From the NCBI GenBank assembly GCA_022402445.1, contig JAKRSF010000004.1:319876-383875 (forward strand): a stretch of DNA of 64,000 bases, given 5' to 3'. Below the pieces are notes generated by a model that worked only from the letters and a program-made list of their open reading frames with translations, was not told where the DNA came from and made no database searches. Source of the DNA: Cyanobacteriota bacterium. Lineage in GTDB: Bacteria > Cyanobacteriota > Cyanobacteriia > CACIAM-69d. The translations under genes and the position numbers were made by a program. Below, piece by piece: positions 1-64,000 of this stretch (positions are counted from its first letter, which is position 1; every line of letters begins with the position of its first letter).

Positions 1-2238
1 GTCGTAGTTGCCATCGTCCGCCGTATCCACCTCCCCTTCGGACCAGGTGAGGGTGCCCCCCAGCCGCCAAACGTCGCTGGGCTGCCAGTCGATCGCCGCC
101 TCGATGCCGTAGATCCGCTCCGGTGCCCGCAGCACTTCGCCGGGGGCCGTGAAGCTGGTGCCGTTTTCGGACTGGTTATAAAACCCCACCAGCGACGCTT
201 GCAGGGTGGACCAGTTGCCCCGGATGCCCGCCTCGAAGTGGTTTACCGTCTGGGCTTCGGGCTTGAGGTCTTCTACGGAAAAGCCCGCCGGGGCATTGCG
301 CAGGGCCAGCCCCACATCCGCGAGGGAAAAGCCCTGGGCAAAGCTGGCGAAGAGGTTCACGCGATCGCTCAGGTCCAAGACGGCTCCGGCATTGAACAGC
401 AGGGCGTCGTAGTTGAGGTCACCCCCCGCGATCGCGTTGCCCGCCAGGGTGGTGAAATCGTCCACATCGACGCTGACGTTTTCGTAGCGCAGGCCGCCGA
501 TGAGTCGGAAGCGATCGCTCACGGCCCAATTCGCTTGGGTGAACAGACCGAGGCCACTCTGGCGCACCGGGGGCGACCACACGCGATCGTCAATGCGGCG
601 GAAGGTGAGGCCACCGCTGCGATCGAAGGCGTCGCCGTCCATGATGCCCACCAGTTGCGCCGTCTTTTCGTTGCTGTAGTCCGCCCCCCACAGGATCCGC
701 AGGCGATCGGCGTCATCCAGGGGTGTATTGAATTGCAGCCGCCCGCCAAAGCGCTCCGATTCCACCCGGGATTGGTTGATGGAGTTCCCTAAGCTGGCGA
801 AGTCCCGCCCATCGAAGGGGAAAAACCGCGTCAGATAGTCCCGGTAGTAGACATTGGCTTTCATGTCGCCGCCGAAGACGCGATCGTTGGTGTACTCCAA
901 ATTAATGAAGGTGTTGCGGCTGCGCTGGGGATCTTCTAGCTCTAGGCCCCGCAGGGCTTCGGCCCGCTGGCGTCCCGCGCGATCGCCCACCGCCGGATCC
1001 GTGGTGTAGTCCGTTTCCTGGGTGCTGTCGAAGTGGTTGAAGACAATTTGCAGCCGCTGGCCCGGATCAATTTCCGCCCCGATCTTGGCGAATAAATTTA
1101 AGGTGTCCGCATCCGCAAGACCCCCCTGGCCGTTGGGATCCGGGGGAATGATGTTGCCGCGCCCGTCAAAAAAGTCGCTGGTCCAGCCGAAGGAGGCCGA
1201 CAGGCTGTAGTCAAGATTGTCCGAGCGGCCCGAGAAGGTTTGGGTGAAGCTGCCGCCGAAGCTGTCGCCAAGATCCGTCGGGGCGAACTCGATGCCCGCG
1301 CGGGTGGTGGCCTCAAAGCCGTCCTCGCTGGGGGTGCGGGTGATGATATTGACGACGCCGCCCGTGGCCCCGTCGCCGTAGAGGGCCGTGGGGCCGCGCA
1401 GGACTTCGATGCGTTCGATCGCGCTGGGGTCGATGGTTTGCAGATCCCGCAGGACGTTGCGGCTGGTGGATTGGGGCACGCCGTCGATGAGGACCGAGAG
1501 ATTGCGGCCCCGCAGGGATTGGCCAAAGATGCTGGCGCTGCCGGTGCTGGGGGCGAGGCCGGGGACCAGGCGGCTGAGGATGGAGCCGAGGTCGCGGTTG
1601 AGGCGGGTTTGGGCGTCGATGGCCTCGCGATCGATGACGGTGACCGATCGCGGCACGTCGTCAATTTCCTCTTCGGTGCGGGTGGCGGTGACGACGATTT
1701 GGATGGCGTTCGGGGCTGCCGGGGCCGGTTCGGTCGCTGCGGGATCAACCGCTTCGGGATCCGCCGATTCAGGATCCATCGCGTCGGCGGTGGCGGGGTC
1801 CGTGGCGATCGCGTCGGCGGCGGGGGTGAGGGTGAGGGCGAGGCCGCGATCGCTCGGGATCACCTGTACGGCGGGCACGGTATCGGCACTGCCGCCGCGA
1901 ATGGTGGCGCGGATGCGGTTGAGGCCGTCCGGTTCAATGGTGACGGTTTCGATGCCCGCCGCTGGTTGCTCGAAGGTGAGGCGATCGCGGCGATCGGCCA
2001 GTTGCAGTTGGCTGTTGAGGATATAGATGACGCGATCGGCCCCGACGGTTTCCGGCGCGAGGGTTTCCAGGGGGCCATCCGCCACGAGGCGCAGTTCAAG
2101 GCGATCGCCCTCCGTTGCCACCAATTCCACTTCGGTGATGGTGCGGACGGCGCTGGTTTGGGCGCGCACTTCGGCGGCGGGCACCTGGGCGATCGCGCCC
2201 ATCAAACCGGTGAGGGCGGCTACATGGATCCAACGCAT
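1..2238 (-). CDS. TonB-dependent siderophore receptor, 3' end cut by window edge
   Basis: Outer-membrane TonB-dependent receptor for ferric siderophore uptake; 746 codons are visible and the frame runs off the left edge. The start ATG follows an AGGAGA ribosome site. After a short hydrophobic leader ending near PAAEVRAQ, residues about 35-125 look like an AMIN domain, as is common in cyanobacterial receptors. An acidic linker follows, then the plug: IVVTATRTEEEIDDVPRSVT near residue 180, a VPGLAPSTGSASIFGQSLRGR segment, and IERIEVLRGPTALYGDGA with GGVVNIITRTP. The visible remainder is beta-barrel repeats with many aromatic strand ends. tonB lies 81 bp upstream on the same strand, so the two are probably co-transcribed. 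The family is secure; the exact siderophore cannot be read from sequence. Confidence 0.93.
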   Translation of the reverse strand, partial: MRWIHVAALTGLMGAIAQVPAAEVRAQTSAVRTITEVELVATEGDRLELRLVADGPLETLAPETVGADRVIYILNSQLQLADRRDRLTFEQPAAGIETVTIEPDGLNRIRATIRGGSADTVPAVQVIPSDRGLALTLTPAADAIATDPATADAMDPESADPEAVDPAATEPAPAAPNAIQIVVTATRTEEEIDDVPRSVTVIDREAIDAQTRLNRDLGSILSRLVPGLAPSTGSASIFGQSLRGRNLSVLIDGVPQSTSRNVLRDLQTIDPSAIERIEVLRGPTALYGDGATGGVVNIITRTPSEDGFEATTRAGIEFAPTDLGDSFGGSFTQTFSGRSDNLDYSLSASFGWTSDFFDGRGNIIPPDPNGQGGLADADTLNLFAKIGAEIDPGQRLQIVFNHFDSTQETDYTTDPAVGDRAGRQRAEALRGLELEDPQRSRNTFINLEYTNDRVFGGDMKANVYYRDYLTRFFPFDGRDFASLGNSINQSRVESERFGGRLQFNTPLDDADRLRILWGADYSNEKTAQLVGIMDGDAFDRSGGLTFRRIDDRVWSPPVRQSGLGLFTQANWAVSDRFRLIGGLRYENVSVDVDDFTTLAGNAIAGGDLNYDALLFNAGAVLDLSDRVNLFASFAQGFSLADVGLALRNAPAGFSVEDLKPEAQTVNHFEAGIRGNWSTLQASLVGFYNQSENGTSFTAPGEVLRAPERIYGIEAAIDWQPSDVWRLGGTLTWSEGEVDTADDGNYD

Positions 2239-2319
2239 GGGGAACTCTCCTGGAACTCTGAAGGATAAATGGATCGAAAAACGGATCGAGGGGGATGAAT
2301 GGGGGCGATCGCGATCGAC

Positions 2320-3996
2320 CTATGGCTCGGAATCGCTAGCCGGAGCGGGTGCTGGGGCCGGTGCTGGAGCCGGTGCTGGGGCTGGGGCGGGCCGAGGAGC
2401 TGGAGCTGGCCGTGGGGCGGGTGCTGGCCGTGGGGCTGGAGCGGGGGCGGGAGCCGGTCGAGGAACCGGAGCGGGGGCGGGAGCTGGTCGCGGAGTCGGT
2501 GCCGGTGCCGGTGCTGGCCGGGGAACTGGGGCCGGAGCCGGGGCTGGTGCTGGCCGTGGAGTCGGGGCGGGGGCCGGTTTCGGGGCGGGCTCGGGCGATC
2601 GCGGCGCGGGGGCAGGTTCCGGCGTCGGTCCTGGGGACGTGACTGGAGTTGGGGCCGGATCAGGGACCGGGGCGGGCTCGGGCGATCGCGTCGGCGCTGG
2701 GGTTGATCCAGGGGATTCCCCACGGGGGGTGGGCGATGGCTCGGGCGACGGCTCGGGCGATGGGGATGGCGTGGGCACCGGCGCGGGGGCGGGCCTGGGG
2801 GTGGCCACTGGCGATGGCGTCGGAGTTGGGGCGGGGCGCGGCGTGGGCGTTGGACTGGGCACCTCCACTGAACGGCGTTCTTCGCGATCGCGGGCCTGAC
2901 GCGATCGCTCGGAGCCTTCGATGGTCATCTCCACCTCGACGAGCACCCCACGGGCACCGCCAGAGACGGGATTAAATCGCCATCGCCGCTGGACCGATTC
3001 GAGGACGGCGCGATCGAGTTCCGCATTGCCGCTCGACCCCACCAGCCGCACCCCGCGCACGCGACCGCGATCGTCCACATCCACACTGACGCTCACATTG
3101 CCCTCCGCCCCCGCCTCCAGGGCCTGACGGGAATAGCGCGGATCGGGGCAACTGCGACAGCTCACGGTGACGGCTCCCCCGCCGGATTCCTGCTCGGGAG
3201 GGCGATCGCCTGGGGCCGCTGAACCGTCCGATGGTCCCGTGGCCCCGTCCGGCCCTGCGGTACCCCCGTCGGTGCTGGGGCCAGCGCCATCGCCCGTCCC
3301 CTCGCCCGTCCGTCGATCGGCCATGCCCGCCCCTGGTGACCCGTCGTCGCGATCGCCGTCGCCCGCCCCATCAACGGCCCCGTCCATCGCCCCATCAATG
3401 GCCCCCGCCTCCACCGCGATCGCCGCCGCCCCCTCGGCAGCGCCCCCGTCTTCAGCGACCGGAGCAGTATCCGCCTCCGCAGTGGCCTCCGCCTCCGCAC
3501 TGGTGTCCGTGTCAGCCTCCGCACTCGCCTCGGCCTCCGGCTCCGGGGTGGCGGGATCCGCCGCTGTCGTTGGTTCCGGTGTTGGTTCCGGGGTCGGTTC
3601 TGGCTCCGGTGTTGGTTCCGGGGTCGGCTGTTGCCTGGGCGGATCCGGCTCCTCGGACGGCGTGGGACTCTTGGGTTCAGGATCCCTGGGGCGATCGCGC
3701 GGCTCCGGCGATGGCTCCGGCGACGGTCTGGGGGACGGCTCCACCCCCCGCGATGGACGGCCTTGGCGATCGCGCGGCCCCGATGCCACCGGCGGACTTT
3801 CGCGATCGCGGGCCTGTTCCGTCACGATTTGAATCGGCGTGAAATCCTCCGCCACCGCCTGCCCCGACGGCAACCGCAGCAGCATCAAACCGCCATGGGC
3901 CAAGGCCGATCCCCCCACCGCTAGGGCAATGACATAGGCCGTCGCGCGGGCTTCGCGCTCCCGCTGGAGATCAGTGAAGGACGGGGGTTGGGACAT
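2320..3996 (-). CDS. tonB: TonB energy-transducing protein with long C-terminal Pro-Ala tail
   Basis: TonB couples the inner-membrane proton-motive force, through ExbB-ExbD, to outer-membrane receptors. I chose the ATG giving MSQPPSF rather than one 19 codons upstream, because it places a single membrane anchor (AYVIALAVGGSALAHGGLML) about 20 residues in. Then come a Pro/Glu-rich spacer, an Ala/Gly/Asp-rich stretch, and a typical TonB C-terminal domain at about residues 285-362 (YSRQALEAGAEGNVSVSVDV, GSSGNAELDRAVLESVQRRW). Unusually the protein does not end there: about 175 further residues of Pro-Ala-Arg and Pro-Thr repeats follow. TonB normally ends with this domain. Divergent to exbB; downstream is the receptor. 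Confidence 0.9.
   Translation of the reverse strand: MSQPPSFTDLQREREARATAYVIALAVGGSALAHGGLMLLRLPSGQAVAEDFTPIQIVTEQARDRESPPVASGPRDRQGRPSRGVEPSPRPSPEPSPEPRDRPRDPEPKSPTPSEEPDPPRQQPTPEPTPEPEPTPEPTPEPTTAADPATPEPEAEASAEADTDTSAEAEATAEADTAPVAEDGGAAEGAAAIAVEAGAIDGAMDGAVDGAGDGDRDDGSPGAGMADRRTGEGTGDGAGPSTDGGTAGPDGATGPSDGSAAPGDRPPEQESGGGAVTVSCRSCPDPRYSRQALEAGAEGNVSVSVDVDDRGRVRGVRLVGSSGNAELDRAVLESVQRRWRFNPVSGGARGVLVEVEMTIEGSERSRQARDREERRSVEVPSPTPTPRPAPTPTPSPVATPRPAPAPVPTPSPSPEPSPEPSPTPRGESPGSTPAPTRSPEPAPVPDPAPTPVTSPGPTPEPAPAPRSPEPAPKPAPAPTPRPAPAPAPAPVPRPAPAPAPTPRPAPAPAPVPRPAPAPAPAPRPAPAPRPAPAPRPAPAPAPAPAPAPAPAPASDSEP
2323..2860 (-). repeat. Degenerate tandem repeat encoding the TonB Pro-Ala tail
   Basis: Short GC-rich units repeat many times here, approximately GCCCCGGCCCCA in the coding direction and most regular between 2330 and 2640. 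They encode runs of PAPAPAP, PRPAPAP and PTPRPAP. The array is imperfect, not clonal, and keeps one reading frame to the stop codon. Such arrays expand and contract by slippage, so the length probably varies between strains. Confidence 0.8.
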
Positions 3997-4108
3997 AGGA
4001 GTGGCCACAAACTGCGGCGGATGGGCAGCACAAAATACCGCTCGCCAAGGCATGGATTCCCCTGGCGCAGCGGTGCGGCTAGGCCATAGCCCGGTGCGCT
4101 GAACTAGT

Positions 4109-4123
4109 TGAGATTAACTTGCA
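4109..4123. promoter_or_regulatory. Weak candidate Fur box upstream of tonB
   Basis: TGAGATTAACTTGCA matches about 9 of the 14 informative positions of the 7-1-7 Fur inverted repeat (TGATAAT-N-ATTATCA). It lies about 113 bp upstream of the tonB start, where iron regulation would be expected. The match is poor, and the call rests mainly on context. Confidence 0.25.
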
Positions 4124-4312
4124 TTTGCGAAAAGATACTATGGGTGACTTGGGGGATTGTCAAGAATGCAATCCAAAAAAAATGAATCTAATTCCCTAAG
4201 GCTAAACTCCCAAAAGCTTTGTCAGTTAGGGATTTTGGTCAAAATTTGCCCACGGTTCGGAACAAACGATTTCATGATTTCTGATGGGCAGGGTATGCTG
4301 GCAGAAATATTC

Positions 4313-4341
4313 TTGACAGGATATAGCTTTAAATCTATAGT
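4313..4341 (+). promoter_or_regulatory. Sigma-70 promoter for the exbB operon
   Basis: TTGACA at 4313-4318 and TATAGT at 4336-4341 are separated by exactly 17 bp, a near-consensus promoter. Transcription would begin near 4348, about 120 bp before the preferred exbB start. The rest of 4054-4469 is the divergent tonB/exbB control region; the small frame at 4157-4348 has no family features. Confidence 0.7.
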
Positions 4342-4469
4342 CTGTTGACATTCTTTTCCGGCCTAGAATCGCGCCGCTGTACCGCTGCCCAGTGGGGAGC
4401 GCGATCGCGGTGTTCATCCTCCGGGGCTGGGATCGGGGCGATCGCCTGAAGCGTTATGTGAGAACCGCC

Positions 4470-5162
4470 GTGTCAATTTTTGAAGTTTTCCGGGCGGGCG
4501 GCATTGTCAGTGTGCCGCTGCTGATGTTGTCGGTGCTGACCCTTGCCGCCATTGTGGAGCGCGCGATTTTTTGGGGACGTCTGAAGCGGCGGCAGAACCG
4601 CGAAATCCGCGACCTGCTCCGGCTCTATCCCCACGACATTCCCGAGGCGATCGCCCGGTTGCAGCCCCATGGCAACCTGCCCACCGCCCGCATTTTCCTC
4701 GACGCGATCGCGGTGCCCCACCCGTCCCCCGAGGCCCTGCGCCTTGCCCTCGAAAGCGCCACCCATAAGGAACTGCCGCTCCTGCGACGGTTCAATACGG
4801 CCTTTGATGTGGCCATTGGGGCGGCCCCGCTCCTGGGGCTCTTGGGCACCATTTTGGGGCTGATCCGCTCCTTCGCATCCCTCAAGCTCGGGGAGATGGG
4901 GGGCTCCGGGGCCGTGGAAGTGACCGGTGGCATTAGTGAGGCGCTGATCTCCACGGCGATCGGCCTGGTGGTGGCCGTGGTGGCCCTGGTGTCAGCCAAT
5001 ATTTTTCGGGGGTTCTACCGGCGCTACCTGTCAGCGATCCAGTCCTGCGGCAACCAGTTGGAGCTGCTGTGCCTCTATCAACAGGCGGGGGTGCTGTCCC
5101 CTGCGGCGTCGCCCATGGGATCCCAGGGGGAGGCGGCGATCGCGGCCCCAACCACCCCCTAA
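4470..5162 (+). CDS. exbB: ExbB/TolQ-type proton channel subunit
   Basis: ExbB forms, with ExbD, the inner-membrane proton channel that energises TonB. The frame is open from a GTG at 4392, but I prefer the GTG at 4470. The product then begins with SIFEVFRAGGIVSVPLLMLS after the initiator, as in related proteins, with the first membrane segment near the N-terminus. Two further membrane segments follow the cytoplasmic loop: FDVAIGAAPLLGLLGTILGL and ISTAIGLVVAVVALVSANIF. The conserved Pro-Leu-Leu-Gly-Leu-Leu-Gly-Thr motif is present. Length is about 230 residues, normal for the family. exbD starts 53 bp downstream. The start codon is the only real uncertainty. Confidence 0.9.
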   Translation: MSIFEVFRAGGIVSVPLLMLSVLTLAAIVERAIFWGRLKRRQNREIRDLLRLYPHDIPEAIARLQPHGNLPTARIFLDAIAVPHPSPEALRLALESATHKELPLLRRFNTAFDVAIGAAPLLGLLGTILGLIRSFASLKLGEMGGSGAVEVTGGISEALISTAIGLVVAVVALVSANIFRGFYRRYLSAIQSCGNQLELLCLYQQAGVLSPAASPMGSQGEAAIAAPTTP

Positions 5163-5215
5163 AGCATTGACCGTCAAGCTCGCATAAAACAGACGTTTAG
5201 GGGAGGGGAAGCCTG

Positions 5216-5620
5216 ATGAAAATCATTGAAGAGGCCGATGAGCCAGCCCAGGTCAACATCCTGCCGGCCATTGACGTTATCTTTGCCATTCTCACATTTT
5301 TCATTATGGCGAGTTTGCTGCTGACCCGGGCCGAGGGGCTGGCGGTGAATTTGCCCCAGGCGTCCAGCGCCACGCCCCAGCAAAATCGCAAGGTGGTGGT
5401 GGCGATCGCGCCGGATGGCACCATTGCCGTCAACCGTCAGCCGGTGGTCCTTGATCGGTTGCGGGCGGCGGTGCAGACCCACCTGGTGGCCGGAGAGCGT
5501 GTCCTCGTGGCGATCGCGGCCGATGAAACCGTGGACTACGGCCAGGTGGTGGCCGTGATGGATCGCCTCCGCACCCTCGACGGCATTCAACTGGGCATGG
5601 CGACCCAGCGGCCCCGCTAG
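5216..5620 (+). CDS. exbD: ExbD/TolR-type proton channel subunit
   Basis: ExbD is the partner of ExbB: an inner-membrane protein with one N-terminal membrane helix and a periplasmic domain. The 134-residue product has the expected layout. The conserved helix NILPAIDVIFAILTFFIMAS carries the essential Asp in PAIDVIFA. A periplasmic domain with the family's LDRLRAAVQ and DETVDYGQVVAVMDRL segments follows. GGGAGGGG sits just upstream of the ATG. The gene is co-directional with exbB and the ferric-siderophore permease genes. Confidence 0.93.
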   Translation: MKIIEEADEPAQVNILPAIDVIFAILTFFIMASLLLTRAEGLAVNLPQASSATPQQNRKVVVAIAPDGTIAVNRQPVVLDRLRAAVQTHLVAGERVLVAIAADETVDYGQVVAVMDRLRTLDGIQLGMATQRPR

Positions 5621-5668
5621 CGATCGCCCCCGCCCCGCCTCCCCTGCCATTTCCCATTGCCCCTAATC

Positions 5669-6733
5669 ATGTCCCCCGACGCTTCCCCCTCAGCCCCGCG
5701 CCCTCGGCCCCGCGCCCGCCATCCCCTGGCCATTGCCCTAGCGGTGATGCTGCCGGTGGTGGCCGTGCTGGCGAATTTGGGGCTGGGGGCCGCGTCCCTG
5801 GAGCCGTCCGCCGTTGCCCAGGCCCTGATCCAGCCCGATGGTTCCCTGGGGGCCTTGATCGTCCAAACCGTGCGCCTGCCGAGGGCGATCCTGGCGGCGA
5901 TTCTGGGGGCGGCCCTGGCGATCGCGGGGGCCATCACCCAGGGCATGGTGCGCAATCCCCTCGCCGCGCCGGACCTGCTGGGGATCCATGGGGGCGCGGC
6001 CCTGGCCATGGTCCTGGCGATGGTGCTGGGGGTTGGGGGCGATCGCGTGGAGGTGGCCCTGGCGGGGGCGGCGATCGCGGGGGCCACCATCTATGGCCTC
6101 GCCGCCACCGGTCCAGGGGGCGCAAGTCCGCTGAAATTAATCATTGCCGGGGCCGCCCTCTCCGCCCTCCTGGGGGCCTTGACTGCCGGAATTCTCATCC
6201 TGGACGATCGCAGCCTGGACGATGTGCGCTTTTGGCTGGTGGGCTCCCTCGCTGGCCAGGGGTGGTCCGCCCTGGGTCGGGTGCTGTTCCCCCTGCTGCT
6301 GGGCTTCGGCGGCGCGATCGCCCTGGGGCGTCCCCTGACCCTCCTGGCCCTGGGGGATGACGTGGCCCAGGGCATGGGGTTGCCCCTCGGTTGGGTGAAA
6401 GCCTTTGCCGCCGCCACCGTGGTGCTGCTGGCCGGGAGCGCCGTCGCCGTCGCTGGCCCCATTGGCTTCCTGGGGTTGGTGGTGCCCCACGGGGTGCGGG
6501 CCGTGGTGGGGGTTGATTACCGCTGGATTTTGCCCTATGCCGCCAGTGGGGGGGCCACGCTGCTGTCGGTGGCGGATCTGCTGGCCCGCTGGGGGTTGCG
6601 GCCCCTGGAACTGCCCGCCGGTACCATGACGGCCCTCCTGGGTGCGCCCTTTTTCATCTATCTCATTCGGCGATCCGCGAGGCGGTCCGCGCCGCGATCG
6701 CCCTCCCTGTCCTCCTCAACGGCTCCCCCATGA
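5669..6733 (+). CDS. FecCD-family iron-siderophore ABC permease, first subunit
   Basis: Inner-membrane permease of a BtuC/FecCD-type importer that moves ferric siderophore (less likely cobalamin or haem) from periplasm to cytoplasm. The ATG at 5669 was chosen over a TTG 12 bp upstream. The product is about 354 residues with many hydrophobic helices. It has the family motifs VRLPRAILAAILGAALAIAG, MVRNPLAAPDLLGIHGGA and GPIGFLGLVVPHGVRAVVG, the last being the ATPase-coupling loop. The stop overlaps the next ATG as ATGA, so the two permease subunits are translationally coupled and probably form a heterodimer. Confidence 0.92.
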   Translation: MSPDASPSAPRPRPRARHPLAIALAVMLPVVAVLANLGLGAASLEPSAVAQALIQPDGSLGALIVQTVRLPRAILAAILGAALAIAGAITQGMVRNPLAAPDLLGIHGGAALAMVLAMVLGVGGDRVEVALAGAAIAGATIYGLAATGPGGASPLKLIIAGAALSALLGALTAGILILDDRSLDDVRFWLVGSLAGQGWSALGRVLFPLLLGFGGAIALGRPLTLLALGDDVAQGMGLPLGWVKAFAAATVVLLAGSAVAVAGPIGFLGLVVPHGVRAVVGVDYRWILPYAASGGATLLSVADLLARWGLRPLELPAGTMTALLGAPFFIYLIRRSARRSAPRSPSLSSSTAPP

Positions 6734-7794
6734 CTTCCCCCCATCCCTGGTTTGCCCTGCGGTTACCGGGCCTGCGGGCCTCCTGGCGGCTTGATCGACG
6801 GGTGCCCCGCGCCGTGGGCCTGCTGATCCTCCTCGGGGCGATCGCCACCGTGATCCACCTCACCCAAGGGGACTATGCCATGGCCCCCCCCGCCCTCCTG
6901 GAAACCCTGATGGACCCTGGGGGCGATCGCGATCGCGCCTTTGTGCTGGGGGTGCTGCGGCTGCCTCGGGCGTTGGTGGCCGTGGCCGTGGGGGCCGCCC
7001 TGGGGGCCTCGGGGGCCATTTTGCAGGGAATCACGCGCAACCCCCTGGCGGGACCGGGCATTTTGGGCATCAATGGGGGAGCTAGTTTGGCCGCGATCGC
7101 CGCGATCGCCGCGTGGCCGGGGGTGGGGGCGGCGCAGCTTTCCCTGGTGGCCTTTGGGGGGGGGCTGGTGACGGCCCTGGTGATTTATCTGCTGTCCTGG
7201 CAGGGGGGCAGTTCCCCCACCGGCCTGATTTTGATGGGCATTGGCATCACGGCCCTGGCCAATGCGGTGACGAGTTTCGCGATCGCCTTTAGCGACATCT
7301 ACGCGGCCAATCAGGCCATGGTGTGGCTGGTGGGCAGCGTCTACGGTCGTGGCTGGGAGCAGTTGGGGCCATTGGTGGGCTGGATGGCGATCTTTGGGCC
7401 GCTAGCCTGCCTGTTGGGGCGCGAGCTCGATGTGCTGGCCCTGGGGGATGACCTGGCCCAGGGCCTCGGGAGCCGGGTGGAGCGGGGGCGCGGCCTGCTG
7501 CTGCTGTGTGCGGTGGCCCTGGCGGCGGCGGCGGTGGCCACGGCGGGGGCCATTGGCTTTGTGGGGTTGATGGCTCCCCATCTGGCGCGGCGCTGGGTGG
7601 GGGCGTCCCATGGGGGGCTCATTCCGGTGGCGGCGCTGGTGGGGGCCTGCACGGTGGTGGGGGCGGATGCGATCAGTCGGATCTGGTTTGCGGCCGTTGA
7701 GTTGCCCTGCGGCATTGTGACGGCGGCCATTGGTGCGCCCTATTTCCTCTGGCTGCTGCGGTGCCAGGGGTCCCAGTCCGGCGATCGCCCCTAG
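6730..7794 (+). CDS. FecCD-family iron-siderophore ABC permease, second subunit
   Basis: Second BtuC/FecCD-type membrane subunit, 354 residues, overlapping the previous gene by four bases (ATGA). Family motifs are clear: LRLPRALVAVAVGAALGASG, ITRNPLAGPGILGINGGAS and GAIGFVGLMAPHLARRWVG. The N-terminal cytoplasmic segment is Arg-rich, followed by about ten hydrophobic helices. The order permease-permease-ATPase is standard for ferric-siderophore importers. The periplasmic substrate-binding gene usually found with them is not in this window; it could lie left of position 1, beyond the receptor. Confidence 0.92.
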   Translation: MTSPHPWFALRLPGLRASWRLDRRVPRAVGLLILLGAIATVIHLTQGDYAMAPPALLETLMDPGGDRDRAFVLGVLRLPRALVAVAVGAALGASGAILQGITRNPLAGPGILGINGGASLAAIAAIAAWPGVGAAQLSLVAFGGGLVTALVIYLLSWQGGSSPTGLILMGIGITALANAVTSFAIAFSDIYAANQAMVWLVGSVYGRGWEQLGPLVGWMAIFGPLACLLGRELDVLALGDDLAQGLGSRVERGRGLLLLCAVALAAAAVATAGAIGFVGLMAPHLARRWVGASHGGLIPVAALVGACTVVGADAISRIWFAAVELPCGIVTAAIGAPYFLWLLRCQGSQSGDRP

Positions 7795-7832
7795 GCCCCC
7801 TGTGTACTGACCGTTGATGTTGCCGTCCTCCG

Positions 7833-8666
7833 ATGACTTGGCCCCAACCGATGACCCTTTCGACCCAAAATCTCACCCTGACCTACGGCGATCGCGCCAT
7901 CTTGCAAAACATTGACCTGGCCTTTCCGCCGGGGAAAATCTCGGTCCTCGTTGGCCCCAACGGCTGCGGTAAATCCACCCTGTTGCGGGCCTTGGCGCGG
8001 CTGCTCAAACCCAAGGCCGGAGTGGTCTATCTCGATGGGCAGGCGATCGCCAAACTGTCCCCCCAGGAACTGGCCCGCCGCCAGGGCATTTTGCCCCAAT
8101 CGCCCACGGCCCCGGAGGGCTTAACCGTGCGGGATCTGGTGGCCCAGGGGCGGTATCCCCACCAAACCTGGTGGCGGCAGTGGTCGGCGGAGGATGAGCA
8201 TTGGGTGGAAACGGCGATCGCCCTGACCCACCTTGAATCCCTCGCCCACCGCGATGTGGCCACCCTCTCCGGCGGCCAGCGCCAGCGGGCCTGGATTGCC
8301 ATCCTCCTGGCCCAAAACCCCAGCACCCTCCTGCTCGATGAGCCGACCACCTATCTGGATTTGGCCCATCAACTGGAAATCCTCGACCTGCTGCGCGATC
8401 TCAACCGGCGGCTCGGCAAAACCATCATCATGGTGCTCCACGATCTCAACCAAGCCTGCCGCTACGGCGATTGGATGACCGTCCTGCGATCGGGGCAAAT
8501 CTATGCCAGCGGCCCCCCCCAGACCACCGTGACGGAAACGATGATGCGCGATGTGTTTGCCCTAGAGAGCCACATCATGGCCGATCCGGTGCTGGGGATG
8601 CCCCTCTGTATCCCCATTGGCCCCCTCGGAACGACGGCTCCGGCGGTGGGGAGGACGCGGGGATAA
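7833..8666 (+). CDS. FecE/FepC-type ABC transporter ATPase
   Basis: Cytoplasmic ATPase that powers the adjacent permease pair. Walker A is GPNGCGKST, the signature is LSGGQRQRAWIAI, and Walker B is TLLLDEPTTYLD, followed by a switch histidine in MVLHDLNQA. The DEPTTYLDLAHQ form is characteristic of siderophore and vitamin B12 importers. Two in-frame ATGs (7833 and 7851) are possible; the second would start MTLSTQNLTLTYGDR, closer to homologues. The gene begins 38 bp after the second permease and converges on the MFS gene at 8691. Confidence 0.93.
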   Translation: MTWPQPMTLSTQNLTLTYGDRAILQNIDLAFPPGKISVLVGPNGCGKSTLLRALARLLKPKAGVVYLDGQAIAKLSPQELARRQGILPQSPTAPEGLTVRDLVAQGRYPHQTWWRQWSAEDEHWVETAIALTHLESLAHRDVATLSGGQRQRAWIAILLAQNPSTLLLDEPTTYLDLAHQLEILDLLRDLNRRLGKTIIMVLHDLNQACRYGDWMTVLRSGQIYASGPPQTTVTETMMRDVFALESHIMADPVLGMPLCIPIGPLGTTAPAVGRTRG

Positions 8667-8690
8667 GGGGGAGATTTGGGCCGTGGGGCA

Positions 8691-9968
8691 TTAGCGGCCG
8701 CCGAGGGCGTAGACATCCGGGGCACGGCCGATCGCGAAGCGCAGGGATGATCGCAAGGTGGCGCTAGAGGTGGTCATAAACAGCCCCAGGGCCAGAAGTG
8801 ATAGACCCGCCGCGATCGCGAAGAGGCCCCCATAGCCAATGGCCCCCGTCAGGCCCCCGAGGACTGGCCCCGCCAGGGCAATGCCCAGATCAAACCCCAG
8901 CAGCACCAGGGCAAAGGTCCGGCCCCGTTCCTCGGGCGCGGCGCGATCGGACACCAGGGCCACCATCATCGGAATCAGCAGCCCCCCCGCGAGCCCCTCC
9001 AAAAGGCCCGCCCAGAGGAAATCCACCGCCGTGGTGGCCGTCGCCAGCCGTCCCATGGCCAGCACATAAAACACCAAACTCAGGGAGATGAACGGGCCGC
9101 GACCGATGCGATCGGCCTGACGGCCGGTGAGCAGACGGGCGGAAAAACTCGCGATCGCCGCCACCGTATAGAACAGGCCCGGAATCAGATCCACCCCACT
9201 GGCCAGGATATAGAGGGGAATGAACGTACTGAGGGTGCCAAACACCAGGCCAATGGCGAGCATCACCGTCGCTGGTACCCGATAGGGGGCCGCCGCAATG
9301 CGCGTCCAAAAGGCTTCCCGCACCGGGGGAGAATTCTGGCCATCGGCGATCGCGGCCTCCGGAGGGGACGGGTCCGGGGCGATCGCGTCGCGCTTGGGTT
9401 CCCGAATGGTGGTGATCCCCAGAAGGGCCGCCAGACCGAAACTGGAGGCCACCAGGAAATTGGGCAGATCGCCAAAATAGGTTTGCAGATAGCTCCCCAG
9501 GGCGGGGCCGATCGCCACCCCCAACGGCTGGGTCAAGGTCATGTAGCCAATCAACTCCCCCTTGCGCTGGGGGGGCGACAGATCCACCACAAAGGCGCTA
9601 TAGCCCGTGGTGAACGCCGCAATGCTCAGGCCGTGGAACACCCGCAGGGCCATCAGCAGGGGAATCGATCGCGTACTCAAATAGCCCAGGGGAGCCAACG
9701 CCGCCGCGATCGCCCCGAGGATCAGCACGAATTTGCGGCCCCTGGAGTCGGCCCAGCGGCCCATCTGCGGCCGCAGCAGCAGCAGCCCCACCGCAAACGA
9801 CCCCATCACAATGCCCACCTCGCGATCGTCACCGCCGATCTTCTGCACATAGACCGACAGGGTGGGCAGCAGGGACGACATGCTGGCCCAAAACAGCAGC
9901 GCTGCCCCGAACAGCAGCAACAGGTTACGCCGCACGGACGGCGCAAGTTCCGTAAATAAACTTAACAT
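8691..9968 (-). CDS. MFS transporter, possible siderophore exporter
   Basis: Major facilitator superfamily protein of 425 residues with about twelve hydrophobic segments in two halves. The loop between helices 2 and 3 reads GRWADSRGRKFVLILGA, the family signature, repeated as GRQADRIGRGPFISLSL in the second half. An acidic, Pro-rich cytoplasmic loop separates the halves. It converges on the siderophore ABC operon with a 24 bp gap. MFS exporters of this kind sit next to siderophore genes in many bacteria, so efflux of a siderophore is plausible, but no biosynthetic genes are visible and drug or metabolite export fits equally. Confidence 0.85.
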   Translation of the reverse strand: MLSLFTELAPSVRRNLLLLFGAALLFWASMSSLLPTLSVYVQKIGGDDREVGIVMGSFAVGLLLLRPQMGRWADSRGRKFVLILGAIAAALAPLGYLSTRSIPLLMALRVFHGLSIAAFTTGYSAFVVDLSPPQRKGELIGYMTLTQPLGVAIGPALGSYLQTYFGDLPNFLVASSFGLAALLGITTIREPKRDAIAPDPSPPEAAIADGQNSPPVREAFWTRIAAAPYRVPATVMLAIGLVFGTLSTFIPLYILASGVDLIPGLFYTVAAIASFSARLLTGRQADRIGRGPFISLSLVFYVLAMGRLATATTAVDFLWAGLLEGLAGGLLIPMMVALVSDRAAPEERGRTFALVLLGFDLGIALAGPVLGGLTGAIGYGGLFAIAAGLSLLALGLFMTTSSATLRSSLRFAIGRAPDVYALGGR

Positions 9969-10112
9969 TCCTAAATTCTAAGGAATCCGGGGGGCGATCG
10001 CGGCTCCAATTGCCCCCGGATCCGGCCCCCGCCTTCGGCGCTCACTTCAGGCGCTCAATTCAGGGGTTCAGTTTGGGGGTTCAATTCAGGCGCTCAATTC
10101 GGGGGGCCATGC
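9969..10112. repeat. Short local repeats between two minus-strand genes
   Basis: Degenerate copies of GGCGCTCAATTC and GGGTTCAATTC/GGGTTCAGTT occur about five times between 10037 and 10104. They resemble a small slippage-derived array. No gene, promoter or terminator is convincing here. Confidence 0.5.
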
Positions 10113-11810
10113 TTAGGAATTGATCCCAGGGGGGCGGCGGAACTGGAGGCGATAGAGCCAGGGGTAGCCGCCGGACAGGTCATCGCGAATCGCCGCCTCT
10201 AGCTGTAGATCCGGCTGCTGCGCGATCGCGTCGAGGGTGTCGCCCTCCGGCCAATAGAACCAGATGGGGTGCTTCTGGGCCAGGGCCTGCCGCAGGGGTT
10301 GCCACTGCTGGGGATCCCCCTTGCGGATCCAGTGGAACTCCGTCGTGGCGGGCAACAGATGGCTCAAGGACAGGTAAAAAATATAGCGGCTGCCCGTTTC
10401 CCCCAACAGCCAGGGGCCTCCAGCGGTCTCCCCATTTCCTTGGTGTCCTTCCCACTGGACCATGGCAGCGACCGCCGCATTGAGATGAATTTCCCCCACG
10501 GCGGCGCGGGGGTTGATGCGTACGATCGCGCCAGAGAGCCCCCCAACGGCCACCAGACCCACCAGGGCGATCGCGCCGGTGCGGCGGGCGAGGGTGCGCG
10601 ATCGCAGCAGTGCCTCAACATAGGCCGCCAGGATCAGGGACAGGCTGAGGTTGGCCGCCACGAGGTATCGCCCAGCGGTGGAGCGAGCCCCCCCCAGCAC
10701 CAGATCGGGAATGGCCTGGGCGGCGATGGTCGTCACAAACGGCAGCAGCAGCAGCCATCGGGCGGGCCGAGGCCCCCAGCGCCAAAAGCCATAGACCGCC
10801 AGGACCAGCAACACCAGCACCCCATACAGGGCGGGATCCTTGAGGCTGGGGATCGCATCAAAATCAAAGATGACTTCCTCTAGGTTCGTGGTCCAGAGTT
10901 TGAGGCGGTCGAGAAGGGAGGGGTTGCGGGTGGCGATCCAGGCGGTTAGCTTTTGGGTCCGCTGCTGCTGGGTCAGGAGCACCAGCACCCAGGGAATGAA
11001 CAGCGCCACGGCTCCACCCCCGACGATCGCGAGGCGACGGATGGGCAACCGGTAGGCGCGATCGCGGCCCCAGAGCATGGCGCCATAGAGCAGATGGACC
11101 GTCGCCGTCAGGGTAAAAAACCAGTGGGTATATAACCCCAGGGTCATGAACACCCCATACAGCAGCGCATGACGCCAGCGGGGCGATCGCACCGTCAGCA
11201 GCAGCGACGCCGTAGACAAACAAATCATCAACTGCCAGAGGGAATATTGCCGCCCCAGCCGCGCCATTTCGATCCCATAGGGGGAAATGGACAGCAGCGC
11301 GATCGCCACCCAGCCCACGCGATCGCGGCCCGCACTGCCCCAAAACAACTCCCGACACAACCAAAATGCCGCCGGCAGCAGCAGCAGCCCCAGCAGCACT
11401 GAGCAATAGCGCATCCCCACGGGATCCCCCGTCAGCAGCACCGACAGCCGCATCAGCAGGTAATACAGCGGCGGATGCTCCGGGTGGCCCGCCAGGACCG
11501 TCAGGGCATCCCCCCAGGACCGGGCCGCCGCCGGATCCTGAAAGCGGAAAATCTCCCCCGCCGTGATCGTGGGCTGCGCAAAGATGCTCGTCTGCACCTC
11601 CGCCAGCCCATGGCCCATGGCCCGGGCCAGCCCCCGCACCTCGTCCACGTTATAGACCTGATCGGCTAGGTGATCGAAGCGAAACCACAGCCCCAGCACC
11701 ACCGCGATCGCGATCGCGATCGCCACAACCAGTTCCAGGGGCCGCGATCGCAGGAGACCGATCCCCCGCCGCCGCTGCCCCCACCGAATCCAAGCCGGTT
11801 GGATATCCAT
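10113..11810 (-). CDS. Membrane glycosyltransferase, GT39/ArnT-like
   Basis: Integral-membrane glycosyltransferase of the GT-C fold that uses a polyprenyl-phosphate sugar donor. I use the ATG giving MDIQPAWIRW; an upstream extension of 40 codons is Arg/Gly/Pro-rich and unlike the family. Near the N-terminus a membrane helix is followed by YNVDEVRGLARAMGHG, with the acidic pair expected in the first periplasmic loop. HPEHPPLYYLLMRLS then matches the conserved EHPPLYY motif. Many hydrophobic helices follow, then a soluble C-terminal domain. A GT2 enzyme of the polyprenyl-phosphate type lies just upstream on the same strand and could make its donor. The acceptor is unknown. Confidence 0.82.
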   Translation of the reverse strand: MDIQPAWIRWGQRRRGIGLLRSRPLELVVAIAIAIAVVLGLWFRFDHLADQVYNVDEVRGLARAMGHGLAEVQTSIFAQPTITAGEIFRFQDPAAARSWGDALTVLAGHPEHPPLYYLLMRLSVLLTGDPVGMRYCSVLLGLLLLPAAFWLCRELFWGSAGRDRVGWVAIALLSISPYGIEMARLGRQYSLWQLMICLSTASLLLTVRSPRWRHALLYGVFMTLGLYTHWFFTLTATVHLLYGAMLWGRDRAYRLPIRRLAIVGGGAVALFIPWVLVLLTQQQRTQKLTAWIATRNPSLLDRLKLWTTNLEEVIFDFDAIPSLKDPALYGVLVLLVLAVYGFWRWGPRPARWLLLLPFVTTIAAQAIPDLVLGGARSTAGRYLVAANLSLSLILAAYVEALLRSRTLARRTGAIALVGLVAVGGLSGAIVRINPRAAVGEIHLNAAVAAMVQWEGHQGNGETAGGPWLLGETGSRYIFYLSLSHLLPATTEFHWIRKGDPQQWQPLRQALAQKHPIWFYWPEGDTLDAIAQQPDLQLEAAIRDDLSGGYPWLYRLQFRRPPGINS

Positions 11811-12005
11811 CGTCCGGTGACCTCCCCAGGGATATGTGCCGGTTCCCTTGACCGGCCCATGGGGTTGCCTGGGTCTCATCCTGCCCAACCCAACCGCCGG
11901 GAGCCGCCCTTCAAGATCTGAGGGAACCAAAAGAGTCCTGAGTCAGTCTTAACCCACCTTTTTGTGATCGAAATTTTGTGATCGCGATCGCGCCCCCAAT
12001 TCTCC

Positions 12006-12971
12006 TCAGGCGAGACGCGCCCCCGCCACCTCCCGAATGCGATAAATCGGTCGGCTCTGGGACTCGTGGTAGGTGCGCATCATCACCTCCGCCAACAGGC
12101 CAAAGCTAAAAAATTGCAGCCCCATCAGCATCATCACCATCCCCAAAATCAGCAGGGGGCGATCGCCAATCTCCATCCCAAACGCCAGCTTCAGCACCGC
12201 CAGATAAAGGCTCACCAGAAAACCCACCGCCGTCAGCCCCATCCCCAACACGCCAAAAACATGCATCGGCCGCGTTAAGAATTTCCGCATAAACCAAATG
12301 GTCAGCAAATCCATCACCACCCGAAAGGTGCGCCCCAGACCATATTTACTCTCGCCAAACTTGCGGGCATGGTGCCGCACGGGAATGTCCGTAATGCGCG
12401 CCCCCTCCATCTGGGCCAGGGCGGGCAAAAAGCGGTGCAGTTCCCCATAGAGCCGCATATCCGCCACCAGCTCCGCCCGGTAGGCTTTGAGGGAACAACC
12501 GTAGTCCCTAACTCGCACATTTGTGACCTGTCGAATAATCCAGTTGGCAATTTTCGAGGGCAGCAGGCGGGTCATGGCATCATCCTGGCGATCCTTGCGC
12601 CAGCCGCTCACCAGGTCGTAGCCCCCCTGGAGGGTGTCGAGGAGGCGGGGGATGTCGGCGGGATCGTTCTGGAGGTCCGCGTCGAGGGTGATGATGAAGC
12701 GCCCCTGGGCGTGGTCAAATCCGGCGGCCATGGCGGCGGTCTGGCCGTAGTTGCGCCGCAGGAGGACGGCCTGGAGGTCGGTGCTGCGCTGGGCCTCGTC
12801 CCGGAGCCATGCGTCGGAGCCGTCGGTGGAGCCGTCGTCAACGCAGATGATTTCGTAGCGGTAGGGGAGGGTTTGGGTGATCGCGCGGATGGCGCTGAGG
12901 AGGTGGGGGAGGCTGTCGATTTCGTTATAGATGGGGGTGATGATCGAGAGGTCGAGGGGGAAGGTGTTCAT
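12006..12971 (-). CDS. GT2 glycosyltransferase, polyprenyl-phosphate sugar synthase type
   Basis: Family 2 glycosyltransferase of the DPM1/GtrB type, 321 residues. LSIITPIYNEIDSLPHLL begins the nucleotide-binding domain, ICVDDGSTDGSDAWL follows, and DADLQNDPADIP carries the metal-binding DxD. The conserved GCSLKAYR segment is near residue 160. The C-terminus has two membrane helices (FGVLGMGLTAVGFLVSLYLA and LLILGMVMMLMGLQFFSFGL), typical of enzymes that charge undecaprenyl phosphate. Its position just upstream of a GT39-like gene on the same strand suggests a donor-maker and donor-user pair. The sugar is not known. Confidence 0.9.
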   Translation of the reverse strand: MNTFPLDLSIITPIYNEIDSLPHLLSAIRAITQTLPYRYEIICVDDGSTDGSDAWLRDEAQRSTDLQAVLLRRNYGQTAAMAAGFDHAQGRFIITLDADLQNDPADIPRLLDTLQGGYDLVSGWRKDRQDDAMTRLLPSKIANWIIRQVTNVRVRDYGCSLKAYRAELVADMRLYGELHRFLPALAQMEGARITDIPVRHHARKFGESKYGLGRTFRVVMDLLTIWFMRKFLTRPMHVFGVLGMGLTAVGFLVSLYLAVLKLAFGMEIGDRPLLILGMVMMLMGLQFFSFGLLAEVMMRTYHESQSRPIYRIREVAGARLA

Positions 12972-12996
12972 GGGGTTGGGGTTGGGGGATGGGGGG

Positions 12997-14055
12997 TTAG
13001 GTTGCGGGGGCGATCGCGCGATCGCGGCTGGGGAAGTGGCAGGCGACCCAATGGCCGTCGCCGAGGTCTCGGAAAGGGGGCCGTTCCGTCTGGCAGCGGC
13101 CTTCGGCGATGGGGCAGCGGGGATGGAAGGGGCAGCCGCTGGGGGGGGCGACGGGGCTGGGCAGTTCCCCCTGGAGGACGATGCGCTGGCGCTGTCGTTC
13201 GATCGCGGGGTCGGGCACAGGGACGGCGGACAGGAGCGCTTGGGTGTAGGGGTGTTGGGGCTGGTCGTAGAGGCGATCGCGATCGGCTAGTTCCACCAAA
13301 CGGCCCAGGTACATGACCGCAATGCGATCGCTGATATGGCGCACGACGCTGAGGTCGTGGGCGATGAAGAGATAGGTCAGTCCAAGGCGCTGCTGCAAGT
13401 CCTGGAGGAGGTTGACCACCTGCGCTTGGATCGAGACATCCAAGGCGGCGATCGGTTCATCGCAGACCAATAAATCCGGTTCTACGGCCAAGGCCCGGGC
13501 GATCGCAATGCGCTGGCGCTGGCCGCCGGAAAATTCGTGGGGGAAGCGATCGCGGCAGTTTGGATCGAGCCCCACCTGTTGAAAGAGGGCCGCCACGCGA
13601 TCGCCGCGATCGGCCGCCGCCGTCCCCAGCCCATGGATTGCCAACGGTTCCGCGATCGCCGCCCCCACCGACAGGCGCGGATTGAGGGACGCATAGGGAT
13701 CTTGGAAAATAAGCTGAATACGCCGCCGCAGGGGCCGCAACTGCGCCGCCGTCAACGCCGTAATCTCGCGCCCGTCAAACCAAACCTTGCCCCCCGTCGG
13801 CGGCACCAGCCCCAGCAGCGATCGCCCCGTCGTACTCTTGCCGCAGCCCGACTCCCCCACCAGCCCCAGGGTTTCGCCCCGCCGTAGCTGAAAGCTCACC
13901 CCATCGACCGCCTTCACCACGCGATCGCCCCCCCTCTCCCACCAGGGCCGCCCCAGGGCAAAATGCACCCGCAAATCCTCCACCGCCAGCAGTGGGCGAT
14001 CGCCCTTTGGTCGCTGTGCCGTTGCGCCGTCCGTTTCCCTTGCCCGATCGCCCAT
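12997..14055 (-). CDS. Oligopeptide/dipeptide-type ABC ATPase (OppF/DppF-like)
   Basis: ATPase of the peptide/nickel importer family, 352 residues. Walker A is [10 protein letters not shown]-loop [13 protein letters not shown], signature [15 protein letters not shown], and Walker [17 protein letters not shown]. The C-terminal extension has [16 protein letters not shown] and the Cys-bearing [15 protein letters not shown] that marks this family. Permease and binding-protein partners are not adjacent, so it is either an orphan serving a system encoded elsewhere or a solitary copy, as is common in cyanobacteria. The 25 bp gap to the GT2 gene allows co-transcription. Confidence 0.9.
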
Positions 14056-14322
14056 GGTGCGCCTCCCGATCTCCCGCTGATTTTGCCACTCTTTGCCCGC
14101 CCCGTTGCTTATCCCCTGGGGCTTTTCGGGCCTCCTTCAAAACCTAGGGGGAGCCCCCGCGATCGCATTGCACCCCCCGTGCTACCCTAGTCAAGCTATG
14201 TCACTTACGCACGCTCGGACAGTCGGGTGTTCTTGGACAAAACGGCGGCGCGATCGCCCCGCAAAACCCAAGAATTACGCGCCGGGCGGAGGCTAAACCC
14301 GATACCAGGAGACAACTGAATC

Positions 14323-15093
14323 ATGGCCGTCATTTCCCTCGCCCAGCTCCTCGAAGCCGGCGTCCACTTTGGGCATCAAGCCAGCCGCTGGAACCCCAAG
14401 ATGTCCCCGTACATCTTCACCGAACGCAACGGGGTTCACATCATCGACCTGGTGCAGACTGCCCAGTGCATGGAGAAAGCGTACCAGTACCTACGGGACG
14501 CCTCCGAGCAAAATAAGCGCGTCCTGTTCGTGGGCACCAAGCGCCAAGCCGCTGGCATCATCGCCCAGGAAGCCCAGCGCTGCGGCAGCTACTACATTAA
14601 CCAGCGTTGGCTCGGCGGTATGCTGACCAACTGGACCACGATCAAAACCCGCGTGGAGCGCCTCAAGGAACTGGAGCGCCGCGAAGAGACCGGTGCCCTC
14701 GACCTGCTGCCCAAGAAGGAAGCGTCGGTGCTGCGTCGGGAGCTCTCGAAGCTCAAGAAGTACCTCGGCGGCATCAAGATGATGCGCAAACTGCCGGACA
14801 TCGTGGTGATCGTGGACCAACGGCGCGAATATAACGCCGTGCAGGAATGCGTCCGCCTGGGCATCCCCATCCTGGCCCTGCTGGACACCAACTGCGACCC
14901 GGATACGGTGGATGTGCCCATCCCGGCGAACGATGACGCCATCCGGTCGATCAAACTGCTGGTGAGCCGCCTGTGCGACGCGATCTATGAAGGTCGCCAC
15001 GGGGATCTCGAGGATGCGGACTACTCCGACTATGACGTGGAGGAGTACGACGAGGAAGAGGAAGAGGCGGAACTGCAAGCGTCTGAAGTCTAG
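14323..15093 (+). CDS. rpsB: 30S ribosomal protein S2
   Basis: Ribosomal protein S2, 256 residues, binding the 30S head-body junction. Recognisable blocks are [55 protein letters not shown] and [23 protein letters not shown] lies just before the ATG. The C-terminus is an acidic tail of about 28 residues ([15 protein letters not shown]), a feature shared with other cyanobacterial S2 proteins. tsf follows after a 332 bp spacer that contains a palindromic repeat element. Confidence 0.98.
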
Positions 15094-15147
15094 ATCTAGG
15101 GCTGAATCTAGAGTTGGGGCGATCGCGCCAGTCTCTTACCCGATCCG

Positions 15148-15277
15148 CCGTAGGGGTTGGGTCTCCCAACCCTCGTCCCACCAATCACCCCAAACCCGTT
15201 CACCCTTGGAAATATCAGGGATCGGGCGGGCGGGGGTTGGCTGGCGGGGGCTGGGCGGGGAGACCCCGCCCCTACGG
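15148..15277. repeat. MITE-like palindromic element (family R2) between rpsB and tsf
   Basis: The element is bounded by two inverted 25-base ends, 15148-15172 and 15253-15277, beginning CCGTAGGGG and ending CCCCTACGG. Each end can also fold by itself. The left has GGGTTGGG pairing with CCCAACCC; the right has GGGCGGGG pairing with CCCCGCCC. The TT/AA to CG/CG differences keep pairing intact. It carries no gene. The rest of 15094-15425 shows nothing else I can name. Confidence 0.75.
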
Positions 15278-15425
15278 TTGATCGCTTGAGATCGCGTCCG
15301 ATCCAGTTGAGATCAAGCCCGTTTGATCAAAGCTGGATCAAAAATTTGTGATCGAGGGCGGCCCCCGCGATCGCTACAATCGAGACTTGAGTGCAGAGCT
15401 TAGGAATTTCGGACCCATCAGGATC

Positions 15426-16262
15426 ATGGCTAAGAAAGGAAAGGCAAACAAAGCCCAGGGCAAGGCCAGCAAAGCTCCAACTCCGGCGGCGGCTCCGGTA
15501 GCAGCACCGGCGGCGGCCCCCACTGAAACGACGGCAGCGGCGGCCCCGGCCCCGGCCCCGGTCGAAACAAAAGTAGAAGAAGCACCCGTTCAAAAAGAGG
15601 CGACTGTGGAAATTTCGGCGAAGGCGGTCAAGGAACTGCGCGACAAAACCGGCGCAGGCATGATGGATTGCAAGAAGGCCCTGAAGGAGTCGAACGGCGA
15701 TCTCGAGAAGGCCGCAGAGTGGTTGCGCCAGAAGGGCATCGCGTCGGCAGAGAAGAAGGCGGGCCGGACGGCGGCGGAAGGCATCGTGGACAGCTACATC
15801 CACACGGGCGGCCGCATTGGCGTGCTGGTGGAGGTGAACTGCGAGACGGATTTTGTCGCTAAGCGCGATGAGTTCCGCGAGCTGGCCCGCAACGTGGCGA
15901 TGCAGGTGGCGGCGTGCCCGAATGTGGAATATGTGCGCGTCGAGGATGTGCCTGCGGAAATCGCTGAGCGGGAGAAGGCGATCGAGATGGGTCGCGATGA
16001 CCTGGCCGGTAAGCCGGATGCGATTAAGGAAAAAATCGTGGCGGGCCGGATCCAGAAGCGCATTGATGAGCTGTGTCTGCTGTCCCAGCCCTACATCCGC
16101 GACCAGAGCATCACCGTGTCGGAGTTGGTGAAGCAGGCGATCGCGCAGTTGGGCGAGAACATCCAGGTGCGTCGCTTCAGCCGGTTTGTGCTGGGCGAGG
16201 GCATTGAGAAGGAAGAGAGCAACTTCGCTGAGGAAGTGGCGGCGCAGATGGGCCAGAAGTAG
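15426..16262 (+). CDS. tsf: Elongation factor Ts with N-terminal Ala-Pro extension
   Basis: Nucleotide-exchange factor for EF-Tu. The ATG at 15426 begins [16 protein letters not shown]; the frame is open upstream but without a better start. The UBA-like domain starts only near residue 63 ([20 protein letters not shown]), followed by [20 protein letters not shown], the core [20 protein letters not shown], and the C-terminal module. The product is 278 residues, against about 218 in Synechocystis. The difference is the Lys- then Ala/Pro-rich N-terminal segment. rpsB-tsf order is conserved in bacteria. Confidence 0.96.
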
Positions 16263-16417
16263 GGCCCTATTGCTGTCCGGTTTTCCTAGCGTGAATTTTT
16301 CTCAGATCGCCCCTGGGCTGACCTGAAGCGCTGGACGCGATCGCCGCGATCGCGTCCTTTCCATTTGGGTCGGGAGGTGGCGGTGTTCTCCGAACCCCCC
16401 GAGCATTCTTTTCCGCC

Positions 16418-17455
16418 ATGGCTAATGCACTTCCCCGCCTAGAACAGGAACTCGCCAAGGTGCGCGAGCGGGCCGCCGTCCTTGCCCAGCAGCTCTATGG
16501 GGCCGATGTGGCCTATTTCAAAGCCCTGGCCGCCGCCGCCCGTCAACAGTTGGTGCTGGCGGGCTATCACGTTTGTACCCAGAAATATCCCAAGGCATTT
16601 TTAAAGTTGTCCCTCGCCCAGCGCCAACGGCTTCAGCAGGATCTGCGGCATCTGGGGCAGCAGCTTGAGTGGCAGGTGCTGACGAATTTGGTAGCCCCGA
16701 CGACGGAGCTGGAGGACCAGTTGCGATCGCTCCTGCAAAGCCTGGGTACCGCTGAAGTCCAGCCCCCCCAACGGGATTCAACGGGGGCCGAGGGCGATCG
16801 CGAGGCGACCCCAGACTTAAAACCAGAATTCAATCCAGACCTTAAGCCCGACGCGCCAGCAGATTCAAAACCAGACCCGGACATGGGGCCAGGACTGGAG
16901 CGGGATCCTGGGGCCATGGCCGATCGCCCGGAGCCCGACGCCCCCCTCACCGGTGCCCCGGACCTGTCGCCGGAGGAGCTGCCCCCCGCCCTGGTGGCGC
17001 GATCGGGCAATCCCATCCAAATCCTTGGTTGGCAGCGATCGCTCGAAAAGGCCGCCCTCGCCAGCCTCCACAGCTTCTCCCAGCGGGCCAATCAACGGCT
17101 GCGGGCCGCCGGTATCTTGCCCCGTAAGCCCCCCCTAGCCCTGCTGGAGATGGCGGACAAACATGACCTGGACCTCGGGGCCGAAGTGGCCTCCAGCAGC
17201 CCCAACCTCCTGGATCTACTCCTCGATGGCGACGAGGGCGAAGGGCGCGATCGCCCCCCCCAGCGCCTGACCGCCATCCACCTGCGCCTTGCGGAAATCG
17301 AACTGGCCGACGCCAGCGTCGTTGCCCGACGGCCCCCCCTCCAGCAAACCGTCGATGCCCTCAGCAGCCTCTGCGCCCAGTACGAAAAACTCCGCCAGCA
17401 ATACGCGATCGCCCAAGCCGAAGCCGCCTGGCGCAGCAGTTGGTTTGAAGACTAG
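16418..17455 (+). CDS. Hypothetical protein, coiled-coil ends with acidic Pro-rich middle
   Basis: I do not recognise this 345-residue protein. Residues 1-110 are helical and Leu/Gln-rich (LEQELAKVRERAAVLAQQLY) with YHVCTQKYPKAFLKLSLAQR. A disordered Asp/Pro/Lys stretch covers about 120-195. A second helical half follows, containing RSGNPIQILGWQRSLEKAAL, RAAGILPRKPPLALLEMADK and a final coiled coil ending in AEAAWRSSWFED. There is no signal peptide or membrane helix. The folded-disordered-folded layout suggests a scaffold or binding protein. It stands alone between tsf and the nucleotide-sugar genes. Confidence 0.75.
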   Translation: MANALPRLEQELAKVRERAAVLAQQLYGADVAYFKALAAAARQQLVLAGYHVCTQKYPKAFLKLSLAQRQRLQQDLRHLGQQLEWQVLTNLVAPTTELEDQLRSLLQSLGTAEVQPPQRDSTGAEGDREATPDLKPEFNPDLKPDAPADSKPDPDMGPGLERDPGAMADRPEPDAPLTGAPDLSPEELPPALVARSGNPIQILGWQRSLEKAALASLHSFSQRANQRLRAAGILPRKPPLALLEMADKHDLDLGAEVASSSPNLLDLLLDGDEGEGRDRPPQRLTAIHLRLAEIELADASVVARRPPLQQTVDALSSLCAQYEKLRQQYAIAQAEAAWRSSWFED

Positions 17456-17581
17456 CCGACAGCCCCCCAGCCCCCCCGCCGCCGCCAGGGATCAAAGCAC
17501 TCGAATACACTATTGGACGGGTAAATCGCACCAAAATCGAACAGCCCCCGTCCATCCCAACCGGCCACCCCGGAGACCCTG

Positions 17582-18517
17582 ATGAGAATTTTGATCACTG
17601 GCGGCGCAGGCTTCATCGGCTCGCACCTAACCGATCGCCTCATGGCCGACGGCCACGACATCATCTGCCTCGATAACTTCTACACCGGCCACAAACACAA
17701 CATCGAACGCTGGCTCGGCAACCCCAACTTTGAACTGATCCGCCACGACATCACCGAACCGATCCGCCTCGAGGTCGATCAGATCTATCACCTCGCCTGC
17801 CCCGCCTCCCCCGTCCACTACCAATACAACCCCGTCAAAACCGTCAAAACCAACACCATCGGCACCCTGAACATGCTCGGCCTCGCCAAGCGCATCAAGG
17901 CCCGATTTTTGCTCGCCTCCACCTCCGAAGTCTACGGCGACCCCCTGATCCATCCCCAAACCGAAGACTATCGCGGCAACGTCAACCCCATCGGCCCGCG
18001 CAGTTGCTACGACGAGGGCAAACGCATCGCCGAAACCCTCGCCTTTGACTACCACCGCCAAAATGGGGTCGATATTCGCGTGGTGCGGATTTTTAATACC
18101 TACGGCACCCGAATGCTCGAAAACGATGGGCGCGTGGTCAGCAACTTCATTGTTCAGGCCCTGCGGGGTAAAAAGCTGACGGTCTACGGCAACGGCGAAC
18201 AGACCCGCAGCTTTTGCTATGTGTCGGATCTGGTGGAAGGGCTGATCCGCATGATGAATAATGACGAACATTTGGGGCCGGTGAACCTGGGCAATCCGGA
18301 TGAGTACACCATCCTCCAGTTGGCCGAGGCGGTGCTCAAACAGGTGGGGGGCGATCGCGCGATCGACTTCCGGCCCCTGCCCCAGGACGATCCGCGCCGC
18401 CGCCAGCCCGACATCACCCGTGCTAAAACGTGGCTGGGGTGGGAGCCGACCGTGCCCCTCGAAGACGGGCTAACGCGAACGATCGCGGACTTCCGACAGC
18501 GGCTGGCCCTGGACTAA
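17582..18517 (+). CDS. UDP-glucuronate decarboxylase (UDP-xylose synthase), SDR family
   Basis: NAD-dependent short-chain dehydrogenase-type enzyme converting UDP-glucuronate to UDP-xylose. The Rossmann motif [10 protein letters not shown] is at the N-terminus. [17 protein letters not shown] is diagnostic for this subgroup, STSEVYGDP supplies the Ser/Thr, and the catalytic YDEGK gives Yxxx[21 protein letters not shown] and the 311-residue length match UXS enzymes. The next gene makes its substrate from UDP-glucose. The pair feeds polysaccharide synthesis and may serve surface-glycan enzymes such as those at 10113-12971, though that link is inference. Confidence 0.92.
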
Positions 18518-18569
18518 TCCGCCCGAGCCCCCCAACCATTCAAGTAGAACAACACCACACCACACCATC

Positions 18570-19940
18570 ATGCGCGTTTGTGTAATCGGTACCGGATATG
18601 TCGGCCTGGTCACGGGGATTTGCCTGTCCCACCTGGGCCATGACGTCATCTGTGTGGACAATAACGAAGAGAAAGTGAAGCTCATGCGATCGGGCCAGTC
18701 GCCGATCTATGAGCCGGGCCTGTCGGAGCTGATGCAAAGCTGTATGCAGGCGGGCAAGGTGGAGTTCACCACGGATGTGGAGAAGGGGGTTCACCACAGC
18801 GAAATCATTTTCATTGCGGTGGGGACGCCGCCCCTGCCCAGCGGTGAGAGCGATACGCGCTATGTGGAGGCCGTCGCCCGCAGTATTGGGGCGCACATGG
18901 GGGCGGCGGATGCGTTCCGGGTGGTGGTGAACAAGTCCACGGTGCCGATCGGGTCCGGGGATTGGGTGCGGATGATTGTGCTCGATGGCTTTGCGGAGGC
19001 GGCCAAGGCCCGGGGCGAGGATGCGGGGACGGAACCGGCCTTTGCGGTGGTGAGCAATCCGGAGTTTTTGCGGGAGGGCTCGGCGGTCTATGACACGTTC
19101 AATCCCGATCGCATCGTCCTGGGCAGCAATGATCCGAAGGCGATCGCGATGATGCAGGAACTCTATGCGCCGCTGGTGGGCCGCGACTTTGCCGAAGATA
19201 AGACCCTGCCGCCGGTGCCGGTGGTGGTGACGGATCTCAGTTCGGCGGAGATGGTGAAGTACGCGGCCAATGCCTTTTTGGCGACGAAGATTAGTTTCAT
19301 TAATGAGGTGGCGAATATCTGCGATCGCGTCGGGGCAGACGTGGTGCAGGTGGCCCAGGGCATCGGCCTCGATTCGCGCATTGGCGGCAAGTTTTTGCAG
19401 GCGGGCATCGGCTGGGGCGGCTCCTGCTTCCCGAAGGATGTGTCGGCCCTGGTGCATACGGCCGATGACTATGGCTATGACGCAATACTCCTAAAATCCG
19501 CCGTGGAGGTGAACCAGCGGCAGCGGACCCTGGCGATCGAGAAGCTGCAACAGGCCCTCAAAATCCTCAAGGGTAAGACCATTGGTCTGCTGGGGCTGAC
19601 CTTCAAGCCGGACACGGACGACATGCGCGACGCCCCGGCCCTGACGCTGATCGAGCAGTTGAACCGCCTCGGGGCGCGGGTGAAAGCCTATGACCCGATC
19701 GTCTCCCAGTCCGGGATGCGCCATGGCCTGTCGAATGTGATCGTCGAAACGGATGCGGAACGGCTGGCGGACGGCTGCGATGCCCTGGTGCTGGTGACGG
19801 ACTGGGCGCAATTTAAGGAGCTAGATTTCGCCAAGATGGCGAGCCTGATGAATGGGCCGGTGATGGTGGATGGCCGCAATTTCCTCGATCCCCAGGCGAT
19901 CGCGGCGGCGGGCTTCCAATACATCGGCGTTGGCCGCTAG
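18570..19940 (+). CDS. UDP-glucose 6-dehydrogenase
   Basis: Oxidises UDP-glucose to UDP-glucuronate with two NAD. The product is 456 residues. VCVIGTGYVGLVTGICLSH is the N-terminal NAD-binding fold, and SNPEFLREGSAVYD and PDRIVLG are conserved substrate-site segments. The catalytic cysteine lies in GWGGSCFPKDVSAL, and FKPDTDDMRDAPAL belongs to the C-terminal UDP-binding domain. The gene starts 52 bp after the decarboxylase on the same strand, so the two probably form a UDP-glucose to UDP-xylose operon. Confidence 0.96.
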   Translation: MRVCVIGTGYVGLVTGICLSHLGHDVICVDNNEEKVKLMRSGQSPIYEPGLSELMQSCMQAGKVEFTTDVEKGVHHSEIIFIAVGTPPLPSGESDTRYVEAVARSIGAHMGAADAFRVVVNKSTVPIGSGDWVRMIVLDGFAEAAKARGEDAGTEPAFAVVSNPEFLREGSAVYDTFNPDRIVLGSNDPKAIAMMQELYAPLVGRDFAEDKTLPPVPVVVTDLSSAEMVKYAANAFLATKISFINEVANICDRVGADVVQVAQGIGLDSRIGGKFLQAGIGWGGSCFPKDVSALVHTADDYGYDAILLKSAVEVNQRQRTLAIEKLQQALKILKGKTIGLLGLTFKPDTDDMRDAPALTLIEQLNRLGARVKAYDPIVSQSGMRHGLSNVIVETDAERLADGCDALVLVTDWAQFKELDFAKMASLMNGPVMVDGRNFLDPQAIAAAGFQYIGVGR

Positions 19941-20056
19941 AAAACCCTAGGGGCATTTGAAGTTAGGGGGCGATCGCCTAGGCCGTGGCCCCGACGCAGT
20001 TGCCGCTAGCGCGATCGCCTAAACTACGACTCAATTCGTAATGGAGTGAACGAGCT

Positions 20057-21373
20057 ATGCAACTTTCCCCCCGACCCGCGCGATCGCCCCGCCCCACCCG
20101 ACCCCACTGGCAGCGGTTCAGCGCGATCGCGATCGCCGCTGGCCTCCTTGGGGCCGGTTGCACCCCTCCGGGCGGCGGCACCGGCGGCACCGATGGGGGC
20201 ACCGCCGGGGGCCTCAAACTCGGCGCATTGCTCCCCGCCACCGGCGACCTCTCCTCCATCGGGCAACCCATGCTCACGGTCCTGCCCCTGCTGACGGAAA
20301 CCGTCAATGCCTGCGGCGGCGTCAACGGCCAGCCCGTCAGCATCACCACCGTCGATGACCAGACCGACCCCACCGCTGGCGTCGAAGGCATGACCAAACT
20401 CACCGAAGTGGACAAAGTGGCCGGTGTCGTTGGCTCCTTCGCCAGCAGCGTGTCCGGCGCAGCGGTGGACGTGGCCGTCCGCAACCAGGTGGTCATGATC
20501 TCTCCCGGCAGCACCAGCCCCATCTTCACCGAGCGGGCCACCAACGGCGACTTCAATGGCTACTGGGCCCGCACCGCCCCCCCCGACACCTACCAGGCCC
20601 AGGCCCTCGCCAAACTCGCCTGGGATCGGGGCCACCGGCGCGTCGCCACGGTGGTGATCAATAACGACTATGGCGTTGAATTCGAGCAAAAATTCGTCGC
20701 CGCCTACAAGGCCCTCGGCGGCACCGTGGTCAACGAAACCAACCCCACCCGCTACGACCCCAAAGCCTCCACGTTTGAAACGGAAGCCCGCGCCGCCTTT
20801 GGTGCCAAGCCCGATGCCGTCGCCGCCATTCTCTATGCGGAAACCGGCGCGCTGCTGCTCAAATCCGCCTATGAACAGGGCCTCACGGAGGATGTGCAAA
20901 TTATGCTCACCGATGGGGTGAAAACGGAGGAGTTTCCGGCCCAGGTGGGCAAGACCGCCAGCGGTGATGTGGCGATCGCGGGGGCGATCGGGACCGTACC
21001 GGGGGCCGATGGGGCGGGTCTCGAAAAACTGGCCGCCCTGCTGCAAGAAAAACTCGGCAGCGCCCCCGGAGCCTTCGTACCCCAAACCTGGGATGCGGCG
21101 GCCCTGCTGATGCTGGCGGCCCAGGCGGCGGGCGAAAATACCGGCCCCGCCATCCAAAGCAAACTGCGGGAGGTGGCCAATGGCCCCGGCACCCCCGTGA
21201 CGGACGTGTGCGAAGGGCTCGCGGCCCTGGCCAAGGGGGAAGACATTGACTTCCAGGGGGCCAGCGGCAATGTGGACATTGACGAGAAGGGCGACGTGGT
21301 GGGCAACTACGACGTGTGGACCGTGCAGCCCGATGGCAAAATCGCCGTGACCGATCGCGTGAAGCTGCAATAA
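20057..21373 (+). CDS. LivK-type ABC substrate-binding lipoprotein
   Basis: Periplasmic type-I binding protein of the branched-chain amino acid/amide family, 438 residues. GGAG lies 11 bases before the ATG. An Arg/Pro-rich N-region and hydrophobic helix end in the lipobox LLGAGC, so the mature protein is lipid-anchored. A Gly-rich linker leads to LKLGALLPATGDLSSIGQPM, the typical first strand and ligand loop. VVGSFASSVSGAAVDVAVRN and DYGVEFEQKFVAAYKALGGT follow. No permease or ATPase genes are nearby, so the ligand is unknown. A strong terminator follows at 21448. Confidence 0.88.
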   Translation: MQLSPRPARSPRPTRPHWQRFSAIAIAAGLLGAGCTPPGGGTGGTDGGTAGGLKLGALLPATGDLSSIGQPMLTVLPLLTETVNACGGVNGQPVSITTVDDQTDPTAGVEGMTKLTEVDKVAGVVGSFASSVSGAAVDVAVRNQVVMISPGSTSPIFTERATNGDFNGYWARTAPPDTYQAQALAKLAWDRGHRRVATVVINNDYGVEFEQKFVAAYKALGGTVVNETNPTRYDPKASTFETEARAAFGAKPDAVAAILYAETGALLLKSAYEQGLTEDVQIMLTDGVKTEEFPAQVGKTASGDVAIAGAIGTVPGADGAGLEKLAALLQEKLGSAPGAFVPQTWDAAALLMLAAQAAGENTGPAIQSKLREVANGPGTPVTDVCEGLAALAKGEDIDFQGASGNVDIDEKGDVVGNYDVWTVQPDGKIAVTDRVKLQ

Positions 21374-21447
21374 ACCGCGCAATAAACCAATCCGTCCGCC
21401 GCGATCGCCCCCTCCAGATCGCCCGCTGCAATAGCCTTAAACTATGG

Positions 21448-21492
21448 CCCCTGGATTCCCGCGATCGCGCCTGAATCCAGGGGATTTTTTTT
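21448..21492 (+). terminator. Intrinsic terminator after the LivK-type gene
   Basis: CCCCTGGATTC (21448-21458) pairs perfectly with GAATCCAGGGG (21473-21483). The 14-base loop contains the HIP1 octamer. A and eight T follow (21485-21492). An 11 bp GC-rich stem with a T-run is textbook. Confidence 0.92.
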
Positions 21493-21619
21493 GCATTTTT
21501 CCACAGCAGAATCTCCGCAATATTTCTTTAGAAAAAGCCCGTACAAATCCCATGGCATTCCCCCCTTTTCCCCGCTACAACAGGGAAACCTTCTCTTCAC
21601 CTGAGGATTGAAACGCACC

Positions 21620-22843
21620 ATGGCCAAGCGTCATGTTTTAGTCGATCGCCGCACCGGCAAACGCATCGCCCTCAGCGGTTTCCGCACCTCCACCCAAAAA
21701 CCCATTCGCTTCAGCAGCTACGGGGCCAGCTCCTTCAAAAGCCAGCACCTGCCCCCCAAGGTGGACCTGCGCCCGTACCTCACCCCCGTCGAAGACCAAT
21801 CCGCCGCCAATAGCTGCACCGCCAACGCGATCGCGGGGGCCTATGAATACCTAGCCAAGCGCGCCCTCGGGGACGCCGGAGACATCAGCCGCCTGTTCAT
21901 CTACTACAACGCCCGTAAGGAAGACGGCATCAAAGGAGACCAGGGAAGCACCATTGTTGGCAGCATTAACACCCTACAAAAGTACGGTGCCTGCACGGAG
22001 GGAACCTGGCCCTATGAACTCACCGGTATCAACCGCAAACCCCCCAGCACAGCCTATGAGGAAGCCCTCTGGTTTCTGGTGGATGAGGCGCGGGAATTGG
22101 AGGTGACCCTAGAGACTTTTAAGCATTGCCTTGCGGAAGGATTTCCCTTTGTCTTTGGCCTGCGTTTATTCAAATCCTTTGACCAGGCCCGCCGCAGTGG
22201 ACGGGTGCCCATGCCGGATCCGAATACCGAAGCGGGGCGCACCTCCCACGGCAACCACGCCATGCTCTGCGTGGGCTATTCCGATCATAATCAATGCTTT
22301 ATTGTTCGCAATTCCTGGGGGGAAGATTGGGGCGATCGCGGCTACTGCTACATTCCCTACGGCTATTTATCGAATCCTGAATATTGCTGGGATTGTTGGT
22401 CAATTCAGAGTGTTTCTGAGTTGGACTTTAGCGCCGAAATTTCGGACGAGGAGGACGAGGAAGCGTTTTACGATGAGGACGAAGAATGGGATGAGGAAGA
22501 TGGCTATGACGATGAAGAGGAGGACTACGAGGATGAGGATTGGGAGGATGACGAGGAGGAGGAAGTCGATGAATCCGAGGGGGAGGATGGGGATTTAGAG
22601 GAGGAGTCTGAAGAGGACGGGGATTACGAAGAATCCGAGGAGGACGAGGGGGCTGAAGAGGACGAAGAAGAATCCGAAGAGGAGGAGTCGGACGAGGATT
22701 ACGAAGAGTCTGAAGAGGAGGAATCAGACGAAGATTACGAAGAAGAAGACTCGGACGAAGATTATGAAGAATCCGAGGATGAAGAATCCGATGGGGATTA
22801 CGAGGAAACTGAAGATGAGGAGGATTATGGGGAGGAAGAATAG
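21620..22843 (+). CDS. Papain-family (C1) cysteine protease with long acidic C-terminal tail
   Basis: Cysteine peptidase of the C1A fold, 407 residues from the ATG that follows GAGG; a TTG 12 bp upstream is less likely. The active site looks complete: oxyanion Gln and Cys in VEDQSAANSCTANA (about Q60 and C66), His in HGNHAMLCVGYS (about H213), and Asn in RNSWGEDWGDRGY (about N231). There is no signal peptide or prodomain, so a cytoplasmic role is likely. From about residue 276 the last 130 residues are almost only Glu, Asp, Ser and Tyr with repeats like EESDEDYEESEEE. Its 3' end overlaps the convergent gene by 19 bp. Confidence 0.87.
   Translation: MAKRHVLVDRRTGKRIALSGFRTSTQKPIRFSSYGASSFKSQHLPPKVDLRPYLTPVEDQSAANSCTANAIAGAYEYLAKRALGDAGDISRLFIYYNARKEDGIKGDQGSTIVGSINTLQKYGACTEGTWPYELTGINRKPPSTAYEEALWFLVDEARELEVTLETFKHCLAEGFPFVFGLRLFKSFDQARRSGRVPMPDPNTEAGRTSHGNHAMLCVGYSDHNQCFIVRNSWGEDWGDRGYCYIPYGYLSNPEYCWDCWSIQSVSELDFSAEISDEEDEEAFYDEDEEWDEEDGYDDEEEDYEDEDWEDDEEEEVDESEGEDGDLEEESEEDGDYEESEEDEGAEEDEEESEEEESDEDYEESEEEESDEDYEEEDSDEDYEESEDEESDGDYEETEDEEDYGEEE
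22440..22840 (+). repeat. Purine-rich repeat tract encoding the acidic protease tail
   Basis: About 400 bp of nearly uninterrupted GAG, GAA, GAC and GAT codons make the plus strand strongly purine-rich. Imperfect units encoding ESDEDYEES recur from about 22,680 to 22,790. Base use differs sharply from the GC-rich flanks, although the codons stay in frame. Confidence 0.75.
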
Positions 22844-23565
22844 GGCGATCGCGGCTCCCTAGGGCCAGGTTTGGGGGCGATATTGAGGTGCCAATAGACC
22901 CGGCGATAGAGCAACTCCAGTTGGCTGCCGTAGGTTTGCAACTGGACGAGGTGTCGCTGGGCGAGGCTGCGGAACAGTCGCCCCGCCAACAGGGCCGCGA
23001 TCGCGATGACCAACCCCGCCGCCGTGGAGACCAATGCCTGACCGATACCTGCGGCGATCGCGTCCGGATCCAGGGTCAGGGTTTGGGTGGCGGGGGCGAT
23101 CGCGGGGCCTCTGAAAATCTCCATCAGGCCCAGAATTGTCCCCAGCAGCCCCAGCAAGGGGGCCGTCGTTGCCAGGGTCCGAAAGGCCGTGTCGTACCGT
23201 TGCAGGCGATCGCGCTCCGCCGCCAACGCCATCTGCAATGCCCGCCGAAACCGCAGCGGATGGGGGCGATCGCCTTCGAGCAAGGGCGCTAGGGCCAGTC
23301 GCACCACGGGCAGCGGATCATCCATGGAAAGGGTCCGTAGATGGGCGATCGCGGCGCGGCGATCGCGGCGATAGAGCATCAGGGTGTGGCGGGCGATCGT
23401 CCCGTGGCGGCGCACCACCCCCCACCAAAACCAGCACCGCTCAAAGGCTAGGGTCAGGGCCGCCGTCGAGCCCAGCAGCAGGGGAATCAGGGCCGGTCCC
23501 CCCAGGCGCAGCAGGTCCAGGGGATCGGGAGGATTGGCGACGATTTCGACGATTGCTGGGGCCAT
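22825..23565 (-). CDS. MotA/TolQ/ExbB-family proton channel protein, orphan
   Basis: Inner-membrane proton-channel subunit like ExbB/TolQ. The ATG giving MAPAIVEIVANPPDPL was chosen because upstream in-frame codons are low-complexity and run into the divergent gene's start region. Membrane segments are GGPALIPLLLGSTAALTLAF, FRTLATTAPLLGLLGTILGL and STAAGLVIAIAALLAGRLF; the middle one carries the family's PLLGLLGTILGL motif. The product is 246 residues. No ExbD/TolR gene is adjacent, so the partner is encoded elsewhere or the protein borrows the exbD at 5216. It overlaps the acidic-tailed protease gene by 19 bp at the 3' ends. Confidence 0.87.
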   Translation of the reverse strand: MAPAIVEIVANPPDPLDLLRLGGPALIPLLLGSTAALTLAFERCWFWWGVVRRHGTIARHTLMLYRRDRRAAIAHLRTLSMDDPLPVVRLALAPLLEGDRPHPLRFRRALQMALAAERDRLQRYDTAFRTLATTAPLLGLLGTILGLMEIFRGPAIAPATQTLTLDPDAIAAGIGQALVSTAAGLVIAIAALLAGRLFRSLAQRHLVQLQTYGSQLELLYRRVYWHLNIAPKPGPREPRSPYSSSP

Positions 23566-23659
23566 GGTTGCCGAATCGCGGGCATGGGGCGGGGCGGGTG
23601 GGCCGTCGGGGCAAGGCTCCCAAACGCTACCATGGGACCGACGATCGCCGGGAAAGGCC

Positions 23660-24382
23660 ATGATGGACGCGCCAAAATTCGCGCAGGCAGTACGAAAAGC
23701 CGTGGGACGGTTCGCCCTGGGGATGGCCCTGGTGGCGGTTCCGGGGCCGGTGGCTTTGGCGGCTCCCCAGGTTTTTGAATCGGCGTCCGTTGCCCCGATC
23801 GCCCAGGCAACCCCCAACCGCGATCGCGATCGCGCCCAATCGCACTATGACCGGGGCCTAGAGCGCATCACCAATGGCCAGTTCGCCAGCGCGATTGAGG
23901 AATTTAACCGCGCCATCGTCCTCGATAGCACCTTCGCCGAAGCCTTTCACGATCGCGGCAACGCCTACGCCGCCCTGGGCAATACCCTCGCCGCCGCCGC
24001 CGACTACAACACCGCCATCCGCCTCGATCCGGCCTACGTCAACGCCTACTACAACCGGGGCAACCTCTATCTCAATGAGGAACGCTACTTCGACGCGATC
24101 GCGGACTATGACCGGGTGCTGAAACTGCGCCCCGACGACGCGGAAGCCACCCACAACCGCGCCCTTGCCAATGCCCTCGTGGGGAACCTGGCCGAGGCGG
24201 TGGACGGATTCCAGGCGGCGGCGCGGCTCTTTGAACAGCAGGACGATCCGGGCGGCGTGGAACAGGCCATGCAGGCGCTGCGCTATCTCCAACCCACCGG
24301 AGCCCCCGCACCGGGCAGCGCTTCTAGCCCGGAAGGCAGCCCAGAGATGAATCCAGCTACCAATCCAGAATCGGCCCCATGA
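23660..24382 (+). CDS. Secreted TPR-repeat protein
   Basis: Tetratricopeptide-repeat protein of 240 residues. The ATG at 23660 follows GGGAAAGG and gives a signal-like N-terminus (RFALGMALVAVPGPVALAAP); the longer upstream frame is antisense to the TolQ-type gene. Four TPR units follow: SHYDRGLERITNGQFASAIE, AFHDRGNAYAALGNTLAAAA, AYYNRGNLYLNEERYFDAIA and THNRALANALVGNLAEAVDG. The C-terminus is Pro/Ser-rich. TPRs usually bind partner proteins. The stop overlaps the ruvA start as ATGA, so translation is coupled although no functional link is obvious. Confidence 0.88.
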   Translation: MMDAPKFAQAVRKAVGRFALGMALVAVPGPVALAAPQVFESASVAPIAQATPNRDRDRAQSHYDRGLERITNGQFASAIEEFNRAIVLDSTFAEAFHDRGNAYAALGNTLAAAADYNTAIRLDPAYVNAYYNRGNLYLNEERYFDAIADYDRVLKLRPDDAEATHNRALANALVGNLAEAVDGFQAAARLFEQQDDPGGVEQAMQALRYLQPTGAPAPGSASSPEGSPEMNPATNPESAP

Positions 24383-25005
24383 TTGGATTCCTTGAGGGGG
24401 AAGTGGTGGCCCTCCAGGCGATCGCCAAACGGCTGCTGCTGCTGCTGAAGGTCCAGGGCGTGGGCTATGAGGTGCAGATTTTGCCCCGCTGGCGATCGCA
24501 CCTTTCCCCAGGGGACACCGCGCGGGTCCATACCCATTTGCAACTGCGGGACGATGGCCTGACCCTGTTTGGCTTTGCCAGCGTTGCGGAGCGGGATTTG
24601 TTTCGCCATCTCATCGCCACCAATGGGGTGGGGCCGCAGTTGGCGATCGCCCTGATGGACGCCCTCGAACTGCCGACGCTCCTCCAGGCGATCGTGGGGG
24701 GCAACCATAAACTCCTCGCCAAAACCCCCGGCATTGGTCCCAAAACCGCCGAGCGCATCTGTCTGGAACTGAAAACAAAATTGGCCCAGTGGCGCGATCA
24801 GGGGAATCTGGCGATCGCCCCGGCCGCTGGCCCCGCTGACCCGATCCGTGAGGAGGTGGAATTAACCTTGCTGGCGTTGGGCTACGGCGATCGCGAAATC
24901 CTCGATGCCCTCGATGCGGTGGGTCGCCAAACGGCCCTGGCGAAGGCGGCGGATCCGGAGGCGTGGATCCGCGAGGCGATCGCGTGGCTCAGTCTCCAGG
25001 ATTAG
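24379..25005 (+). CDS. ruvA: Holliday junction branch migration protein RuvA
   Basis: RuvA binds Holliday junctions and loads the RuvB motor. The product is 208 residues. The N-terminal OB domain contains VQGVGYEVQILPRW and DGLTLFGFASVAERDLF. The helix-hairpin-helix segments are IATNGVGPQLAIALMDAL and LAKTPGIGPKTAERICLELK. The C-terminal RuvB-binding domain has EEVELTLLALGYGDREILDA. It overlaps the TPR gene (ATGA) and, by four bases, the convergent phosphatase gene. ruvB is not in the window. Confidence 0.97.
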   Translation: MIGFLEGEVVALQAIAKRLLLLLKVQGVGYEVQILPRWRSHLSPGDTARVHTHLQLRDDGLTLFGFASVAERDLFRHLIATNGVGPQLAIALMDALELPTLLQAIVGGNHKLLAKTPGIGPKTAERICLELKTKLAQWRDQGNLAIAPAAGPADPIREEVELTLLALGYGDREILDALDAVGRQTALAKAADPEAWIREAIAWLSLQD

Positions 25006-26792
25006 GGATTGGGTTCAGGGGCATCCAGGAAAAATTCATCGAACAGCACCACGCCCCCGTCCGGGTTGCGGACATCGTAGTAGTAGCTGCGCACCGCCCC
25101 GCGATCGCTCTCGAACACGCTAAAGGCCGCCAGATCATTGCTCGCCAGGTAGGGCAATGGTTTTCCCGTCATTGGATCCTGCAACGGCGCGATCGCGGGC
25201 ACCACGGGCATCAGGCCATTGGGATCCCCCTGGGCGACGTAATTTTGTGGATCCTCGGGCGGCACCGGACGGCTAATCAAATCCCAGGCGGCCCCGTAGG
25301 TATTGCCCACATTGGACGACTCCAGGAAATGGATCACGCCGCGATCGCCAAGCTGCTCGAACCGATTCCACAGGTGGGAATGGCCGTAGTAGACCAACTG
25401 CACCCCCGCCGCCGACAGCAGGGGCACCAGGGTCGTCATGAGATAGTCGCGATCGCGGGGGTAGTGGTAGCGAATCGCCTCAATCTTGCCCTCGCCATCG
25501 CGCTCAATCTGCTGGATCGGATCCGTGTAGGGCGGCACGATATTGTCCCCGAGGGTGTGGGGCGGATGGTGGAGCATCACGATTTTGTACTTCGCCGCCC
25601 GGAATTCTTCACTTCCCAACTCCGCCACCAGCCATTCATATTGCGGACTGCCCGCCGCGATCGGCTCAAAAATATGTTGCCCCCAGCCCCACCGCTCCGG
25701 TTGCCCCAGGGCGTCGGCGGGTTCCCCATAGCGGCCCGGTTCGTTGCGATCGAGGGTCGGAGGCCGCCAAACACAGGTGGCATAGAGCACAACCAACCGC
25801 ACATCCCCAAAGGTCACGGCGTAGTAGCCCGTCGGTTCTCCCGCTTCGGTGGTCGGCGCGATCGCCGCTTGCCCGTCACCCGTTTTCAGGAACAGATCGC
25901 TATAGGTGCTGATATTGAACGATCGCGCCTGCCACCAACGGGCGATCGCCGTGGGATCCGTCAGGTCCGCCGGGGGGCCGCCGTAGAGCCGCGCCGCCGC
26001 CGCCTGGGGAATCGGGTCATAAAACTCAAACTTCAGGCCCGCCGGATTGCCCCGCCGCCCCATCACCTCATGGTTGCCCACCGTGGGGAACAGGGGCGCG
26101 TGCTGGATGAGTTCACCGCCGCGATAGGTGCGCGTGGCGTCGCCACGGGTGATCGATCGCGCCGCCCGCCCTTGTAGGCACGGGAAAAAGCCCGACCCGC
26201 GCCCCTCATCAAACCACTCCGACGCGCGATCGGGCACATTCACCAAATCCCCCCCGTGGAACACCCCGTCCACCCGCCCCACGGTACGCTCCACCATTTC
26301 CAGATTCGCCGCCGTCAGGGGCATCAACTGGTGATCCGAGGTCAGCAAAATCTTGAGGGCATCCCCCGCTTGGGGCGCGGGCGCAAGGCTAAACACCCCC
26401 GAGAGAGCCACCCCGTCCCCGCGATCGCTCCCGACCCGATAGGGCAGCCGTTCCCCCGGTTTTAGGCCCGCCGCGATCGCCTCATGTCGCCAGATGGGCC
26501 GCCGCCAAACCCGCTGATCCGGCAATAAATCCTCCGGCGGCGTCACCGTGGGCGGCAGGCGCGATTCTTGATCCTCGCGCAACTGTTCAATTCGGCGGCT
26601 CACCGCGATCGCCCGACGGCCCAGATCCGTCCCATAGTCGAGCCAGTGGGCCACCCCTTCAAATTCCGTGAACCACACCACCCGCACCGCATCCGCCGTC
26701 GGCCACAGCAAAAACGGATCACTCAATAGGGTCGCCTCGCCCCGCCCATCCCCCGCCGATTCCGCCGATTCCGCCGCGATCGCCAACGCCAT
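25002..26792 (-). CDS. Metallophosphoesterase, purple acid phosphatase-like
   Basis: Calcineurin-like phosphoesterase of 596 residues with a dinuclear metal centre. The ATG at 26792 is used rather than a TTG 42 bp upstream. An N-terminal fibronectin-like region (RVVWFTEFEGVAHWLDYGTD, then LPYRVGSDRG) resembles that of purple acid phosphatases. Metal motifs in order are LLTSDHQL, FHGGDLVN, PTVGNHEVMGRRG, VMLHHPPHT and YYGHSHLWNRFEQ. The canonical first motif GDxH is SDHQ here. No signal peptide is evident. The substrate is unknown; phosphate-ester hydrolysis is a family inference. Confidence 0.85.
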   Translation of the reverse strand: MALAIAAESAESAGDGRGEATLLSDPFLLWPTADAVRVVWFTEFEGVAHWLDYGTDLGRRAIAVSRRIEQLREDQESRLPPTVTPPEDLLPDQRVWRRPIWRHEAIAAGLKPGERLPYRVGSDRGDGVALSGVFSLAPAPQAGDALKILLTSDHQLMPLTAANLEMVERTVGRVDGVFHGGDLVNVPDRASEWFDEGRGSGFFPCLQGRAARSITRGDATRTYRGGELIQHAPLFPTVGNHEVMGRRGNPAGLKFEFYDPIPQAAAARLYGGPPADLTDPTAIARWWQARSFNISTYSDLFLKTGDGQAAIAPTTEAGEPTGYYAVTFGDVRLVVLYATCVWRPPTLDRNEPGRYGEPADALGQPERWGWGQHIFEPIAAGSPQYEWLVAELGSEEFRAAKYKIVMLHHPPHTLGDNIVPPYTDPIQQIERDGEGKIEAIRYHYPRDRDYLMTTLVPLLSAAGVQLVYYGHSHLWNRFEQLGDRGVIHFLESSNVGNTYGAAWDLISRPVPPEDPQNYVAQGDPNGLMPVVPAIAPLQDPMTGKPLPYLASNDLAAFSVFESDRGAVRSYYYDVRNPDGGVVLFDEFFLDAPEPNP

Positions 26793-26843
26793 AGACTCCA
26801 CCACTCCCGAAACGCCCGAAACTGCCGAGATCAAGGGTGCCCC

Positions 26844-27290
26844 CTAGGGGAACAAATCCAGGGGCAGATGGCCGTAGATCGCATTCATCCCCGCCGGATC
26901 GGCGCTCTGGCACACCACCAAAATGCCCCGATGCTCACCGCCATAGGGGCTAGCGTAAAACAATCCTGTCTCCAGATTGCACTTGCAGTAGGCCGCTGGA
27001 TTGCCACTAAAATCCCCCCGCAGTTCCGGCTCCTCTTCGGGCAACGGCTGCCCCAGCCCCGCCGCGATCGCGCGCAAACTAGCCAACGCCTGGGGCAAAT
27101 CCGGCGCACAAATGCCCAGAATCAACCGATCCGCCGCCGCCGTCACCACCTGCAAAGCCCGCTGCACCAGCAACCGTTGGCCCCCCGACAGCGGCGGAGC
27201 CACATCGATATTGGTCAAAGCAGCCAACACCTGGGTCGCCTCCGCAAGGGTTAACCGGGGCGCTGGGGTCGAGGACGAGGGGGAAGTCAT
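26844..27290 (-). CDS. Cyanobacterial conserved protein, probably DUF1824 family
   Basis: Small soluble protein of 148 residues, starting at the ATG that gives MTSPSSSTPAPRLTLAEATQ. The upstream in-frame extension is low-complexity. The body has AATQVLAALTNIDVA-like helices near the N-terminus, and the C-terminus reads YASPYGGEHRGILVVCQSAD then MNAIYGHLPLDLFP. That last block matches my memory of DUF1824, a family found mainly in cyanobacteria and without known function. It lies 51 bp upstream of the phosphatase gene on the same strand and may share its transcript. Confidence 0.68.
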   Translation of the reverse strand: MTSPSSSTPAPRLTLAEATQVLAALTNIDVAPPLSGGQRLLVQRALQVVTAAADRLILGICAPDLPQALASLRAIAAGLGQPLPEEEPELRGDFSGNPAAYCKCNLETGLFYASPYGGEHRGILVVCQSADPAGMNAIYGHLPLDLFP

Positions 27291-28024
27291 GGGATGCGGG
27301 GACCGCCGTAGGCGGCTGGAACGAGGGGCAGGGTAGATCGGTCGGGTCCATCCTTCAGGATGCAGTACATTACGCAGGACCGGAAATGGGTTCAGGTCCA
27401 AACCCCAAGCCAAACGCCAAAACAATCCGTTGGCCGTCGGGGCGATCGCGGGTGGACCCTTGCTCAGCAATGTCGGTGCGATCGGGAAAATCCCTCAATA
27501 AAATTCTCGCCCTTGGGTCTGGAAATGGAAGCCGCACAGACCTCGGACGAAGGGCCAAAACCGCTAATTCATAAGGCTTTGGGGCCATGGCGGGGGAACC
27601 GGCCCAGACCCCCCTCACCCCCCACTGCGAAAATCATGATCTCAGCGGGGAACCTTTTCCGATTCCTGCGCGACAATGGAAGGGAGTAGTGGAGAGATGT
27701 GTCACCGTCGCAGGGGGGCCAATGTTCCTGAAGGAACCTGGGCGTCCCTGCTTTGCTTAGGGAGGTACTTGGCGGCGGGGTGGTCCAGATCGGCGACGCG
27801 ATCGCCCAGGGCCGTGCAACCCATCCTCCGCCAGAGCATCCCCACCAGCCCCCCCAGTTCCCAACTCGAAACCTTGATACCATAGGGACATCTTGGCGCT
27901 GGCCTAGGGCGCGCTGACCGCCTGTTGACGCCACAGGAAGCCCAGGGCGGCCGGTGGCAGTGCCCTACAGATCCCCCGGCCCCGCCAACCTTTCCCAACT
28001 CTCGCTGCTGTCTAGGACTAAGCC
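27291..28024. other. Intergenic region of about 730 bp with no recognised gene
   Basis: Both strands have short open frames but none shows a domain, coding bias or ribosome site. I looked for tRNA, RNase P RNA, tmRNA and SRP RNA signatures and found none. A small inverted repeat GTTCCTGAAGGAAC sits near 27725. If the downstream membrane protein starts at 28241, this gap is longer. Confidence 0.5.
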
Positions 28025-28981
28025 GTGGCCCATCAGGCATCTCCCCTCCGTCGGCCCCTGATCCAAACCGTTGAAGCCGTTGGGCTGGCGGTTGCTGCTG
28101 CGCGATCGCGCCACGGTCTGCGGTCCCTGACTGGCCCTGCTGAACGTGGGCGATCCGGGGCGGCCCGAAGGAGACCTAAGGGGACGGCTCCGGGGAGTTC
28201 TCGGCCCGCGATCGCCCCGAAAACCCTGGCGAAGGGATCGATGGCCTGGTTGCCCTGGGCGGGGGGCGGTTTAGCTTTTTTATTGCTGGATTGGAAACTG
28301 ACCGTGGCGATCGCCCTGGGGGGGGCCACGTCTACTGCCCTCAGCCGCCTCGGTGCCCAGGATTGGCGATCCATTGAGGGGCGGGCCGCGCGATCGCGCG
28401 ATCGGTGGCTGCGGGGGGCCAATGGCAAACTGCTGCTGACCGTCGGGGGCGGCAGCATCCTCGCCAGCACCCTCTACCTCTCTACGGCCATCTGGAGCGA
28501 ATCCCATAGCGGCTGGCTGGCGACGGAATCCCTCCTGCAGGGGGTCGCCATTACCGTCGCCCTAGCCCTGCTGCTGCGCCAGTGGTGCCAAGACGGCGAC
28601 AGTCGCCAGGAGGAGCGCTTTGCCCGCTGGATTGATGACCTGCGCCATCCGGACCCGGTGGCCCAACTGGCCGCCATCCGCCAAATCGGTCGCCTGGTGA
28701 CCCGCGATCGCCTCGATGCCGACTGCCGCGCGATCGCCGCCGACTGCCTCACCCTACTGCTGACCGGATCGAATCCCCTGGCGGCCCCGGTGCGCCATGC
28801 GGCCCTCGATACCCTTGCCCTGCTCGAACCGAGCCGCCGCCCCCGCGATCGGGGCACAGCCCCCACCCATCGTCCCGCCCCCCAGCGGCCCGCCCCAACG
28901 GCCCCCCTCACCCCCCTGCCGCCCCTGCCCCCGCGATCGGGGCAAAGCCCCCACCCATCGCCCCAGCCCGATCCGGAATAG
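28025..28981 (+). CDS. Membrane protein with helical-repeat domain, start uncertain
   Basis: Conserved-looking but unnamed protein. The GTG at 28025 gives 318 residues; an ATG at 28241 would give 246 and removes an Arg/Gly/Pro-rich N-terminus, and may be the true start. Membrane segments are WLPWAGGGLAFLLLDWKLTV, LLLTVGGGSILASTLYLSTA and ESLLQGVAITVALALLLRQW. A soluble helical domain follows (DPVAQLAAIRQIGRLVTRDR, APVRHAALDTLALL), resembling Armadillo/HEAT repeats. The last 45 residues are Pro/Arg/His-rich and come from two copies of an intergenic repeat. Function is unknown. Confidence 0.7.
   Translation: MAHQASPLRRPLIQTVEAVGLAVAAARSRHGLRSLTGPAERGRSGAARRRPKGTAPGSSRPAIAPKTLAKGSMAWLPWAGGGLAFLLLDWKLTVAIALGGATSTALSRLGAQDWRSIEGRAARSRDRWLRGANGKLLLTVGGGSILASTLYLSTAIWSESHSGWLATESLLQGVAITVALALLLRQWCQDGDSRQEERFARWIDDLRHPDPVAQLAAIRQIGRLVTRDRLDADCRAIAADCLTLLLTGSNPLAAPVRHAALDTLALLEPSRRPRDRGTAPTHRPAPQRPAPTAPLTPLPPLPPRSGQSPHPSPQPDPE
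28842..28876. repeat. Family R4 repeat, copy 1, inside a coding 3' end
   Basis: A 35-base sequence starting CCCGCGATCGGGGC and containing GCCCCCACCCATCG. It matches the copies at 28930 and 39586 with a few differences. The centre folds as GGGGC-aca-GCCCC. Here it is read as RPRDRGTAPTHRP. Confidence 0.8.
28930..28964. repeat. Family R4 repeat, copy 2, inside a coding 3' end
   Basis: Second 35-base copy (CCCGCGATCGGGGCAAAGCC, then CCCACCCATCGCCCC). It is read in a different frame from copy 1, giving PRSGQSPHPSPQ. It ends 17 bases before the stop of the membrane-protein gene. Confidence 0.8.
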
Positions 28982-29459
28982 CCCCAGGGCCAGCGGCCCC
29001 GCCCCCCGCAACCCCCTTTGCGAACAATTACTGAGCCGCCGCCGCCCAGAACCCACGGTCTATACGGAATTGTGCTAGAACGACAGCAGGGGAGAAGCAG
29101 CCTGTGACCGTCCAGCACCATCGCAAACATCCGAGAATCCTGACTTTCCGCCTGCAACATTTATTTGCACCGGCAAGCCATGGCCACCCTCGCCGTTGCC
29201 ATCATTTGATCCTGGGGAAGATTAGAAAACTTGCTGGACCAACTTCAGCCAAAATCCGTAAGACAGGCTACAGTTTAGTGGGCTATTTTTCAGATCCGAC
29301 GCTATCCTGTAACGAACGGGCCACGCCCACCGAGGGTGATAATCTCCCACGCCGGGAGCCCTTGGATGCCTTCTGCGCTCAACATTTGTCCCGCGCAGTC
29401 TAGCAACCCGAACATTCAGCACACAGCCAATCATTAGTAAGGAGTAAGAGGAACGCGGC
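28982..29459. other. Long upstream region of sigA
   Basis: About 480 bp lie between the membrane-protein stop and the sigA start. GTAAGGAGTAAGAGG near the end is the sigA ribosome site. The base composition becomes more AT-rich after 29200, as expected for a promoter region, but I could not fix a convincing -35/-10 pair. A 99-codon frame at 29104-29403 has no features of a real gene. Confidence 0.5.
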
Positions 29460-30653
29460 ATGACCCAGGTCACAACCGTACTCAAAGGTATCGCCAAGTC
29501 GCCGACAAACAGCAAGAAAGCTGTCAGCATCGACAGTGAAGAGCTGTTTAACGGTGGCGATGACGATCGCGACGACTATGATGGCGACCTGCGTGAAGAC
29601 GCGGATGATGAGGACGTCGAGCTAGAGGCGGATGCGGAAGGCACCGTGGCCGACAAGGGGGCTAAGGGTGCGGCGGCGCGGCGACGGGCGGCGGCGAAGA
29701 AGAAGCACTACACGGAAGATTCAATCCGGCTCTACCTCCAGGAAATTGGCCGCATTCGTCTCCTGCGGGCGGATGAGGAGATTGAACTGGCCCGTAAAAT
29801 CGCGGACCTGCTGGAACTGGAGCGGGTGCGGGAGCAGATGGTGGAGGATCTCGGCCGCGAACCGAGTGATCGCGAGTGGGCCCAGGCGGTGGAGATGGGC
29901 GATCGCGAGTTCCGCCGCCGTCTCCAGCTCGGCCGCCGCGCCAAGGACAAGATGGTGCAGTCGAACCTGCGCTTGGTGGTGTCGATCGCCAAGAAATATA
30001 TGAACCGGGGCCTGTCGTTCCAGGATTTGATCCAGGAGGGCAGCCTGGGCCTCATTCGCGCGGCGGAGAAGTTTGACCACGAAAAGGGTTATAAATTCTC
30101 GACCTACGCCACCTGGTGGATCCGTCAGGCGATTACCCGCGCGATCGCGGACCAGTCCCGCACGATCCGGCTGCCGGTCCATCTGTACGAAACCATTTCG
30201 CGCATCAAGAAAACCACCAAGCTCCTGTCCCAGGAAATGGGCCGCAAGCCGACGGAGGAGGAAATCGCCACGCGGATGGAGATGACCATCGAGAAGTTGC
30301 GGTTTATCGCCAAGTCCGCCCAGTTGCCGATTTCCCTGGAAACGCCCATCGGTAAGGAAGAGGATTCCCGCCTCGGGGATTTTATTGAATCGGATGGGGA
30401 AACGCCGGAAGATCAGGTGGCGAAGAACCTGCTGCGGGAGGATCTCGAAAGCGTTCTAGATACCCTCAGCCCCCGGGAGCGCGATGTGCTGCGCCTGCGC
30501 TATGGCCTGGATGATGGCCGCATGAAGACCCTCGAAGAAATCGGCCAGATCTTCAATGTGACCCGGGAGCGGATCCGTCAGATCGAGGCGAAGGCCCTGC
30601 GGAAGCTGCGCCACCCGAACCGCAACAGCATCCTCAAGGAATACATTCGGTAG
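29460..30653 (+). CDS. sigA: Primary RNA polymerase sigma factor, SigA/RpoD group 1
   Basis: Housekeeping sigma-70 factor, 397 residues. An acidic N-terminal segment (about 33-60) and a basic one (about 74-82) precede region 1.2 ([20 protein letters not shown]). Region 2 includes [20 protein letters not shown] and [20 protein letters not shown], the -10 recognition and melting helix. Region 3 has [16 protein letters not shown], and region 4 [20 protein letters not shown] then [20 protein letters not shown], the -35 helix-turn-helix. The last codon CGG and stop TAG lie within a dispersed repeat that starts CGGTAGGGTGCGTTCG. Confidence 0.97.
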
Positions 30654-30891
30654 GGTGCGTTCGCCAACCTAAAACCCTGCCGTAACGTCGCTTCTGCGAA
30701 CGCACCGACACCGTATCCATGGGCCGGTGCGTTTTGCTAGGGACCGGCTTATTTGGGGGGCATCGATGGGTTTGGCTCGGCGCGATCGCCTTGATCCTGG
30801 GTGGCCGGTGCGTTCGGAATAGAATAGCCGGTGCGTTCGGAATAGAGAAATGGTCGCGGGATTTGAAAGCGTACCGAACGCACCCTACCGG
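30648..30891. repeat. Family R1 palindromic repeat, copy A, overlapping the sigA stop
   Basis: A 244 bp element with inverted ends CGGTAGGGTGCGTTCG and CGAACGCACCCTACCG. Internal arms are GCGAACGCACCGAC near 30695 and two direct copies of GCCGGTGCGTTCGGAATAGA near 30803 and 30828. It can form paired hairpins. Family copies occur at 34638 and 37066. Confidence 0.85.
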
Positions 30892-30980
30892 GGTTCCTCT
30901 GCCTTGATGGGTGGGGGAATTTTTTTGGATGGGCGATCAATCGCGGCCTTGAACGGGCAAAAACTTGGCAAAAATCAGGC

Positions 30981-31010
30981 AAAAAAATTGGGAGCCGGAA
31001 CCGCTCCCAA
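30981..31010 (-). terminator. Minus-strand intrinsic terminator between sigA and aroE
   Basis: Read on the minus strand, TTGGGAGC (31010-31003) pairs with GCTCCCAA (30995-30988) around a 7-base loop, followed by seven T (30987-30981). No T-run exists on the plus side, so it ends a minus-strand transcript, yet no known minus-strand gene lies upstream. Confidence 0.75.
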
Positions 31011-31048
31011 CACCTGACTTTAGAGACCTTAGAGACTAGAGAGGTTAG

Positions 31049-31114
31049 TTAAAACTCATGGGCACCGACCGGTGCGGCCATGGGGCTCGAACTAAGTTCT
31101 AGGGTTTGTTCCAT
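31049..31114 (-). CDS. Possible micro-ORF of 21 residues
   Basis: ATG at 31114 to TAA at 31049 encodes a 21-residue hydrophilic peptide starting MEQTLELSSSPMAAP and ending GAHEF. No ribosome site fits because the predicted transcript starts only about five bases upstream. It lies inside a complete small transcription unit. I recognise no homologue, and chance is a real possibility for a frame this short. Confidence 0.25.
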   Translation of the reverse strand: MEQTLELSSSPMAAPVGAHEF

Positions 31115-31125
31115 GTTTGTAAATT

Positions 31126-31154
31126 AATGTAACAAAGAATTGACGCAGAGGCAA
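31126..31154 (-). promoter_or_regulatory. Candidate promoter for the small minus-strand unit
   Basis: On the minus strand TTGCCT (31154-31149) and TACATT (31131-31126) are spaced by 17 bases. Each hexamer matches consensus at four of six positions. Transcription would begin near 31119 and run to the terminator at 30981. Confidence 0.4.
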
Positions 31155-31160
31155 GGGGCA

Positions 31161-32078
31161 ATGGATATGGGTGCAGGTTTGGGGGTGTCTGGGGCGGCGG
31201 GGATGCCGCTGGTGCTGGGAACGACGAAGCTGTTGGGGGTGATTGGGGACCCGATCGCCCATTCCCTGTCGCCGGTGATGCACAACCGGGCGATCGCGGC
31301 GCTGGGGGCGGATTTTGTCTATGTGGCATTTCCGATCGCGGCGGCGGATTTGGATGTGGCGATCGCGGGGTTCCGGGCCTGCGGCGTGGTGGGCTTTAGC
31401 GTGACGATTCCCCACAAGCGATCGATTATGCCCCTGCTGACGGCGGTGGCGGACGAGGCGGCGGCGTTGGGGGCGGTGAATACGGTGTGGTGGGACGGGG
31501 CCATCAATGGCTGGCGCGGCACGAATACGGATGTGGCGGGGCTGATGGGGCCGCTGCAATCCCTGCGATCGCGCTGGACCGGTGAGGTGGCGACGGTGTT
31601 GGGCTGTGGCGGGGCGGCCCGGGCAGCGATCGCGGCGTGCCAAAAGCTGGGGTTTGATCGGGTGCGGCTGGTGGGGCGCAACGAGGCCCAGCGATCAGCC
31701 ATTCAGACGGATTTTCTGCCGCCGAATCCCCTGGCCTGCACCATTGATGGGTTTGGCTGGGACGCGATCGCGGCGGCCCTGGATGGGGCGGCCCTGGTGG
31801 TGAACGCTACGCCCGTCGGGATGCACCCCCATGGGGACGATTCACCCCTTGCGCCGGAGCTATGGAGCCATCCCCAGGCCGGGGCGATCGCCTATGACCT
31901 GATCTATAACCCCCGCCCCACGCAATTTTTGAAGGATGCCCAGGGGGCCGGTCTCACCGCGATCGATGGCCTAGAAATGTTGGCCGGTCAGGGGGCCGCC
32001 GCCCTGTCCATTTGGCTCGGGCAACCGGCTCCGCTGGCGGTGATGCGTCAGGCCCTGATCGACCATTTGGGCGCTTGA
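31161..32078 (+). CDS. aroE: Shikimate dehydrogenase
   Basis: NADPH-dependent reduction of 3-dehydroshikimate to shikimate in aromatic amino acid synthesis. The ATG at 31161 follows AGGGG; the frame is open to a TTG 21 bp upstream. LLGVIGDPIAHSLSPVMHNR is the substrate-binding N-terminus. The catalytic Lys is in FSVTIPHKRSIMP, and GALGAVNT-like EAAALGAVNTVWW and GTNTDVAGLM follow. VLGCGGAARAAIAACQKLG is the NADP loop, with NATPVGMHP and DLIYNPRPTQFL in the C-terminal half. The 305-residue length is normal. A perfect palindrome lies about 80 bp downstream. Confidence 0.96.
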   Translation: MDMGAGLGVSGAAGMPLVLGTTKLLGVIGDPIAHSLSPVMHNRAIAALGADFVYVAFPIAAADLDVAIAGFRACGVVGFSVTIPHKRSIMPLLTAVADEAAALGAVNTVWWDGAINGWRGTNTDVAGLMGPLQSLRSRWTGEVATVLGCGGAARAAIAACQKLGFDRVRLVGRNEAQRSAIQTDFLPPNPLACTIDGFGWDAIAAALDGAALVVNATPVGMHPHGDDSPLAPELWSHPQAGAIAYDLIYNPRPTQFLKDAQGAGLTAIDGLEMLAGQGAAALSIWLGQPAPLAVMRQALIDHLGA

Positions 32079-32159
32079 TGGGCGGTTGATCGGCGCTTGA
32101 TGATGATGTGCTGCTTGGCCTAAAGGCGTGTCGTCAAATGCCCCCCGATCCCTTGAAGA

Positions 32160-32179
32160 CAAGGGGCTTAAGCCCCTTG
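32160..32179. repeat. Palindromic repeat family R3, copy 1, after aroE
   Basis: CAAGGGGCTTAAGCCCCTTG is a perfect 20-base palindrome, preceded by GA. A close relative lies at 45277. It may help end the aroE transcript, though there is no T-run. Confidence 0.75.
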
Positions 32180-32236
32180 CCCCCGTCGGCCCGATTCAAG
32201 ATGTCGCAAGGGTTTCAGCCCAATGGACGCCAGCCC

Positions 32237-33874
32237 CTAACCCAGAGCTTGCAGGAGCAGGCGCGGGGCGGGCAGGATAATCGCCATCAAAATCATCAGG
32301 GCCACCAGCCCCAGGAAGTCGCGGCCATTGTCCAGGGGCGACACATCGTTGAGGGCGGGGCGATCGACCGACGGCATGAAGAACAGCAGCAGGGCCAGGG
32401 GCAAAAATTCATTGCGGGCGAAGGCCAGCACCAGCACCGCCAGCCGCGCCACCTGGCCGACGATCGCGCCGGTCCGTTGCCCCAACATCGCATGGACGAT
32501 GCGGCCCCCATCCAACTGGCCGATGGGCAGCAAATGCAGCGCCGCCAGCCACAGGCCCGCATAGCCCGCGATCGCGAGGGGATGCAGATCAATGGCCCGC
32601 CCCAGGTTCAGGGCATCCCCCAGGGCCAGCTTGGCCGCCAGGGCGATCGCGGCGGAATAGTGCGGATCCAGGGCATTGACATTGAGCAAACTGGCGGTTT
32701 CCGCTTCGAGGGGAATTGTCCGCGACAGGCTCAGGCCCCACACCAGCAGCGGCAACGACACCACCAACCCCGCCAGCGGCCCCGCGATCGCCGTATCAAA
32801 GAGGGCGCGGCGGTTCGGGGCCGGGGACTGCTGCTGGGCGTAGGCCCCCAGGGTGCCCAAAAAGGCGGGCAGGGGGATAAACAGGGGCGGGGCCATCTGG
32901 ATATGGTGGCGGCGGGCGGCGAAATAGTGGGCGAGTTCATGGATCCCCACCACCGCCAGCATCGCGATCGCGTAGGCCACGCCCCCCCGCAGGGTTTGGG
33001 GATCAACGCGCCCCGAAGCCTGCGCCGCCGCCGGGTTCACCAGGGCCACCCCCGCCAGGGTCAGGGTCAAGAAGGTCGCCATCAGCAGCGTCAATGCCCA
33101 GGCCCCCGTGCGCTCGGGCGTTGCTCGGACGGGGGCCGGTTGGGTCGCCAGGGCGAGGGCAATCTCCTCTGCGGTGGTTGGTTCAGGGGTGGGTGCGCCC
33201 TGTGCCGCAGGGATGGGGGTTGCGGCTGCCGCGATCGCGGTGGGATTGGGCACGAGGGCAAAGAAGGGTTTGCCGTTTTTCCCCTCCTGAAACACCAGCA
33301 AAAAGCGATCGCTAAACCGCTGGCGGATATTATCTAAAACCGTTTCGTAGGCTTTTTCAGGGTTGGCGCGCAACTGGCCGTAGCAGATGGCCGCCTGGGG
33401 ACGATGTTCGATCGACCGTAAATAAAACACCGACCAGGGGAAACAATCCTGCAATTCCTGTTCATCGGAGCGATCGAGCAGGCGGGTTTTGGGCAGCCGA
33501 CTCGCCGCCGCCAGGGCCAAGGCTTCCAGGGGCGAGGCCGGATCGGCACTGACCGTATCGCCGCGATCGCCCGCCGCCGCACCTTCCTCCGTTGAATTTT
33601 GGGCTGAATTTTGGGCGCGATCGCTCGGATTCGGCCCCCGGCCCCGCTGCACCAAAAAGATATAGAGCAGCGGACAGAGGACAAAAGGTGGCACGGCCAG
33701 ATAGGGCGGCACCGGCTGATCGGCCCCGTGGATCAATCCCCAGGCGGTCCAGATGAAGGCGGGCGTCATCATCACCAGCCACAGCAGCCAAACCGGTGTG
33801 CGGGTCAGTCCCTGCACACTCTGCCGGACAATAAAATAAGCAAACAATCCAACCAGCAACAGCCAAACAATCAT
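32237..33874 (-). CDS. Site-2-type membrane metalloprotease (M50 family)
   Basis: Intramembrane zinc protease of the S2P/EGY type, 545 residues from the ATG at 33874; a TTG 15 bp upstream is less likely. The N-terminus has two membrane helices. A soluble domain follows (about 100-235; EQELQDCFPWSVFYLRSIEH, GKNGKPFFALVPNP). The catalytic core is IAMLAVVGIHELAHYFAARR with HELAH and the second metal motif LLPIGQLDGGRIVHAMLGQ. Cyanobacterial and chloroplast members have this layout. Only three bases separate its ATG from that of the divergent MBL-fold gene. Confidence 0.93.
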   Translation of the reverse strand: MIVWLLLVGLFAYFIVRQSVQGLTRTPVWLLWLVMMTPAFIWTAWGLIHGADQPVPPYLAVPPFVLCPLLYIFLVQRGRGPNPSDRAQNSAQNSTEEGAAAGDRGDTVSADPASPLEALALAAASRLPKTRLLDRSDEQELQDCFPWSVFYLRSIEHRPQAAICYGQLRANPEKAYETVLDNIRQRFSDRFLLVFQEGKNGKPFFALVPNPTAIAAAATPIPAAQGAPTPEPTTAEEIALALATQPAPVRATPERTGAWALTLLMATFLTLTLAGVALVNPAAAQASGRVDPQTLRGGVAYAIAMLAVVGIHELAHYFAARRHHIQMAPPLFIPLPAFLGTLGAYAQQQSPAPNRRALFDTAIAGPLAGLVVSLPLLVWGLSLSRTIPLEAETASLLNVNALDPHYSAAIALAAKLALGDALNLGRAIDLHPLAIAGYAGLWLAALHLLPIGQLDGGRIVHAMLGQRTGAIVGQVARLAVLVLAFARNEFLPLALLLFFMPSVDRPALNDVSPLDNGRDFLGLVALMILMAIILPAPRLLLQALG

Positions 33875-33877
33875 TTC

Positions 33878-34573
33878 ATGCCCAAGCAACCCCAGGCTGC
33901 CTTTGAGTCGGTCTTTGCGTTTCCGCCCAATCGAGATACCCTCGGCGGCACCGCCTATCTCATTGTAGAAAATGACAGCGCCGGGGCCGGGAATGTTTTG
34001 ATCGATAGTCCCCCCTGGAATGAGGAAACCCAGTCATTTCTAGAGCGCCATGGGGGCATTCGCGCTTGGGTGCTGACCCATCGCGGGGCGATCGCGCCCC
34101 TCAAAACCATCCGCGAGATCGTGGCGGCGACGGGCTGCCAACCGACAATCCAGGAACAGGAGGCGTATCTTTTAGCAGATGTGCCGCGCCACACGTTCCA
34201 GCATGAACAGGTCCTGGGCGATCGCGTTCGGGTGATCTGGACTCCGGGCCATTCCCCTGGATCGTCCTGTGTCTATTTCCGCGATCGCGGCGGCATTCTC
34301 TTTAGCGGTCGGCACCTGCTGCCCACGCCCCAGGGCCACATCGGCCCCGCCTACACGGCCAATACGTTCCATTGGTGGCGGCAACTGCGCAGCATCGCCC
34401 ACCTGCGCCAAACCCTCGGGGAAGATTCCCTGGCCTATCTCTGTCCCGGCGCGCGGGTCGGGTTCCTGCGGGGACGCCACTGGGTAGACCGGGCCTGGGA
34501 GAGGCTCACCGCGATCGATCTGGAGGCGGCTAAGCTCGATCCGCTCCAGGCGGTTTCTGCACCCATTCCCTAA
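33878..34573 (+). CDS. MBL-fold protein with degenerate metal site
   Basis: Metallo-beta-lactamase-fold protein of 231 residues starting MPKQPQAAFESVFAFPPNRD. Strand GGTAYLIVENDSAGAGNVLI is the usual first block. Where active members have HxHxDH the sequence is VLTHRGAIAPLKTIREI: only the first His is kept. The later TPGHSPGSSCVYFRDRGGIL and FSGRHLLPT blocks are intact in shape, although the metal Asp in the second is replaced. Catalysis is therefore doubtful. It is head-to-head with the M50 protease, so either promoter must lie inside the neighbouring gene. Confidence 0.82.
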   Translation: MPKQPQAAFESVFAFPPNRDTLGGTAYLIVENDSAGAGNVLIDSPPWNEETQSFLERHGGIRAWVLTHRGAIAPLKTIREIVAATGCQPTIQEQEAYLLADVPRHTFQHEQVLGDRVRVIWTPGHSPGSSCVYFRDRGGILFSGRHLLPTPQGHIGPAYTANTFHWWRQLRSIAHLRQTLGEDSLAYLCPGARVGFLRGRHWVDRAWERLTAIDLEAAKLDPLQAVSAPIP

Positions 34574-34637
34574 TCAAAACAATAAAAACGGCGGTGGGGC
34601 GCGATCGGCAATCTCCAAATCCACGCGATCATGATGG

Positions 34638-34773
34638 CATTCCGAACGCACCGACAACCCCGAATTCAACGCGATCGCGCCCCTGAAAAAACACCGACCA
34701 TGGCGACAGGGCGCAGTGCGTTCGCATTAGCAACATCGCCGTAAAATTAAGCCGTTGCGAACGCACCCTACCG
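34638..34773. repeat. Family R1 repeat, copy B, truncated and inverted
   Basis: Right end GCGAACGCACCCTACCG (34757-34773) is the standard terminus. GTGCGTTCGC near 34716 pairs with it, and TCCGAACGCACCGAC near 34641 is the far internal arm. The opposite terminal arm is missing. It fills the convergent gap between the MBL-fold gene and the GH57 gene. Confidence 0.75.
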
Positions 34774-34785
34774 CCGGATTGTTGG

Positions 34786-36375
34786 CTACAGGGGACGATA
34801 AACCCGGTAATTAATTTCCGGGAAAATATTATCAATCGCCTCCACCTTTTCCAACCAACCGGAATCCACCTTACCCGCGTTCAGATCCTCATAGAGTTTC
34901 GTAAAACGCTGCACATGGGACTTCGTACGGCGCACCGCATAGGGCACCATCGTCCCCGTCCGCATAATGAACGCCCAATCGGACGACTGGGCCAACAGCA
35001 CCTCCCGCGCCGCCTGATTCAGCGCCCGCCATTGCAGTTCATCCTCCGGTTCCCGCGTCGCCAAACCGATCATCCGCTCAGCGATCTTATGCAAATGGGG
35101 ATAGACCCACGCATTGGTTTCATTGAGCCAATATTCATGGAATCCCTTATAGCCCCAACTGGATTGGGACGGTTTGCACACCTGTTGGGTCGGATTTTCC
35201 TGCAAATATTCCGCCAGGTGGGTCATGCGGAACGTGTTTTGATCGAACCAGGATTTGCGATAGAGATAGTCAATGAACCACGGCCCTTCGTACCACCAAT
35301 GGCCGAACAGTTCCGCATCGTAGGGGGCCACCACAATCGGCGGACGGCCCATGATTCCATGCAAATGCTCCACCTGCCGCTGGCGGTTGTGCATGAAATT
35401 GCCCGCGTGTTCGGTGGTTTTTTCCCGCGCCCAGTAGGGATCGTAGAGGGCTTTTTCCGAGAGACCGCCGTCGCGGGCGGTGATTTTGTGGTACTTGATG
35501 CCTACATTTTTCCGTTGGCCGTTGGGCATGATGTAGGGCTTGATGTATTCGTATTCCGCTTCCCAGCCCAGGTCTTTGTAGAATTCGCGGTACACGGGGT
35601 CGCCGGGGTAGCCGACCATCGAGGACCACACCTGCTGGGAGGATTCGTGGTCGCGGCCAAAGGCGGCGACGCCGCTCTCGGTGAAGATGGGGGCGTAGGA
35701 GCCGTAGCGGGGGCGGGGGCGGGCGTAGAGGATGCCGTGGCCGTCCGTGAGGAAGTACCGCAGGCCAGCGTCGGCGACCATGCGTTCGAGTCCTTCGTAG
35801 TAGGCACACTCCGGTAGCCAGATGCCCCGGGGCCACTGGTCAAAGGTTTGGGCGTAATGTTCGCAGGCCACTTGCAGTTGTGCCCAGACGGCTTGGGGAT
35901 ACATCTGCATCAGGGGCAGATAGCCGTGGGTGGCTCCGCAGGTGATGATTTCGAGGTTGCCGCTGTCTTGGAATTGTTTGAAGGCGGTTACGAGGTCGCG
36001 ATCGTAGCGTTCCCACAGTTCGCGGACGGCTTTGAATTCGTTGATGTAGTGTTCGGCGAGATAGCGGATGTGGCCGTTGAATTCGTTGTGGACGTATTCT
36101 TTTTCGGCGAGTTCTTGCAGTTGGGCGAGGTGGGCGTCGTAGCGGTCCTGGAGGAGGGGGTCCCGGAGCATGGACACCAATGGTGGGGTCATGCTCATGG
36201 TGATGCGGAAGTCTACGCCGTCGCGCTTGAGTCCCTCGAAGACCATGAGGAGTGGGGCGTAGGTCTCGGTGATGGCTTCGTAGAGCCATTCTTCTTCGAG
36301 TACGTAGTCGCTTTCGGGGTGCCTGACGAAGGGGAGGTGGGCGTGGAGGACGAGGGCGACGTAACCAAGACTCAT
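34786..36375 (-). CDS. GH57 1,4-alpha-glucan branching-type enzyme
   Basis: Glycoside hydrolase family 57 protein of 529 residues, of the branching-enzyme (AmyC) type acting on glycogen. The five family blocks are visible: VLHAHLPFVRHPES at the N-terminus, FNGHIRYLAEHY, GIWLPECAYYEG with the likely nucleophile Glu, VVAPYDAELFGHWW with the acid/base Asp, and the aromatic WFDQNTFRMTHLAEYL region. A helical C-terminal domain follows (DELQWRALNQAAREVLLAQS). I infer branching rather than amylase activity from its length and general similarity. Possible role in glycogen structure. Confidence 0.9.
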   Translation of the reverse strand: MSLGYVALVLHAHLPFVRHPESDYVLEEEWLYEAITETYAPLLMVFEGLKRDGVDFRITMSMTPPLVSMLRDPLLQDRYDAHLAQLQELAEKEYVHNEFNGHIRYLAEHYINEFKAVRELWERYDRDLVTAFKQFQDSGNLEIITCGATHGYLPLMQMYPQAVWAQLQVACEHYAQTFDQWPRGIWLPECAYYEGLERMVADAGLRYFLTDGHGILYARPRPRYGSYAPIFTESGVAAFGRDHESSQQVWSSMVGYPGDPVYREFYKDLGWEAEYEYIKPYIMPNGQRKNVGIKYHKITARDGGLSEKALYDPYWAREKTTEHAGNFMHNRQRQVEHLHGIMGRPPIVVAPYDAELFGHWWYEGPWFIDYLYRKSWFDQNTFRMTHLAEYLQENPTQQVCKPSQSSWGYKGFHEYWLNETNAWVYPHLHKIAERMIGLATREPEDELQWRALNQAAREVLLAQSSDWAFIMRTGTMVPYAVRRTKSHVQRFTKLYEDLNAGKVDSGWLEKVEAIDNIFPEINYRVYRPL

Positions 36376-36538
36376 AGGACCGCCTGTGGTGGAACGTTGT
36401 CGGAATTTTATGCGAACTTGCTGCCTAGGGTATCGAACTATGGGGGCATGGGTTGGTTTGGGATGGGTTTGGGGTGTTCTCAGTTTGTAGTTGTATAGGA
36501 GTGGGTTGTTTTTTTCCGATCGCGCGATCGCTGTTTTG

Positions 36539-37027
36539 ATGGCGGAAGTCTGGCAAACTGAACGGGTTATTGGTCATTCGCTCCTGCTGATGGAGTGCTA
36601 CCGGCGGCTGCTGGGGCGGGAGCTGTTGCCGGATCTGCCAGTGGGGCTTGAGGGGGCGGCGCGATCGCGGGCTTTGGCGCGGGCATTATTTGAAGCGCCG
36701 TTCTGTGTGGTGTCCCACGGGACGCAGGCGAATCCGATTTTGAATTACGGCAATCGCTATGCCCTGGATCTGTGGGAGTTGGATTGGGAAACGTGGCTGA
36801 AGACGCCTTCGCGCCAGACGGCGGAACCGGATGTGCGGGAGGAGCGGGATCGATTGTTGGCGGCGGTGCGCGATCGCGGTTATGTGGAAGGCTATTCAGG
36901 GATTCGGGTGTCGGCGACGGGGCGGCGGTTCGTGATTGAAAATGTCACGGTCTGGAATCTGACGGATCAAGATGGTCAGCCCTGCGGTCAGGCGGCGACC
37001 TATGCGAACTATCGCCGTCTCGATTGA
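36539..37027 (+). CDS. MEKHLA domain protein
   Basis: Soluble protein of 162 residues consisting almost wholly of a PAS-like MEKHLA domain. The ATG at 36539 begins MAEVWQTERVIGHSLLLMEC; upstream in-frame codons run into an AT-rich leader. Conserved blocks are FCVVSHGTQANPILNYGNRY, ALDLWELDWETWLKTPSR, YVEGYSGIRVSATGRRFVIE and VTVWNLTDQDGQPCGQAATY. The domain is also found at the C-terminus of plant HD-ZIP III proteins, where it is proposed to sense a small ligand. The function of bacterial stand-alone copies is unknown. Family R1 repeat C follows. Confidence 0.85.
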   Translation: MAEVWQTERVIGHSLLLMECYRRLLGRELLPDLPVGLEGAARSRALARALFEAPFCVVSHGTQANPILNYGNRYALDLWELDWETWLKTPSRQTAEPDVREERDRLLAAVRDRGYVEGYSGIRVSATGRRFVIENVTVWNLTDQDGQPCGQAATYANYRRLD

Positions 37028-37065
37028 ATGCTGAACACTTGTTCCCAGCCGAATCAAAAATTAAT

Positions 37066-37282
37066 GGTAGGGTGCGTTCGCTACGGGTGATGTTCACCGG
37101 GATATGGATTATGCGAACGCACCGCCCCCTTTGGATGTCACCGATCCATGTCACCGATGGGTGCGGAATGCTGGGCGATCATGGGCGATCGCTTTGATTC
37201 GCTTTGATGCGGGGTGGGTCGGTGCGTTCGGAGAAAGGGCGCGATCGCGTTGGGCTAAACATTACCGAACGCACCCTACCGG
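37066..37282. repeat. Family R1 palindromic repeat, copy C
   Basis: 217 bp with termini GGTAGGGTGCGTTCGC and ACCGAACGCACCCTACCGG. Internal arms are ATGCGAACGCACCG near 37111 and GGTGCGTTCGGA near 37220, the same order as copy A. It lies 38 bp after the MEKHLA stop and carries no gene. Confidence 0.85.
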
Positions 37283-37314
37283 TGGTTGATTGATTATTGA
37301 ATTGTCTTTGTAGA

Positions 37315-37956
37315 TTAGGCCGGTTTGCGTCCTGCGAGCAGGGCCAGCTCTCGCCATTTCCAGTAGCAGTCCGCATCCTCAAAGCCGATCGCGCGGAGCC
37401 ATTGCACCTGGGTATGGGCGTCGAGCAGTTGATTGGCGGGATCGCAAAAATCTTCGGGATAGCCGATCGCGCGCAGAAAGGCCCGATGGAGCGCGGGGGT
37501 GGGGGATGAGACGTGTTCGAGGTTGCAGAAAATGCCGCCCGGTCGCAGCCGCTCAAAAATTTCACCGTAGAGCGATCGCTTGCGGCCGTCGGCAACGTGG
37601 TGAATGGCGAAGCTGGAGACGATCGCGTCAAAGTCACCCCAATCGCTCGGCAGGGGATCTCGAAAATCGTGGGCAACAATGTCCACCGTCGGATCGGCCC
37701 CGAAGCGATCGCCCACCGCCGCCAGCATGGTCTCGGAAAAATCTACTGCGATCGCCTGCATCTCGGGGCGATCGCACTTCAGCAGCGCCAACAGTCGCCC
37801 ATCCCCCGTCCCCAGGTCCAAAATCCGCCCCGCGTCCGGCGGCACCAACTCCAACACCATCGCCTCCCCTTCCGTACGGTGGGGAATGCGATCGGCGCGG
37901 GCCAAATAATCGAGGGCGTGGGCGGCGCTGTGCCAGGTGCTCGGGGCGGGTTCCAT
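37315..37956 (-). CDS. Class I SAM-dependent methyltransferase
   Basis: Small-molecule-type methyltransferase of 213 residues. Motif I is GRILDLGTGDGRLLALL, the acidic end of strand 2 is IAVDFSETML, and motif II/III is FDAIVSSFAIHHVADGRKRS, then LRPGGIFCNLEHVSSP. That spacing fits the methyltransferase 11/25-type family. The Trp/Tyr-rich C-terminus (FEDADCYWKWRELALLAGRK) suggests a hydrophobic substrate pocket. The substrate cannot be predicted. Single gene between a repeat and an MBL hydrolase. Confidence 0.85.
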   Translation of the reverse strand: MEPAPSTWHSAAHALDYLARADRIPHRTEGEAMVLELVPPDAGRILDLGTGDGRLLALLKCDRPEMQAIAVDFSETMLAAVGDRFGADPTVDIVAHDFRDPLPSDWGDFDAIVSSFAIHHVADGRKRSLYGEIFERLRPGGIFCNLEHVSSPTPALHRAFLRAIGYPEDFCDPANQLLDAHTQVQWLRAIGFEDADCYWKWRELALLAGRKPA

Positions 37957-37999
37957 AGGGTCTCAAGGTTGAACGGGTTTGGGGCGATCGCGGGGGGCC

Positions 38000-38024
38000 G
38001 GGTTGGGAGACCTAACCCCTACGG
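38000..38024. repeat. Family R2 repeat end, solo copy
   Basis: A single 25-base end, GGGTTGGGAGACCTAACCCC then TACGG, in the orientation of the right end at 15253. GGGTTGGG can pair with CCTAACCC with one G-T wobble, so pairing is again kept despite base changes. Confidence 0.7.
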
Positions 38025-38075
38025 TGGCGGGGAAGGCAACGCGATCGCGCCCCCCATCACCTTTATGCCCTAGCG

Positions 38076-38984
38076 CTAAATCATCACCGGCTCATCCACC
38101 CCCATGATCCGCAATTGGGCCGCAACGCCCTGCGATCGCAGCGCCGCCGCGAACTGTTCCGGCGTACCGGGCAAAGAAAACACCCCAAAGTGCATGGGCA
38201 CCACCACCGACGGATTCACCAGCTTGACCGCCTCCGCCGCCCGTTCCGGCCCCATGGTGAACTTGCCGCCAATGCAGGCCAGCATCCAGTCAATTTTGCC
38301 GAACTGGGAAATATAGGACATATCCGCGAACAGATCCGTATCCCCCGTGTGGTAGATGCGCGGCCCGTCCTTCACGCTGATCACAAACCCGCCCGGATTG
38401 CCCGCATAGGCGGCGGGGCTGCCGTCCGTGGCGATCGCGGAACTGTGGACCGCCGGAATGAACGCCACCTTCACCTCCCCATCCAGCAGGGGAATTTCAC
38501 CGCCAAAGTTGCCCTGATAGTTAAAATCCACCAGATCGCCGGGATAGCCCCCCGTCGCCGCCAGGGCACGGCCCAGGTCAAACGTACTCACCAGCGGAGC
38601 CTTGGTACGTTCCGCGATCGCCTTGGCATCCCCCACATGGTCATTGTGGCCGTGGGTAATCAGGATCAGATCCGCGCGATCGAGATTCGCCAAATCCTCC
38701 GCCCCATTGGCATTGAGGGGATTTTGTAGCCATGGATCAATCAAAATCACCTTGCCGCTGGGGGTGGTGATCCTAAACGCCGCCTGCCCGTACCACAGCA
38801 ACTCCGTTTGGCCGTTGATGATCGGCAGCAAAGGCGGCGTCAGGGCCTGTTGGGTCGGCTGGATTGCCGCCACCGGCCCCGTCACCTGGAGCATCACCAG
38901 GGCGATCGCCACGCCCCCCAGCAGCCACCGCCAAACCGGCTGGACCGCCCGCCGTAACCCCTGCCCGATGGGTCGTCGTGCCAT
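38076..38984 (-). CDS. Exported MBL-fold metal-dependent hydrolase
   Basis: UlaG-like metallo-beta-lactamase-fold hydrolase of 302 residues. The ATG at 38984 gives an N-terminus with a hydrophobic export signal (WRWLLGGVAIALVMLQVTGP) ending near PVAAIQ; the longer frame adds 31 unlikely residues. Metal motifs are intact: ILITHGHNDHVGDAKAIAER, AVHSSA, RIYHTGDTDLFADM and VVPMHFGVFSLP. Proteins of this family hydrolyse various lactone or phosphoester substrates. The periplasmic location inferred here is less usual. The substrate is unknown. Confidence 0.86.
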   Translation of the reverse strand: MARRPIGQGLRRAVQPVWRWLLGGVAIALVMLQVTGPVAAIQPTQQALTPPLLPIINGQTELLWYGQAAFRITTPSGKVILIDPWLQNPLNANGAEDLANLDRADLILITHGHNDHVGDAKAIAERTKAPLVSTFDLGRALAATGGYPGDLVDFNYQGNFGGEIPLLDGEVKVAFIPAVHSSAIATDGSPAAYAGNPGGFVISVKDGPRIYHTGDTDLFADMSYISQFGKIDWMLACIGGKFTMGPERAAEAVKLVNPSVVVPMHFGVFSLPGTPEQFAAALRSQGVAAQLRIMGVDEPVMI

Positions 38985-39083
38985 GGAATCTCTCCTGAAA
39001 CCTGGAAATTTAGAGGACTTAGAGGAACCTAAAACCGCCGAAGCGTCGGACGTTAACTTAGCAAACGGATCGCCCATCCGCCC

Positions 39084-39443
39084 CTACAGGGTCGGCACCA
39101 CGTCATAGGTGCCTGTCGAAGCCACCCGATTGTCGCGATCGCAAAACAGCACCGCCGCCTCGAACGGGTGATCGCTCAACCGATAGGCAATGGCGAGGCA
39201 GCGATCGCCCACCTCCCCGAGCCGCGCCGACCCCCCATTGAGCACAAACGCCCCCCGTTCCGCCGGAATCGCATAGGTCACCCACCGCTCCCCATTGCGC
39301 AGGTTCACCAGATGCACCTGTTCATAGGGGTCAATGCCCGCCTGGGCCATCAACTCCGCGCAAATGCCAACACTGCCGTTGTAATCAACATTGCGATCGG
39401 TGACGTAGACACCGTGGATCTTGGCAGAAACAAACGTTTTCAT
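39084..39443 (-). CDS. panD: Aspartate 1-decarboxylase
   Basis: Pyruvoyl-dependent enzyme making beta-alanine for pantothenate and CoA. The ATG at 39443 gives 119 residues. MKTFVSAKIHGVYVTDRNVD has the Lys and His expected near positions 8-10. Self-cleavage would occur in DYNGSVGICAEL between Gly and Ser, producing the pyruvoyl group. Arg and Tyr of ERWVTYAIPAERGAF and the glycines of NGGSARLGEVGDRCLAIAY complete the fold. A stretch usually reading GSG is GAF here, a small departure from E. coli PanD. Confidence 0.85.
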   Translation of the reverse strand: MKTFVSAKIHGVYVTDRNVDYNGSVGICAELMAQAGIDPYEQVHLVNLRNGERWVTYAIPAERGAFVLNGGSARLGEVGDRCLAIAYRLSDHPFEAAVLFCDRDNRVASTGTYDVVPTL

Positions 39444-39585
39444 GGGCCGCCGCTGGGGGAGAACAGAAAAAAAACACGCACGGTCAACGGGCCGCCAACG
39501 GCCTGGAGCTTTGCCCCTTCGCCATTCACCGCCCCGCACCGCCGCCGGAGTCGCGATCGCCCCCCATGGTAAGTTCTGGCGCGCC

Positions 39586-39620
39586 CCCGCGATCGGGGCA
39601 AAGCCCCCACCAATCGCCCC
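39586..39620. repeat. Family R4 repeat, intergenic copy
   Basis: 35 bases starting CCCGCGATCGGGGCAAAGCC and ending CCAATCGCCCC, one difference from the copy at 28930. Here it lies outside any gene, in the 39444-39947 gap, which otherwise shows only GC-rich low-complexity sequence and then an AT-rich promoter region. Confidence 0.8.
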
Positions 39621-39947
39621 ACGCCCCGCGCCACCGCCCCATCCATTCCCCGCCCCATCCCCAGCACCGCCCCCAGATCACTCCCCAAACCACCCCTTTC
39701 GATTGCCATGAATCCCCTTGATGGGCTCCCCAGAAATCCCGAACTCCAGACTTTTTTAAAGTTTTTGTGAAGTTGCCCCCAGAGGGTTTTCCCATTCTCC
39801 TAGACCTCGCTTCATGATCCGCAAACTTGCCTTTTGCGAGGGCGGCCCATGCCTGAAATCCTTGCTACAAAAGCATTTTTCAAGGTTTGCAGCCAACATA
39901 AAATCATTTTTGTATTTAAAGATTCAGTGAAGAGCAGGGTGAAATTC

Positions 39948-39976
39948 TTGTGATCTTCAAGGGAAGTTGATAGAAC
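39948..39976 (+). promoter_or_regulatory. Candidate promoter for the PEP-CTERM gene
   Basis: TTGTGA (39948-39953) and TAGAAC (39971-39976) are spaced by 17 bp in an AT-rich stretch. The predicted start near 39983 falls just before the first leader hairpin, which supports the pairing. Confidence 0.45.
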
Positions 39977-39986
39977 TAGAGGCGTA

Positions 39987-40140
39987 GGGGATACGGGTAC
40001 TGAGCCTGCCCACTGAAACTGTCAGCAATCAGTCCTCAGTGCCTCCCCCCGTAACCTTCGGAGCCGCATCGGGGAGCTGCGAATCCGAGTTTTAAACCGG
40101 GCTTACGTCGTCAATTAGGGAATTTAGGGAGGAAACTCAG
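39987..40140 (+). ncRNA. Structured 5' leader of the PEP-CTERM gene, possible cis-regulatory RNA
   Basis: Two well-paired domains precede the gene. In the first, GGGGA (39987-39991) pairs with TCCCC (40044-40048), GGTACTGAG (39996-40004) with CTCAGTGCC (40035-40043), and ACTGA (40012-40016) with TCAGT (40029-40033). In the second, TCGGA (40058-40062) pairs with TCCGA (40084-40088) and CGCA (40065-40068) with TGCG (40078-40081). A linker of 37 bases leads to the GGGAGG ribosome site at 40127-40132. I compared it from memory with c-di-AMP, c-di-GMP, cobalamin and guanidine riboswitches and found no match. Confidence 0.5.
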
Positions 40141-40935
40141 ATGGTTTCGCGTAATCTTTCCAATCTACTCTTCGGTTCTGGGGTTGCGATCGCGATGGGC
40201 ATGACCGCCGCCGCACCGGCCAAAGCCTGGATCCCGCTGATGCCTGACGCTGAGACCGCCGTTGACGTCACCATCACCCCCGCCTGCTCGATCGTGGGAC
40301 CGGGCGTGACTCCCGACAGCATCTACGGCGTCGAGTCGATCACCAGCCAGACCGTGGCAAACCAGCCCACGGAAGGCGCAGACATTTCAAGCTGCCTGGT
40401 GGTTGATAACCCCGCTACCGAAACCACCTTTGGATCCCTGACCCTGGTCACGAAGGATGCGGGCACCAACGATAAGGATGGTGACCTTTGGTATCGCCCC
40501 ATTGCTCGGAACGCAGCCAGCAATGCAGAAGAGAAAGGCCGCTTGGAATATGGGGAATTTACCTTCGTTCTCGATGACGAAATGGTGGCCCAGGGCGGCA
40601 AGCTGAAGTTTACCTTCCTGGACATTGAAGCGTCGAAGGATCCCTACGGTGTGCTGGGGACCCCTCCTACGGGGGTGAAGGTGGGTGATACCTTCCATAA
40701 CGCCTTCTACGAGGGCACCAAAGTGGTTGGGACGAATGATGTGCGCCACTATCTGGTGCTGGATATGGTGAAGGAATTCACGGTCTACTTGGGTCGTGAC
40801 ACCAGCGGCACTGGCGATGGGGTGAACTTCCGTGTTGAGGCCAAGGCGACGCCGGAACCCTCGGCAATGCTGGGTCTGGGTCTGGCGGTGGGGGCCTTGG
40901 CTACAGCCCGCAAGCGTCGCCTTGAGAACGACTAG
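40141..40935 (+). CDS. PEP-CTERM sorting domain protein
   Basis: Exported protein of 264 residues with a C-terminal sorting signal. The N-terminus is a signal peptide (LLFGSGVAIAMGMTAAAPAK, then AW). The middle is a beta-rich domain without a family I know: FTFVLDDEMVAQGGKLKFTF, FTVYLGRDTSGTG. The C-terminus reads ATPEPSAMLGLGLAVGALAT then ARKRRLEND: the PEP motif, one hydrophobic helix and an Arg-rich end. Such proteins are processed by an exosortase, which is not in this window. GGGAGG precedes the ATG and a structured leader lies upstream, so expression may be controlled at the RNA level. Confidence 0.9.
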   Translation: MVSRNLSNLLFGSGVAIAMGMTAAAPAKAWIPLMPDAETAVDVTITPACSIVGPGVTPDSIYGVESITSQTVANQPTEGADISSCLVVDNPATETTFGSLTLVTKDAGTNDKDGDLWYRPIARNAASNAEEKGRLEYGEFTFVLDDEMVAQGGKLKFTFLDIEASKDPYGVLGTPPTGVKVGDTFHNAFYEGTKVVGTNDVRHYLVLDMVKEFTVYLGRDTSGTGDGVNFRVEAKATPEPSAMLGLGLAVGALATARKRRLEND

Positions 40936-41327
40936 ATTGGGCTCGTCCGATCTGGGGGAGGTGGGGTGATGGGCGCTGGGTTCGGTGAGGCTGCCCTGCC
41001 CCCGCCCTTGGATCGAGGGACGGTTCAACTTCGTTGATTTTCGGTGCTGATGGCTGGTTTGAGCCCCCGTCGTTTCCTGGGGGGTCGGCTGCTACAAATT
41101 TACGGTTCGCCATGGGGGGGCTCTGGTTCAGGCTTCCCCAATTTTTTGTGGTGATGGTTGCTGCAAGGATGGGTTGAGGGATTGGCGCGGTGAAATAGGT
41201 TCAACCCGCAGCGTCCTTGAATGGGGCTGTTTGGCTAGTGATTTGGTGAGCTTCTAACCGTAACTTCAACTTTTTCTACTAATTCTTCTACTAAATCGAT
41301 GGCCCTCTGGCTGGGGTGCCGGGGGGG
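40936..41327. other. Convergent intergenic region without a recognised gene
   Basis: About 390 bp separate the PEP-CTERM stop from the AddB-like stop. A possible hairpin of CCCCC and GGGGG lies near 41063-41083 but lacks a T-run. Nothing else stands out. Confidence 0.5.
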
Positions 41328-43460
41328 CTAGGGGGCGGGGGTCAGGCTTTCGACGAGGGGCCGCAGGGGGCCGGTGGGTTCTTGGCCGTTGGTGGCGAGG
41401 TCGCTGTGGCAGAGGGTGAGGCGATCGCGGCAGCGGGCGAGGAGGTCCCGCAGGAGTCGGGCGAGGCGTTGGCGATCGCGCTGGTCGGTGCGTTCGGCGG
41501 TGATCGGGGTGCCATCCCAGGAGCGCAGGAGCAGGTCGGCCCCGGTGAGGACGGCGGAGCCCCCCTGGAGCCAGAGGGGGGAGCTGATGTCGAGCCAGTA
41601 GTGGAGGGGGTGGGCCTGGTGGCTGATGCGGTACTGGAAGATGGTGGCGAGGGTGATGGCGTTGGTGGCGGGCAGCAGGCGCGAGGCGGGGAGGGGGTTG
41701 GCGGTGATGGCTCCGCGCTGCATGAGGCGGATGAAGCGTCCGGCGATCGCGATCGCGGGGGTGGTGCGTTGGGGGTCGAGGGCGGTGGCGATCGCCCAGT
41801 GGCGGTGGGCGGCCTCCAGGAGTTCTTGGAGATCGTGGAGGTCGTTGGCGTCGCTGATGGGCCGCAGGAAGTGGGCGATCGCGGCCTCTAGGCATTGGAG
41901 GGGGCCGGTGGGGTCGGCGGCGTCGCGGCGATCGCGGCGGGTTTCGATCCAGGTCCGGATTTGTTCGTAGGTGTCAAAGGCGCGGTGGCCCAGGCGGTCC
42001 CAGCGATCGAGGGTATCCGGGGGCAGCAGGCGGGGCCGGTGGCGATCGCCGTCAAAGCAGGTGTCCACCAGCAGGCCCGCCCGGACGGGATCAATGGCCC
42101 CCTGGGGCGATCGCGGCGATCGCGAGAGGGTCACCAGCAGTTGGGCCACATCCAGCGGATCAATCAGCCGCCCGAGATCCTCCGCATAGACCAACGCCAG
42201 CAGGGTCATCAGGGCGCGGATGGGGGGCCGTTCGATCAGCGGATCCTGCACATTGAGGGGCCGCAGGGGAATGTGCCGTTCCGCAAGGCATTGGCTGAGG
42301 AGGTGGCGGGCCGTGTGATCGAGGCCGGGGGCGATGATGGCGATGTCGGCGGCGGCGTGGCCGGTGGACAGATCCAGGGCGATCTGGTCGGCGATGCCCT
42401 CGAGCAGTTGCAGCCGCGAAGGGTGGCTCAGGAGGGTGAGGCGATCGCGCCCACTGGCGGCCTGGGGCAAGAGTGCGCCGAGACCTTCCTCCAGATCGAG
42501 CCATGGCCCTGGATCCAGGACAAAATCCGCCAGCCGCTCCGCCAGGGGACGACTCCAGGATTGGGGGCCACCGGCCGGGGCGATCGCGGTGCAGCGGTCC
42601 GCCAGGGTGCCCAGGGTCTCCGGATCCGCCCCCAACCCCAGCCGCACGGCCCCGTCGGTGCCAAAGGCGATCGCGCCGGGAATGCCGCAGTCCAGCAGGG
42701 CACCGAGCAACTCCACCGCCGCGCCGGGGTAATCATCCCCATCATCCGCCAGGAAAAAGCCAAACCGCTGGCGGAGGCGATCGCGATAGAACCCCTGGGG
42801 CAACAGGTGGCCGTAGTACAACTCCGTCGCAAGGCCATAGGTCAGCAGCCCCCGCCCAAGGCACCACCGTCGCCACTGGGCGATCGCCGTCGCCGCGATC
42901 GATGCTAACCGCCGATTCGCCAGATCCGTTTCCTGGAACCCCCCCATGAGCCGCTCCCCGAGGGCGTCATCGCAGGGGAGCCCCGCCGACGCCGCCAACT
43001 GGTACCAGTCCAGCAGTTGCCGCACGGCGCGATCGCCCGCCGCCACGGACGGGGCCAGATCCACGGACTCCAGAAGCGGTGCCCAGAGGACCGTCGCCAA
43101 TTCCTGCTCATTCTCCGAGCGCAGCAGAATGGGCGGACGGGCGCTCACCCCGAAGGTTTGGGCCAGCCAGGGATAGAACCGCCGCACTTCCGTTTCGGCC
43201 CAGCCCATCGGCGTGGTGCAGGTTAGGGGCGATCGCGCGGCCACCACGGGGGTGAGGCGATCGTCGAGGGCGGGCCGACTGCCCCCCGGAGCCGCCAGGG
43301 CCAGAATGCCGATCGCGGGATCAATCGCGGGATCCAGGGCCGGATCCGATGCGGGCGATCGCGCCGCCAGCCAATCCCCCAGGGCATCCAGGAGGGCTTG
43401 GGTTTTGCCGGAGCGGGCGGGACCGGCCACCCAAATCGCGGGGGACATCTGGGGGGGCAT
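41328..43460 (-). CDS. AddB/RecB-like P-loop protein
   Basis: Large protein of 710 residues with weak helicase-superfamily-1 character. The ATG at 43460 begins MPPQMSPAIWVAGPARSGKT; GPARSGKT is Walker A. RFGFFLADDGDDYPGAAVEL resembles a Walker B/helicase II motif. A later IAIIAPGLDHTARHLLSQCL and LRPLNVQDPLIERPPIRALM resemble the AddB/UvrD C-terminal helicase region. I see neither a PD-(D/E)XK nuclease block nor the Fe-S cysteines of AddB. No addA or recC neighbour is visible. A role in recombination is inference. Confidence 0.7.
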   Translation of the reverse strand: MPPQMSPAIWVAGPARSGKTQALLDALGDWLAARSPASDPALDPAIDPAIGILALAAPGGSRPALDDRLTPVVAARSPLTCTTPMGWAETEVRRFYPWLAQTFGVSARPPILLRSENEQELATVLWAPLLESVDLAPSVAAGDRAVRQLLDWYQLAASAGLPCDDALGERLMGGFQETDLANRRLASIAATAIAQWRRWCLGRGLLTYGLATELYYGHLLPQGFYRDRLRQRFGFFLADDGDDYPGAAVELLGALLDCGIPGAIAFGTDGAVRLGLGADPETLGTLADRCTAIAPAGGPQSWSRPLAERLADFVLDPGPWLDLEEGLGALLPQAASGRDRLTLLSHPSRLQLLEGIADQIALDLSTGHAAADIAIIAPGLDHTARHLLSQCLAERHIPLRPLNVQDPLIERPPIRALMTLLALVYAEDLGRLIDPLDVAQLLVTLSRSPRSPQGAIDPVRAGLLVDTCFDGDRHRPRLLPPDTLDRWDRLGHRAFDTYEQIRTWIETRRDRRDAADPTGPLQCLEAAIAHFLRPISDANDLHDLQELLEAAHRHWAIATALDPQRTTPAIAIAGRFIRLMQRGAITANPLPASRLLPATNAITLATIFQYRISHQAHPLHYWLDISSPLWLQGGSAVLTGADLLLRSWDGTPITAERTDQRDRQRLARLLRDLLARCRDRLTLCHSDLATNGQEPTGPLRPLVESLTPAP

Positions 43461-43615
43461 GGCGTCGTGGGTCACCGTGGCCGGGGGCGCAAAGGGCAAA
43501 GGGGTGAATTTGCTATGATACCTGTCGTGATTATCAACGAAAGGCCGCCCTCCGCCACGCCCGCGGACCTTTCCCGGAGACCCTCGCTGCGCCCCGTGTC
43601 GCCCCGCCTCGCCCC

Positions 43616-45175
43616 ATGTCGTCCCCCCGTTCTTCCCCCTTTTCTACGGTGCGATCGCTCTGGGCAGCGGCGGGCCGTTGGTATGAAACGACGCCCGATC
43701 GCGCCCTGAACCGGGCCTATGATGCGGCGTTGGCGATCGCGGCGATCGAAACCCGCTATTTCCAGGGGGAGGCCATCGATCCGGATTCGCCCCAATACAC
43801 CGGCGCAATCCGCGATTATTTCCGCTCGGAATTGAAAAAGCATTTCACGGCGATCGACCTGGGTTTGGCGGAATTTCGCACCAGTAATCTGCTGTTCCGG
43901 CGATCGCGGCTGCCCGATCGCGCCCCCCCGGCGGACCCGCGCGCGGATGCCCTGGGGGGAGAGCCCCTGCCGACGGTGGTGGACGATCGCCCCGACGGAC
44001 CAACCCCCCGGACCCAGGGGGCGGCGGGGAATGATTTTTTGATCCTGAAACAATTGGAAACGATCGATCGCGTGCGCGGGCGCTATGAGGCCCTGTCCCT
44101 GGCGGAGGTGGCCCTGGGCAGTGGCGGCGCAACGGTGGAGGCGGACCTGGCCGATGGGCGCGGGGGCTATGGGGTGGCGGGCGATCGCCGCGATCGCCCC
44201 AACCCGACCCCCAGCGGCACCCCCAACCCCGGCCATGGCCCCAATGCCAGCGATCGATCCAGCAACGGCTTCAGGGCGAGATCGAGCGATCGCCCCGGCG
44301 GCCTCGCACCGCGCTTCACCAGCCGCAGAGGCCTTCAGCGTCGCCAGCGGGGTGATCTAGACAACCGCAGTTCCCTGACCAACCGCACCAGTGTCCTGCC
44401 GCGATCGCTCCTGAGTACCCTCGATCGCGTGCGGCGAGACCTAGATGATCGCTCCGAAGAAGAAGTCGTCAAAAAACACCGCAGCACCAAAATCCGCACC
44501 ATTGTATCCCTGCGGTTTTTATTGCTCCTCATCCTCGTCCCCCTCCTCACCCAACAAATTGCCAAAAACTTTTTCGTCGGCCCCATCGTCGATCACAGCT
44601 ACCATCCTCCCCTCGAAAACATCTTCTTGAATCCCGACATGCAGGAGGAAGCCCTCGTCGAACTGGAGCACTATGAGCATCTGCTGCGCTTCCGAAACCG
44701 CGCCCGCCATGGCCCCCACCTGACGGATGAAGAAATTGAAGAGCGGCTAGACGAAAAAGCCCTAGAAATCGCTGAAACGGCCCAAGGCCAAAGCGCCGAC
44801 GCCATCAAAAATATTATCTCTGACTTCATTTCCCTCCTGGGATTTGGCATTGTGATCGCCTCAAGCCGCGAGGAAATTGCCATCCTCAAATCCTTTATTG
44901 ACGAAATTGTCTACGGTCTCAGCGACAGCGCCAAAGCCTTTGTGATTATTCTCTCGACGGATATTTTTGTGGGCTACCACTCCACCCACGGTTGGGAAGT
45001 GGTGGTCAGCGGCATTTCGCGCCACTTTGGCCTGCCGGAAAATCGTGATTTCATGTTTTTGTTTATTGCCACCTTTCCGGTGATTTTGGATGCGGTGATT
45101 AAATATTGGATCTTTAGGTATCTCAACCGCATTTCCCCATCCGCAGTGGCAACCTATAAGGATATGAATGAATAA
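43616..45175 (+). CDS. pxcA: PxcA/CemA-family proton extrusion protein
   Basis: Envelope membrane protein related to cyanobacterial PxcA and chloroplast CemA, needed for light-dependent proton extrusion. The product is 519 residues. The N-terminal domain includes [20 protein letters not shown] and [21 protein letters not shown] long low-complexity Gly/Arg/Pro/Asp insert covers about 100-285. The conserved membrane part follows: [60 protein letters not shown] and [20 protein letters not shown]. The typical FVGYHS and YLNRISPS motifs are present. The length exceeds that of Synechocystis PxcA because of the insert. Confidence 0.93.
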
Positions 45176-45276
45176 AGAACGAATGCAGATCAAAATAACG
45201 GGTTTGATTGCGATAGAATGCTGAGTCTATCTCTATAGGAATTTCGGAATTGCCCTCTTGGGAATTGCCCTGGGGG

Positions 45277-45296
45277 CAAGGGGCTTGAGTCCCTTG
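45277..45296. repeat. Palindromic repeat family R3, copy 2
   Basis: CAAGGGGCTTGAGTCCCTTG, like the perfect palindrome at 32160 but with one G-T wobble. GAGTCCCTTG recurs again at 45300-45309. It lies between pxcA and the RbgA-like gene. Confidence 0.7.
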
Positions 45297-45384
45297 TCTA
45301 GAGTCCCTTGCCCTGGGGTGTTACTCCGTTTTGGGGTTGGGGGTATGGGGCGCGGAAGTTTGTAGTGTTTATGTTGAAAATTGC

Positions 45385-46344
45385 ATGATTATTCAATGGT
45401 ATCCCGGTCATATTGCTAAGGCGGAAAAGGCGCTCCTGGAGCAACTCAAGCATGTGGATGTGGTGTTTGAGGTGCGGGATGCGCGCATTCCCCTGGCGAC
45501 GGCCCACCCCCGGCTAGATAAGTGGCTCGATGGGGGGCGGACGGCGCGGGTGCTGGTGCTGAATCGGGTGGATACGATCGCGGCGGTCGAGCGCACGGCC
45601 TGGGAGGAATGGTTCCGTGATCGCGGCGATCGGCCCTATTTCACGGATGCGCGGGAAGGGAAAGGGGTCAAGGCGATCGGCAAGGCGGCCCAAACGGCGG
45701 CGGCCTGGGTCAATGAGCGGCGCAAACAGCGGGGGATGCGGCCAAGGCCCGTGCGGGCGGCGGTGATTGGCTATCCGAATGTGGGCAAGTCGGCGCTGAT
45801 TAATCGGTTGCTCAATCGGCGCATTGTGGAGAGTGCGGCCAAGCCCGGTGTGACGCGGCAACTGCGCTGGGTGCGGATTTCCCAGGAGTTGGAGTTGCTG
45901 GATGCGCCGGGGATTTTGCCGATGGATTTGACGGATCAGGCGGCGGCGGTGAAGTTGGCGATCTGCGATGACATCGGTCAGGCGTCCTATGACAATCAGC
46001 AGGTGGCGGCGGCGCTGGTGGAGCTGCTGACGAGGCTGGATGGGGGGGTGTCTTTGCGCGATCGCTATGGGGTCGATCCGGTGCCGTTCACGGGGGAGGA
46101 TTATCTCCCGGCCCTGGCGGCGGAACGGTTTAAGGGGGATGTGGAGCGATCGGCTCGGACCCTGTTGCAGGAGTTTCGGCGGGGCAGTTTGGGGGCGATC
46201 GCCCTGGAGCGGCCTCCGATTTTGCCCGTCACGGCTGAAAAATCGCTGGAATCGGTGGAGCCGGAGCCGGAACCCGCATCGCCGGAGTCGGTGGAATTAA
46301 TCGAGCCGGAGCCGGAGCCGGTGATGTCCCCGGAGGTGCCCTGA
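45385..46344 (+). CDS. Ribosome biogenesis GTPase RbgA/YlqF
   Basis: Circularly permuted GTPase that helps late assembly of the 50S subunit. The ATG at 45385 gives the diagnostic MIIQWYPGHIAKAEKALLEQ; an in-frame extension upstream is weaker. The G4 motif (VLNRVDT) precedes G1 (GYPNVGKS), and G3 (LDAPGIL) follows, as expected for permuted GTPases. VFEVRDARIPLATAHP is conserved. The 319-residue product ends in a Glu/Pro-rich tail. The stop is four bases before the rsmD start, so the two are co-transcribed. Confidence 0.93.
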   Translation: MIIQWYPGHIAKAEKALLEQLKHVDVVFEVRDARIPLATAHPRLDKWLDGGRTARVLVLNRVDTIAAVERTAWEEWFRDRGDRPYFTDAREGKGVKAIGKAAQTAAAWVNERRKQRGMRPRPVRAAVIGYPNVGKSALINRLLNRRIVESAAKPGVTRQLRWVRISQELELLDAPGILPMDLTDQAAAVKLAICDDIGQASYDNQQVAAALVELLTRLDGGVSLRDRYGVDPVPFTGEDYLPALAAERFKGDVERSARTLLQEFRRGSLGAIALERPPILPVTAEKSLESVEPEPEPASPESVELIEPEPEPVMSPEVP

Positions 46345-46348
46345 GGCC

Positions 46349-46969
46349 ATGGCGGTGCGGATTTATGGCAACCGAGCCCTCAAAACCTTGCCCGGTCAGG
46401 CCACCCGGCCCACGGCGTCGCGGGTGCGGGAGGCGGTGTTTAATATCTGGCGCGATCGCGTGGAGGGCTGCCGCTGGCTAGACATTTGTGCGGGCCTGGG
46501 GACCATGGGGGCGGAAGCCCTGGCTCGCGGGGCCGCCACGGTGACGGGCCTGGAAAAAAGTGGCCGCGCCTGGGCGGTGGTGCGGGACAACTGGCGCGCG
46601 ATCGCCCGACCGGACCAGACCATTGCGCCGTTGCGGGGGGACGCGATCGCCCTGCTGGGCAAACTCACGGGGCCGTTTGATTTGATCTATTTCGATCCGC
46701 CCTACGACGCCAGCGACCTCTACGATCGCATCGTGCCCCTGCTGGCCCAACGGCAACTGCTGGCCCCCGATGGCGAACTGGCCATTGAATACGATCCCCA
46801 CCGCTGGCGCGCGATCGCCTGTGGCCCCCTAGAACCCGTGCGCACCAAGGACTACGGCAACACCGCGATCGCCTTCTACCGCTGGAGTTCCACCGAAGCG
46901 TCCGCCGAGGAAACCCCAGAAGAACCCACAAATTCCACCCCATCCGCAATCATAGAAAGCGCCCCCTAG
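46349..46969 (+). CDS. rsmD: 16S rRNA (guanine966-N2)-methyltransferase RsmD
   Basis: SAM-dependent enzyme modifying G966 of 16S rRNA. The product is 206 residues. MAVRIYGNRALKTLPGQATR and PTASRVREAVFNIW form the conserved N-terminus. WLDICAGLGTMGAEALARGA is the SAM loop, and LIYFDPPYDASDLYDRIV has the catalytic DPPY. The C-terminus ends with an acidic Thr/Pro tail. It is tightly linked to the RbgA gene, giving a small ribosome-assembly operon. Confidence 0.93.
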   Translation: MAVRIYGNRALKTLPGQATRPTASRVREAVFNIWRDRVEGCRWLDICAGLGTMGAEALARGAATVTGLEKSGRAWAVVRDNWRAIARPDQTIAPLRGDAIALLGKLTGPFDLIYFDPPYDASDLYDRIVPLLAQRQLLAPDGELAIEYDPHRWRAIACGPLEPVRTKDYGNTAIAFYRWSSTEASAEETPEEPTNSTPSAIIESAP

Positions 46970-46999
46970 CGCGATCGCCACCGCCGCCGCCGTCCCACC

Positions 47000-48820
47000 A
47001 TGCCTGCTGCCCTGGGCTCTTCCCCCCTGCGGGTTCGCCGCCGCTCCACCGGCCAGCCCCTCACCCTCGATGAAACCCAATTCGGGGGCGGCGAGGGCAA
47101 AATTTACCGCGTCCAGGAAGCGCCCCACCTCCTGGCCAAGATCTATCACCCCAACCGCCGCACCCGCGATCGCCTCGACAAGCTCCAGGTGATGCTGGCG
47201 AATTCCCCCATCCACCCTGACGATCCCAATCCCGCGATCGCGTGGCCCGTGGATCTGGTGGTGGCGGAGGACGCGCCCCATGGGGTTCTCGGCTTTTTGA
47301 TGCCTCGGGTGGTCGATGCCCGCCCGCTGCACCATTTCTATACCCCCAAAACCCGCCGCCAGGAACTGTTTAATCTCACCTATCGCTACCTGCTGCGGAT
47401 GGGGCGAAACCTGGCCGCCGCCGTCTGGGCCTTGCACGATCGCGGCTATGTGATCGGCGACGTGAATGAATCGAATATCCTCGCCGCCCAAACGACCCTG
47501 GTGAGCCTGGTGGATACGGACTCGTTCCAGGTGCGCGATCGCCTGCGGGGCCAGACCTTCCGCTGTGGCGTGGGCAAGCCGGACTATACGCCGCCGGAGC
47601 TACAGGGCGTCAATTTCCAGAGCCGCGATCGCGAGCCGGAGCACGACAACTTTGGCCTTGCGGTGCTGCTGTTCCAACTGCTGATGGAGGGCACCCACCC
47701 CTTCGACGGGCGCTACGGCGGCGGCGGCGACCCTCCCCCCAAGGAAACGCGCATCGCCGCCGGCCATTTTCCCTACGGCCTGCGCCCCGGCCCCTACAAA
47801 CCCAAGCCGATCGCGCCCCCTTTGGAAAACCTCGACCCAAAATTGCAGGTGCTGTTTCGCCGCGCCTTTGAAACGGGTTACCGGGATCCCCAGGGGCGAC
47901 CCACCCCCCGCGATTGGGTCAGCGCCCTGGAGGCGGCGGAGCAAAACCTCATCACCTGCACCGTGAACGATCGCCACGTCTACGGCGGCCACCTCAAAAC
48001 CTGCCCCTGGTGCCAGCGCACGGCCCAGTTCAAGGGGCGCGATCCGTTTCCATCCCGGACGGCGGTCCTGCGGGGGGAGCATCTCCAGCCCGTGCGGGTA
48101 CCCCGGCGGCCGCGCACCCTGGGCAAGGGAAATCCTAAAAACTGGCCGTCGGCGACGCGATCGCAGGTGGTGGCCATCCCCAAGCTACAAAGCCTCGCCA
48201 GCGTCAACCCCCGGCTCTATTGGCTCGCACCGGGCTACTCCAGCCGCGCCGATTGGGTCTCGATCGCGGGCTTTACGAGCTGCGTGTTGGTGTCCGTCGG
48301 CATCATCCTCACCCACCGCATCTGGGATTTTTCCACCCCCGGCCTCTCCAGCCGCATCCCCCAGAGTGACTTGGTGACGGGGCAAATGACCGCGATCGCC
48401 CCCCCGATCCCCGCCCTGGATCTCGCCGCCGGTCGCCGCCGCTTTGACGACACCCGCCAGCAGTTTCAGCTTCTGCGCGATCGCGTCGTGGTGGACCTCA
48501 GCGGCGATTTTCCTGACCTCAATCCCGACCGCCTCGGCGATCGCGTCACCGTCGCCACCATTGAACTGCTCGGCGTCACCGACAGCCCAGAACGCGATCG
48601 CGACGGCTGGATCCGCGCCCTCTACCGCTACCAGCAGCAGCGCCTCAGGGACCTAATCCCCCTGGGCTACTTCGATCCCCAGGGCCAAACCGCCGCCGCC
48701 CTCCGCCAGGATTTGCGCGATCGTATCCTCCCCACCGACCCCACCGACCCAAGCAATATCCCCCTGATCGCCCCCGCCCCCACCGGCGATCGCCCCATCA
48801 ACCTCTTCCCAGACCGCTAA
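47000..48820 (+). CDS. YegI-like atypical protein kinase, membrane-anchored
   Basis: Protein of 606 residues with an atypical kinase domain. FGGGEGKIYRVQEAPHLLAK contains the glycine loop and likely ATP lysine (about K47). The catalytic loop reads DRGYVIGDVNESNILA (D154, N159) instead of HRDLKPEN. The metal loop is SLVDTDSFQV instead of DFG. This pattern matches E. coli YegI and related kinases, some linked to VWA and PP2C partners; none is adjacent here. A CPWC motif follows near residue 347, then one membrane helix (VSIAGFTSCVLVSVGIILTH). The C-terminal domain is Asp/Arg-rich. It overlaps the next gene's 3' end by 23 bp. Confidence 0.85.
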   Translation: MPAALGSSPLRVRRRSTGQPLTLDETQFGGGEGKIYRVQEAPHLLAKIYHPNRRTRDRLDKLQVMLANSPIHPDDPNPAIAWPVDLVVAEDAPHGVLGFLMPRVVDARPLHHFYTPKTRRQELFNLTYRYLLRMGRNLAAAVWALHDRGYVIGDVNESNILAAQTTLVSLVDTDSFQVRDRLRGQTFRCGVGKPDYTPPELQGVNFQSRDREPEHDNFGLAVLLFQLLMEGTHPFDGRYGGGGDPPPKETRIAAGHFPYGLRPGPYKPKPIAPPLENLDPKLQVLFRRAFETGYRDPQGRPTPRDWVSALEAAEQNLITCTVNDRHVYGGHLKTCPWCQRTAQFKGRDPFPSRTAVLRGEHLQPVRVPRRPRTLGKGNPKNWPSATRSQVVAIPKLQSLASVNPRLYWLAPGYSSRADWVSIAGFTSCVLVSVGIILTHRIWDFSTPGLSSRIPQSDLVTGQMTAIAPPIPALDLAAGRRRFDDTRQQFQLLRDRVVVDLSGDFPDLNPDRLGDRVTVATIELLGVTDSPERDRDGWIRALYRYQQQRLRDLIPLGYFDPQGQTAAALRQDLRDRILPTDPTDPSNIPLIAPAPTGDRPINLFPDR

Positions 48821-50030
48821 AACCCATCCCCGACGCCATCCTGGTCGGTTCGCGATCCGCCGCGATCGCGCGATCGTTGCCCCCCGCCCCCGCCCCCGCC
48901 CCATCCGGCAGCGACGGCAGCGTCACCACACAGGTGGTGCCCCCATCCATCACACTATCAATCTCGATCGTCCCCCCGTGGCGATCGACCGCCTGCTTCA
49001 CAATCGACAGCCCCAGCCCCGTCCCCACAATCTGCCCCACATTCTTCGCCCGCTGGAACGGCCGGTACAAACGCGGCAGATAGTCCGCCGGAATGCCAAT
49101 GCCGCGATCGGCCACCGACAGCACCACCGTATCGAGATCCCCCTTCACCTCCAGGACAATCTCGCCGCCGCCCGGACAGTACTTAATCGCATTCGACAGC
49201 AAATTGGTCAAAATCTGCCGCAGCAGCGTCACATCCAAAAACACAATCGTATCGGCCCGCCCATAGACCATCCGAATGGTGCAGGGCTTGCGGGGCGGCG
49301 GCGGCTGCATCTCCAGGAGCTGGCGCGCCTGCACCTCATCGGTCAGATGGCGACAAAAGGCCACCAAATCCAGCGCCACCGGCGTGCAGTCAATCCGCCG
49401 CCCCCGGTTGAGATCGAGCACATCATCAAGGGTTTGGTTGATCTGATAAATGGCCGACTCGATGCGCTCAAAGTGCCGCTGTCGCCGCTCCCCCGTCAGG
49501 AGATCGCCGTGGTGCTGCAACATCTGCGTCGCCGTCAAAATTGCCGTGAGCGGTTCCCGGCACTCCCGCGACAGGAGATTGAGGTAGCGCGCCTGCACCT
49601 CACTGCGGGCCTCCGCGCGTACCAGGGCATTTTCGACGGCCACCTGCTGGCGCTGCTTCTGGAGGGTGGTTTCCACCAGCGCCCGCAATTCCTGGGCCTT
49701 GTAGGGTTTGACCACATAGCCCGAGGCGCTCACTTCTAAGGCCCGCTCCAGGGTTTCATCGTCCGAGTGGCCCGTCACAAAAACGATGGGAATTCCTCGG
49801 GTTTCCGGCAGTTGCTTGAGGCGGCGGGCGGTTTCGGTGCCATCAAGCGGCCCTTCGAGGACGATATCCATCAAAATCAGGTCCGGCAGATCCATGACCG
49901 CCCGCTCAATGGCGGCGGTGCCGGAGGTTTCGTAGCCAATTACCTCATAGCCCCAAACCTGCAATTCCTTGCGTAGGCGGGTGGCGATCAGGAACTGATC
50001 TTCAACGATGAGGATGCGAGCAGCGCCCAT
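48798..50030 (-). CDS. Response regulator fused to a histidine-kinase-like module lacking the phospho-acceptor His
   Basis: Hybrid of 410 residues. The receiver domain is intact: ED near residues 10-11, phospho-acceptor D55 in LILMDIVLEG, Thr in FVTGHSDD and K108 in YVVKPY. A short coiled coil leads to a dimerisation domain, but where kinases have SHEFRTPL this one reads LLSRECREPLTAIL: R155 replaces His, codon CGG at 49568-49566. The ATPase domain keeps all boxes: NLLSNAIKYCPGG, VLSVADRGIGIPADYL and VGTGLGLSIVKQAVDRHGG. It may thus be a pseudokinase or regulator rather than a transmitter. It converges on the YegI-like kinase gene. Confidence 0.9.
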   Translation of the reverse strand: MGAARILIVEDQFLIATRLRKELQVWGYEVIGYETSGTAAIERAVMDLPDLILMDIVLEGPLDGTETARRLKQLPETRGIPIVFVTGHSDDETLERALEVSASGYVVKPYKAQELRALVETTLQKQRQQVAVENALVRAEARSEVQARYLNLLSRECREPLTAILTATQMLQHHGDLLTGERRQRHFERIESAIYQINQTLDDVLDLNRGRRIDCTPVALDLVAFCRHLTDEVQARQLLEMQPPPPRKPCTIRMVYGRADTIVFLDVTLLRQILTNLLSNAIKYCPGGGEIVLEVKGDLDTVVLSVADRGIGIPADYLPRLYRPFQRAKNVGQIVGTGLGLSIVKQAVDRHGGTIEIDSVMDGGTTCVVTLPSLPDGAGAGAGGNDRAIAADREPTRMASGMGFSGLGRG

Positions 50031-50091
50031 GGCTCAGTTTTGTGGTTGTGACGACCCTGACCATCAGCATAGACGCGCTGGCCGCCTAGGG

Positions 50092-50190
50092 GGGAGGGAG
50101 GGGCCTTTGGCTGGGGCCGGGGCTGCCGGAACCATCAATACGGCCCTTCAAAGGGAGGGAGGGGCCGCTGGCTGGGGGCGGTGCTGCCGG
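50092..50190. repeat. Local duplication of a 38 bp segment at a gene 3' end
   Basis: Segments 50092-50129 and 50153-50190 match at 34 of 38 bases (GGGAGGGAGGGGCC start, GCTGCCGG end), offset by 61 bp. The second copy lies in the 3' coding end of the 147-residue gene and the first lies beyond its stop. This suggests that the stop once lay farther downstream. Confidence 0.65.
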
Positions 50191-50578
50191 TGAGGGGATC
50201 GCTGCTGGTGGGGCGATCGCCGCTGGCATCCTGGAGGGCGGCGGCGGCGTATTCGAGGTTTTTGACCACCTCGTCCGGCCACTGGGCCTGCTGGGCGAAG
50301 TCCGCGATTGCGTCGAGGATTTTGGCGCTACTAAACCCCTGGGCCATGAGGGGTTGTAGGAAACCCTGCTCGAACTGGGCGGCGATGCGCTGGTATTCGA
50401 TGTGGCGATCGACTTGGTTTTGCAGTTGCTGAACCGCGATCGCCAGTTCCGGATACAGATCCGCCGCATCCGTGCCCGGTGGGGGGCGATCGCCCGGAGC
50501 CGCCAGCCGCAGTTCAATCACATAGCCCTGGTAATGGCCCAGAACCTTCAGATCCGGATCGCGTCCTTCGGTCGCCAT
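50135..50578 (-). CDS. Hypothetical protein, 147 residues
   Basis: I do not recognise a family. The N-terminus is beta-like (LKVLGHYQGYVIELRLAAPG). A long amphipathic helical part follows (YPELAIAVQQLQNQVDRHIE, YQRIAAQFEQGFLQPLMAQG, SSAKILDAIADFAQQAQWPD). The tail is disordered Ser/Pro-rich. There is no signal peptide or membrane helix. It is co-directional with the desaturase gene, whose stop lies 10 bp upstream of its start, so the two are probably co-transcribed. Confidence 0.7.
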   Translation of the reverse strand: MATEGRDPDLKVLGHYQGYVIELRLAAPGDRPPPGTDAADLYPELAIAVQQLQNQVDRHIEYQRIAAQFEQGFLQPLMAQGFSSAKILDAIADFAQQAQWPDEVVKNLEYAAAALQDASGDRPTSSDPLTGSTAPSQRPLPPFEGPY

Positions 50579-50587
50579 GGCGCTTAC

Positions 50588-51493
50588 CTAGGACTCGCTT
50601 GCCGTGCGGACGGTTTTCACCTGGGTCGCCAGCCCCAGGGCCTGGAGCAGTTGCACCACATGCCACACCAGATCCAATTCCCACCAGCGGCTGCCAAACC
50701 GGGCGGAGGATTGGTGGGCGTGGTGGTTGTTGTGCCAGCCCTCGCCGAAGGTCAGCAGGGCCACCCACCAGCAGTTGGTGGAGCGATCGGGGCTGTTGTG
50801 GCTGCGGTAGCCCCACAGGTGGCAGGCGCTGTTGACAAAGCAGGTGGCGTGGAAACCAACGAACAGCCGCACAAAAATCCCCCACACCACAAAGGGCATC
50901 CCACCCCAGGCGTACAGCGCGATCGCCAGGGCCAGTTGCAGGGGGATGTAGTAGTTGTGGCAGAAGGTATAGAACGGGTCGCGATCGATGTCCTGGGTGA
51001 AGCGGGGCAGCTTCGATCGCATCGGCACCCCATGCATCAGCCAGCTAATGTGGGACCAGAAAAACCCTCGGGTGGAATCGTGGGGATCGCCGTCCGTATC
51101 CGAGTGCAGGTGGTGCATCCGGTGGTAGCCCACCCAGCCTTTCACCGCGCCCTGGGCCGCCAGGGTCCCGCAGAGGATGAAGAAATACTCAAGCCACTTC
51201 GGCACCCGCAAACTGCGGTGGGTCGCCAGCCGGTGGAACCCCAGGGAAATGCCCAGGCCAATGGTGATGCAGTGGAGCGCCACGGCCACCCCCACGGCGG
51301 ACCAACTGAAATTTGACGGCACAAAGGCCAGCAGCGCCGCCAAATGCAGGGCCACGGTGCCCGTGATCACCTCCGCGCGGGGCTTGGGCACCGGCAGCAG
51401 GTGATAGTCGGCCATGGCGCGCCCGTTGCCGATCGCGCGATCGCCCAGGCCCAGCTCCAGGGTGGATTGATCGTCTTGTAGTCCAGATTGCAT
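50588..51493 (-). CDS. Acyl-lipid/acyl-CoA fatty acid desaturase, DesC-type
   Basis: Membrane di-iron desaturase of 301 residues, probably the delta-9 enzyme of glycerolipid fatty acids. The ATG at 51493 was chosen; upstream in-frame codons are poor. The three histidine boxes are GFHRLATHRS, GYHRMHHLHSDT and GEGWHNNHHAHQ, at typical positions. Four hydrophobic segments are visible, for example VALHLAALLAFVPSNFSWSA and QLALAIALYAWGGMPFVVWG. The form GYHRMHHLHSDTDGDPHDS is typical of DesC. Low-temperature or light regulation is likely in the family but no element was identified. Confidence 0.93.
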   Translation of the reverse strand: MQSGLQDDQSTLELGLGDRAIGNGRAMADYHLLPVPKPRAEVITGTVALHLAALLAFVPSNFSWSAVGVAVALHCITIGLGISLGFHRLATHRSLRVPKWLEYFFILCGTLAAQGAVKGWVGYHRMHHLHSDTDGDPHDSTRGFFWSHISWLMHGVPMRSKLPRFTQDIDRDPFYTFCHNYYIPLQLALAIALYAWGGMPFVVWGIFVRLFVGFHATCFVNSACHLWGYRSHNSPDRSTNCWWVALLTFGEGWHNNHHAHQSSARFGSRWWELDLVWHVVQLLQALGLATQVKTVRTASES

Positions 51494-51761
51494 GGTCGTG
51501 CCGCGTCCGTAAAAAGCCAGATTTTTAGTGATAGGGGCCAGCCATAGGGCCAGGGATGGGGGGCCAAGGGTTAGGGCCAATTGCATCGCCTGGGCGATCG
51601 CCCGGATTTGCCCCCATTACCTTAGCGCAACCGGCCAAAAAAGCTGACGGCGCGCGCCCTGGGGCCACCATTGCCCCCACCAACCCAGGCTAGATAGGGG
51701 CTAGAGAAAAGACTAAGATAGGACCGCTTTTTAGTCCTTCGCCGCCCAGGCGATCGCCGCC

Positions 51762-54122
51762 GTGTCAGCCTCCGAATCCGCCTCTGCCTACGCGAATGCC
51801 CCCTTTTCCGCCGCCGAAATTGCCGCCGAGGGGATTAAACCGGACGAGTATGCCGAAATCTGCCGCCGCCTGGGCCGCCACCCCAACCGCGCTGAACTGG
51901 GCATGTTCGGCGTCATGTGGTCCGAGCACTGCTGCTATAAAAATTCCCGCCCCCTCCTGAGCCAGTTCCCCACCACGGGCGATCGCATCCTCGTCGGCCC
52001 CGGTGAAAATGCGGGCGTCGTGGACCTGGGCGACGGCCTGCACCTGGCCTTCAAGGTGGAATCCCACAACCACCCGTCCGCCGTGGAACCCTTCCAGGGG
52101 GCGGCCACCGGCGTCGGCGGCATCCTGCGGGACATCTTCACGATGGGAGCGAGGCCGATCGCCATCCTCAATGCCCTGCGCTTCGGCCCCCTCACGGATC
52201 CCAATAACCAACGGCTATTTGAAGGGGTCGTGGCGGGCATCTCCCACTACGGCAACTGCGTCGGCGTGCCCACCGTCGGCGGCGAGGTGTATTTCGACGG
52301 GGCCTACTCCGGCAATCCCCTGGTCAACGCCATGGCCCTGGGGCTGATGGAAACGGAGGAAATCGTCAAGGCGGGGGCCTCGGGCATCGGTAACCCGGTC
52401 CTGTACGTGGGCTCGACCACCGGCCGCGACGGCATGGGGGGGGCCAGCTTCGCCAGTGCGGAATTGAGTGAAGCGTCCCTGGACGATCGCCCCGCCGTCC
52501 AAGTTGGGGATCCGTTCACGGAAAAGTCCCTGATCGAAGCGTGCCTAGAGGCATTCAAAACCGGCGCGGTGGTGGCGGCCCAGGACATGGGGGCGGCGGG
52601 GATCACCTGTTCCACGGCGGAAATGGCCGCGAAGGGGGGCGTTGGGATTGATCTGGATCTCGACAAAATCCCCGTGCGGGAGACGGGCATGGTGCCCTAC
52701 GAATATCTGCTGTCCGAGTCCCAGGAGCGGATGCTGTTTGTGGCGGCTCCGGGGCGCGAGCAGGAATTAATTGAAATTTTCCATCGCTGGGGTTTGCAGG
52801 CGGTGGTGGCGGGGACGGTGATCGACGAGCCGATGGTGCGGATTCGCTTCCAGGGCGCGATCGCGGCGGAGGTGCCCTCGGCGGCCCTGGCGGAGGATAC
52901 GCCCCTCTATCGCCGGGAACTGATGGAGCAGCCGCCCGCCTATGCCCAAGCGGCCTGGGATTGGACGGCGGATCGGTTGCCATCCTGCGATCGCGCGGGC
53001 CTTGCGGATGGGAAATCCTGGACGGCGATCCTGCAACAACTGCTGGAAACCCCGTCGATCGCGTCGAAAAACTGGGTCTATCGGCAATATGACCACCAGG
53101 TGCAGAACAACACGGTGCTGATGCCCGGTGGGGCCGATGCGGCGGTGGTGCGTCTGCGGCCTCAATTAATCCCGAAGGCCCAGGAGGCCGGTACCTATAA
53201 CCGGGCGGTGGCGGCGACGACGGATTGCAATGGCCGCCATGTGTACCTGGATCCCTACGAGGGGGCGAAGGGGGCGATCGCGGAGGCGGCCCGCAACCTA
53301 TCGTGCGTGGGGGCCGAGCCGATCGCCGTGACCGACAACCTCAACTTCGGCAGTCCGGAAAATGCCGTGGGCTACTGGCAACTGGCGAACGCCTGCAAGG
53401 GCCTCGCGGATGGCTGCCGCGCCTTTGGCACCCCGGTCACCGGCGGCAACGTGTCCCTCTATAACGAAACCCTCGGCCCCGACGGCACCCCCCAGGCCAT
53501 CTATCCGACGCCGGTGGTGGGCATGGTGGGCCTCATCGAAGACCTCACGGCCATTTGCGGCCTAGCGTTCCAGGGGCGCGGCGATCGCCTGTACCTGCTG
53601 GGCATTCCCCTGGGGCAGCCGTCGGAAACCGTGACCCTGGGGGGCTCGGAGTATTTGGCGGCGGTCCAGGGCACCGTGGCGGGCCGTCCCCCCCGCATTG
53701 ACGACGCGCTAGAACTGGCGGTCCAGGCCACCTGTCGCACGGGCATCCGCAACGGCTGGATCCGCTCCGCCCACGACAGCGCCGAGGGTGGTTTTGCGGT
53801 TGCCCTGGCGGAAAGCTGCATTGGCGGCAACTTCGGGGCGGTGGTGACGGTGCCCGCGATCGCGGCGGACCAGCGTTGGGATGAGGTGCTCTTTGGGGAA
53901 GGGGGTGCGCGCATCCTCGTGTCCGTCGCGCCGGAGCACATCAATGCCTGGGAAGCCCACCTCAACGACCACCTGGCGGGCCGCTGGCAACCCCTCGGGG
54001 AAGTGACCGGCACCGGCACCCTGGTGATCCAAACCGACGGCGGCGATGCCCTGATCACGGCCCCGGTGGCGGATCTGAGCGATCGCTGGACCCACGCGAT
54101 CGCCCGGACCCTAGAAGGCTAG
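51762..54122 (+). CDS. purL: Phosphoribosylformylglycinamidine synthase subunit PurL
   Basis: Purine synthesis step 4 synthetase subunit, 786 residues, the small-type PurL that works with PurQ and PurS. The start is a GTG. Blocks include [80 protein letters not shown] and [20 protein letters not shown]. Length and order are typical. It is divergent from the desaturase gene and co-directional with purF, separated by 488 bp. purQ and purS are not in the window. Confidence 0.97.
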
Positions 54123-54610
54123 AGGCCCCACGCTCCCGCTCCATGGGGTCGCAATGGCTACCAAACTGCGGCCCCACCCCTTGATCCCCATCACCGGCAG
54201 TCGGCGATCGCGATCATTGCCCTTTGCGGTAGTGTAAAGGGGGTTCTGTTAAGACCGCCTTAAAGCTTTTTTTACCGGATGGCCCAGCCCCGCGCCCTTA
54301 TCCCACTTTTTTTGGGAAAAACGGCCCCCTATTTCGGCTGGTTCCATCTTCGCAACGCCCTCAAACCCAGATGCAACCCAGACCGCCGTCCTTTGACCCG
54401 GTTCCCTTGCGAATTTTCTGCGTTTTGGGGCGTGCCCTGTTTTTAGCCTTTAATTTGCTGATTTTTCTAGTTCCACCGCCGTTTTTCCATTGCTTTTGAT
54501 AAATCCCGTTTGATTCGATCCGACGATGGCCGCTGCGATCGCGCGATCGCCCCATCGGTGTGGATCCCCTTCAGACCATCTTCCGTTCCCGACAGGAGCA
54601 CAGACAAGGC
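54123..54610 (+). other. purL-purF intergenic region with a weak terminator candidate
   Basis: Near 54226-54273, GCGGT can pair with ACCGC across a 23-base loop, followed within nine bases by a run of seven T; the stem is short, so this is only a weak terminator candidate. A second T-run at 54308-54315 lacks a stable stem. The rest, to the purF start, is AT-richer and probably holds the purF promoter. No gene is seen. Confidence 0.35.
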
Positions 54611-56131
54611 ATGAGCGAGCAGGCTACTTCCCCCAACTCCCTTTCCATGGCCCTGGCCCACCCCGGAGCGCCCCAGGGCGATCGCCCGGACAAGCCCGAG
54701 GAAGCCTGTGGTGTGTTTGGGGTCTATGCGCCGGAGCAGTCCGTGGCGCGGTTGGCCTACTTTGGCCTGTTTGCCCTCCAGCACCGGGGCCAGGAGTCGG
54801 CGGGCATTGCCACCCTTGAGGGCGATCGCGTCCACTGCCACAAGGACATGGGGCTCGTGTCCCAGGTGTTTAACGATGCCATCCTGGCGGGGCTGCCCGG
54901 TTCCATCGCCGTGGGCCACACCCGCTATTCCACCACCGGATCGAGCCACCGCTGCAATGCCCAGCCCGCCCTGGTGTCCACCCGCCTCGGTACCCTGGCC
55001 CTGGCCCACAATGGCAATTTGGTCAATACGGGCCAACTGCGTGAGGATCTCAAGGCGGCCCAGCTTGAGTTTGAAACCACCACGGACTCTGAGGCGATCG
55101 CGATCGCCATGGGCCAAGAGGTGGACGCGGGCCACGGCTGGGTTGAGGGGGCCATCCGCGCCTTCAAACGCTGCCACGGGGCCTTCAGTTTGGTCATCGG
55201 CACCCCCGAAGGGCTCCTGGGCACCCGCGATCCGAACGGCGTGCGGCCTTTGGTCATTGGCACCTTGCCCGGAACGCCCCAGCGGTATGTGCTGGCGTCG
55301 GAAACCTGCGGCCTGGATATCATCGGCGCGGACTATGTGCGGGATGTGGAGCCGGGGGAATTGGTGGTGATCACGGAGGAGGGGCTGGCGTCCTTCTTCT
55401 GGGCGGAGGCTCCCCAGCCGAAACTGTGCGTGTTTGAGATGATCTACTTCGCCCGCCCGGACAGCGTGGTGAACCAAGAGAGCCTCTACAGCTACCGGAT
55501 GCGCATTGGGCGGCAGTTGGCGATTGAGTCCCCCGTGGAGGCGGATATTGTCATTGCGGTGCCGGATTCTGGGGTGCCCGCCGCGATCGGCTACTCCCAG
55601 GTGTCGGGCATTCCCTACGCGGAGGGGTTGATTAAAAATCGCTACGTGGGGCGCACGTTCATCCAACCCACCCAGTCCATGCGCGAGTCGGGCATTCGCA
55701 TGAAGCTCAATCCCCTGCGGGATGTGCTGGCGGGCAAGCGGGTGATTATTGTGGATGATTCGATCGTCCGGGGCACCACCAGCCGCAAAATCGTCAAAAC
55801 CCTGCGGGATGCGGGGGCGACGGAGGTGCATATGCGGATTTCGTCGCCGCCGGTGACGCACCCCTGTTTCTATGGCATTGATACGGACAGTCAGGATCAT
55901 TTGATTGCCGCTACGAAGTCCGTCGAGGCGATCGCGGCGCAGATCGAGGTGGATTCCCTGGCCTACCTGAGTGAGGCGGGGATGCTGACGGCCACGGGGG
56001 ATAAGGTGGAGAATTTCTGCACCGCCTGTTTCAACGGCCATTACCCGATTCCGGTGCCCGATGCCCTCAAGCGCTCCAAGTTCATGCTGGAAAAATTGGA
56101 GGTGCCGGAGCCGGTGGCAGCGGGTTCTTAA
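54611..56131 (+). CDS. purF: Amidophosphoribosyltransferase
   Basis: First committed enzyme of purine synthesis, making phosphoribosylamine from PRPP and glutamine. The ATG at 54611 follows AAGG; a GTG 51 bp upstream is possible. A propeptide of about 32 residues ends before the catalytic Cys in EEACGVFGVYAPEQ. QHRGQESAGIAT and HTRYSTTGSSHRCNAQPALV follow in the glutaminase domain. The phosphoribosyltransferase loop is GKRVIIVDDSIVRGTTSRKI. C-terminal cysteines in HPCFYGIDTDS and FCTACFNGHYP match the iron-sulfur-type enzymes. 506 residues. Confidence 0.96.
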   Translation: MSEQATSPNSLSMALAHPGAPQGDRPDKPEEACGVFGVYAPEQSVARLAYFGLFALQHRGQESAGIATLEGDRVHCHKDMGLVSQVFNDAILAGLPGSIAVGHTRYSTTGSSHRCNAQPALVSTRLGTLALAHNGNLVNTGQLREDLKAAQLEFETTTDSEAIAIAMGQEVDAGHGWVEGAIRAFKRCHGAFSLVIGTPEGLLGTRDPNGVRPLVIGTLPGTPQRYVLASETCGLDIIGADYVRDVEPGELVVITEEGLASFFWAEAPQPKLCVFEMIYFARPDSVVNQESLYSYRMRIGRQLAIESPVEADIVIAVPDSGVPAAIGYSQVSGIPYAEGLIKNRYVGRTFIQPTQSMRESGIRMKLNPLRDVLAGKRVIIVDDSIVRGTTSRKIVKTLRDAGATEVHMRISSPPVTHPCFYGIDTDSQDHLIAATKSVEAIAAQIEVDSLAYLSEAGMLTATGDKVENFCTACFNGHYPIPVPDALKRSKFMLEKLEVPEPVAAGS

Positions 56132-56136
56132 ATAAA

Positions 56137-56161
56137 CCGTAGGGGCGGGGTTTTCCCGCCC
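56137..56161. repeat. Family R2 repeat end after purF
   Basis: A 25-base end starting CCGTAGGGGCGGGG and ending TTTTCCCGCCC, six bases after the purF stop. GGGCGGG pairs with CCCGCCC. A related TTTTCCCGCCCAGCCCCC recurs at 56222, so the purF-mutS gap (56132-56247) is largely repeat-derived. Confidence 0.7.
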
Positions 56162-56247
56162 AGCCCCCGCAGATCGCCATAAACCCGTTCCGCAACCGTT
56201 CCATCACCGCAGGAATTGGGTTTTCCCGCCCAGCCCCCACCAAACAA

Positions 56248-58995
56248 TCACGAAAAAATGTCGAGTTGGGCGGGGCCATCGGGGGCGATCGCGGTGCCGT
56301 TCTGGGGGGCGATCGCGGCGACGGTGCCAGCGGTTTTGCGGAGGCCGACGGCGATGCGGGAGTGCTTTTCGATCTGGGCCATGACCTGGCGGGCGCGATC
56401 GATCACGCTCGGGGGCAGACCGGCCAAGCGCCCCGCTTCGATGCCGTAGGAGCGATCGGCCCCGCCGGGACGCACCTGGTGCAGAAAAACGATGCGATCG
56501 GGCAATTCCTTCACCGTGACCTGGTAATTGGCCACATTAACGAGCAACGAGGCCAATTCATTGAGTTCGTGGTAGTGGGTGGCGAAAATCGTGCGCGATC
56601 GCACCGTCGCCGCCAAATATTCCGCCACGGACCAGGCGATCGCGAGGCCATCAAACGTTGCCGTGCCGCGCCCAATTTCATCGAGCAGGACCAGCGATCG
56701 CGCCGTGGCGTGGTTGAGGATATTGGCGGTTTCGTTCATCTCCACCATGAAGGTGGATTGGCCCGTGGCGAGATCGTCCACCGCCCCGACCCGGGTGAAG
56801 ATGCGATCGCAAATGCCCAAGGTGGCGCGGGTGGCGGGGACAAAACAGCCCACCTGGGCCATCAGTTGAATTAAACCCACCTGCCGCAGATGGCAGCTTT
56901 TGCCGCTGGCGTTGGGGCCGGTCAAAATGATTAGGTCCGGGGCGCGGTCATCGGTGTAGTCCGGGGCGCGATCGCCGCCCGATTCCCCCATTTCCCCGAT
57001 CTCCATAAATTCCGTAAATTCCGGGTGGGGATAGCCCAGGTGGGTGTCATTGGGCACAAACAGGCCCGCCGGAAGCGATCGCTCCACCACCGGATGCCGC
57101 CCCCCTTCAATCACCAGGGTGCGATCGCGCGTCACCTCCGGACAGCAGTAGCCCCGCCGCACTGCCAATTCCGCAAAATTCGCCAGCACATCCGCCGCCG
57201 CCACCGCCAGGGCCACCTGCCGAATCGGTTCCGCCAGATCCGCCACCTGCGATCGCAACTGCACAAAAATGTCGTATTCCAGGCGATTGAGATCTTCGCG
57301 GGCCGACAGGATCCGCGCCTCCCGCTCCTTCAATTCCGGCGTGATGTAGCGCTCTTCGTTGGCGAGGGTTTGCTTGCGGATGTAGTCGGCGGGCACCAGG
57401 TCACTCTTGGTGCGGCCCACGCCGATGTAGTAGCCAAAGGTTTTGTTATAGCCCACCTTCAGGGTGGCGATGCCCGTGCGCTGCCGTTCCTCCGCCTCCA
57501 GGTTCGCCAGCCAGTCCAGATCCGCCTTGGCCTGGTGCCGCAGGCGATCGAGCTGCTCATGGACCCCCTCCCGGATCAGGCCGCCTTCCGTGAGTTTGAG
57601 GGGGGGCGACTCGACCAGGTGCGATCGCAGGCGAGCGGCCAACTGCTCCAGATCCTGCTGGGGACGGGCCAGGGCGCGCAGGTAGGGCGATCGCGCCCCC
57701 TCGGTGACGGTGACCAAATCCGGCACCTTGGCGAGGGAATCGGCCAGGGCCACTAAATCGCGGGCGTTGGCGGTTCCGGCACTGGCGCGGCCCGCGAGCC
57801 GTTCCAGGTCGTAGATATCCCGCAACAGCCGCTGGAGATCCTGGCGCATTTGGGTGGAACTGACCAATTCCGCGATCGTCCGCTGGCGCGATCGGATGCC
57901 TTCAATGTCCAGGAGCGGTTGCAGGAGCCAGCGCCGGAGCGATCGCCCCCCCATGGCCGTCACCGTTTCATCCAGCGCCCAGAGCAGCGAGCCCGTGAGG
58001 GTGCCATCGCGAACGGTTTGGATAATTTCCAGATTGCGGCGGGTTTGGTGATCGAGAATTAAGTAATCCGTGAGGGTATAGGTCCGCAACGGCAGCAGAT
58101 CTACCCCCGCTGGCGTGGCTTCCGATTGCAGGTTCCGGCGATCGCGGCCCCCCTGGAACGTGTCATCGAGATAGGCCAACAGACCGCCCGCCGCCCGCAC
58201 CGCCAGGGGTTGGCGATCGCACCCAAAGCCCTCTAATGAACGCACCCGGAAGCGATCAAACAGCCGCTGCTTCGCCCCATTGAAATCAAAGGCAATCTGG
58301 GGCCGCAGGGCGTAGCAAAACTGGCTGGGCAGCGCTTCGGGGATCAGCTCCCCGCGATCGCGCCAGGGCGTCCGATCCTCTCCGGGCCGCAGGAGCCCCA
58401 CCAAATCCGGCGCATTGACTGGATAGAGCACCTCCGCCGGTTGGAGCCGCAGCAGTTCCTGGGTGAGCGCTTCGAGATCCTCCCCTTGCGTCGTCCAAAA
58501 TTCCCCCGTGGAAATGTCCGCATGGGCCAGCCCCCAGGAATGGCGCACCGTCACCACCGCCGCCAGGTAATTATTGCGCCGCGCCGCCAGCATCCCCGCC
58601 TCGATCACCGTCCCCGGTGTCAGGATGCGCGTGACCGCCCGCTCCACGAGCCCCTGGGCCTCGGACGGATCCTGGATTTGGTCACACAGGGCCACCGCAT
58701 AGCCCCGCTCCACCAACTGGGCGCAGTACCGTTCGATCGCGTGGTGGGGCACCCCCGCCATGGGGACCCGGCCCACGGTTTTGCCCGCTTCTTTGGAAGT
58801 CAGCGTCAGTTCAAGGGTTTCCGCGATCGTGCAGGCGTCCTGAAAAAAGGTTTCAAAAAAATCCCCCACCCGGTACAGCAACAGCGCCTGGGGATGCTCC
58901 CGCTTGACGGCCACATAATGTTGCATCATCGGGGTGAGGGCGTCGTAGTCCACGGCGAAGCAGTTGCGGTTGGGGATGTCGCGGTTGGCGGCCAT
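56248..58995 (-). CDS. mutS: DNA mismatch repair protein MutS
   Basis: Mismatch recognition ATPase, 915 residues. The mismatch-binding domain contains [14 protein letters not shown], giving the Phe-x-Glu wedge. Connector, lever and clamp domains follow ([40 protein letters not shown]). The ATPase has Walker [16 protein letters not shown], then [20 protein letters not shown], the Walker [21 protein letters not shown], and [13 protein letters not shown]. It converges on purF, and the start abuts the divergent SH3b gene region. Confidence 0.97.
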
Positions 58996-59210
58996 GGCGG
59001 GGGAGGAACTCGGCGAAGGGCGGAAACGGCACCCTAAATCCTACCAAGGGGACCCGAGGGGAAAGGGTCCACCGGGCGATCGCGGGGGTGACGGCCGGAG
59101 CCACGATCGCCGGATCGGTGAGCGAAAATAGCCATGGCGGCCCATCGAGCCCGTGATTTCAGCCCTTCGGTTCAGTTTTTCAGTCTCTGCATTTCAGATC
59201 GTGTCTGCCC

Positions 59211-59693
59211 ATGGTGCGCTTACTGCTTCGGTTCATCAGTTGGCTTTTGAGCCTGTCGGCGGGGTTATTGATTGCCCTGGCGATCGTGGTGGGCGGCGCG
59301 ATCGTCACGATCCGCTATGTGGTGGCCCAGATTGTCACGGATCCGCCCCGGCCCACCTTTGCCAATGAAAATACGGCCCCGCTCACCCTGACGCGGCCGT
59401 CCACCCCCCAGGCGACCCCCATCCCCCGCGCCCCGGAACCGGAAACGCCCCCCACGCCGACGCCCACCCCCAGCGGTGCCTACCGGGCTCGGGTGACCCT
59501 TAGCGGTGGCCTGACCTTGCGATCGCAACCCCGCCGCGACAGCGATCGCATCGGCGGCGTCCAGCAGGGGGATGAGGTGATTGTCCTGGGCCAAAGCGCC
59601 GATGGCCGCTGGCAGCGGGTGCGGGTGGGGGACAATGGCCCCGAAGCTTGGATCATTGCCGACAACACCGCCCCCATCGAGCCGCCCCCCTAA
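59211..59693 (+). CDS. Membrane-anchored SH3b-domain protein
   Basis: Protein of 160 residues. One N-terminal membrane helix (SLSAGLLIALAIVVGGAIVT) is followed by a Pro/Thr-rich spacer and a C-terminal bacterial SH3 domain: LTLRSQPRRDSDRIGGVQQG, DEVIVLGQSADGRWQRVRVG and EAWIIADN. Bacterial SH3 domains often bind the cell wall. The next gene encodes a membrane-anchored lysozyme-like protein 78 bp downstream, so the two probably act together at the peptidoglycan. Confidence 0.85.
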   Translation: MVRLLLRFISWLLSLSAGLLIALAIVVGGAIVTIRYVVAQIVTDPPRPTFANENTAPLTLTRPSTPQATPIPRAPEPETPPTPTPTPSGAYRARVTLSGGLTLRSQPRRDSDRIGGVQQGDEVIVLGQSADGRWQRVRVGDNGPEAWIIADNTAPIEPPP

Positions 59694-59771
59694 GGCAGTC
59701 CTCAACATCCCTAACCCCTAAGCCTCGATCGCGCGATCGCCCCTCCGCATCCACCCCTGCCCCGCACCCCG

Positions 59772-60512
59772 ATGACCGCCACGCCACCCAAGGGCAACGC
59801 CCCCGCCACCCCCGAACCCGACCGCGCGATCGCCACCCCCCGCAAAGACACCGGGGATTCATGGCTGCTGTCCTTCCTCGCTGGAACCGCCGTCTCCGCC
59901 GCCGCGATCGTCGCCATCTCCTGGTGGAACGGTTACTCCTGGCGCGACGCCCTGCTCGGCATCGGTCCCATGGCCGTCGATGGCCTCGCCAGCCCCCCCC
60001 TCGTCATGGAAGGCGGCGACCCCCACCTGCGCGCCCTCATGCGCACCATCTCCGTCAGCGAAGCCAATGTCCGCTACCCCTACGCCGTGCTCTATGGCGG
60101 CGGCTACACCGACGATCTCAGCCGCCACCCCGAACGCTGCATCCCCATCAACGCCGGCCCCAATCGCGGCAATTGCAGCACCGCCGCCGGCCGCTACCAG
60201 ATGCTCGACTTCACCTGGGCCGAAAAATCCCGCCTCTATCACCCCCAGCCCGGAGCCTTCCTCTGGTGGAAAAACTACAGCTTCGCCCCGGAATATCAAG
60301 ACATCGTGGTCTATCGCTGGCTCGCCGACTCGAACGCCTGGGGCATGGACATCGCCGCCGCCCTGCGATCGGGCCAAATTGATCGCGTCCTGCGCCGCCT
60401 CTCCGGCACCTGGACCAGCCTGGGCTACGGCATTGAAACGAACATCATGAGCCGCAGCCTGCCCCGGGCCTATCAACAACTCCTCGCCGATGAACTGCGA
60501 AAGGCCCGTTAG
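59772..60512 (+). CDS. Membrane-anchored lysozyme-like protein (GH104/lambda-endolysin type)
   Basis: Muramidase-like protein of 246 residues. A Pro/Lys-rich cytoplasmic start and one membrane helix (LAGTAVSAAAIVAISWWNGY) anchor it. The catalytic fold begins LRALMRTISVSEANVRYPYA, where the Glu is the likely acid. VLYGGGYTDDLSRHPERCIP and NCSTAAGRYQMLDFTWAEKS follow, matching the hP...staaGRYQ pattern of phage-type lysozymes. Cyanobacterial chromosomes carry such copies without other phage genes. The neighbour is an SH3b protein. The role is probably wall remodelling. Confidence 0.85.
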   Translation: MTATPPKGNAPATPEPDRAIATPRKDTGDSWLLSFLAGTAVSAAAIVAISWWNGYSWRDALLGIGPMAVDGLASPPLVMEGGDPHLRALMRTISVSEANVRYPYAVLYGGGYTDDLSRHPERCIPINAGPNRGNCSTAAGRYQMLDFTWAEKSRLYHPQPGAFLWWKNYSFAPEYQDIVVYRWLADSNAWGMDIAAALRSGQIDRVLRRLSGTWTSLGYGIETNIMSRSLPRAYQQLLADELRKAR

Positions 60513-60628
60513 TTAAGCGTCCATCAAATGTTAGCTAAAGCCGCCACAATCTTCGACACAAAGAATTAGTTAATCTCCCCACAAAGCCCTCAGGCTATTC
60601 CCACTAGAATTAAGAACAATTCAGAAAA

Positions 60629-60656
60629 TTGTTGAGGCATTGATCCGCAATAAAAT
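60629..60656 (+). promoter_or_regulatory. Candidate promoter of the small secreted protein gene
   Basis: TTGTTG (60629-60634) and TAAAAT (60651-60656) are spaced by 16 bp in an AT-rich stretch. Transcription would start near 60663, about 80 bp before the coding start at 60745. Confidence 0.45.
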
Positions 60657-60744
60657 GACATCGTTTCTACGCAGCTAACCCCTAGGATTCCCAGGAAAAA
60701 GGTGCTAGAAGTGATGCAGTCCGAACTATGTAGGAGTAGTCCCA

Positions 60745-61089
60745 ATGCGTGTCAATGGAACGGTGGCCCGTGGCCTTCTGGGGGCTCTTTTGGCCCTGCC
60801 CCTCGCGATCGCGGTGGCGGAGCCCGGTCGAGCCCAGGATCTGGTGGTGGAGGTTCATAACGAAGCCTCGGGCACGATTGAAGGGTTGTATATGGTGCCC
60901 GCCGGGGACGAGGAGTGGGGGGAGAATCTTCTGACCGAGTTCATGGAGCCGGGTGATGCGGTGGAGGTGAGCGTCGAGGATGGCGAAAGCATCTGTGAGT
61001 ATGATATCTACGCCATGTATAACGATGGGGGCGATTTCGAGGCGACGGTAGACATTTGCGATGGCGAACCCGTGGTCATTTCCGATTAG
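60745..61089 (+). CDS. Small secreted protein
   Basis: Exported protein of 114 residues. The N-terminus is a signal peptide (LLGALLALPLAIAVAEPGRA, then QD). The mature part is acidic with LVVEVHNEASGTIEGLYMVP, EFMEPGDAVEVSVEDGESIC and CEYDIYAMYNDGGDFEATVD then CDGEP; two cysteines could form a disulfide. The fold resembles small exported cyanobacterial proteins that I know without function, with the pattern Cys-x-Tyr-Asp and a following DG. It has its own promoter and a perfect terminator at 61175, so it is a monocistronic unit. Confidence 0.75.
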   Translation: MRVNGTVARGLLGALLALPLAIAVAEPGRAQDLVVEVHNEASGTIEGLYMVPAGDEEWGENLLTEFMEPGDAVEVSVEDGESICEYDIYAMYNDGGDFEATVDICDGEPVVISD

Positions 61090-61174
61090 GACATTAGTGG
61101 TGGCCTTGGGCCGTTACGCCTGGTGATGAGGTGCCCCTAAACGCCTCAGAAATTTGGGTGCAGCCTACGACGGC

Positions 61175-61214
61175 AAAAGGGGAGACAGAGTCAGGGGATC
61201 TGTTTCCCCTTTTT
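61175..61214 (+). terminator. Intrinsic terminator of the small secreted protein gene
   Basis: AAAAGGGGAGACAGA (61175-61189) pairs over all 15 positions, with one G-T wobble, with TCTGTTTCCCCTTTT (61199-61213), around a 9-base loop, and ends in a run of five T. This is a strong terminator about 85 bp after the stop. Confidence 0.9.
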
Positions 61215-61265
61215 GGTTTTTGGGGGTTGGTGTTACCATCGCCCTAGAACTGGGGATTGACTGCG

Positions 61266-61847
61266 ATGGTTGCAGCTAGGGATCATAATCAATGCTTCAC
61301 GCCCGAGGAGTATTTCATTTGGGAAGAGAAGCAGCTAGACCGGCATGAACTCATTGGCGGGCGTGTTTATGCGATGAGCGGTGGCACAAAAAATCACAGC
61401 GCGATCGCGATCAATGTTCTATTGCTCCTGCGCGGACATCTGCGGGGTGGCCCCTGCCAAGTGTTCAACTCGGATGTGAAGGTTAATATTCTGGACACGG
61501 CGAACTACACCTATCCCGACCTAAGCGTGACCTGCGACGATCGCGACCGATCCCATCCCCTGTACATCACCTATCCCTGTCTCATTGTGGAGGTGTTGTC
61601 AGACAGCACGGAGGGCTATGATCGCGGCAAAAAGTTTGAAAACTATCGCCGCAATCCAAATCTTGTGGACTATGTTTTAGTCAGTTCCAATGAGGTGGCG
61701 GTGGATTGCTACCATCGCAACGCCTCGGGAGATTGGGTGATTTTGAGCTACCGCCGGGGCGATCGCGTGGTCCTAGGGAGCATTGATCTAACTGTGGAAA
61801 TTGAACAGATTTACGACGAGGTTAGTTTTGAATCCTTGGAATCCTGA
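61266..61847 (+). CDS. Uma2-family (DUF820) PD-(D/E)XK nuclease-like protein
   Basis: Restriction-endonuclease-fold protein of 193 residues from the ATG at 61266; a TTG nine bases upstream is less likely. The family's opening FTPEEYFIWEEKQLDRHELI GG-type block is present, with Glu in HELIGGRVYAMSGGTKNHSA. YTYPDLSVTC supplies the metal Asp, and LIVEVLSDSTEGYDRGKKFE gives the ExK-like part and helix. Such genes are very numerous in cyanobacteria and their role is not settled. It converges on another PD-(D/E)XK-like gene 22 bp downstream. Confidence 0.88.
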   Translation: MVAARDHNQCFTPEEYFIWEEKQLDRHELIGGRVYAMSGGTKNHSAIAINVLLLLRGHLRGGPCQVFNSDVKVNILDTANYTYPDLSVTCDDRDRSHPLYITYPCLIVEVLSDSTEGYDRGKKFENYRRNPNLVDYVLVSSNEVAVDCYHRNASGDWVILSYRRGDRVVLGSIDLTVEIEQIYDEVSFESLES

Positions 61848-61869
61848 CCTGGGTTTCAGAACCGTGGCC

Positions 61870-62523
61870 CTAGCTTGATCTCTGGGCGGAAGTTTGATGC
61901 AGGAGATCCTGACAGGCTGAAAAGATTTGATCCAGAATGCTCAACACGCGATCGCGATCGCCTAGGGCATAGGGTAAGGTTTCAAAGACCTCGCGGTTGG
62001 TCGTTAGCCGATAGAATTTCCAGGTCTCGCCATTGGTGACAATGCCGTAGCTATCGATGGTGAGCCCAGCCCGTTGATTGACCCAGGCGCAGGCATCCAT
62101 TTCCACCAAACACTGGGCGAGTCCCTGTTCAAAGTCATCTTTTTTTGCTTCAATGACGCAGAGTAACGGGGTTGTGAGATAGGCTTTTCGGGGAGCAACT
62201 AAATAATCCGCTTGGCCGATCGCATCATCGCTTTCTAGGGGGGCTGCTTTCCAAATTTTGAGATCCCGATGGCGATCAATCACCTCTTCGCAAAAGGCGT
62301 CGATGACCAATTCCCGCGATCGCTCAGAAAAGGATAGGTCAAAATTCTCCAGGCGGCGGAGACGTTCTGCTAAGAAAGGGCTAGGTTCGTAGAGCTTTGC
62401 TTCAATGGGCCAGGGAATCAGGCGATCCACCTGCAATTTCTCTAGGGCTTGCTGGGCCGTGAAGCCAGAGAATCGCTTTTTATGGGCTTTACCACGGCCA
62501 GAACGATCCTTGGATTGTGCCAT
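61870..62523 (-). CDS. Putative PD-(D/E)XK nuclease-fold protein
   Basis: Protein of 217 residues; I use the ATG at 62523, preceded by AGGA. GQADYLVAPRKAYLTTPLLC supplies a metal Asp, VIEAKKDDFEQGLAQCLVEM the ExK motif and the Gln of motif IV, as in type I restriction subunit N-terminal domains. DSYGIVTNGETWKFYRLT is also typical of that group. No methylase or specificity gene is near, so it is a free-standing copy. N-terminus is basic (KDRSGRGKAHKKRFSGFT). Function is unknown; nuclease fold is well supported. Confidence 0.78.
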   Translation of the reverse strand: MAQSKDRSGRGKAHKKRFSGFTAQQALEKLQVDRLIPWPIEAKLYEPSPFLAERLRRLENFDLSFSERSRELVIDAFCEEVIDRHRDLKIWKAAPLESDDAIGQADYLVAPRKAYLTTPLLCVIEAKKDDFEQGLAQCLVEMDACAWVNQRAGLTIDSYGIVTNGETWKFYRLTTNREVFETLPYALGDRDRVLSILDQIFSACQDLLHQTSAQRSS

Positions 62524-62577
62524 CGGTCCTAACCCCATCTGGGGGCTGTTTTGGATCGTCAATATTGTCCTTGGTCG

Positions 62578-62958
62578 TTAATTCGCCGGACGAAAGTCGC
62601 GTCCGAAGGGGAACAACGCTAGGGCAATTAATTTGAAATGCTGCTGGGCGAAGGGCAGGCCAATGATGGTGATAGCGAGCAGCAGCCCATGGAGCAGGTG
62701 GGACAGGGCAATGGGCCAGCCAAAGAAGAAGATCCAAATGCCGTTAAAAATGAGACGCAACAGGCTGTCGGGCTGCTGATCAATGGGGGTCACTTCCCGG
62801 CCAAAGGGCACCATGGTGGCGACGCCGAGTTTGATGGATTGGACGCCGAACGGGATGCCGATGATCGTCAGGCACAGGCTGAGGCCGCCGATGATGTAGC
62901 CGAGGCCCGAGAGGAAGCCGCCGAACAGGAGCCAGATGATGTTACCGAGGAGGGTCAT
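62578..62958 (-). CDS. YccF-family inner membrane protein
   Basis: Small membrane protein of 126 residues made of two similar halves. Each carries a hydrophobic pair and the repeated motif: LTIIGIPFGVQSIKLGVATM VPFGRE-type in the first, ITIIGLPFAQQHFKLIALAL FPFGRD-type in the second. This internal duplication is diagnostic of YccF (DUF307). FFGWPIALSHLLHGLLLAIT is the central helix. Function is not known. It is 54 bp upstream of the nuclease-like gene on the same strand. Confidence 0.93.
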   Translation of the reverse strand: MTLLGNIIWLLFGGFLSGLGYIIGGLSLCLTIIGIPFGVQSIKLGVATMVPFGREVTPIDQQPDSLLRLIFNGIWIFFFGWPIALSHLLHGLLLAITIIGLPFAQQHFKLIALALFPFGRDFRPAN

Positions 62959-63070
62959 GGGATTTGATCCTAACTGGGTTTATGGGGGCGTTTTTGGGGA
63001 TGGTCCCGGTTTTGTTTGCCCCGCTTTCCATTGTGCCGGACCCGGTGGGGCCGATCGCGGCGGGATGCTT

Positions 63071-63550
63071 CTAGAATTCCCCACTGGAGGGGGCGCTGTC
63101 CGATGGGCTATGGGGGAGCGATCGCCGGTGGATCAGCAGATCTTCCACAATGCGCCCGCCGATGAGGTGTTCTTGAATGATGCGCTCGATCGCGTCCGGC
63201 GTCGCCCGTCGATACCAGACTCCATCGGGATAGATCAGCAAAATCGGCCCGTCCATGCACAGGCGCAAACAGTTCGCCTTGGTGCGGAAAATGTGGGGCA
63301 GGGTTTGATCTGGGGGTAGATCAGTCCCGTTAATCCCGCGATCGCCCGCTGACCCATCCAGCCCCAACTCCTTCAGCCGCCCCTTGAGGTAATCCCACGC
63401 CGCGATCGACACCTCCTTGGGGCAGCACTTCGGCTTGGTCTGATCCGCGCACAGAAACACATGGCGATCAATCCCATCAAGGCCCAGCGATCGCACCGCC
63501 GTCCCCATCGCCGCCGCCAGCACCTCGCCTTGATCCGCTCGCTCCACCAT
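63071..63550 (-). CDS. Thioredoxin-like [2Fe-2S] ferredoxin
   Basis: Thioredoxin-fold ferredoxin of 159 residues related to NuoE and to cyanobacterial (2Fe-2S) proteins. The ATG at 63550 follows GGAGG. Cluster ligands are in [18 protein letters not shown] and [40 protein letters not shown]-type sequence closes the fold. It may carry electrons to an unknown partner. The gene is divergent from groES, and its start lies only 38 bp from the K-box. Confidence 0.88.
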
Positions 63551-63587
63551 CACCAGCCACCCTCCAATCACGCCATCGGCCGCCCCA

Positions 63588-63603
63588 GTTCGGGAAACCG
63601 TAC
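63588..63603 (+). promoter_or_regulatory. K-box of groES
   Basis: GTTCGGGAAACCGTAC fits the published cyanobacterial K-box pattern GTTCGG-NNAN-CC-NN-AC at every fixed position. In cyanobacteria this element mediates light and heat response of groE in addition to CIRCE. It lies just upstream of the -35 hexamer. Confidence 0.75.
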
Positions 63604-63614
63604 AGACCGCGCAG

Positions 63615-63643
63615 TTGCCCAGGGCCAGGGACTCCAGTAAATT
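63615..63643 (+). promoter_or_regulatory. groES promoter
   Basis: TTGCCC (63615-63620) and TAAATT (63638-63643) are separated by 17 bp. The -10 hexamer abuts the first arm of CIRCE, which suits repression by HrcA. Confidence 0.65.
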
Positions 63644-63668
63644 AGCACTCGGATGACGAGAGTGCTAA
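63642..63668 (+). promoter_or_regulatory. CIRCE operator for HrcA
   Basis: TTAGCACTC (63642-63650), nine bases, and GAGTGCTAA (63660-63668) match the CIRCE consensus exactly. HrcA binds it to repress groESL until heat stress. Confidence 0.97.
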
Positions 63669-63718
63669 ACCACCTCCGAATCCAATAGCCCTTAGCTATC
63701 GTTTGGAGTAATTCTCGT

Positions 63719-64000
63719 ATGGCAGCCGTATCCTTGAGCGTCTCGACCGTGAAGCCCTTGGGCGATCGCGTGTTCGTGAAGATCAGCGCAAGTGAAGAGA
63801 AGACCGCCGGTGGCATCCTGCTGCCCGACACCGCCAAAGAAAAGCCCCAGGTGGGTGAAGTGGTGCAAGTGGGTGCCGGCAAGCGCAACGACGACGGTTC
63901 CTACACGGCCCCCGAAGTGAAAGTCGGCGATCGCGTGCTCTACTCCAAGTACGCCGGTACCGACATCAAGCTGGGCAACGAAGATTACGTCCTCCTGTCG
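63719..64000 (+). CDS. groES: Co-chaperonin GroES, 3' end cut by window edge
   Basis: 10 kDa lid of the GroEL chaperonin. Ninety-four codons are visible from the ATG at 63719, and about nine more are expected. [40 protein letters not shown] and [20 protein letters not shown] cover the mobile loop and barrel; [20 protein letters not shown] is the start of the C-terminal strand. GGAG lies upstream. CIRCE and a K-box control it. groEL presumably follows beyond the window. Confidence 0.97.

Follow-up and report, generated by a model that had tools for sequence, protein, structure and literature searches.

PEP-CTERM proteins are surface proteins that are exported and processed by exosortase, and in Nostoc punctiforme the exosortase CrtB is required for motility, biofilm formation and scytonemin production. 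A regulatory site of PEP-CTERM genes, together with a sigma-54 promoter and the PrsK/PrsR pair, was described by Haft et al. 2006 in Proteobacteria only, in a study that also examined Anabaena variabilis (PMC1569441). This PrsR/sigma-54 element stands before 99 of 167 proteobacterial PEP-CTERM genes (PMC1569441). For cyanobacteria, the SigJ J-Box is reported to control the exosortase gene crtB and surface genes (PMC6495340, PMC12188702). Five PEP-CTERM genes of Nostoc punctiforme, Npun_F0296, F4801, ER021, R0434 and R3960, are co-expressed and SigJ-dependent without having a J-Box, and the effect of SigJ on them has been called indirect because of this absence (PMC12188702).

Here we describe the region upstream of a PEP-CTERM gene in a 64-kb stretch of cyanobacterial DNA (the whole stretch is called the window). 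An earlier note had read the leader of this gene as a cis-acting RNA. Our analysis indicates that the regulatory feature at the locus is very probably a promoter of a PEP-CTERM/export regulon, composed of a box and a sigma-70-type -10, and not an RNA switch, and the lead of such a switch at this locus is thereby removed as false.

The locus

The features of the region are, in order along the window:

39756-39772, minus strand: PEP-CTERM box, distal copy, 2 mismatches, 160 bp upstream of the proximal copy and in the same orientation
39916-39932, minus strand: PEP-CTERM box, proximal copy, CTTCACTGAATCTTTAA on the minus and TTAAAGATTCAGTGAAG on the plus strand, 0 mismatches to the consensus
39971-39976, plus strand: -10 hexamer, TAGAAC, at an offset of 38 from the proximal box, final T (position 6) missing
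39983 +/- 2, plus strand: predicted transcription start, placed from the -10
39987-40048, plus strand: arm 1 hairpin, from folding, at the predicted mRNA 5' end, without homologue
40056-40089, plus strand: arm 2 hairpin, from folding, z -1.5
about 40126-40133, plus strand: ribosome binding site AGGGAGGA, read from the sequence
40141-40935, plus strand: gene for an exported PEP-CTERM protein of the LEVG family, 264 aa, with an N-terminus resembling a signal peptide

The gene product matches NF038121 (LEVG family) with 128 bits (curated cut-off 100) and TIGR02595 (PEP-CTERM domain) with 20.7 bits (cut-off 16), and the ribosome site and PEP-CTERM gene that the earlier note placed downstream of the hairpins are both present. 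A second LEVG gene is found elsewhere in the same genome. The nearest homologue outside this genome has 37% identity and comes from another family, and a search of genome contigs for close relatives of the gene gave none. The predicted leader (39983-40140) has 158 nt. About 180 bases past the gene there is a terminator-like hairpin with a T-rich tail (41113-41140, plus strand), of a kind that is expected by chance.

A conserved box upstream of PEP-CTERM genes

Just upstream of the leader, and outside the 39948-40140 region to which the earlier note was confined, lies a 17-base box with the consensus CTTYAYnGAATCTTTAA, which is a direct repeat CTTYAY-N5-CTTTAA with an 11-bp period. The proximal copy agrees without mismatch with the consensus learnt from other genomes only. 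Together with the distal copy, which has no -10 at the usual distance, it makes up the only sites scoring at least 14 in the 64 kb, and the proximal copy scores best; each belongs to one of two copies, at 39755 and 39915, of the 18-base sequence TTTAAAGnTTnnGTGAAG.

Similar sites are found upstream of the other PEP-CTERM genes of the same genome. A search of the 4.08 Mb for TTTAAAGATTCCGTGAA with up to 2 mismatches gives five sites only, and PEP-CTERM genes follow four of them. A site with 3 mismatches precedes a secreted-protein gene whose terminal PEP-CTERM domain is borderline (15.3 bits, cut-off 16), and this gene was missed by the domain search at E 0.01. In locus L096 of this genome (C3:8020 region), where the box stands before a gene (646-1356, minus strand) whose secreted product has a borderline PEP-CTERM end, there are further ATGAAG-type half-sites in 11-bp phase: TTAAAG-CTGCC-ATGAAG-TTCCG-ATGAAA-ACTTG-ATGAAG.

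Conservation, specificity and fixed -10 spacing of the box are established by computation. De novo motif discovery by EM, run on 93 non-redundant upstream regions of 18 genomes other than that of the window, converged in all top runs on CTTCAC.GAATCTTTAA, present in about 79% of the regions (LLR 290). When all 99 regions were used the LLR was 326, vs 79-100 in dinucleotide shuffles. A weight matrix built from the sites of the window's own genome placed 43 of these 99 regions at p <= 0.05, where 5 were expected, and 30 at p <= 0.01, where 1 was expected. A box score of at least 12 was reached in 65/99 PEP-CTERM upstream regions vs 2/38 regions lying before neighbouring genes (P 3e-11), counts which are not fully independent because some regions come from related genomes. 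The 38 neighbouring-gene regions are the control set that was retained, a first set having been dropped as biased since part of its loci had been retrieved through a match to the box. At this score the box is lacking in about one third of the PEP-CTERM regions, and some cyanobacterial genomes in the set are without it (0/7 in one of them). Across many cyanobacterial families, most of the sampled genes that encode exported PEP-CTERM proteins have the box in front of them, and this recurrence points to an undescribed common regulator.

The pattern TTAAAGATTCNGTRAAG-N37-39-TANNNT was also used to scan 84,980 bacterial and archaeal species. Cyanobacteria gave 57 matches, with 20 directly before a PEP-CTERM gene, while none of the 26 matches outside cyanobacteria had this position. 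This is apparently a cyanobacteria-wide PEP-CTERM/export regulon, and the box also precedes some polysaccharide and export genes. Box and -10 are found upstream of a HlyD-family secretion adaptor at three loci and upstream of a polysaccharide-type ABC permease at two; one of the latter comes from a bin labelled Gracilibacteria, and this may be a contaminant contig, as its permease gene is the same as the cyanobacterial one. Other box genes encode a sugar transferase and a phosphodiesterase-family protein. In the scan of relatives, box and -10 were followed by a sugar-nucleotide epimerase-type gene in three genomes, each from a different family; the two of these genes that were tested match PF01370/PF16363. 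It is possible that the three genes form a polysaccharide precursor branch of the regulon. Box and -10 further occur upstream of S-methyl-5'-thioadenosine phosphorylase at five loci, in several Microcoleus-type genomes; this enzyme has no obvious tie to export.

Promoter geometry and the predicted regulator

Among the 39 regions in which the box has the same orientation as in the window, TANNNT begins 37-39 bases after the box in 26 (1.8 expected, P 6e-26), and the commonest distance in other genomes is an offset of 38. In the 24 regions with the opposite orientation the spacing is only weakly fixed, with offset 54 in 4/24. The hexamer of the window, TAGAAC, agrees with this pattern in TA and in the offset of 38, and lacks the final T. 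Since the -10 stands at the box distance typical of other cyanobacterial PEP-CTERM promoters, the predicted start at about 39983, which had been proposed from a promoter-like pair, gains comparative support. The box lies 38 bases upstream of the -10 and is therefore centred near -59 from this start, covering about -67 to -51.

Such an arrangement suggests that a protein binds the box and would activate transcription from a class-I position. Because the box is an 11-bp head-to-tail repeat (CTTYAY-N5-CTTTAA), the predicted activator, bound near -59, is probably a winged-helix response regulator of the PhoB/OmpR type. With a regulator of this type, the PEP-CTERM gene would be part of a regulon of matrix proteins that are exported and processed by exosortase. 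An operator with fixed spacing makes the regulator accessible to DNA pull-down or regulator knock-outs, and the box allows the regulon to be listed in any cyanobacterial genome, including those polysaccharide and export genes that carry it.

Structure of the leader

The two hairpins of the earlier note, at 39987-40048 and within 40056-40089, are seen both in the sequence and by folding. The stem of arm 1 consists of GGGGA/TCCCC and GGTACTGAG/CTCAGTGCC, with one G-U pair, and starts about 5 nt past the predicted start. Compared with its own shuffles, arm 1 by itself has a z of -3.35 (0.2%), for boundaries that were picked post hoc, and 39983-40092 has a z of -2.3, for limits set after the fold was known. 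Among stretches of similar GC content in the 64 kb, 0.8% reach the stability of arm 1 and 4.4% that of arm 2; contiguous stems of at least 9 pairs with loops of up to 35 number 341 in the window vs 230-281 in Markov shuffles. Over the entire leader, z values of -0.03 and -0.23 were obtained in two foldings against shuffles, and the stability is therefore no better than that of shuffled sequence.

In 19 other box genes the predicted leaders are no more structured than expected, with a mean z of -0.09 for the first 70 nt and -0.58 for the whole leader, and a common 5' hairpin was sought in them and was absent. Among all 20 box-gene leaders, that of the window has the most negative z for the first 70 nt. 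The 5' hairpin is a feature of this leader alone, in this genome alone. Most likely the leader is an ordinary 5' UTR of 158 nt, in which the hairpin may at most slow RNA decay. A stable stem this near to the predicted 5' end would suit a plain role in mRNA stabilisation, in which 5'-end-dependent decay is blocked and nothing is sensed, but the hairpin is neither conserved nor common to other box-gene leaders, and we regard this explanation as unlikely.

More was claimed by the earlier note, namely that the layout is that of a cis-acting RNA. An RNA responding to a ligand or a protein, and regulating the PEP-CTERM gene, would be in line with the z values of arm 1 and of 39983-40092, with the position of the hairpin right after the predicted start, and with the first rank of this leader among the 20. 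The claim is nevertheless unsupported, because z is near 0 for the entire leader, no Rfam family and no homologue were found, and the 19 other leaders have no shared structure. Rfam gave 0 matches at gathering score in the 64 kb, in agreement with the earlier statement that no known riboswitch class was recognised, and chance-level matches only at relaxed thresholds. Homologous leaders, proposed in the earlier note as a check, did not appear in either search: by DNA search of 59 relatives the sole full-length match was the leader itself, the several short matches being the box, and a covariance model of the leader run on 145 cyanobacterial genomes gave 141 bits for itself and 20 bits (E 0.5) for the next match. 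A cis-acting RNA is thus very unlikely, and the promoter with its box is the reading that we retain.

Known elements at the locus

RpaB recognises HLR1, with the consensus KTTACAWW-N2-KTTACAWW. This pattern matches the window at 31116, 40609 and 54484 and not near the box, which differs from HLR1. The match at 31116-31133 (minus strand) is perfect; 1.5 matches with up to 3 mismatches are expected by chance.

If the box were an HLR1 site, a Pho box of SphR or a J-Box of SigJ, it would not represent a new specificity. There is a likeness to the Pho box, which also has tandem, CTT-starting half-sites (8-mers) with an 11-bp period (PMC1906773). However, the Pho half-site is CTTAACCT, as opposed to CTTYAY and CTTTAA in the box, and other genes are concerned (PMC1906773). 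Position 4 of CTTAACCT is A, a base found there in 0-2% of the box sites, and tandem CTTAACCT with a 3-bp linker has 0 matches in the window at up to 3 mismatches. For the J-Box, GGGaAtacT, there was no match near the gene, or near the box, with up to 1 mismatch. Identity of the box with one of these three sites is accordingly highly improbable. The literature searched, with subscription papers and supplements outside its scope, gave no description of the box element, and the motif string led, among the matches listed, to unrelated papers only.

A degenerate adenosylcobalamin riboswitch (AdoCbl-II) at 39924-40016 was rejected as practically excluded. RF01689, the best relaxed riboswitch match, reaches 15.9 bits there, where 36.5 is the gathering score, and the genome has one better place for this family. 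The E values are 1.2 when the stretch is searched and 2.0 when the whole genome is. RF00174 has no entry for the region, and the 5' half overlaps box and -10 and would therefore sit upstream of the start. Elsewhere the genome has a true cobalamin riboswitch (RF00174, 51 bits, C9:54719-54880, minus strand) and a sub-threshold one (C6:186892-187028).

Comparison with described systems

The promoter at this locus can in some respects be compared to the proteobacterial PrsR/sigma-54 site, as in both cases the long intergenic regions ahead of PEP-CTERM genes, which are mostly single, contain a conserved DNA element for which a response regulator is invoked (PMC1569441). The proteobacterial element differs in being a -24/-12 sigma-54 promoter with an NtrC-type regulator (PMC1569441), whereas the cyanobacterial box has another sequence, is an 11-bp direct repeat, and is followed at 38 bases by a sigma-70-type -10. 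Between 39540 and 40140 no match to the sigma-54 -24/-12 element was found with up to 3 mismatches. With respect to SigJ, the J-Box is an extended -10 (PMC6495340), while the box described here is an upstream activator-like site. It is quite possible, if somewhat short of probable, that one dedicated response regulator acts through the box on a lineage-wide PEP-CTERM/extracellular-matrix regulon, which would make it a functional cyanobacterial counterpart of PrsK/PrsR with a different promoter logic.
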